Part shown: positions 1 to 23,381 of the stretch, in pieces
How positions within the stretch are numbered: position 1 is the first letter of the stretch
Layout: each line of letters starts with the position of its first letter
Source of the DNA: a virus
Reading direction: 5' to 3' (one strand)
Virus record (IMG/VR): IMGVR_UViG_3300032323_001952
Location: 1-23,381 of that record
Length of the DNA: 23,381 bases
Notes under the pieces: generated by a model
Database searches by the model: none
Told to the model about the DNA's origin: nothing
Seen by the model: the letters and a program-made list of their open reading frames with translations, nothing else
Translations under genes and position numbers: made by a program

Positions 1-8
1 CTCAGTTT

Positions 9-16
9 GGTAAATA
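9..16 (+). promoter_or_regulatory. T4-type late promoter (candidate)
   Basis: GGTAAATA resembles the T4 late -10 element TATAAATA, with two mismatches at the 5' end. Counting as in T4, transcription would start near position 22, just before a small hairpin and ahead of a structural gene that has its own terminator. The core TAAATA recurs upstream of other virion-type genes in this window. This is inferred from the motif alone. Confidence 0.5.
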
Positions 17-22
17 AGTGTA

Positions 23-35
23 GGGCGAAAGGCCC
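23..35 (+). promoter_or_regulatory. 5'-terminal mRNA hairpin
   Basis: GGGC (23-26) pairs with GCCC (32-35) around a GAAAG loop. If the late promoter at 9-16 is used, the transcript begins with this hairpin. The ribosome binding site AGGAGA lies downstream and stays free. Such a structure may protect the message from 5'-end-dependent decay, which is an inference. Confidence 0.45.
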
Positions 36-55
36 ACATATATAGGAGAATTATT

Positions 56-514
56 ATGCCAGCATTAACAATTACCAGCGGTGGTTCACAACCAGTATTT
101 GCAACTGATACACTTAACGGTCCTCAGTTAGCAGCAACAGCAGCCTACACACCTGCAGGCACACCAACCAATTTCATGGGTCCAAAACTGGACTTCTTTG
201 GTTGCGACCTAGGTGCAGATCCTTCAACAGAAGCCGAAGTAAATGGCATGTTGCAGACTCTGTTGCAGACAATCCAGCAGACAGCCACAGTAGCAATTTA
301 TCAAGTTGCCGCTACCGGCAATGCAACAAACTTCAGTGTTGCCACATACCCAACAGGTGCTTTCAACACAGCAACTGACGGTACTAACAACAGTGCAGCC
401 ACATTGCAAGCTATCATCCAAGGCCTGGGCACAGTAGCCGGCTACAACTTGGGCAGTGCAACTGTTACCAACGTTGGTTTCCGTTTGGCAACAACAGCTA
501 CAAGCGCATCTTAA
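56..514 (+). CDS. Probable abundant virion structural protein
   Basis: This encodes 152 residues, rich in Ala, Thr, Asn and Gly and almost free of Lys and Arg. That composition is typical of beta-rich capsid or tail proteins, but I do not recognise a named family. The ATG follows a good AGGAGA ribosome binding site. The gene stands alone between a late promoter-like element with a 5' hairpin (9-35) and a strong intrinsic terminator (541-568), so it is probably expressed at high level late in infection. A repeated TATxTNVGF-like C-terminal pattern suggests beta strands. The structural role is inferred from composition and context; a head decoration or tail-surface protein is possible. Confidence 0.7.
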   Translation: MPALTITSGGSQPVFATDTLNGPQLAATAAYTPAGTPTNFMGPKLDFFGCDLGADPSTEAEVNGMLQTLLQTIQQTATVAIYQVAATGNATNFSVATYPTGAFNTATDGTNNSAATLQAIIQGLGTVAGYNLGSATVTNVGFRLATTATSAS

Positions 515-540
515 TTAACTGAGTTAATTAAAACAACAAG

Positions 541-568
541 CCCTGGAATTAAAACTCCAGGGTTTTTT
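541..568 (+). terminator. Intrinsic (Rho-independent) terminator
   Basis: CCCTGGA (541-547) and TCCAGGG (556-562) form a perfect 7-bp stem with an 8-nt loop, followed by six T residues. It sits 26 bases after the stop codon of the gene at 56-514 and isolates that gene from the next operon. Confidence 0.9.
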
Positions 569-586
569 GTTGGCTATAAGTACAGC

Positions 587-817
587 ATGACGTATATTTT
601 TGAGAGTCCCGACGGTGGCAACACAGTGTACCGCCGCGAGTTTGGCAAGACCGAACGTGAACTACATTCCATCAGTGAAGAAAAACGTAAATGGGATCAA
701 CGGCTTGAAGAAGAAATGCTTTGGGTAAAAATTGCCCAGGCCAGCCAAACCAATCCTGCCCTGCAAGCGGCCTTGGAACAGGCCCGGGTGATTTATGAAC
801 TGTCACGCCATGACTAA
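587..817 (+). CDS. Small hypothetical phage protein
   Basis: The product has 76 residues and is charged and mostly helical: a short beta-like N-terminus (YIFESPDGGNTVYRR) is followed by a long Glu/Lys/Arg-rich helix from about residue 22 on. I do not recognise a function. It follows the terminator at 541-568 and its end overlaps the next gene by 8 bases, so it heads a new run of coupled genes. No clear ribosome binding site precedes the ATG. The opening residues resemble short virion-associated proteins that begin with a 'SPDGG.TVYRR' type motif in T4-like marine phages, recalled from memory. Confidence 0.65.
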   Translation: MTYIFESPDGGNTVYRREFGKTERELHSISEEKRKWDQRLEEEMLWVKIAQASQTNPALQAALEQARVIYELSRHD

Positions 818-1238
818 GATCCTGTGCCGTTGCCTGTTTGACATCACAGCCACGGGTGTGACCGGACATTTTAAAAGTTCAAGAATACCTTTTCGAGATC
901 GTGCTGGCCAAGACATCGTCAATGAAGTCACTTGGAATCGTGCTAGGAATCAACAACGCAACTGGGAAACACTCACACAGTTGATCAGTCTACGCACCCA
1001 GGTCATAGACTTGACCGTGCCAGAACGTTTTGATGGTGCTTGGGAGTTTGAATTTGCCACAGAAACTCCAGATGCCTACGGTACTGTTGATGACCCTACC
1101 TTGGTGCTACGCATGGATTCGGCCGGGGTACCCATGCTACACACCTTAAAAACTGGCGAAATCATGACCACACAACTGACGGTTGACGGTCCAGATCAAA
1201 ACATTTGGTTTTTGTCCACAGCTATAAATAATCAATAG
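810..1238 (+). CDS. Conserved hypothetical protein of T4-like marine phages
   Basis: With the ATG at 810 the product has 142 residues and opens with MTKILCRCLFDITATGVTGH. A second in-frame ATG lies upstream at 795 and would add five residues (MNCHA). I prefer 810 because related proteins I recall from marine T4-like phages start with a similar MTK.LCRC.FD motif. Other features are the polar stretch NRARNQQRNWETL and the C-terminal block DGPDQNIWFLSTAIN. The compact beta-rich composition and position among virion genes suggest a structural or assembly role, without proof. The start overlaps the previous gene by 8 bases, consistent with translational coupling. Confidence 0.75.
   Translation: MTKILCRCLFDITATGVTGHFKSSRIPFRDRAGQDIVNEVTWNRARNQQRNWETLTQLISLRTQVIDLTVPERFDGAWEFEFATETPDAYGTVDDPTLVLRMDSAGVPMLHTLKTGEIMTTQLTVDGPDQNIWFLSTAINNQ
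1223..1230 (+). promoter_or_regulatory. T4-type late promoter, exact consensus
   Basis: TATAAATA matches the T4 late promoter consensus exactly. The predicted start near 1236 lies just before a ribosome binding site (AGGGA) and the ATG at 1249. The element overlaps the 3' end of the preceding gene, which is common in compact phage genomes. The motif is seen directly; its use is inferred. Confidence 0.6.
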
Positions 1239-1248
1239 GGATAAAAAT

Positions 1249-1512
1249 ATGCCAGAAACTACTGAAATTGAAAAAAAGAGCCTGGAAGCTCACGTGGAAC
1301 TGTGTGCCGAACGTTACAATCAGTTGGAACAACGGTTTCAACATGTGGAAGACAAGATTAGTGGACTAGACGGCCTGTTGCGCGAAGTGCATGACATGAT
1401 ACACCGCATGAGTGAAAAACGCACAGATCAAATCATCAGCTGGGGCGTGGGCATAATTGGAGCCTTGATCGCCACCACAACTTATCTATTAATCAATTAC
1501 GTTTTTAAATGA
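1249..1512 (+). CDS. Coiled-coil protein with C-terminal membrane anchor
   Basis: The product has 87 residues. Residues 5-58 are a charged heptad-like coiled coil (ERYNQLEQRFQHVEDKI), and residues 61-84 form one hydrophobic segment (IISWGVGIIGALIATTTYLL) followed by a short NYVFK tail. This layout matches small phage hemolysin XhlA-type or holin-associated proteins, so a role in lysis or at the membrane is plausible, but no specific motif proves it. A perfect late promoter lies directly upstream. The stop codon overlaps the next start (ATGA), indicating coupled translation with the following gene. Confidence 0.75.
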   Translation: MPETTEIEKKSLEAHVELCAERYNQLEQRFQHVEDKISGLDGLLREVHDMIHRMSEKRTDQIISWGVGIIGALIATTTYLLINYVFK

Positions 1513-2015
1513 ACCTTAGTCGCGAGTTTGAACAGGCAATCCGCCAAGAATTACGAGATATCATGCCCAATGTTATCTTGCCACAAGATGACGGCACCTA
1601 TGAAGTGTTTGGCAAATATTCTATTATTCCAGAAAGACCCGGTTACACAGTCATGTGCCATGCTACCAACGTGGGTGTTTTCAGCACTTCTCGTACAGCA
1701 CTCAGCTGGTGTATAGCCGACAAATACAAAGATTACAAGTTGGCCAGAAATATTTTGTTGCTGGACAACAAACTGTCATTTTTGACCAATGATATCAGCA
1801 CTCGGGCTACCATAGCTGATCGCAGTAAAAGTCCAGATTTTAGAGAAAGTGTAGGAACCAAGTTAGAAACCAAAATAATACACAAAAAGGTTGTGGAAAA
1901 TCAATTAAACAATTGTGTAGATTTGGCTAAATACTTGCAACAACGAGGATTTAACAATGAAACTCAACGAATTGGCCGTGGCCAACACAACAAAACAAGC
2001 CGCCAAGGTATTTGA
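1509..2015 (+). CDS. Conserved hypothetical protein, T4-like marine phage family
   Basis: The product has 168 residues. The central part contains FSTSRTALSWCIADKYKDYKL (residues 58-78), a motif I associate with conserved hypothetical proteins of marine T4-like phages next to virion genes; the function is not known to me. The start overlaps the previous stop as ATGA. The last 19 codons (from 1957) are overlapped out of frame by the next gene, and the Asn/Gln/Arg-rich tail encoded there looks unlike the rest of the protein, as if an ancestral stop near the end of 'LAKYLQQRG' had been lost. A helical, DNA- or protein-binding role cannot be excluded. Confidence 0.75.
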   Translation: MNLSREFEQAIRQELRDIMPNVILPQDDGTYEVFGKYSIIPERPGYTVMCHATNVGVFSTSRTALSWCIADKYKDYKLARNILLLDNKLSFLTNDISTRATIADRSKSPDFRESVGTKLETKIIHKKVVENQLNNCVDLAKYLQQRGFNNETQRIGRGQHNKTSRQGI

Positions 2016-2823
2016 AAGTTACTTTGGCGACCGTGTGACTTTTGACACAATCGACCAGACACAGGCACTGAAAATGTTGCGCCGTGTACGTGGTCTTGTA
2101 GCTGAACATCGCAGAACTCCAGAATTCCATCGCAGTGAGCAAAATCCTGCATATTTGAAACTGGTGGTCATGGAACAGGCTCTCAGCGCCAGAATCATGG
2201 AACTGGATGCAGAGCCTGCTGCAGGTCAACCAAATCCTCAAGCCATGGCCATGCAGACAGCACAAAAAAGAAAAGAAATTGACGATCAGATCAAACAGTT
2301 ACAAGATCAGATCCGTACCTTACAACAACAACGCAACATGCCTGCTATGGGCATGGCAGAAAGTCGCCGTAGAATTTCTGAAAGCGAAGTACAACAGGCT
2401 CAAGTGGTCTTGGCTGCCCAAGACATGGTGGATGAAGTACAAAAAATGAGCGAGCAAGTCAGTGCCATGCAGTTCAAAGACTTGCCAGCCCTGGTAGATC
2501 AGATCAAGAATCAAGTTGGTCCAGATCAAGCCACACAGTTCAATGGTGATGCCAGTGCTGCTTTGTCAGCCTTGTTGCAAAATCTACAAGCATCCAAACA
2601 ACAGTTGGATCAGGCCTTGGGCGTGGTCACTGGACAAGCACCTGCAATACCTGGTGATGACATGGGTGCTGTTGCTGATCCTGGTGCCGTTGCTGACCTC
2701 GGCGGCGAAATGCCTGCTGAGTTACCTGCTCCGGGTGAAGAAGAAATTGAAACCGACGTTGAAGTTGATGACGTGGACGATTCCGACACCTTGGCTACCA
2801 GTCTGGGCCGTGGCCGCAGATAA
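1957..2823 (+). CDS. Scaffold- or core-like structural protein with coiled coil
   Basis: The product has 288 residues. The N-terminal domain (1-80) includes LKMLRRVRGLVAEHR and NPAYLKLVVMEQAL. A Gln-rich coiled coil follows at about 95-130 (RKEIDDQIKQLQDQIRTLQQQ). A conserved block follows at about 140-225 (SEVQQAQVVLAAQDMVDEVQ, MQFKDLPALVDQIKNQVG), then an acidic Pro/Glu/Asp-rich tail ending in RGRR. I recall this arrangement in marine T4-like phages among virion genes; a prohead-core or scaffold role is my inference. The ATG follows a GAGG ribosome binding site inside the preceding gene, giving a 59-base out-of-frame overlap, and the stop overlaps the next start (TAATG). Confidence 0.8.
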   Translation: MKLNELAVANTTKQAAKVFESYFGDRVTFDTIDQTQALKMLRRVRGLVAEHRRTPEFHRSEQNPAYLKLVVMEQALSARIMELDAEPAAGQPNPQAMAMQTAQKRKEIDDQIKQLQDQIRTLQQQRNMPAMGMAESRRRISESEVQQAQVVLAAQDMVDEVQKMSEQVSAMQFKDLPALVDQIKNQVGPDQATQFNGDASAALSALLQNLQASKQQLDQALGVVTGQAPAIPGDDMGAVADPGAVADLGGEMPAELPAPGEEEIETDVEVDDVDDSDTLATSLGRGRR

Positions 2824-3158
2824 TGCGAATTTTTGAAGTAGCCAATCCCGACTCACAGAAATTACTGGCCTTGAGCCAGTTTCTGTTGGGGCGTGCCGAT
2901 GACACGTCAGCTACCAAACAAATCAGTCAGACAGCGTTTATGGACTTGGCCAAGAGTTTGGGTGTAAACGTGACCAGTGAAAATCTCAATCAGCTGATCA
3001 ATCAGGATCCGTTGAAAAATATCTTGGAGCCCATAGAACCTGGGTCAGGCGTGGTCAAATTCCGAGGCAATGTTGGTGGCGGCGGCGGTATGACTGTGGA
3101 TCAGGCACAACAGGTTGTTGATTCCAATGCCAAAGCCGCTATGAAACGGCGCATGTAG
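2823..3158 (+). CDS. Conserved hypothetical protein paired with the scaffold-like gene
   Basis: The product has 111 residues. It begins with MRIFEVANPDSQKLLALSQF followed by LLGRADD, then has an EF-like helical section (FMDLAKSLGVNVTSENLNQL), a Gly-rich linker at about 83-89 (GNVGGGGG), and a helical end (MTVDQAQQVVDSNAKAAMKRR). I recall the same pairing with the upstream coiled-coil protein in marine T4-like phages, so the two probably work together in particle assembly. The start shares one base with the previous stop (TAATG). No terminator follows; the next 60 bases hold the iscU promoter. Confidence 0.75.
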   Translation: MRIFEVANPDSQKLLALSQFLLGRADDTSATKQISQTAFMDLAKSLGVNVTSENLNQLINQDPLKNILEPIEPGSGVVKFRGNVGGGGGMTVDQAQQVVDSNAKAAMKRRM

Positions 3159-3172
3159 CCAATCCAAAACTG

Positions 3173-3201
3173 TTGTAAATACGTAAACAAAGTGTTATAA
3201 T
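3173..3201 (+). promoter_or_regulatory. Sigma70-type promoter of iscU
   Basis: TTGTAA (3173-3178) and a perfect TATAAT (3196-3201) are separated by 17 bases. The expected transcript starts about 7 bases later and has a short leader with ribosome binding site AAGGAG before the iscU ATG at 3219. The late-like core TAAATA (3176-3181) overlaps the -35 box, so the gene may be read by host-type and late-modified polymerase at different times. Confidence 0.7.
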
Positions 3202-3218
3202 AGTGCAAGGAGCACAAA

Positions 3219-3602
3219 ATGGCTTATTCTGAAAAAGTAATTGATCATTATGAAAATCCCAGAAACGTGGGCAAAATGGATGCCGGTGACATCAATGTAG
3301 GTACAGGCATGGTAGGGGCTCCGGCTTGCGGAGATGTGATGAAACTACAGATAAGAGTAGAAGACGGAATCATTCAAGATGCAAAATTTAAAACATACGG
3401 CTGTGGGTCGGCGATTGCGAGTAGTTCGCTCGTTACCGAGTGGGTCAAGGGTAAAACGTTGGAGCAGGCTGGCGCAATTAAGAATGCTGAAATTGCAGAG
3501 GAACTCGCACTCCCGCCGGTTAAGATACATTGTTCGATCCTTGCGGAAGACGCTATTAAGGCAGCAGTAGCAGACTATAAGAAAAAACATCTCGATGATT
3601 GA
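3219..3602 (+). CDS. iscU: IscU, iron-sulfur cluster assembly scaffold
   Basis: IscU assembles [2Fe-2S] clusters from iron and IscS-derived sulfur and passes them on with the help of HscA/HscB. The product has 127 residues, against 128 in Escherichia coli, and matches the bacterial protein almost throughout. The three cluster cysteines are present: C37 in APACGDV with D39, C62 in TYGCGSA, and C105 in KIHCSIL with H104. The HscA recognition motif LPPVK (98-102) is intact, so it should work with the host chaperones. No iscS, hscA, hscB or fdx lies in the window. Stretches such as 3400-3560 use GCG and TCG codons that are rare in neighbouring genes, suggesting recent host origin. The gene overlaps the next by 8 bases. 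Confidence 0.97.
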   Translation: MAYSEKVIDHYENPRNVGKMDAGDINVGTGMVGAPACGDVMKLQIRVEDGIIQDAKFKTYGCGSAIASSSLVTEWVKGKTLEQAGAIKNAEIAEELALPPVKIHCSILAEDAIKAAVADYKKKHLDD

Positions 3603-4239
3603 CAGATACATTGTCAGCACTGCTGGACGTTCGGGTAGTCATATCGTGGTGGGATGTATTCAACACAGGGGGTTGCCTGCTGTGCATACTCATTCTGTAT
3701 GGTATGAATCCGACAGCTATGCCACTACAGGTCTAGTGATCGTTTTGCGTAGGGACATGTTTTCAGCAATCATGAGCAATCTTTTAGTTTCTCACACGGG
3801 TCAAACCATCTTGTATCCCGAGACAGATTGGCCCATGTTTGAGGTAACTCGTTATAATTTTGATCGGGTATGGCGTTGGCACCGGTGGTACAGTCTGAAT
3901 CACAAACTTGAACGTGGATATGGTCAAGTGGTTGAAATATACTATGAAGACTTTGTTAATGACCATGATCATGTGGCCCGTTCTCTAGGAATAGATCATA
4001 GACCTTTGGTTCCGTTTTTGATGAATCCTAACTTTACTGTTTCTGCACCCTATAGCTACAAAGATTTTATTACAAACATTGATCAGTGCCAGTCTTGGTT
4101 TCAGGAACTTGAAACTCAAGCATGTCCAGAATATTTTGATCCAGCACCATTTTGTTTTCGTCCGTGGAGAGTGTTTGAATACATCAAAGAACCATATGAT
4201 TTTGAAAAAGGCCTGCAGTCACATGATATCAGTCACTGA
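3595..4239 (+). CDS. Sulfotransferase-like protein
   Basis: The product has 214 residues. An N-terminal P-loop-like segment, YIVSTAGRSGSH (5-16), matches the 5'-phosphosulfate loop of sulfotransferases. VIVLRRDMFSAIMSN (48-62) fits the 3'-phosphate site with its conserved Arg and Ser, and VEIYYEDFV (113-121) resembles the 'YEDL' strand of the family. PAPS-dependent transfer of sulfate to an unknown acceptor is therefore likely; the acceptor could be a sugar, a small molecule or a tail protein. The gene sits between iscU and iscA, overlapping both (8 bases at the start, 17 at the end), so it is translated in the same unit. It is more AT-rich than its neighbours. Confidence 0.7.
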   Translation: MIDRYIVSTAGRSGSHIVVGCIQHRGLPAVHTHSVWYESDSYATTGLVIVLRRDMFSAIMSNLLVSHTGQTILYPETDWPMFEVTRYNFDRVWRWHRWYSLNHKLERGYGQVVEIYYEDFVNDHDHVARSLGIDHRPLVPFLMNPNFTVSAPYSYKDFITNIDQCQSWFQELETQACPEYFDPAPFCFRPWRVFEYIKEPYDFEKGLQSHDISH

Positions 4240-4543
4240 TACAGCTTCTAAAAAAATACAACAAAATCTGCAAAGAAGAGGGCAGGGTATTGGTATCCGC
4301 GTGGGCACACGAACCACTGGTTGCAGCGGCCTGGCCTATGTGTTAGAATATGTGGATGAGTCCCAGACCACAGATGCTGTGTTTGAACATGATAGATTTA
4401 AAATTGTTGTAGATCCACGTAGTTTGCCCATAGTTGATGGCATAACCATAGACTGGGTGCGTCAAGGACTCAATGAAGGTTTTGAATTTATCAACGAAAA
4501 AGAAAAAGACCGCTGCGGTTGCGGGGAAAGTTTCCGAGTCTAA
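4223..4543 (+). CDS. iscA: IscA, A-type iron-sulfur carrier
   Basis: A-type carriers accept clusters from the IscU scaffold and deliver them to apo-enzymes. Starting at the ATG at 4223 the product has 106 residues, against 107 for E. coli IscA, and aligns from end to end. The cluster ligands are C34 in TTGCSGLAY and the C-terminal pair C98/C100 in CGCGESFRV. LNEGFEFIN (83-91) is another family hallmark. The frame stays open upstream to 4079, but that part overlaps the sulfotransferase-like gene and has no IscA similarity. GAAAAAGG precedes the chosen start. The last 71 bases are overlapped out of frame by the exonuclease gene. ErpA is the alternative paralogue, but length and ends favour IscA. 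Confidence 0.95.
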   Translation: MISVTDTASKKIQQNLQRRGQGIGIRVGTRTTGCSGLAYVLEYVDESQTTDAVFEHDRFKIVVDPRSLPIVDGITIDWVRQGLNEGFEFINEKEKDRCGCGESFRV

Positions 4544-5255
4544 TTTGTACAATCCTAAATTTGATTACAAACCCCTAAACCGGGTCACTGAAGACGGTCG
4601 CAGACTGTATGACACTCCTGGTGGCAAGTTGCCCAGTGTCACTACAATTCTAGAAAAGACCAAACCTGAAGAAAAGAAACAAGCACTCCAAGAATGGCGC
4701 AATAGAGTGGGTCATGCACAAGCACAGGCCATAACCACAGAAGCAGCCAACCGTGGCACAAGAATGCACACCTATCTTGAACACTATGTCAAAACCGGCG
4801 AGCTTAAAGAACCGGGGTCGAATCCGTTTGGCTGGGCCAGTCATGCCATGGCGCAAACTGTGATCGATGATGGGCTCAAGAATGTCAATGAATTTTGGGG
4901 TGTAGAAATACCTTTGTATTTTCCCAAGCTGTATGCAGGCACCACAGATGGCGCAGGCATACACATGAATGAAGAAAGTATATTAGATTACAAACAAACC
5001 AATAAACCCAAGCGTCAGGAATGGATTGAAGATTACTTTCTACAATTGACAGCTTACGCCCTGGCGCACAACGAAGTGTATGGCACCAATATTCGCAAGG
5101 GTGTAGTGTTGATGTGTGTAAAGCCGCCGGTCGACGAAATGGGCCGTCCAACAGCTCGCCCAGAATATCAAGAATTTGTACTAAAACCAGAAGATTTTGA
5201 TCATTGGGCTGATGCTTGGTGGCGGCGTCTGGAACTCTACTACTTGAACAACTAA
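4473..5255 (+). CDS. MGME1-like PD-(D/E)XK exonuclease
   Basis: The product has 260 residues and is a predicted single-strand DNA exonuclease of the PD-(D/E)XK superfamily, the type related to mitochondrial MGME1 and frequent in T4-like marine phages. Seen in the sequence: TPGGKLPSVTTILEKTK (48-64), ANRGTRMHTYLEHYV (92-106), VEIPLY (144-149), then AGTTDGAG with D159 and ILDYKQT with D172 and K174. The D-13-D-x-K spacing equals that of human MGME1 (D238, D251, K253). Only one cysteine is present, so it lacks the Fe-S cluster of Cas4 or AddB. The ATG at 4473 follows AAGGA and lies 71 bases inside iscA; a TTG at 4545 is an alternative start. It probably acts in recombination or host DNA breakdown. 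Confidence 0.85.
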   Translation: MKVLNLSTKKKKTAAVAGKVSESNLYNPKFDYKPLNRVTEDGRRLYDTPGGKLPSVTTILEKTKPEEKKQALQEWRNRVGHAQAQAITTEAANRGTRMHTYLEHYVKTGELKEPGSNPFGWASHAMAQTVIDDGLKNVNEFWGVEIPLYFPKLYAGTTDGAGIHMNEESILDYKQTNKPKRQEWIEDYFLQLTAYALAHNEVYGTNIRKGVVLMCVKPPVDEMGRPTARPEYQEFVLKPEDFDHWADAWWRRLELYYLNN

Positions 5256-5258
5256 ATA
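5251..5258 (+). promoter_or_regulatory. T4-type late promoter (candidate) for the tailspike gene
   Basis: ACTAAATA shares the TAAATA core of T4 late promoters and overlaps the stop codon of the exonuclease gene. The predicted start near 5264 leaves a short leader with AAGGA ahead of the GTG start at 5286. Placement before a tail gene fits late expression. Confidence 0.5.
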
Positions 5259-5285
5259 CAGGATAGAATTCAAGGACAACAAAAA

Positions 5286-6929
5286 GTGGCCATTGTACAA
5301 ATATCCCGCATAACAAACCGTAAAGGTCTACAGGTAAATCTACCCCAGTTGTCTGGCGCCGAGCTGGGCTGGAGCATCGATGAACGTAGATTGTTTATTG
5401 GTAATGGTACCTTGGATGAAGGTGCACCCATAGTTGGAAACACTGAAATTCTCACTGAATTTAGTGATATTTTAGAATTTCAAACCACATATACCTACAA
5501 GGGCTTGGCCGCTGGTTATACGGTACAGACTGGTGCCACTCCTGATACACCGGTCACGCAAAGTCTGCAATCATGGCTGGATCAGTTTGCCACAGTCAAA
5601 GATTTTGGTGCCACCGGCGACGGAGTCACTGATGACACAGAGGCTATTAATCGCGCCCTGTTTCAGTTGTACTGCAGAGAAATCAATCCACAGATACGCA
5701 GAGGTTTGTTTTTTCCAGCAGGCGTTTATCGTGTAACAGAAACTATTTTAATTCCAACTTATGCTACCTTGTATGGTGAAGGCATTGACGGATCTGTTAT
5801 ACAGCTAGACAACAGTGGCGATGACAGTACCTTGAACGCATTTGTGGCTCGTACCGCCGACAGCCAACAACAGTACGGAGTGAACATTGGCGGCAACGGT
5901 GCCACACCACCCAAAGACATAACTATAACCAACATGGGATTCCGTAATCTAGATCCCACCACCGATGTGTTCTTGGTCGAAAGTGCCACCAACTGCCGTT
6001 TCCAAAGCGTGGGCTTTTATGGTCCCTTGGTAGTGGCAAACTTGATCAATGAGAACGCCGACACAGCTGGTGTGAGATTTGCCAGTGGTGTGACGTTGAT
6101 AACTGGGCAAATTGTTTTTGACAATTGCGAATTTAGTGGAACCACTTTTGGTATGAACACTGCTACCAGTTTGACCGGAACCGATCAAGAAGTCGACGGA
6201 GTGATTGTACAGAACAGCAATTTCAATCTGTTGTATCAAGGAGTAACTCTAGGAACCAGACCATTGGTCAATGGTGGTGCCACTGGATTCCGTATAGTAG
6301 GCAATAAATTTGACAACATCTATGCCGAGGGTGTGTTGTTTGGCTTGGTCAGTCTCAATGCCACAGGACACAATGCCTTTTATTTGGTAGGTTGTGGTAA
6401 TAGTCTTGACACATTTGGTACCAACACTGCTCCCTACACTGCCTGCATCGACATACAGACAGCCAACAACATCAGCATCAGTGATTTGTTTGAACGTGGT
6501 GATCAGTATTCAGATAGAAAAGATGCGGGTGTAAGTTGGCCAAGAATTGATCTTAATAATTTGCCTAGTATTGCCACAACCAATGGCAGTGAACTGGCCA
6601 TGGGTACCTACATCCGACAAAGTGGAAAACAATTTACCTTGTTGGCAAACCAAGCCAGTCCAGTTGCTATCTTTACTGTTGACTCAACAGTGATTCGGAC
6701 TTTCAACATAAATTATACCATTATTCGCGACGTAGGTCGTAGAACTGGTACCATCCAGATAGCATCGGATCCCACTGGCGGAGTGACCTCAGTTGATACC
6801 TATACTGAAAACACCAGCACTGGAATTTCGTTGTTTGTTTCGCAATCGGTAGACATCATCACTGTATCTTACGCATCAACAGTTGGTGTCACTGGTACAT
6901 TTAATTATTCTATCAATTATTTACCCTGA
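5286..6929 (+). CDS. Tailspike or tail fiber with pectate-lyase-type beta helix
   Basis: The product has 547 residues and starts with GTG after AAGGACAACAAAAA. The first 57 residues (LPQLSGAELGWSIDERRLFI, then GNGTLDEGAPIVGNTEILTE) look like the virion-attachment module found on tail fiber proteins of T4-like marine phages. Residues 104-125 (VKDFGATGDGVTDDTEAINR) and 141-154 (LFFPAGVYRVTETI) are the signature of the Pectate_lyase_3 / right-handed beta-helix family, and the helix runs to about residue 420. A smaller beta domain closes the protein (about 430-547). Such proteins bind and often cleave host surface polysaccharide. Catalytic residues cannot be assigned from sequence alone. The stop overlaps the next ATG (TGATG), so the two genes are coupled. 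Confidence 0.85.
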   Translation: MAIVQISRITNRKGLQVNLPQLSGAELGWSIDERRLFIGNGTLDEGAPIVGNTEILTEFSDILEFQTTYTYKGLAAGYTVQTGATPDTPVTQSLQSWLDQFATVKDFGATGDGVTDDTEAINRALFQLYCREINPQIRRGLFFPAGVYRVTETILIPTYATLYGEGIDGSVIQLDNSGDDSTLNAFVARTADSQQQYGVNIGGNGATPPKDITITNMGFRNLDPTTDVFLVESATNCRFQSVGFYGPLVVANLINENADTAGVRFASGVTLITGQIVFDNCEFSGTTFGMNTATSLTGTDQEVDGVIVQNSNFNLLYQGVTLGTRPLVNGGATGFRIVGNKFDNIYAEGVLFGLVSLNATGHNAFYLVGCGNSLDTFGTNTAPYTACIDIQTANNISISDLFERGDQYSDRKDAGVSWPRIDLNNLPSIATTNGSELAMGTYIRQSGKQFTLLANQASPVAIFTVDSTVIRTFNINYTIIRDVGRRTGTIQIASDPTGGVTSVDTYTENTSTGISLFVSQSVDIITVSYASTVGVTGTFNYSINYLP

Positions 6930-7354
6930 TGTGGGCCCAGACCTTTGACCAGCGCCTTAGAGCCTGGTACACCTTGCGTGAATCTGCCCAAACTTTGCCC
7001 GTGGAATCTGCATTGACTGCCATTAATACCTGGTGGTTTCAGTGTCCATGGCAACCTTATTATCTACACTGGGACGATCAGTCTACCTGGCCCGATCCCT
7101 GGCAACTTTTGAGTGACAATTGTTATTGTGACCTTGCAAGAGGGTTAGGAATCCTGTATACTATAACTTTGTTGGACCGTGAAGATTTGATGTCTGCAAG
7201 TTTGATTTTGAGTCAAACCGGGCATAATTTAGTCCTGGTAGACCAAACAAAATATATACTGAATTGGGAAGCAGACACAGTCGTAAATAACAATCATGAA
7301 GTTGTAATACACCGGCAGTTGACACAAAACCAAATACACAAGCAGTACAATTAA
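6929..7354 (+). CDS. Trp-rich hypothetical protein coupled to the tailspike
   Basis: The product has 141 residues and is unusually rich in Trp and Leu. Features include INTWWFQCPWQPYYLHWDDQ (48-67), WPDPWQLLSDNCYCDLARGL and LVLVDQTKYILNW (100-114). I recall similar short proteins in marine T4-like phages, but their role is not known to me. Translation is coupled to the tailspike through a 2-base overlap, so a tail assembly or chaperone role for the spike is the most economical guess; a link to the downstream nrdA is less likely because 14 bases and a new ribosome binding site separate them. Confidence 0.7.
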   Translation: MWAQTFDQRLRAWYTLRESAQTLPVESALTAINTWWFQCPWQPYYLHWDDQSTWPDPWQLLSDNCYCDLARGLGILYTITLLDREDLMSASLILSQTGHNLVLVDQTKYILNWEADTVVNNNHEVVIHRQLTQNQIHKQYN

Positions 7355-7368
7355 ACGAACGAGAACAA

Positions 7369-9696
7369 ATGACGCAGATCACAGTTGTAAAAAGAAGCGG
7401 AGTAAAAGAGCCACTGCACATCGACAAATGGCAGGCACAAGTGGCAAAGGTGTGCCAAGGTATTGCAGATGTCAGTCAAAGCATGATTGAGATCAAAGCA
7501 CAATTGCACTTTTATGATGGCATTACCACTCAAGAGATTGATGGTATTACTCTCCGAGCCATTGTAGACCTAATTGATGTAGAAGCCAATCCCGATATAG
7601 GACACACCAACTATCAGTTTGTTGCTGGCAAACAGCGACTCAGCATGTTACGCAAAGATGTGTATGGCAGTTATCAGCCACCACACTTGTATGAAATTGT
7701 AAAACGAAATGTTGCCACAGGTCTTTACACAGCCGAGCTCCTTGAGTGGTACACCCAGGAAGACTGGAACCGCATGAACGACATGCTGGATCACGAAAAA
7801 GACGAAGGATACAGTTATGCAGCTATTGAACAACTTATTGAGAAGTATCTTGTACGCAATCGCGCTACGAAGGAGATCTATGAGACTCCACAAGTTAGGT
7901 ATATGGTCGCGGCCGCTACGGTCTTTCATAAGGAAGAACCTCAATCAGCACGTATGCGTTTCATCCGCGAGTATTACAACTGTGCGTCAGATGGTCTATT
8001 TACTCTTGCTACACCTGTGCTGGCTGGGCTTGGCACTCCAACTAAACAGTTTAGCAGTTGTGTTCTTATCAGGAGTGACGACGATCTGGATAGTATATTT
8101 GCTAGTGGGGAGATGATGGCCAAGTATGCGGCCAAGCGAGCTGGTATTGGCTTGGAGGTCGGTCGTCTGCGCCCATTGGGTTCGGCCATTCGTGGCGGCG
8201 AAGTCATGCACACCGGTATGATTCCATTCTTGAAAAAGTGGTTTGGAGATTTGCGTAGTTGTTCACAAGGAGGTATCCGTAATGCAAGTGCTACTGTATT
8301 CTATCCTATTTGGCATTATCAGTTTGACGATCTTATTGTACTTAAAAATAATCAAGGTACCGAAGAAACTCGGGTTCGTCACATGGATTATGGGGTTGTT
8401 CTCAACAGCTTCTTCTGGCGCCGGTTCAAGAATAAAGAAAACATTACATTCTTCGACCCAAACGAAGTCCCCGATCTATACGAAGCTTTCTACAAGAACA
8501 CTCAACAGTTCGAAGAGCTCTACGTTAAATACGAAGCAAAAAAATCCCTAAGAAAAAAAGTAATCAGTGCCGAGGAAGTATTCAAGTCGGGCATACTCAA
8601 AGAGCGTACTGATACCGGGCGTATCTATCTGGTGTTCATTGACAATGTGATGAATCAAGGCCCATTTGATCCTGAGTATCATACCATCTATCAAAGCAAC
8701 CTCTGCTGTGAAATCTTGTTGCCAACCAAGCCGTTTAAGCGTCTAGATGATGATGAAGGTCGTATCGCACTATGCACACTGGGAAGCATCAACTGGGGTG
8801 CATTCCGTAACCCCGAAGACATGCGCCGTGCTTGTAGAATCTTGCAACGTAGTCTGTGCAACATTTTGGACTACCAAGACTTCTTGAGTATTCAAAGCCA
8901 ACTCAGCAATCAAGAGATCCAACCTTTGGGCATTGGTGTTACCAATCTTGCTTATTGGCATGCTAAACGCGGTCTTGATTATGGTAACAAGGATTCTCTA
9001 CAAGAAGTCAAAAGCTGGATGGAGCATCAGGCCTACTATCTCACTGAAGCCACTATTGAGTTGGCCCGAGAACGCGGCCCATGCAGTCATAGTGGTCTTA
9101 CTCGCTATGGTCAAGGAAAATTTCCTTGGGAATTACGAGCCCGAGCTGTGGATGAACTAACCAACTTCAAACCCGAGCTAGATTGGGAACGACTTCGCGG
9201 TCTGATGAAGGTACACGGTGTGCGTAATGCCACACTCATGGCCATTGCTCCAGTTGAAAGCTCCAGTGTAGTAATCAACAGTACCAATGGTATTGAGTTA
9301 CCCATGAGTTTGATCACTGTAAAAGAGTCAAAGGCCGGCAGTCTTATCCAGGTAGTACCAGAATACAACAAGTTAAAGAACAAGTATCAACTCATGTGGG
9401 AACAACGAGACTGTGACGGCTATTTGAAAACTGCCGCAGTGTTGGCGGTATATGTGGATCAAAGCATCAGTACCAACACATTTTACAACCCTGCGCACTT
9501 TTCTGATCGCAAGGTACCAACTACCTTGATTGCAAAAAATCTCATGCAGGCACATCGTTGGGGTTTAAAAACTTTCTACTACAGCCTGATCAATAAACAA
9601 GGATCAAAGGGTCAAGACGAAGCACAACAGGTCACACGCACACAAGAACCAGACAGCGACCTCCTAGAGGAAGATTGTCTAGCATGCAAATTATAA
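7369..9696 (+). CDS. nrdA: Class Ia ribonucleotide reductase, alpha subunit
   Basis: NrdA reduces ribonucleoside diphosphates to deoxyribonucleotides using a radical supplied by NrdB. The product has 775 residues. An ATP-cone lies at about 3-95, followed by the ten-stranded barrel. Active-site residues are visible: redox pair C231 (FSSCVLI) and C469 (IALCTLGSIN), thiyl-radical C446 with N444 and E448 (QSNLCCEI), and the radical-relay tyrosines Y737/Y738 (LKTFYYSLIN). The tail ends in EEDCLACKL, giving the C770/C773 pair that glutaredoxin or thioredoxin re-reduces; the pair is spaced CxxC. It forms an operon with nrdB 10 bases downstream and probably with the glutaredoxin. Only a weak promoter match lies upstream. 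Confidence 0.98.
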   Translation: MTQITVVKRSGVKEPLHIDKWQAQVAKVCQGIADVSQSMIEIKAQLHFYDGITTQEIDGITLRAIVDLIDVEANPDIGHTNYQFVAGKQRLSMLRKDVYGSYQPPHLYEIVKRNVATGLYTAELLEWYTQEDWNRMNDMLDHEKDEGYSYAAIEQLIEKYLVRNRATKEIYETPQVRYMVAAATVFHKEEPQSARMRFIREYYNCASDGLFTLATPVLAGLGTPTKQFSSCVLIRSDDDLDSIFASGEMMAKYAAKRAGIGLEVGRLRPLGSAIRGGEVMHTGMIPFLKKWFGDLRSCSQGGIRNASATVFYPIWHYQFDDLIVLKNNQGTEETRVRHMDYGVVLNSFFWRRFKNKENITFFDPNEVPDLYEAFYKNTQQFEELYVKYEAKKSLRKKVISAEEVFKSGILKERTDTGRIYLVFIDNVMNQGPFDPEYHTIYQSNLCCEILLPTKPFKRLDDDEGRIALCTLGSINWGAFRNPEDMRRACRILQRSLCNILDYQDFLSIQSQLSNQEIQPLGIGVTNLAYWHAKRGLDYGNKDSLQEVKSWMEHQAYYLTEATIELARERGPCSHSGLTRYGQGKFPWELRARAVDELTNFKPELDWERLRGLMKVHGVRNATLMAIAPVESSSVVINSTNGIELPMSLITVKESKAGSLIQVVPEYNKLKNKYQLMWEQRDCDGYLKTAAVLAVYVDQSISTNTFYNPAHFSDRKVPTTLIAKNLMQAHRWGLKTFYYSLINKQGSKGQDEAQQVTRTQEPDSDLLEEDCLACKL

Positions 9697-9706
9697 AGAG
9701 AACAAT

Positions 9707-10807
9707 ATGAGCCAAGCACAATACAATTTACAAACACGAACAGACTATCTTAATCGCAAGATGTTTCTGGATCCAGCAGGCCCCGTTACCATCCAACGCT
9801 TTGAAGAAGTCAAGTACAACAAGGTAGTCAAGTTTGAACAAGAAGCACGTGGATTCTTCTGGGTGCCTGAGGAAATTAGTCTGACCAAGGATGCCGGTGA
9901 TTTCAAAGAAGCCAGTGACACGGTCAAGCATATTTTTACCAGCAACCTGTTACGTCAAACAGCACTAGACAGTTTACAAGGCCGCGGACCCACACAGGTG
10001 TTTACTCCTGTAGTCAGTATTCCTGAGCTGGAAGCACTGATGTACAACTGGGGCTTCTTTGAAACCAACATTCACAGTCGTAGCTACAGCCATATCATAC
10101 GCAACATCTACAATGTGCCCAAGGAAGTCTTTGGCACAATTCATGATACCAAAGAAATTGTAGAGATGGCTTCGAGCATTGGCTTGTACTACGATCGCCT
10201 GCACATGATCAACTGCAGAAAAGAACTAAATGAAAAATTTGATGAGTATGAACACGTCAAGGCCATCTGGTTGGCTCTGAATGCCAGCTATGGTCTAGAA
10301 GCCTTCCGTTTCATGGTCAGCTTTGCTACCAGCTTGGCCATGGTTGAGAATCGTATCTTTATTGGCAATGGCAATATCATCAGCTTGATCTTACAAGACG
10401 AGATCCTGCACAAGGATTGGACAGCATGGATCATCAATCAAGTGGTCAAAGAAGATCCTCGCTTTGCCCGCGCCAAGGTGGACTGTGAGCAAGAAGTCTA
10501 CAACATGTATCTGGACGTGATACGTGAAGAAAAACAGTGGGCTGACTACCTGTTCAACAAGGGTCCGGTAATTGGTCTCAATGCCAACATTCTCAAAGAC
10601 TTTGTAGACTTTACCGCTGCACATGCCTTGAAAGAAATTGGTATCAAGTATCTAACACCGGCACCAAAAACCACACCTATTCCTTGGTTCAACAAGCATG
10701 TCAATACCAGCAATAAACAAACTGCACTCCAAGAGAACGAATCAACTAACTATGTTATTGGCGCAATGAGTGATATTCTTGACTACGACGCATTGCCTAG
10801 TTTATAA
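9707..10807 (+). CDS. nrdB: Class Ia ribonucleotide reductase, beta subunit
   Basis: NrdB carries the di-iron centre and tyrosyl radical that start each NrdA turnover. The product has 366 residues. Expected ligands are D88 (TALDSL), E119 and H123 (FFETNIHSRSYSHI), E198 (YGLEAFRF), and E232/H235 (QDEILHKDW). The radical tyrosine is Y127. The spacing between the second Glu and the His is four residues (ETNIH), one more than ETIH in E. coli, a change within the metal-binding helix. The C-terminal tail (ESTNYVIGAMSDILDYDAL) is the usual NrdA-docking peptide with its Tyr. RBS AGAGAAC is modest and the gene follows nrdA by 10 bases. The stop codon lies inside the -10 box of the next promoter. Confidence 0.97.
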   Translation: MSQAQYNLQTRTDYLNRKMFLDPAGPVTIQRFEEVKYNKVVKFEQEARGFFWVPEEISLTKDAGDFKEASDTVKHIFTSNLLRQTALDSLQGRGPTQVFTPVVSIPELEALMYNWGFFETNIHSRSYSHIIRNIYNVPKEVFGTIHDTKEIVEMASSIGLYYDRLHMINCRKELNEKFDEYEHVKAIWLALNASYGLEAFRFMVSFATSLAMVENRIFIGNGNIISLILQDEILHKDWTAWIINQVVKEDPRFARAKVDCEQEVYNMYLDVIREEKQWADYLFNKGPVIGLNANILKDFVDFTAAHALKEIGIKYLTPAPKTTPIPWFNKHVNTSNKQTALQENESTNYVIGAMSDILDYDALPSL

Positions 10808-10808
10808 T
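10779..10808 (+). promoter_or_regulatory. Sigma70-type promoter of the glutaredoxin gene
   Basis: TTGACT (10779-10784) and TATAAT (10803-10808) are 18 bases apart. The -10 box contains the nrdB stop codon (TAA, 10805-10807). Downstream are the ribosome binding site AAGGAG and the ATG at 10828. This would let the glutaredoxin be made independently of nrdAB. Confidence 0.65.
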
Positions 10809-10827
10809 AGCACATCAAGGAGATATA

Positions 10828-11052
10828 ATGAAAGCAATAGTATGGTCAAAGGATGCCTGCCCATTTTGTGTGCAGGCCAAAGCGTTGCTTGAGCAACGTG
10901 GTATTGAATACGAAGAACGGAATGTCAGTCAGAATTGGACCCGAGAGCAGTTGTTGGAAGCGGTGCCCACAGCCCGTACCCTGCCGCAGATTTTTCTGGA
11001 TGATCAGCACATCGGCGGCTTTACCGATTTAAGAAGTCACTTACAAGGATAA
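10828..11052 (+). CDS. Glutaredoxin, electron donor to ribonucleotide reductase
   Basis: The product has 74 residues, the usual size of phage and short bacterial glutaredoxins. The dithiol site is CPFC (C11, C14) in WSKDACPFCVQAK. The cis-Pro loop TLPQIF and the glutathione-binding GGFTDL are both present (about 51-69). It would reduce the C-terminal cysteine pair of NrdA with glutathione. It sits directly behind nrdB, with AAGGAG before the ATG and its own sigma70-type promoter, and is followed one base later by the next gene. NrdH-type redoxin is a less likely alternative, because the CPFC site and GGFTDL favour glutaredoxin. Confidence 0.93.
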   Translation: MKAIVWSKDACPFCVQAKALLEQRGIEYEERNVSQNWTREQLLEAVPTARTLPQIFLDDQHIGGFTDLRSHLQG

Positions 11053-11053
11053 C

Positions 11054-11359
11054 ATGAAGATAGAAAAAGACAAGGTCTACACATTCAAATTAAACAATGC
11101 AGACGAAGTAGTTGCCAAGGTAGTCGACATTGACGCCGACGGCGATTTGATTGTGAGCAATCCCCTGAGTGCTATCCCCAGCGAAAAAGGCATTCAACTG
11201 GTGTTTGCAATATTCACCGCAGACCCCAAGGAAAATCTCACTATAAATAAAACAGCAATTACATCTGTCAGCACAACCCGCGAAGAAGTATGCGATCATT
11301 ATTTAGAAGTAACAACTGGCATCAAGCCAGTACGCAATAGCAAAATTTTATTGGGATAA
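11054..11359 (+). CDS. Sm-like small conserved phage protein
   Basis: The product has 101 residues with an all-beta pattern: VYTFKLNNADEVVAKVVDID (8-27), DLIVSNPLSAIP, then IQLVFAIFTADPKENLTIN, and YLEVTTGIKP near the end. The N-terminal half reads like an Sm/LSm fold, and proteins with the same opening (VYTLKL.NGEE..AKV) and ending (ATTGI) occur in T4-like marine phages as I recall. RNA binding is suggested only by fold resemblance. The gene starts one base after the glutaredoxin stop. An exact late promoter motif lies inside it (11242-11249) and would serve the downstream PAAR gene. Confidence 0.7.
   Translation: MKIEKDKVYTFKLNNADEVVAKVVDIDADGDLIVSNPLSAIPSEKGIQLVFAIFTADPKENLTINKTAITSVSTTREEVCDHYLEVTTGIKPVRNSKILLG
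11242..11249 (+). promoter_or_regulatory. Internal T4-type late promoter, exact consensus
   Basis: TATAAATA lies inside the Sm-like gene, with a predicted start near 11255. The genes it would transcribe (PAAR tip and two structural proteins, 11363-13558) are virion genes, whereas the genes upstream (nrdAB, glutaredoxin) are metabolic. A switch from early or middle to late transcription at this point is sensible. Confidence 0.5.
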
Positions 11360-11362
11360 AAC

Positions 11363-11656
11363 ATGAGTCGGGCCGTACAGCGTGTGGGAGATCAAAATTC
11401 AGCCGGGGGGTTAATTCTCCGCGGTGATTCCACTGTGTTGGTCAACGGTCGTGCCATAGCTGTGCAAAATGCTCCGGTAAGTCCGCACCCGTGCTGTGGA
11501 GCCCAAGGTTGTCCACCTGTACATTGTAACGCACAAACTCGCAGCAACACTGGAACTGTGTTGGTAAATGGTATTCCCTTGATCATGACCAATGATCTAG
11601 ACACCTGCGGACATGCTCGTGTGGGTGGTAGTCCAGATGTGACCATAGGCGGCTAA
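11363..11656 (+). CDS. PAAR-motif tail spike tip protein (gp5.4-like)
   Basis: The product has 97 residues, the same size as T4 gp5.4. It folds into the small cone that caps the central tail spike and helps pierce the outer membrane. Visible features are the N-terminal MSRAVQRVGDQNSAGG, two VLVNG repeats (25-29, 66-70) typical of PAAR repeats, and metal-binding candidates H42, C44, C45, C50, H54, C55, C82 and H84 (SPHPCCGAQGCPPVHC, DTCGHA). The ending GGSPDVTIGG is the family hallmark. It starts 3 bases after the Sm-like gene and ends 1 base before the next structural gene. Confidence 0.93.
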   Translation: MSRAVQRVGDQNSAGGLILRGDSTVLVNGRAIAVQNAPVSPHPCCGAQGCPPVHCNAQTRSNTGTVLVNGIPLIMTNDLDTCGHARVGGSPDVTIGG

Positions 11657-11657
11657 C

Positions 11658-12626
11658 ATGGCCAGTGTATTAACTCCTTTACAACTAAATGCCGGTGCTG
11701 GATTGTTGCAAAATCAAGGTCTGGCACCCAATGCAGAATTGGTCACAGTCATTGCCGACTACAACAGCACTGCCTTGATTGCACCTTTGTTGGACACAAT
11801 CTCTGTGGCCAAGGCCGGCAACATACTATCCCCCAGCACAATTGTTACCTTGGAGACTCTGGGTTCCATAGACTGCCCGGCACTCAGTGACAGTGTACCA
11901 GACAATTACCCCAGCTTGCCTACCAGCAACGATCCTCCGGGGTTCACAGGCCTGCTGACAGATATTGCCAACACCTACATGGGCAACGGCGACCTTTCTA
12001 AATTTACACAGGCCCTGAGCATAGCCGATGGCTATGCCAATCAGACCAATACCTTTGTCAACAGTGCAGTAAACAGTCAAACCTATCTTGGCAACACTTT
12101 TACTAATACCAACGATATGATCACCGGAGACATAACCACGGTGAATTTGGCCACCACAGCATTTGCGCAGGATCTTGCCAATCTGGGCAATCTAATAGAT
12201 CTAACCAATCTTGACAATCTGGGTGCACCTTTGGCTTTGGTACAACGCATTGTTGCCATAGTCGGCAATGTGCCGGTGTTGTCGGTATATTTTATTGAGC
12301 AAGGTGTACCAGGAGATGTAGTAATAAATTTAAACAATCCAACAATCAGTGTGACCGACAGTGTGCAAAAACTCATGTATGAAGCCATGCTTAGGGTTAC
12401 CGGTGACGACCTAGCACAAATACTCAGAGTGATTGGTGTGACTACTACAGGTATCGCCACCATGGCTGACTTGTTGAATCCTTTGAGGCTTTTTCCTCTC
12501 AGTTTTCAAAGTCTCACAGCGCCTACTGCACAAGGTCCCAGAGCCATTTATATCAACAGCAATGGTTCGGTAAATTCTAGCCTGGCCAACGAACTACCTT
12601 TGTATGTGTTGAGCAGTTTATCATGA
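11658..12626 (+). CDS. Structural protein encoded after the PAAR tip
   Basis: The product has 322 residues and is rich in Asn, Leu, Thr and Ala with few charges, like many phage tail proteins. Notable parts are GFTGLLTDIANTYMGNGDLS near residue 95-115, and an Asn/Leu-rich repeat-like section LANLGNLIDLTNLDNLGAPL (172-191). I do not recognise a characterised domain. Its place directly behind the spike-tip gene and its coupling to the next gene (ATGA overlap) suggest the two act together, probably in the baseplate or tail. The start has a weak ribosome binding site, and coupling with the PAAR gene is likely. Confidence 0.75.
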   Translation: MASVLTPLQLNAGAGLLQNQGLAPNAELVTVIADYNSTALIAPLLDTISVAKAGNILSPSTIVTLETLGSIDCPALSDSVPDNYPSLPTSNDPPGFTGLLTDIANTYMGNGDLSKFTQALSIADGYANQTNTFVNSAVNSQTYLGNTFTNTNDMITGDITTVNLATTAFAQDLANLGNLIDLTNLDNLGAPLALVQRIVAIVGNVPVLSVYFIEQGVPGDVVINLNNPTISVTDSVQKLMYEAMLRVTGDDLAQILRVIGVTTTGIATMADLLNPLRLFPLSFQSLTAPTAQGPRAIYINSNGSVNSSLANELPLYVLSSLS

Positions 12627-13558
12627 TAACTTTAGATCGCTTACAAAATATTATTCCGCCAGATCAAGCCTTGGCCAACAAGGCCTTGGCCACTAGCTTC
12701 AAACAAATTGGCGGTATTACCAACCTGTCATTGCCACAATTGAGCCTGGCCAGTGGTGCAGTACAGACCACACGCGACCTGCCACAAATCACTGCCTTGA
12801 CCGAAGCAACACCAGCATCGGTGGCCAACTACTATATCAACAGTCTGGCCACCGGCACAGGCACCAACGATAATATTTTGATCACAGACATATTGGGCAC
12901 TGCTGGTGGTGTTGTCAGTGCGTCGGCCTTGACCCAATCCTTAGAAATACTGTCGGGCATGAACACAGCCAATTTGGCTGGCATATACGACATCATGAGT
13001 GATGTGGTCAATGGTGTGTACGGTGATCCAGTAACAGGTCCTGTGATTATTCCTTCTGGTCCGTACGCAGGCACCTATACCGATGCCAACGAGGTTTTTA
13101 GCACGCAATTGATTCCGGCTGCCCAAACCGAAATAGGTATAATTGTTAGTCTGTATCCCACTGAAGTAGATCAATTAAACACCTTGTGGGACAGCATGGC
13201 AGATCAATTGGTACTTGAATCTGGATTACAGTCTGCGGCCAATTTGGTATTTGCCAATCTCACCGCCAATCAGAAAAGTTCGATCTATGGATTCATCTAC
13301 AGTTTGCCTTCGTATGGGTTAGATACCAAACAAGGCGGAATCACACAGTTTTTGGAAAGTGTGTGTGACTTGACCACATTTACCGGACAAGCTGTGGTGG
13401 CCTGTTTGAGACAGGCTCAAAATCAACGGGCTCTAGGAGCCGCCGGCATAGTGGTCAGTAGCAAGATACCTGCCGAACCAGATCCACCACCTCCAGAAGC
13501 GGTATTGATACCCAGTGAGTACACCGAAGCCGAAGCAGCCAATTTGGTAATCAGATAA
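12623..13558 (+). CDS. Structural protein, partner of the previous gene
   Basis: The product has 311 residues, with composition similar to the preceding protein: rich in Ala, Thr, Leu, Ile and Ser. It begins MITLDRLQNIIPPDQALANK and ends with a Pro-rich stretch (EPDPPPPEAVLIPSEY) before a short helix. The middle contains a proline/glycine loop (GDPVTGPVIIPSGPYAGTYT, 134-153). The function is unknown; placement behind PAAR suggests a tail or baseplate component. The stop is followed by about 100 bases that hold a late promoter-like element and the leader of the next gene. Confidence 0.75.
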   Translation: MITLDRLQNIIPPDQALANKALATSFKQIGGITNLSLPQLSLASGAVQTTRDLPQITALTEATPASVANYYINSLATGTGTNDNILITDILGTAGGVVSASALTQSLEILSGMNTANLAGIYDIMSDVVNGVYGDPVTGPVIIPSGPYAGTYTDANEVFSTQLIPAAQTEIGIIVSLYPTEVDQLNTLWDSMADQLVLESGLQSAANLVFANLTANQKSSIYGFIYSLPSYGLDTKQGGITQFLESVCDLTTFTGQAVVACLRQAQNQRALGAAGIVVSSKIPAEPDPPPPEAVLIPSEYTEAEAANLVIR

Positions 13559-13602
13559 GCACGTATTTGCCCAAACAAATCAACCCAAGACCCTGGCAAG
13601 GC

Positions 13603-13610
13603 GTTAAATA
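13603..13610 (+). promoter_or_regulatory. T4-type late promoter (candidate) for the secreted peptide gene
   Basis: GTTAAATA carries the TAAATA core. The predicted start near 13616 falls at the base of a small hairpin, GCAC (13615-13618) with GTGC (13628-13631), so this leader may also open with a hairpin, as at 23-35. A clear AAAGGA ribosome binding site follows at about 13646. Confidence 0.5.
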
Positions 13611-13657
13611 TACAGCACCGTAAAAAAGTGCAAATTTAACTTTCGAAAGGAAATACC

Positions 13658-13810
13658 ATGAAAGCATTATTAGCAATCGTAGCATCTGCTTTTGCAGTAT
13701 CTGTGGCCGCTCAACAAGCACCAGCTCCAGCAAAGAAAGAAGAGCCAAAGAAAGAAGCCGCTAAACCAGCTGCTCCTGCCGCTCCAGCTAAACCAGCTGA
13801 AAAGAAGTAA
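13658..13810 (+). CDS. Small secreted Ala/Lys/Pro-rich peptide
   Basis: The product has 50 residues. Residues 1-18 (MKALLAIVASAFAVSVAA) are a clear Sec signal peptide with a predicted cut before QQ. The mature part is 32 residues of only Ala, Pro, Lys, Glu and Gln, in low-complexity runs such as KKEEPKKEAAKPAAPAAP. The ATG follows AAAGGA. The gene is flanked by a late promoter-like element and a strong terminator, so it is a single-gene unit, probably strongly expressed. Small proteins of this style are common in betaproteobacterial genomes, which hints at host origin. A periplasmic role at lysis, envelope binding or interference with superinfecting phage are possibilities without evidence. 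Confidence 0.85.
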   Translation: MKALLAIVASAFAVSVAAQQAPAPAKKEEPKKEAAKPAAPAAPAKPAEKK

Positions 13811-13835
13811 AAATCTGTTCGCGCAGTTGAACAGT

Positions 13836-13862
13836 AAACCCTACCTTGTGTAGGGTTTTTTT
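13836..13862 (+). terminator. Intrinsic (Rho-independent) terminator
   Basis: AAACCCTAC (13836-13844) and GTAGGGTTT (13850-13858) form a perfect 9-bp stem with a 5-nt loop, with a run of T residues from 13856 to 13862. It ends the unit of the secreted peptide and lies 5 bases before the -35 box of the first early promoter cassette. Confidence 0.92.
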
Positions 13863-13866
13863 ATGG

Positions 13867-13895
13867 TTGACCAAAAAGTCTCCTTTTTGTATAAT
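13867..13895 (+). promoter_or_regulatory. Strong sigma70-type promoter (cassette copy 1)
   Basis: TTGACC (13867-13872) and TATAAT (13890-13895) are separated by exactly 17 bases. The spacer is almost entirely an inverted repeat: CAAAAAG (13872-13878) and CTTTTTG (13883-13889), a possible operator or DNA cruciform. The same TTGACC-17-TATAAT layout recurs at 14527 and 14929. It drives the gene at 13927. Confidence 0.88.
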
Positions 13896-13926
13896 AGCAG
13901 TATAGTTAATCAAAAGGAGCCACAGT

Positions 13927-14082
13927 ATGTCCAAGAAACATTTCGAACTACTCGCCAAATACATCAATTCCATCATGGATCCCCATGCTCGTCTCCAGGC
14001 CGCAGTTGCAGTAGCTTCGGCCTGCAAAGAAGCAAATCAGAGATTCGATCAGGACCGTTTCTTTTCGGCCTGTAACATATAG
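13927..14082 (+). CDS. Small conserved hypothetical protein
   Basis: The product has 51 residues and starts at the ATG at 13927, 7 bases after a strong AAGGAG ribosome binding site. It reads MSKKHFELLAKYINSIMDPH and ends FDQDRFFSACNI. Short proteins with the same opening (KKHFE.LA) and ending (F...RF..AC) occur widely in phages and proteobacteria as I recall, with no known role. It is the first gene behind promoter cassette copy 1, so it is probably expressed early and strongly. A 70-codon frame overlapping it in another phase lacks a ribosome binding site and is not supported. Confidence 0.85.
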   Translation: MSKKHFELLAKYINSIMDPHARLQAAVAVASACKEANQRFDQDRFFSACNI

Positions 14083-14094
14083 AGTAATCTCCGA

Positions 14095-14149
14095 CCCGGC
14101 GCCAACCAGGGTAGGTTAGTAAACGCTAACTGTAATTCCTAAGTCCGGG
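14095..14149 (+). ncRNA. Candidate structured leader RNA
   Basis: Between two genes, CCCGG (14095-14099) can pair with CCGGG (14145-14149), and inside it GTTAG (14115-14119) with CTAAC (14126-14130) around a 6-nt loop; TAG/CTA (14112-14114/14139-14141) extends the inner stem. CAACC (14103-14107) could pair with GGTTG (14155-14159), crossing the outer stem as a pseudoknot close to the next ribosome binding site. No known riboswitch class is recognised. It could be leader, attenuator or chance. Confidence 0.35.
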
Positions 14150-14179
14150 ACAATGGTTGACCAAACTAATTAAAGGCGT

Positions 14180-14530
14180 ATGAGAGAATACTTACTAGAT
14201 GAATCGGCTCAAAAGATCATAGAGCTACATAGAGACCACAAGTTCTACAATCTTGATCTCTCTGGACAGTTGGATCTTAGAACCTTGGACAACGATTTGG
14301 TTGACTTGGTAAGATACTTTGAAAGCCTTGAAGAAATTGACGACACATATAAAACCATGTGCCACAACTTTTTCTTCAAGATGTTTACCACCTGTAAACG
14401 TGATGACGCCATAGCCTATTTTAGGGTAGCAGTACATGATTATGGCCTGCATGTAGTGGCCGAAAGTACGGTGGATGAATTTGTGTACAAGTTACAACCG
14501 CGTGTAGACCGCTTGTGTGCTGGTGGTTGA
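14180..14530 (+). CDS. Hypothetical early-region protein
   Basis: The product has 116 residues and is acidic and largely helical. Segments include LVDLVRYFESLEEIDDTYK and MCHNFFFKMFTTCKRDDAIA, with LHVVAESTVDEFVYKLQPRV near the end. I do not recognise a family. The start ATG follows AAAGG with short spacing, after a 97-base leader with potential RNA structure and a lone TTGACC element lacking a -10 box. Its stop codon TGA (14528-14530) lies inside the -35 box of promoter cassette copy 2, so the 3' end of the gene is constrained by that promoter. Confidence 0.7.
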   Translation: MREYLLDESAQKIIELHRDHKFYNLDLSGQLDLRTLDNDLVDLVRYFESLEEIDDTYKTMCHNFFFKMFTTCKRDDAIAYFRVAVHDYGLHVVAESTVDEFVYKLQPRVDRLCAGG

Positions 14531-14555
14531 CCAATAAAGGCATTTCGGTTATAAT
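14527..14555 (+). promoter_or_regulatory. Strong sigma70-type promoter (cassette copy 2)
   Basis: TTGACC (14527-14532) and TATAAT (14550-14555) are separated by 17 bases. The upstream gene's stop codon is part of the -35 box. The predicted start near 14562 gives a leader of about 100 bases, which folds into the structure described at 14575-14647. Confidence 0.88.
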
Positions 14556-14574
14556 GTAGTTATAGTTAAGTTTA

Positions 14575-14647
14575 TGGGGTGGTGCTGGCAGACCCGGGTA
14601 ACACCTTAATGTAGAGTCAACTAAATGCAGGCCAACTCTACACCCCA
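14575..14647 (+). ncRNA. Structured 5' leader RNA with three-way junction
   Basis: The leader of the gene at 14666 shows three nested or adjacent helices. P1 is TGGGGTG (14575-14581) with CACCCCA (14641-14647). P2 is a hairpin in which GGTG (14581-14584) pairs with CACC (14602-14605) and CTGG with CCGG inside, leaving GTAA bulged. P3 is GTAGAGT (14611-14617) with ACTCTAC (14635-14641), 7 bp with a 17-nt loop. TGGC in P2 (14586-14589) could kiss GCCA in the P3 loop (14631-14634). The ribosome binding site AAAGGAG (14654-14660) follows at once. It looks like a cis-regulatory RNA; I recognise no known class. Confidence 0.6.
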
Positions 14648-14665
14648 CCCAACAAAGGAGCAGAT

Positions 14666-14932
14666 ATGTATTTAGGAATATTAGACAAATCAGAAGTAGA
14701 ACAAATCGTCCAGGCCCTGCGTGGCCCACAGTTTGACCGCAAACTGCACGGTGGCCTGTTTGACCGTGGATCGGCAGACAGCTACTATGGTCGTCCACGC
14801 GATCCACACTGGTATCCAGAGGGCAGTTACCACGGTGAAAAAATTGCAGAACTTAACTCTGCTGAAATCGAAGAGTATCACGCCGGATACGACCACAACG
14901 AGCAGTACGGCCACAAAAAAAGCTGGGATTGA
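14666..14932 (+). CDS. Conserved hypothetical phage protein behind the structured leader
   Basis: The product has 88 residues. The core GSADSYYGRPRDPHWYP followed by GSYHGEKIAEL and IEEYHAGYDHNEQYGHKKSW is a pattern I know from hypothetical proteins of many large phages; the function is unknown to me. It is rich in His, Tyr and Asp, so metal or nucleic-acid contact is possible but not shown. Expression should come from promoter cassette copy 2 through a folded leader that may regulate translation, since the ribosome binding site AAAGGAG starts 7 bases after helix P1. Its stop TGA (14930-14932) lies within the -35 box of cassette copy 3. Confidence 0.85.
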   Translation: MYLGILDKSEVEQIVQALRGPQFDRKLHGGLFDRGSADSYYGRPRDPHWYPEGSYHGEKIAELNSAEIEEYHAGYDHNEQYGHKKSWD

Positions 14933-14957
14933 CCAAAAAAGGCCCATTTGTTATAAT
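14929..14957 (+). promoter_or_regulatory. Strong sigma70-type promoter (cassette copy 3)
   Basis: TTGACC (14929-14934) and TATAAT (14952-14957) are separated by 17 bases, and again the upstream stop codon is in the -35 box. A short leader with AAAGGAG precedes the ATG at 14986. The following genes to about 17798 are closely coupled and may be one operon from this promoter. Confidence 0.88.
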
Positions 14958-14985
14958 AGTATTATAAACAATAAAGGAGCATAGC

Positions 14986-15297
14986 ATGGCACACAGCGAT
15001 TTTGCAGATTTAACAGTAGACGACTTACAGAGCTACTACAGCGACTTCCACAAGGATTTTCACGGTTGGCGTCCACGTGGTGCCACACCTGAGCAGTGGC
15101 GTGATCGTGGCTACTTGGTAGCCCAGATCAACGGTATCCATGACGCATTGGATGCCATGAAGAAGACCGAATCGGGCCGTGCAGAATTGCGTCGGGCGGG
15201 TTGGGTCATCGAAGATGAACCCGAGGTGATCGATCCAGCGGAATATGCCGAATGGTCAGCCGATGCAGATGCCCAGGCCTATGGGGAGGCGGTGTAA
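14986..15297 (+). CDS. Conserved hypothetical early phage protein
   Basis: The product has 103 residues. YYSDFHKDFHGWRPRGATPE, then WRDRGYLVAQINGIHDALDAM resembles a small family found in many phages, which I recall as 'YKDVHGFRPRG' type proteins of unknown function. The C-terminus is acidic (EDEPEVIDPAEYAEWSADAD). It is the first gene behind promoter cassette copy 3, with a clear AAAGGAG, and its stop shares one base with the next start (TAATG). It probably belongs to the host-takeover gene set expressed early. Confidence 0.8.
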   Translation: MAHSDFADLTVDDLQSYYSDFHKDFHGWRPRGATPEQWRDRGYLVAQINGIHDALDAMKKTESGRAELRRAGWVIEDEPEVIDPAEYAEWSADADAQAYGEAV

Positions 15298-15449
15298 TGG
15301 GATTCTACAAAGACATCGAAATTGAAATCATGTCCTGGCAGGCCCGTGGTCGTAGCCCAGAAGAGACCTATATCTATTTCAAAGACTACGTGACCCAGGA
15401 AGATGTGGCTCGTATTTTTGCCCGTGATTGTGATGAGGAGACTGTGTAA
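15297..15449 (+). CDS. Small hypothetical early protein
   Basis: The product has 50 residues from the ATG at 15297, which shares one base with the previous stop and follows GGGGAGG. It reads MGFYKDIEIEIMSWQARGRS followed by PEETYIYFKDYV and ends RDCDEETV; it is acidic and helical. The part TQEDVARIF resembles a short helix-turn-helix-like or coiled helix, but no assignment is possible. The upstream in-frame ATG at 15252 lies inside the previous gene and adds a Cys/Gly-rich stretch encoded in a shifted frame, so it is unlikely. Confidence 0.8.
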   Translation: MGFYKDIEIEIMSWQARGRSPEETYIYFKDYVTQEDVARIFARDCDEETV

Positions 15450-15664
15450 TGTTCGAAGATCAAGAAGAAAACCCTAGCGCCGATCGCAAACGCCAAATCT
15501 TGGGCAGTATCAAGATGACCTTGTCACGTGATCAGATTATGACCTTTGTGGGTGGTTTGCACGAAACACAGATGGAACTGATCGAAGCCGTAGTAAGCAG
15601 CCGTGAGCGTCAAGGCTTTCCAGAAGCCACAGCCGCAATCCGACGCATCATGGAGATGAAGTAA
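15449..15664 (+). CDS. Small hypothetical early protein
   Basis: The product has 71 residues. It starts with the TAATG overlap and ends with another. The sequence is helical and charged: MFEDQEENPSADRKRQILGS leads into MTLSRDQIMTFVGGLHETQM and an end AAIRRIMEMK. No family is recognised. As part of a chain of three overlapping small genes (15297-16116) it is presumably translated by coupling and expressed early. Confidence 0.75.
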   Translation: MFEDQEENPSADRKRQILGSIKMTLSRDQIMTFVGGLHETQMELIEAVVSSRERQGFPEATAAIRRIMEMK

Positions 15665-16116
15665 TGGGGCTGGACATGTATGCTTATTCTGCCAGTCGTG
15701 CTGGTCAGGACAGTGAATGGTGGGCAGGCGCCAAACTTGACAAAGATTCAAAAGAATTTGTAAATCCTGTTCTGACCAAACCCAGAGAACTGGCCTACTG
15801 GCGCAAACATCCGCACCTGCATGGATGGATGGAAAAACTGTGGCGCACCAAAAAGTACACTGTGCAATCTCTAGATGCCTCGGAGACAGTAGATGCAGAT
15901 TCTGATATGTTCAACAGCATAGAACTAGAACTAACTCGCGAAGACATTGACCAACTGGAACAAGATATACTAAATGAACAGTTGCCAGATACCCAAGGAT
16001 TCTTTTTTGGCAACGATGCAAGCGAGTATTATCGACAACAGGATTTGGAATTTATTAGACAAGCCCGTGCAGAACTGTTTCTAGGTCTGCGTGTATTTTA
16101 TAACTCTAGTTGGTGA
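15664..16116 (+). CDS. GLDMYAY-type conserved phage protein
   Basis: The product has 150 residues. The start MGLDMYAYSAS and the later AYWRKHPHLHGWMEKLWR (44-62 or so) are a signature pair I recall from hypothetical proteins of phages and some bacteria; the function is unknown to me. The middle is acidic (ASETVDADSDMFNSIELELT), and the end has FFFGNDASEYYRQQDLEFIR. The start overlaps the previous stop as TAATG and the next gene begins 7 bases after the stop. A role in host modification or nucleotide metabolism cannot be told from the sequence. Confidence 0.8.
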   Translation: MGLDMYAYSASRAGQDSEWWAGAKLDKDSKEFVNPVLTKPRELAYWRKHPHLHGWMEKLWRTKKYTVQSLDASETVDADSDMFNSIELELTREDIDQLEQDILNEQLPDTQGFFFGNDASEYYRQQDLEFIRQARAELFLGLRVFYNSSW

Positions 16117-16123
16117 GAAAAAT

Positions 16124-16294
16124 ATGGCAAGGTTAGAAACTCCTTTTAGGATATGGTTGCAACGCATTTACATGGAACACAAAGACGAAACTCACAGTTA
16201 TGGATTGCCAACCTGTGATGCGCCCACATATTTTAGCATGTACAAATATTGGTTAAAACGAGAGTATAAACACCAACTGGAGCAGAGTAAATAA
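16124..16294 (+). CDS. Small hypothetical basic protein upstream of DNA ligase
   Basis: The product has 56 residues from the ATG at 16124. It is basic and aromatic-rich: MARLETPFRIWLQRIYMEHK, then SYGLPTCDAPTYFSMYKYWL and KREYKHQLEQSK. Similar short proteins with a 'YF..YWLK..Y' ending occur in T4-like phages as I recall. An in-frame ATG at 16091 lies inside the previous gene and would add 11 residues, but the spacing after the upstream stop favours 16124. The stop overlaps the ligase start (TAATG), so it is coupled to ligase. Confidence 0.75.
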   Translation: MARLETPFRIWLQRIYMEHKDETHSYGLPTCDAPTYFSMYKYWLKREYKHQLEQSK

Positions 16295-17658
16295 TGTTAG
16301 ACATGCAAGACGTCAAATTCCAAGGACTTAAATTGGCCGCAGACTGGATTCGAGATCTCGAAAGCTCAGACAGCAGAATACACAAAGAGAAGGTGATTGA
16401 GAAAGCACTCATGGCTGCCAAGCTGGGCAGTGCTAATGCTCAATGTTTTTTGTTCAACTGCTATGAAGCCTACAACCCCTTCCATGTGTTTGGTGTGCGC
16501 CAGGTTGCAGAGACTGAAGGTCTAACCGGACAAGACAATCCTTGGCCCAAGTTCTGGGCTGTGTTAGAAGGCCTGCGTACTCGTAGCATAACCGGCCATG
16601 CGGCTAGAGATGCCATTGAAGCCATCAGTCGAGAGTTTGACAGTGAAGAGTGGAACGGCCTATGTCGCCGAGTCATTATCAAAGACCTGCGCTGTGGCAT
16701 TACGGAAAAGACCTTGAACAAGGTCCTGGGCAAAACCGAGTGGAAAATACCAACCTTTACCTGCCAGTTGGCCACAGATTCAAACGATCACGCCAGCAAG
16801 ATGACAGGCATTAAACGGATTGAATGCAAGCTGGATGGTGTGCGTGTGTTGGCCTTGTGTACTAAAAATACTGTGACCCTGTTCAGTCGCAACGGCAAAC
16901 AGTTTGAAAACTTTCCCGACATCGAAGAGCAACTGAACCGGGTCAAACATCGTATCAGTCTCGAAACCAAAGGCCCGTTTATGCTGGATGGTGAGATTGT
17001 GGGCGAAAGTTTCCAAGCACTCATGAAACAGGCACAACGCAAAGACAACGCAAAAACCAAAGACATGAACTACTATATCTTTGATGTGATCCCATTGGCT
17101 GACTTTGAACGTGGCTATTGGAACGCACAGCAACACAAGCGAAACTTGATGTTGAGCATCAATCAAGAGCACATTGAATCCGAATCAAATCTGCGTGTGA
17201 TGCCAGGCATGGATGTGGATCTCAGCACTGCCGAAGGACAGGACATCATGCGACGCTTTGCCACGGATGCTGTAGCCGATGGCTTTGAAGGTATCATGAT
17301 CAAAGATGTGGGTGCTCCTTATGAGTGTAAACGCACCACATTCTGGATGAAATGGAAACCAGTGATCACAGTGGATTTGAATATTGTGGGATTTGAAGAA
17401 GGTACTGGTCGCAACTTGGGTAGGTTGGGTGCTATAATATGCGAGGGAGTGGACAATGATCGAGCTATCCGTGTTAATGTGGGCAGTGGTCTCAGCGATA
17501 GTGATCGCGATTCCTATTGGTCGGCGAGAAAAGATTTACTTGGCCGAGTGGTTGAGGTCGCGGCCGACGCTGTCACGCAAAACCAAGACGGAACCTACAG
17601 CCTAAGGTTTCCACGTTTTGTTCGTTTTCGTGGCTTTGAAGCCGGAGAGAAGGTATAA
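16294..17658 (+). CDS. ATP-dependent DNA ligase (T4 gp30-like)
   Basis: The enzyme seals nicks using ATP, with a ligase-AMP intermediate. The product has 454 residues, slightly shorter than T4 ligase (487). The N-terminal helical domain (1-150) matches the T4 pattern (YNPFHVFGVRQ, RRVIIKDLRCGI). Motif I is ECKLDGVR with catalytic K179. Other motifs are FSRNGK (motif Ia), FMLDGEI (III), DGFEGIMIKD (IV) and FWMKWKP (V). The C-terminal OB domain runs from about residue 360 (DLNIVGFEEGTGRNLGRLGA) to the end. It would serve phage DNA replication and repair. The start overlaps the preceding stop and the stop overlaps the next start, both as TAATG. Confidence 0.96.
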   Translation: MLDMQDVKFQGLKLAADWIRDLESSDSRIHKEKVIEKALMAAKLGSANAQCFLFNCYEAYNPFHVFGVRQVAETEGLTGQDNPWPKFWAVLEGLRTRSITGHAARDAIEAISREFDSEEWNGLCRRVIIKDLRCGITEKTLNKVLGKTEWKIPTFTCQLATDSNDHASKMTGIKRIECKLDGVRVLALCTKNTVTLFSRNGKQFENFPDIEEQLNRVKHRISLETKGPFMLDGEIVGESFQALMKQAQRKDNAKTKDMNYYIFDVIPLADFERGYWNAQQHKRNLMLSINQEHIESESNLRVMPGMDVDLSTAEGQDIMRRFATDAVADGFEGIMIKDVGAPYECKRTTFWMKWKPVITVDLNIVGFEEGTGRNLGRLGAIICEGVDNDRAIRVNVGSGLSDSDRDSYWSARKDLLGRVVEVAADAVTQNQDGTYSLRFPRFVRFRGFEAGEKV

Positions 17659-17798
17659 TGTTTGAACAATATGCAAAACTATTTGATTTGTCGTGGGTGC
17701 AACCATGGATAGTTGAAGCCTTGATCATGATGATTGGCGGAGTATTATTGGGTTTGATTATTTGCAAAGCCCTGGATTGTTTCAATGGAGAAAAGTAA
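17658..17798 (+). CDS. Small single-pass membrane protein
   Basis: The product has 46 residues: an N-terminal amphipathic part (MFEQYAKLFDLSWVQPW), one hydrophobic span at about 18-38 (IVEALIMMIGGVLLGLIICK), and a short polar tail CFNGEK. The start shares one base with the ligase stop (TAATG), and the next gene begins immediately after its stop. A role as a small membrane effector, or as a holin-like or superinfection-exclusion protein is possible; the sequence shows only the topology. Confidence 0.75.
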   Translation: MFEQYAKLFDLSWVQPWIVEALIMMIGGVLLGLIICKALDCFNGEK

Positions 17799-18785
17799 GT
17801 GATTTCAAAGAATAGTTGTCAAATTCCAACTGGTATGTTGGATCAGGTACATGTATCCATGCTCAATGGTTCTGTCCGAAATAATTTTTATTTGAAAGCC
17901 TTGCAAAAAACAGCCAAGGGCAAGATTGTGCTTGATGTGGGAACTGGTACTGGATTGTTAGCTGCATACGCTTTAAAATCTGGAGCCGAATTTGTTTACG
18001 CCGTCGAAAACGATCCCAAGGCTGCCAAAATGGCGCAAAATACTCTGTCAACTTTGTTCCCTCAAAATAAATTTAAAGTCATTGTTGCTGATTTTTGGAC
18101 CAGCGAGATAGACACGGAAATTCCACACGGGTGCGTTGACATTTTGATAAGTGACACTGTGGGCAATGCCCTATTTAATGGAGGCATGATCAGTACCTGG
18201 CATTGCGCCAAACCATTTTTAAAAGCTGATGCAATCAGCATACCAGATAGATTACACATGGATGCGCATGTCTACCACGACATCAACTTACCTGGCGCAA
18301 CAAATCCGATCGGTCATTTAACTCCAATTGTTTTTAGTACTTTACATGAGTCTAATCTATTGTACACAGATTTCTATAATGCACTGAAAAAATATTTAGA
18401 TGAAGAACAATACTGTCATGACTGGATTGATCTCAAACAGGTAGATCAAGAACCAGACATCATTTTAAAAGATATTTGCACTGCCACAAAAGATCAATCT
18501 GCGCCGATACTGTTTTCAGATAAGTCGTATCCTTTGCATATGCAGGCACAAATTGAATTTGAATTAGAGGTCAAGCACCCAAGCTCGGTGGTTTTAATTA
18601 ATCATGTCAGTTTTGGCGACACAACAATTACTTTGACCAAAACAGGCTGGCAAGTTGCCCCCTGTGCAAATTTTGCACATGGACCGTATGCAAAGTTACA
18701 AATTCCTGGCAGATACCAATTTAAACATAATCCAGATTTGTTTGGTAGTGTCAATAACTGTTGGTTTATAAAACCAGTGGCCTAA
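17799..18785 (+). CDS. PRMT-like SAM-dependent methyltransferase
   Basis: The product has 328 residues from a GTG start directly after the preceding stop, with GGAG upstream. MLNGSVRNNFYLKAL (21-35) and motif I VLDVGTGTGLL (44-54), then FVYAVEND (65-72, acidic SAM-ribose contact) match the protein arginine methyltransferase type of class I enzymes. The double-E loop that binds arginine in that family reads ILISDTVGNALFNGGM here (115-130), with Asp for the first Glu and Asn/Gly where the second is expected. The second half is a beta-rich domain. It could methylate another side chain or a small molecule, or be a divergent PRMT. The gene is AT-rich relative to its neighbours, suggesting separate acquisition. 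Confidence 0.75.
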   Translation: MISKNSCQIPTGMLDQVHVSMLNGSVRNNFYLKALQKTAKGKIVLDVGTGTGLLAAYALKSGAEFVYAVENDPKAAKMAQNTLSTLFPQNKFKVIVADFWTSEIDTEIPHGCVDILISDTVGNALFNGGMISTWHCAKPFLKADAISIPDRLHMDAHVYHDINLPGATNPIGHLTPIVFSTLHESNLLYTDFYNALKKYLDEEQYCHDWIDLKQVDQEPDIILKDICTATKDQSAPILFSDKSYPLHMQAQIEFELEVKHPSSVVLINHVSFGDTTITLTKTGWQVAPCANFAHGPYAKLQIPGRYQFKHNPDLFGSVNNCWFIKPVA

Positions 18786-18822
18786 TGCTTAACATGGAAA
18801 TCTTTTTAAATGGAGATCAACG

Positions 18823-18906
18823 ATGATACACCCTCGGGAATGGATGGCCTACGTCAAATGGCGTATTGAAAAAGCCCTAAAACGTATTAGACAGTTTGTA
18901 GCATGA
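18823..18906 (+). CDS. Very small basic protein
   Basis: The product has 27 residues, MIHPREWMAYVKWRIEKALK then RIRQFVA: a basic amphipathic helix. A ribosome binding site (GGAG) lies 8 bases upstream, and its stop overlaps the next ATG (ATGA), the junction typical of real genes here. Because it is so short, coding is supported only by these signals. It may be a leader peptide that couples translation of the gene at 18903. Confidence 0.5.
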   Translation: MIHPREWMAYVKWRIEKALKRIRQFVA

Positions 18907-19112
18907 GCGACTCTGCCTACACATTCAGAAACACTCATAATCCTAACACCATAACCTGCATGGCCGGTGGTGAGGAAATGTTGCGAGTTGCGTCAGATGG
19001 ATTTTGGGTGCGTGGCAAGCAAGTCAAACAGGATGACAACGAAGCTGAAACAGTGTACAATGCATTTAAAGCCTGGATGATCTGGGCACAACTAAATCGA
19101 GACTACAAGTAA
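18903..19112 (+). CDS. Conserved hypothetical phage protein
   Basis: The product has 69 residues. MLRVASDGFWVRGKQVKQDD (25-44), then AETVYNAFKAWMIWAQLN is a pattern I recall from small phage proteins (ML.I..DGFYVRG...). The first part (residues 1-35) looks like a beta hairpin, the second a helix. Function unknown. It overlaps the 27-residue gene upstream by 4 bases and is followed after 12 bases by a large acidic protein, with AAGGAAAT as the ribosome binding site. Confidence 0.8.
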   Translation: MSDSAYTFRNTHNPNTITCMAGGEEMLRVASDGFWVRGKQVKQDDNEAETVYNAFKAWMIWAQLNRDYK

Positions 19113-19124
19113 CAAGGAAATACA

Positions 19125-20492
19125 ATGGCAACCAAAGAAGAGCAACAACAACTCATAGACACCCTGAAGTTCACACCCAGGACCTACAAGATTTCAATGT
19201 GGGGCTACGGTGGCGAACGAGTCATGGGCACAGTAGATCCCAAATCGTGGGACTACTGCATGGAGCACCAAGTTGATCTCAGTGACATAGCCTGGAACTA
19301 TGAGGCTTGTGAAGAAATGGACTTAGATGAAGACCAGTTGCCATTCACTCCAGGATCATGGTACGAATGTGATAGTATGGCACACGTCAACGGAGTGAGC
19401 CGCAACGCCGGCACCTTGCAGATCCTGGACGAAAACGACGAAACTGTGTTTGAAAAACAGTTGGAAGACTGCGATGGCAGTGAGGACAGTCCTGAGTGGT
19501 CATGCGATGATGAAGTCTACATTGGTCTACGCAAGAAAGGTGAAGTGGTATTTGTTGGATCAAGCAACGAAAAAGGCACTTTCTTTGACGGTGAAATAGA
19601 ACTACGAGCACCGTTTGACATCACCAAACTGGAACTGCACTACGATGAAGTTGACGGTGAAGAAATTGTCACCAGTGCCTACTACGATGGTGAAGAGATC
19701 GACAACAACGGTGGCTCCACCGATGGTAAGAGTTCAGACTTTACCATGGCCAGAATCACCGACGATGCTGGTAACTGGGAACGCTATGAACCTGAGGAAA
19801 AAGATTGGGGTCATCCTGAATACGGCACTAGTCCCAGTGAATGGGAAAAATCCAAGACATTTAAGTTTAAGAAACAACAACCCACAATCCCTGGCTATTA
19901 CAGTTGCAATTATGGTCATGGCAGTACCTATGGCAGTTTGTATTGGGATGGCAAGAACTTTGGTGATTGGGAATACGGCAAGTTCCATATCAAATCAGAC
20001 GACAGCATAGTGTCTTGGTCGGGCTATAACTGGGACACTAGCTCATGGGTCAATCAACCACCCGAGCCAGTAGATGTGGTTTGCGACAACAAAGAGTGTG
20101 GTTGGGTAGGTATGGGTTCAGATCGCAGAGAAGATGATGACTATAATAGTCATTGCCCATCCTGTGATGGCACAGAGTTTAGCTGGATTGACTACGATCC
20201 TGACACCAAAGAAGGCCGTGCCAACCGTGATAAGTATTGTAAGCCATGGGACCCAGCAGTGTCAATGGATAGGATCGTCAAGGCGTTTCCTGTGGAAGAG
20301 GCCGAGTGGATTCCAGCAGAAACTGCACCTGCAGAAAAAGGCACATACCAATGTCAGTTGGCTAAACTGCCTACTTGGCCGTGGCCCAACGAAGCTGTGT
20401 TGACTTGGACCGGCAAAGTGTGGAAAGACGAAGACAATAAAACAGTCAAACCCAATGCTTGGCGTGTGTTGGTAGAGGAGGAAGCAGTATGA
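19125..20492 (+). CDS. Large acidic zinc-ribbon-like conserved phage protein
   Basis: The product has 455 residues and is very acidic, with many Trp and Tyr. Parts I recall from T4-like marine phages are MWGYGGERVMGTVDPKSWDY (25-44), FTPGSWYECDSMAHVNGV (74-91) and EKGTFFDGEIEL (149-160). EIDNNGGSTDGKSS (191-204) is also part of the family. A zinc-ribbon candidate has C320/C325 (CDNKECGWVG) and C344/C347 (HCPSCDG). The C-terminal third has Trp-rich blocks (TYGSLYWDGKNFGDWEYG). No enzymatic motif is seen. A DNA-mimic or host-protein binding role would fit the acidity, but that is a guess. The gene follows AAGGAAAT and overlaps the next start by 4 bases. Confidence 0.8.
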   Translation: MATKEEQQQLIDTLKFTPRTYKISMWGYGGERVMGTVDPKSWDYCMEHQVDLSDIAWNYEACEEMDLDEDQLPFTPGSWYECDSMAHVNGVSRNAGTLQILDENDETVFEKQLEDCDGSEDSPEWSCDDEVYIGLRKKGEVVFVGSSNEKGTFFDGEIELRAPFDITKLELHYDEVDGEEIVTSAYYDGEEIDNNGGSTDGKSSDFTMARITDDAGNWERYEPEEKDWGHPEYGTSPSEWEKSKTFKFKKQQPTIPGYYSCNYGHGSTYGSLYWDGKNFGDWEYGKFHIKSDDSIVSWSGYNWDTSSWVNQPPEPVDVVCDNKECGWVGMGSDRREDDDYNSHCPSCDGTEFSWIDYDPDTKEGRANRDKYCKPWDPAVSMDRIVKAFPVEEAEWIPAETAPAEKGTYQCQLAKLPTWPWPNEAVLTWTGKVWKDEDNKTVKPNAWRVLVEEEAV

Positions 20493-20731
20493 TGGCCAAA
20501 CCCGAAACAGCAGGTCGATGTGGGTGTGGGCGTAGTCCCACTGGCATGTGTTGCGGCTGGCATGCCTTGACCGAGAATGCATATCAACAACGCCTGGCCG
20601 AATACAATGACAACGAAATACAGAAACAACATCAGGATGAATTAGAGTCTTACCGCCAACAAGCCATGGATCTATGGTTTGACAACGGTGGTTCGTGTAC
20701 TGGTTCCAGCGGTACACCCAATATCAACTAA
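20489..20731 (+). CDS. Small CDGSH-like cysteine-motif protein
   Basis: The product has 80 residues from the ATG at 20489 (a second ATG follows at once). The N-terminus has RCGCGRSPTGMCCGWHALTE (10-29). This follows the CDGSH iron-sulfur pattern C-x-C-x2-S-x3-...-C-x-G-x-H: C11, C13, S16, C21 and H25 line up, except that the gap between the second and third Cys is one residue shorter than the 9 of mitoNEET (8 to C21; 9 to C22). The rest is a Gln/Glu-rich helix, then a Gly/Ser tail. It could carry a [2Fe-2S] cluster or bind zinc. It overlaps the previous stop and precedes the BI-1 gene by 9 bases. Confidence 0.7.
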   Translation: MMAKPETAGRCGCGRSPTGMCCGWHALTENAYQQRLAEYNDNEIQKQHQDELESYRQQAMDLWFDNGGSCTGSSGTPNIN

Positions 20732-20740
20732 GGAGAAGCT

Positions 20741-21412
20741 ATGAATAGCTATGCAAGTGTAAGTGATATCAACAGCCGAATGATTTCGGTTTACAACAAC
20801 ATGTTCTTGGCCGTGGTCACCAGCATGTTGGTCAGTTTGGCAGTGGCATCTAGTCCGGCCCTGATGGCCGTGCTGTTTGGCACAGCACTCAAGTGGGTGG
20901 TGATTTTTGCACCCTTGGTCATGATCTTTGCCATGACCTGGATTATGGAACGGGCCACCCAAGGTCAAGCACGGGCTATGCTACATGTGTTTGCCGCACT
21001 GATGGGACTGAGCATGAGCACTATTTTTGTTGTTTATACCACCACCAGTATCGTTACAGCATTTATGGGTGCAGCCATCCTGTTCGGTACCATGAGCATG
21101 TATGGATACTTTACCAAGAATAGTCTCGAATCATGGGGCAGTTTCTTGTTGGTAGGCTTGATTGCTGTAGTGATCACCAGCATTGTCAACGTGTTTATTG
21201 GCAGTAGCACCTTGGCCATGGTGGTATCGGCAGTGGCCATTATCGTGTTTTTGGGACTCACTGCCTATGACACACAACGAATCCGCACAGAACTATCGGT
21301 ATATGAGCCCGATTCAAAGGCCGAGGTCCTGGGTGCTTTGAGTTTGTACTTGAACTTTATCAATATCTTTATGAGCTTGCTACAACTTTTTGGTGCGAGA
21401 AATGATGACTGA
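20741..21412 (+). CDS. Bax inhibitor-1 / YccA family membrane protein
   Basis: The product has 223 residues and about seven hydrophobic spans (about 21-38, 40-68, 80-100, 103-122, 134-153, 158-176 and 198-216). Family hallmarks are LTAYDTQRI (173-181) and ALSLYLNFINIFMSLLQLFG (199-218). The conserved pair of Asp residues that form the pH-sensing gate in Bacillus YetJ is here D177 and N205, so the second Asp is replaced by Asn. Relatives act as calcium or ion leak channels, or modulate FtsH membrane proteolysis (YccA). A phage copy might delay lysis or protect host membrane. The ATG follows AAGGAGAAGCT. Confidence 0.92.
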   Translation: MNSYASVSDINSRMISVYNNMFLAVVTSMLVSLAVASSPALMAVLFGTALKWVVIFAPLVMIFAMTWIMERATQGQARAMLHVFAALMGLSMSTIFVVYTTTSIVTAFMGAAILFGTMSMYGYFTKNSLESWGSFLLVGLIAVVITSIVNVFIGSSTLAMVVSAVAIIVFLGLTAYDTQRIRTELSVYEPDSKAEVLGALSLYLNFINIFMSLLQLFGARNDD

Positions 21413-21590
21413 TCCACGCTGTTGCGGATCAGGGACCTGCATTATCAACTCTGAAGGTGAGTGCTGGTGCGGACAGAAGTGGGATGGTGAAAGAATGTGC
21501 CAGCCCTACTATATCAACGAATCTGGCCTGAAAGTCAATGCTGTAACCGGCGAACTGATACAGGCTCCTGCTATGGAAGTAGCACAATGA
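21402..21590 (+). CDS. Small Cys-rich protein (CCGSGTC type)
   Basis: The product has 62 residues from the ATG at 21402 (a second ATG follows). The N-terminal half, DPRCCGSGTCIINSEG then ECWCGQKWDGERMC, contains six cysteines: C7, C8, C13, C21, C23 and C33. I recall the pattern 'CCGSGTCIIN...CWCGQ.WDG..MC' from small proteobacterial proteins, with no known role; metal or Fe-S binding is plausible. The tail (PYYINESGLKVNAVTGELIQ) is Cys-free. It overlaps the end of the BI-1 gene by 11 bases and the next gene by 4, so all three are translationally linked. Confidence 0.8.
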   Translation: MMTDPRCCGSGTCIINSEGECWCGQKWDGERMCQPYYINESGLKVNAVTGELIQAPAMEVAQ

Positions 21591-21814
21591 ATCCTATCAA
21601 TTTATTAACCAATGCTATTGATTCTCTCTGGTTGTGGACCTACGGTATCATTGCCGGCTGGGGGCTTACCTTTACCTTGGTTGTAGCGGCCTTGATCATC
21701 TTGTTGATCCGAACCATCAATCTACAACGCAGAGTAGACCGTTTAGAAGCCAGAATTATAACCAACGAACGCGAGTTCAACTTATTTTCTAAAACATGGC
21801 CGGGCAAGAAATAG
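21587..21814 (+). CDS. Small membrane protein with charged coil
   Basis: The product has 75 residues. A hydrophobic section spans about 15-41 (LWLWTYGIIAGWGLTFTLVV continuing AALIILLI) and is followed by a charged coiled segment (NLQRRVDRLEARIITNEREF). No family is recognised. The ATG overlaps the previous stop (ATGA). The last 19 bases overlap the next gene. The in-frame extension upstream to 21497 lies within the previous gene and is unlikely. The topology resembles spanin-like or holin-like proteins, without further support. Confidence 0.7.
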   Translation: MNPINLLTNAIDSLWLWTYGIIAGWGLTFTLVVAALIILLIRTINLQRRVDRLEARIITNEREFNLFSKTWPGKK

Positions 21815-22362
21815 ATCATCAGTGTAGTGTTTGCTCGTGCAACTATACCGATGATGAAGGTGGTATCCAGGGCAACTTTGGCATGTTGCCCGTGAGTTTT
21901 TGTCCTACCTGTTTCTCCTGCATGTGCGACATGGCCGCACAGTATCTGGACATAGGCGAGGACGGTGAATCAAACCCTGCACACGATGAGCTTATGCAAC
22001 ATCTGCGTGGACACCGAGACATTGTGATCAATGCGCAACACGGTGGGTTTGGCATTAGTTATGACACACAAATTGCCTGGCTCGAAAGAACTGGCATGCC
22101 TTACACGACCGTAGCCAGACGTGATCGTCACAGCACTGAACGATATGGTCCCATGATCATGGTCAATGGAAAACATTGGTCAGACAGAGATATTCCTAGA
22201 GATGATGCTGTGTTGGTCGGCCTGGTACAAGAGTTAGGAAAGGCCAGTTGGGGAGACCATGCCAAACTAAAAATAGTTCGCGTACCTGCTGATGTGGACT
22301 GGCAAATAGACGAATACGATGGGATTGAATGGGTGTCCGAACGACACAGGACTTGGGAATAA
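21796..22362 (+). CDS. Zinc-finger-like conserved hypothetical protein
   Basis: The product has 188 residues. An N-terminal Cys cluster holds C10, C13, C15, C36, C39, C42 and C44 (HQCSVCSCNY; SFCPTCFSCMCDMAAQ), suggesting zinc or Fe-S binding. The second domain has VINAQHGGFGISYDTQIAWL (77-96) and YDGIEWVSERHRTW at the end, a pattern I recall from a conserved bacterial and phage family whose typical parts are 'GGFGLS', 'LVELVEELG' and 'IEEYDG.E.I.E.HR'. Function is unknown. It overlaps the previous gene by 19 bases, and a weak late promoter-like motif follows at 22364. Confidence 0.8.
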   Translation: MAGQEIDHQCSVCSCNYTDDEGGIQGNFGMLPVSFCPTCFSCMCDMAAQYLDIGEDGESNPAHDELMQHLRGHRDIVINAQHGGFGISYDTQIAWLERTGMPYTTVARRDRHSTERYGPMIMVNGKHWSDRDIPRDDAVLVGLVQELGKASWGDHAKLKIVRVPADVDWQIDEYDGIEWVSERHRTWE

Positions 22363-22363
22363 C

Positions 22364-22371
22364 GGTAAATA
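22364..22371 (+). promoter_or_regulatory. Late-promoter-like motif (weak)
   Basis: GGTAAATA repeats the motif at position 9 exactly. The predicted start near 22377 is only 2 bases before the ATG at 22379, so either the message is leaderless or the motif is not used. Kept because of the exact match to the first element. Confidence 0.3.
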
Positions 22372-22378
22372 TTAGACT

Positions 22379-23381
22379 ATGTGGTTTGGACTCTTAACCC
22401 TATTAACTGCATTGATTATATCAATCAGTGCCGCTTATTACAGCATATTGGGCCTTACGGCTATATTTGCTGCGGCCTTTTGGCCCATTGTTATACTTGG
22501 TAGCAGTTTAGAAGTAGGCAAGATTGTAAGTACCTTGTGGCTACACAAGTATTGGGATCGTGCCGAGGCACAGTACAAGGTTTACTTGTGTACGGCTGTG
22601 GCCATTCTCATGTTGCTGACCAGCATGGGTGTATTTGGTTTCCTATCAAAAGCACACACGGATCAAAGTCTGGTATCCGGTGATGTCATTGCCAAGATTG
22701 CCATATACGACGAAAAAATCAAACAGGCCCGTGACAACATAGACATGTCCCGTCGGGCTCTGACTCAGATGGATGCCGCAGTGGATCAGACTCTGGGTCG
22801 TAGTACCACAGAAACTGGTGCCGACAAGGCTGCACAATTACGACGCAGTCAGGCCGCAGAACGCAATCGTCTGTTGAAAGAAATTGATGCAGAGCAGAAA
22901 AAGATTCAAGCACTCAATGATCAACGAGCACCCATAGCCGCAGAAGTTCGCAAGGTTGAAGCCGAAGTTGGTCCTATCAAATACATTGCCGCCTTGATCT
23001 ATGGCGACAATCCCGAAGCTAATGTGTTGGAAAAATCTGTACGTTGGGTTATTATCTTGATTGTAATTGTGTTTGATCCCTTGGCTCTGACTCTGTTGTT
23101 GGCCGCTACCAAGTCGATCGAATGGGAACGCGGTGTCAACATTCTGACTACTCGTCGCAAAGAACCCGAGTATGAACCAGACGACGGTCCTTTAACCAAT
23201 GAACAATTAGATCAACTTCGTGCCCAGGCCCGGACAGATTTGCCAACTGGCACGATTGTCTCTAAAGAATCCTTGTTTCCAGAAGCTGATGATTTTTTTA
23301 ATCGTGCCCGTACCGTGGCTCAGGACATAGACAGTGGCACCTACAAAGCACCGGACCCGCAACCATCAACAAAGAAATCTA
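22379..23381 (+). CDS. Membrane protein with central coiled coil, partial at the window end
   Basis: The frame is open from the ATG at 22379 to the end of the window (334 codons), so the 3' end is missing. Hydrophobic spans lie at about 3-22, 24-42, 68-88 and 219-243 (VRWVIILIVIVFDPLALTLL), with a Gln/Arg/Glu-rich coiled coil at about 108-192 between them. GPIKYIAALIYG (198-209) precedes the last span. I recall this layout (SMGVFGFLSKAH before the coil, and DPLA in the last span) as a conserved protein of T4-like marine phages, role unknown. No ribosome binding site is obvious near the ATG. The C-terminal soluble part is acidic and Pro-rich. Confidence 0.85.
   Translation, partial: MWFGLLTLLTALIISISAAYYSILGLTAIFAAAFWPIVILGSSLEVGKIVSTLWLHKYWDRAEAQYKVYLCTAVAILMLLTSMGVFGFLSKAHTDQSLVSGDVIAKIAIYDEKIKQARDNIDMSRRALTQMDAAVDQTLGRSTTETGADKAAQLRRSQAAERNRLLKEIDAEQKKIQALNDQRAPIAAEVRKVEAEVGPIKYIAALIYGDNPEANVLEKSVRWVIILIVIVFDPLALTLLLAATKSIEWERGVNILTTRRKEPEYEPDDGPLTNEQLDQLRAQARTDLPTGTIVSKESLFPEADDFFNRARTVAQDIDSGTYKAPDPQPSTKKS

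Follow-up and report, generated by a model that had tools for sequence, protein, structure and literature searches.

A viral record 23,381 bases long, analysed here in its full length and called the window below, carries a stretch of about 75 nt between a promoter and the start codon of a short ORF. The first-pass annotation read this stretch as a three-helix leader RNA, resembling an undescribed cis-regulatory RNA or riboswitch of the conserved gene that follows. The locus raises the question of whether the fold is real, and, if so, whether the RNA belongs to its neighbouring gene or has a function of its own. The window encodes ribonucleotide reductase subunits and an ATP-dependent DNA ligase, and the search of the phage collection with the region of the window detected no close relative.

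The element in the window

The element occupies positions 14575-14647, and its minimum-energy fold is the one described in the first-pass annotation, with the helices correctly placed (Table 1). Its location between the promoter (TTGACC-17-TATAAT) and the ribosome binding site and start codon was confirmed in the sequence. P3 is present with all seven of its proposed pairs (GUAGAGU/ACUCUAC), and P1 keeps six of seven (UGGGGU/ACCCCA), the seventh pair competing with P2 and P3. For P2, described as two blocks of four pairs, the outer block (GGUG/CACC) stands and covaries, while the inner CUGG/CCGG is not the conserved feature: what this stretch keeps across the family is a UGGC segment that matches L3, together with a hexamer complementary to itself, which in the window sits inside the octamer ACCCGGGU (14592-14599).

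Table 1. Positions of the RNA element, its parts and the adjoining expression signals in the window
Feature	Position	Strand	Description
Promoter	14527..14555	+	-35 TTGACC 14527-14532, 17-nt spacer, -10 TATAAT 14550-14555; read in sequence
P1 5' strand UGGGGU	14575..14580	+	pairs with 14642-14647
P2 5' strand GGUG	14581..14584	+	pairs with 14602-14605; covaries
L2 segment UGGC	14586..14589	+	complementary to L3 GCCA 14631-14634
L2 self-complementary hexamer CCCGGG	14593..14598	+	proposed homodimer kissing loop
P2 3' strand CACC	14602..14605	+	pairs with 14581-14584
J2/3 UUAAU, conserved junction strand	14606..14610	+	UUAA or UUGA in every group (for many members partly demanded by the search pattern)
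P3 5' strand GUAGAGU	14611..14617	+	pairs with 14635-14641
L3	14618..14634	+	3' end is the conserved YGCRNGCCA; GCCA at 14631-14634
P3 3' strand ACUCUAC	14635..14641	+	pairs with 14611-14617
P1 3' strand ACCCCA	14642..14647	+	pairs with 14575-14580
AGGAG, ribosome binding site for the 88-aa ORF	14656..14660	+	9 nt after P1
88-aa ORF, function not assigned	14666..14932	+	ATG at 14666; neighbour of the RNA, no consistent link

The element folds no more stably than shuffled sequence (z -0.63, 57 of 200 shuffles as good), an outcome that the first-pass annotation would have held against the structure. With its flanks the value was z +1.03, and the relatives ranged from z +0.29 to -2.55; thermodynamic stability was consequently set aside as proof of structure, being uninformative in the window and in the relatives.

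No match to Rfam 15 was detected in the window at the gathering cut-off, nor over 14500-14720 at E up to 10, and a search at the element of six relatives (including L152, L158 and L163) gave nothing. A tRNA-like gene was rejected, as ARAGORN detects none in the window. A leader peptide or other coding sequence was likewise rejected, since every frame is broken by stops or frame-changing indels in some members. The 88-aa ORF gave zero matches in Pfam and PHROG.

Two other stretches of the window were noted. A second conserved and probably structured stretch, CCCGGCGCCAACCAGGGTAGGTTAGT...CCTAAGTCCGGG, lies at 14088-14153, just 5' of a TTGACC promoter box; its hairpin varies among the loci L001-L009 and L012, its flanks CCCGG/CCGGG are kept, and it precedes different genes. 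The next small ORF is preceded, at 14933-14985, by a further TTGACC...TATAAT promoter and its short leader. The promoter cassette is seemingly reused by the phage ahead of many small genes, in the window and also in L099.

A family of 31 viral records

The search started from the window, and a model (R1) built from six close sequences detected two distant members at E 2.7e-8 and 7.8e-7, values that are rough by the construction of the model. Patterns consisting mainly of loop bases added more records to group A and revealed a distinct group B (L152, L158, L163, L170, L180, L183, L186, L201). Group C (L375, L379, L385) was found with a second model, R2, applied to the relatives of a neighbouring VWA-like gene. 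The element is thus carried by 31 viral records, 20 in group A, eight in group B and three in group C, many of them metagenomic contigs that are possibly incomplete. In L375 and L385 P2 is directly preceded by an additional hairpin, capped by a GNRA-type tetraloop (GCUC-GAAA/GCAA-GAGU).

Two additional search patterns gave no new group. Named phages gave blastn matches at chance level only, and the three of them scanned with R2 gave no match. Among the more than 100 pattern matches listed for bacterial and archaeal genome contigs, where the P3 candidates were inspected, no recognisable member was seen. A description of the motif was not found in the literature searched, which was mostly without subscription papers. 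Judged by these searches the RNA family is undescribed, and the first-pass annotation was right to call it an undescribed structured RNA, given the lack of an Rfam 15 match together with the strong covariation reported below.

Covariation of the helices

The alignment of 17 group A sequences has standard pairs in 95.9% of its pair cells, and nine pairs are altered on both sides. Such changes number 33, where shuffles give 10.3 +/- 3.1, and the covariation score of 0.303 (shuffles 0.135 +/- 0.017) was reached by 0 of 500 shuffles. When the partners were slid, as a control, pairing fell to 32-50%. Both-sided changes were detected at all six core pairs of P3 and covariation at three pairs of P2, which occurs as GGUG/CACC, GGCG/CGCC, GGAUG/CAUCC, GGUUG/CAACC and GGCUG/CAGCC. 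The core GGG/CCC of P1 is retained across group A, and P1 is weak in group C.

With groups A, B and C together (24 distinct rows), both-sided changes were detected at 14 pairs and in 83 cells, against 27.2 +/- 5.3, in an alignment that was fitted to the model and is biased towards it. The stems of group B and of most of the distant group A members are independent evidence, because the search retrieved these sequences through their loop bases, without recourse to the stems. The absence of covariation, which the first-pass annotation had named as the other ground for giving up the structure, is clearly contradicted. On this comparative evidence the three-way-junction structure is shown to be real.

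The L2 hexamer and the probable contact of L2 with L3

The hexamer of the P2 loop occurs as CCUAGG, CCCGGG, ACUAGU and ACCGGU, and despite these changes all 17 group A rows keep it self-complementary. Two of its pairs change on both sides in group A, the outer pair and the adjacent central pair (UA to CG). None of 500 shuffles gave a covariation score as high, and slid positions never behave in this way. The switches between palindromes are few, in about three lineages for the centre and about two for the outer pair. Over all three groups the hexamer is self-complementary in 22 of 24 rows, a count that includes three rows read by eye; in two group C sequences the self-complementarity is limited to CCGG. 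The search patterns also permitted CCAG and CTGG, and both are absent from all true members and present in chance matches.

The two central bases of the hexamer are adjacent and unable to pair within one chain, so the constraint on them points to pairing between two copies. Symmetric kissing loops of OLE and GOLLD have been argued for likewise, from adjacent loop bases that switch between palindromes (PMC12286853). Symmetric intermolecular pairing through the L2 hexamer, giving a kissing homodimer, is accordingly well supported as a prediction from the aligned loops. As another reading of this stretch, an inner P2 hairpin, UGG/CYR, was considered as the conserved feature. It would account for the C-Y-R, but not for the missing best partner: the fully Watson-Crick CCA never occurs, even though the search pattern permitted it, the hexamer stays self-complementary, and the inner hairpin was rejected.

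The loops are further conserved as UGGCA, YRG and YGCRNGCCAA. Every one of the 24 sequences keeps UGGC of L2 complementary to GCCA of L3, the possible P2-P3 loop contact of the first-pass annotation, and both segments are near-invariant, with UGGU in group C. Covariation does not bear on this contact because the sequences hardly vary. From the complementarity we infer that L2 and L3 probably kiss within one molecule.

Genomic context and copy number

The RNA stands 5' of five unrelated genes, three of them with their own promoter; unrelated genes follow it in L099, L181, L143 and L375. The order promoter, RNA and ribosome binding site was detected in the window and in L083, L090, L092, L094, L099 and L181, and the promoter of the window itself recurs 5' of the RNA in the first five of these. 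Three members are operon leaders (L143, L375, L385). Ten members, behind three gene families, lie in 3' UTRs (L144, L129, L151, L154, L156, L162, L166, L173, L198, L206), where the model match begins 3-5 nt past the TAA stop, ahead of a terminator-like hairpin. L143 has the same TAA spacing behind a further gene, which gives eleven cases in four gene families. Group B (L152, L158, L170) is found in a non-coding hairpin array.

The TAA may be part of the element in the eleven members spaced in this way, or translation termination may affect folding. Ribosome footprints imply that a terminating ribosome would cover P1 at this stop spacing.

Two of these contexts have conserved surroundings. In L129, L144, L373, L378, L381, L386 and L390 the stop of the VWA-like gene is followed by a conserved AGTGCC.GGGG.GTGGC-TTTTTA-GCCACA.RCCCCGCTGCTA element, which occurs with or without the RNA and resembles a terminator or another structured RNA. 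In the non-coding stretch of L170 (1-700, - strand), L158 and L201, further long hairpins lie on either side of the group B RNA, among them two similar GAGAGAGAG...CTCTCTCTC units with a common AAAGCCATTAAAT core, and a CCCAGTAGTAAG...CTTACTACTGGG hairpin.

The 88-aa ORF of the window has 499 relatives in viral contigs, and among 80 fetched loci only four have the leader 5' of the relative (L004, L005, L006 and L012, which are the later, longer loci L083, L092, L094 and L090). In six other loci (L001, L002, L003, L007, L008, L009) a near-identical promoter runs to the ribosome binding site without the RNA. The record G010/L099 carries the same promoter and RNA ahead of an unrelated gene of 92 aa, and also encodes a relative of the 88-aa ORF, which is without the RNA.

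R2 gave one significant match in each of the 22 positive records searched whole, which reach 278 kb, and one in each of two group C records; R1 likewise found a single copy in other records. With R2, no element was detected in large relatives of 320-344 kb, and many large relatives are without the RNA. Its absence from so many of them argues against an essential role.

Discussion

We suggest, with some confidence, that the element is an accessory phage RNA of about 75 nt that forms homodimers, is present in single copy, is made from its own promoter or within a 3' UTR, and probably acts in trans. That it defines a new class of small phage RNA, a homodimer on a movable, once-per-genome cassette beside unrelated genes and acting in trans in infection, is a broader claim that we make more tentatively. 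The trans-acting homodimer is the best reading because the RNA is single-copy and accessory, has conserved loops and has no fixed gene neighbour.

According to this model, the carriers would be large environmental tailed phages, and the RNA an accessory of theirs, transcribed from its own sigma-70-type promoter at the head of the mRNA for a small gene, as in the window, or within a 3' UTR. In its three-way junction P3 would stack on P1, with the UUAAU strand joining P2 and P3, and its large P2 and P3 loops would probably kiss intramolecularly over UGGC/GCCA. The hexamer exposed by the P2 loop would pair two copies into a symmetric homodimer, which may be bound by a phage or host protein and act in trans, not governing one adjacent gene. 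We infer the release from the mRNA, the action in trans, the target and the protein partner. The 3-5 nt spacing from the TAA and the proximity of the ribosome binding site would equally fit a role in cis.

The main rival is a gene-neutral cis element, a structured and possibly dimerising UTR cassette at the 5' or 3' ends of phage transcripts, which would shield or label the ends of the mRNA or guide its processing. Such an element would be expected beside unrelated genes, as found, and the RNA lies nearly always at a transcript boundary, either after a promoter or shortly past the TAA and before a terminator-like hairpin; the regular stop-codon spacing, otherwise unexplained, also speaks for it. 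We nevertheless consider it unlikely, as it would be strange for a general stabiliser to occur only once in genomes that reach 278 kb, the loop conservation goes beyond the needs of one, and group B lies inside a long non-coding array.

The riboswitch or cis-regulatory leader proposed in the first-pass annotation appears improbable. The RNA does lie between promoter and ribosome binding site in the window and six other records, and the proposed L2-L3 kissing recalls the purine riboswitch architecture. However, the downstream genes are not functionally related, and many members, in 3' UTRs or in the non-coding array, are not followed by a gene on their own transcript. The six close relatives of the 88-aa ORF that keep the promoter and lack the RNA also oppose a regulator of that gene, as does the single copy per genome; the three predicted helices leave the ribosome binding site free, and no Rfam riboswitch matched.

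A DNA-level feature, either a palindrome bound by a protein or a small mobile cassette of DNA, the fold being incidental, would suit the conserved palindrome and the precise way in which close relatives have or lack the element at one and the same promoter or stop codon, but it is disfavoured by covariation and seems very unlikely, for compensatory changes in P2 and P3 preserve the RNA pairs while the DNA sequence shifts, the palindrome keeps one fixed position in the P2 loop, and inverted ends were not found by eye.

To our knowledge, natural homo-oligomeric RNAs are few and mostly large. If the trans-acting homodimer is correct, this RNA, 75 nt long and with a self-complementary loop that covaries, would be a minimal and easily synthesised case, and the use of RNA dimers by phages would become directly testable by simple gels and structures. 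The model of the new family would be usable for phage genome annotation.

Comparison with known systems

The phi29 pRNA, in which 45AACC48 and 82GGUU85 pair between molecules (PMC7357161), is likewise a phage RNA present once, with a three-way junction and two loops complementary over four bases (here UGGC/GCCA). A packaging-type RNA of this kind, with the complementary loops pairing between molecules into a ring, is hardly probable for the present family: no Rfam pRNA model matched, the self-complementary hexamer favours closed dimers and not rings, and the absence of the RNA from many large relatives counts against an essential packaging role. Unlike pRNA, this RNA is shorter, has the extra hexamer and is accessory in large phages that are not phi29-like.

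Purine riboswitches share the three helices and the complementary L2 and L3, but the present RNA is without the ligand-binding junction sequence, an Rfam match or a fixed gene context. The manA (RF01745) and wcaG motifs are structured RNAs of T4-like phages, found through metagenomes (PMC2864571); they mostly belong to the 5' UTRs of metabolic genes, whereas the RNA described here has no Rfam match. In the HIV-1 DIS and other palindromic kissing loops two copies are joined through a self-complementary hexamer of a hairpin loop, as proposed here (PMC7357161), though virus and fold are unrelated; in our RNA the palindrome lies in one arm of the three-way junction.

GOLLD and ROOL are structured RNAs of phages and prophages with no assigned function that form homo-oligomers with kissing loops. 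The palindrome-switching signature of our hexamer is that of GOLLD L21a and OLE L9.3 (PMC12286853), so the symmetric kissing loop is shared; the large multi-helix architecture and a model match are not. GOLLD and ROOL have hundreds of nucleotides and many helices and form cages, while the RNA described here has about 75 nt and three helices, with no Rfam match.
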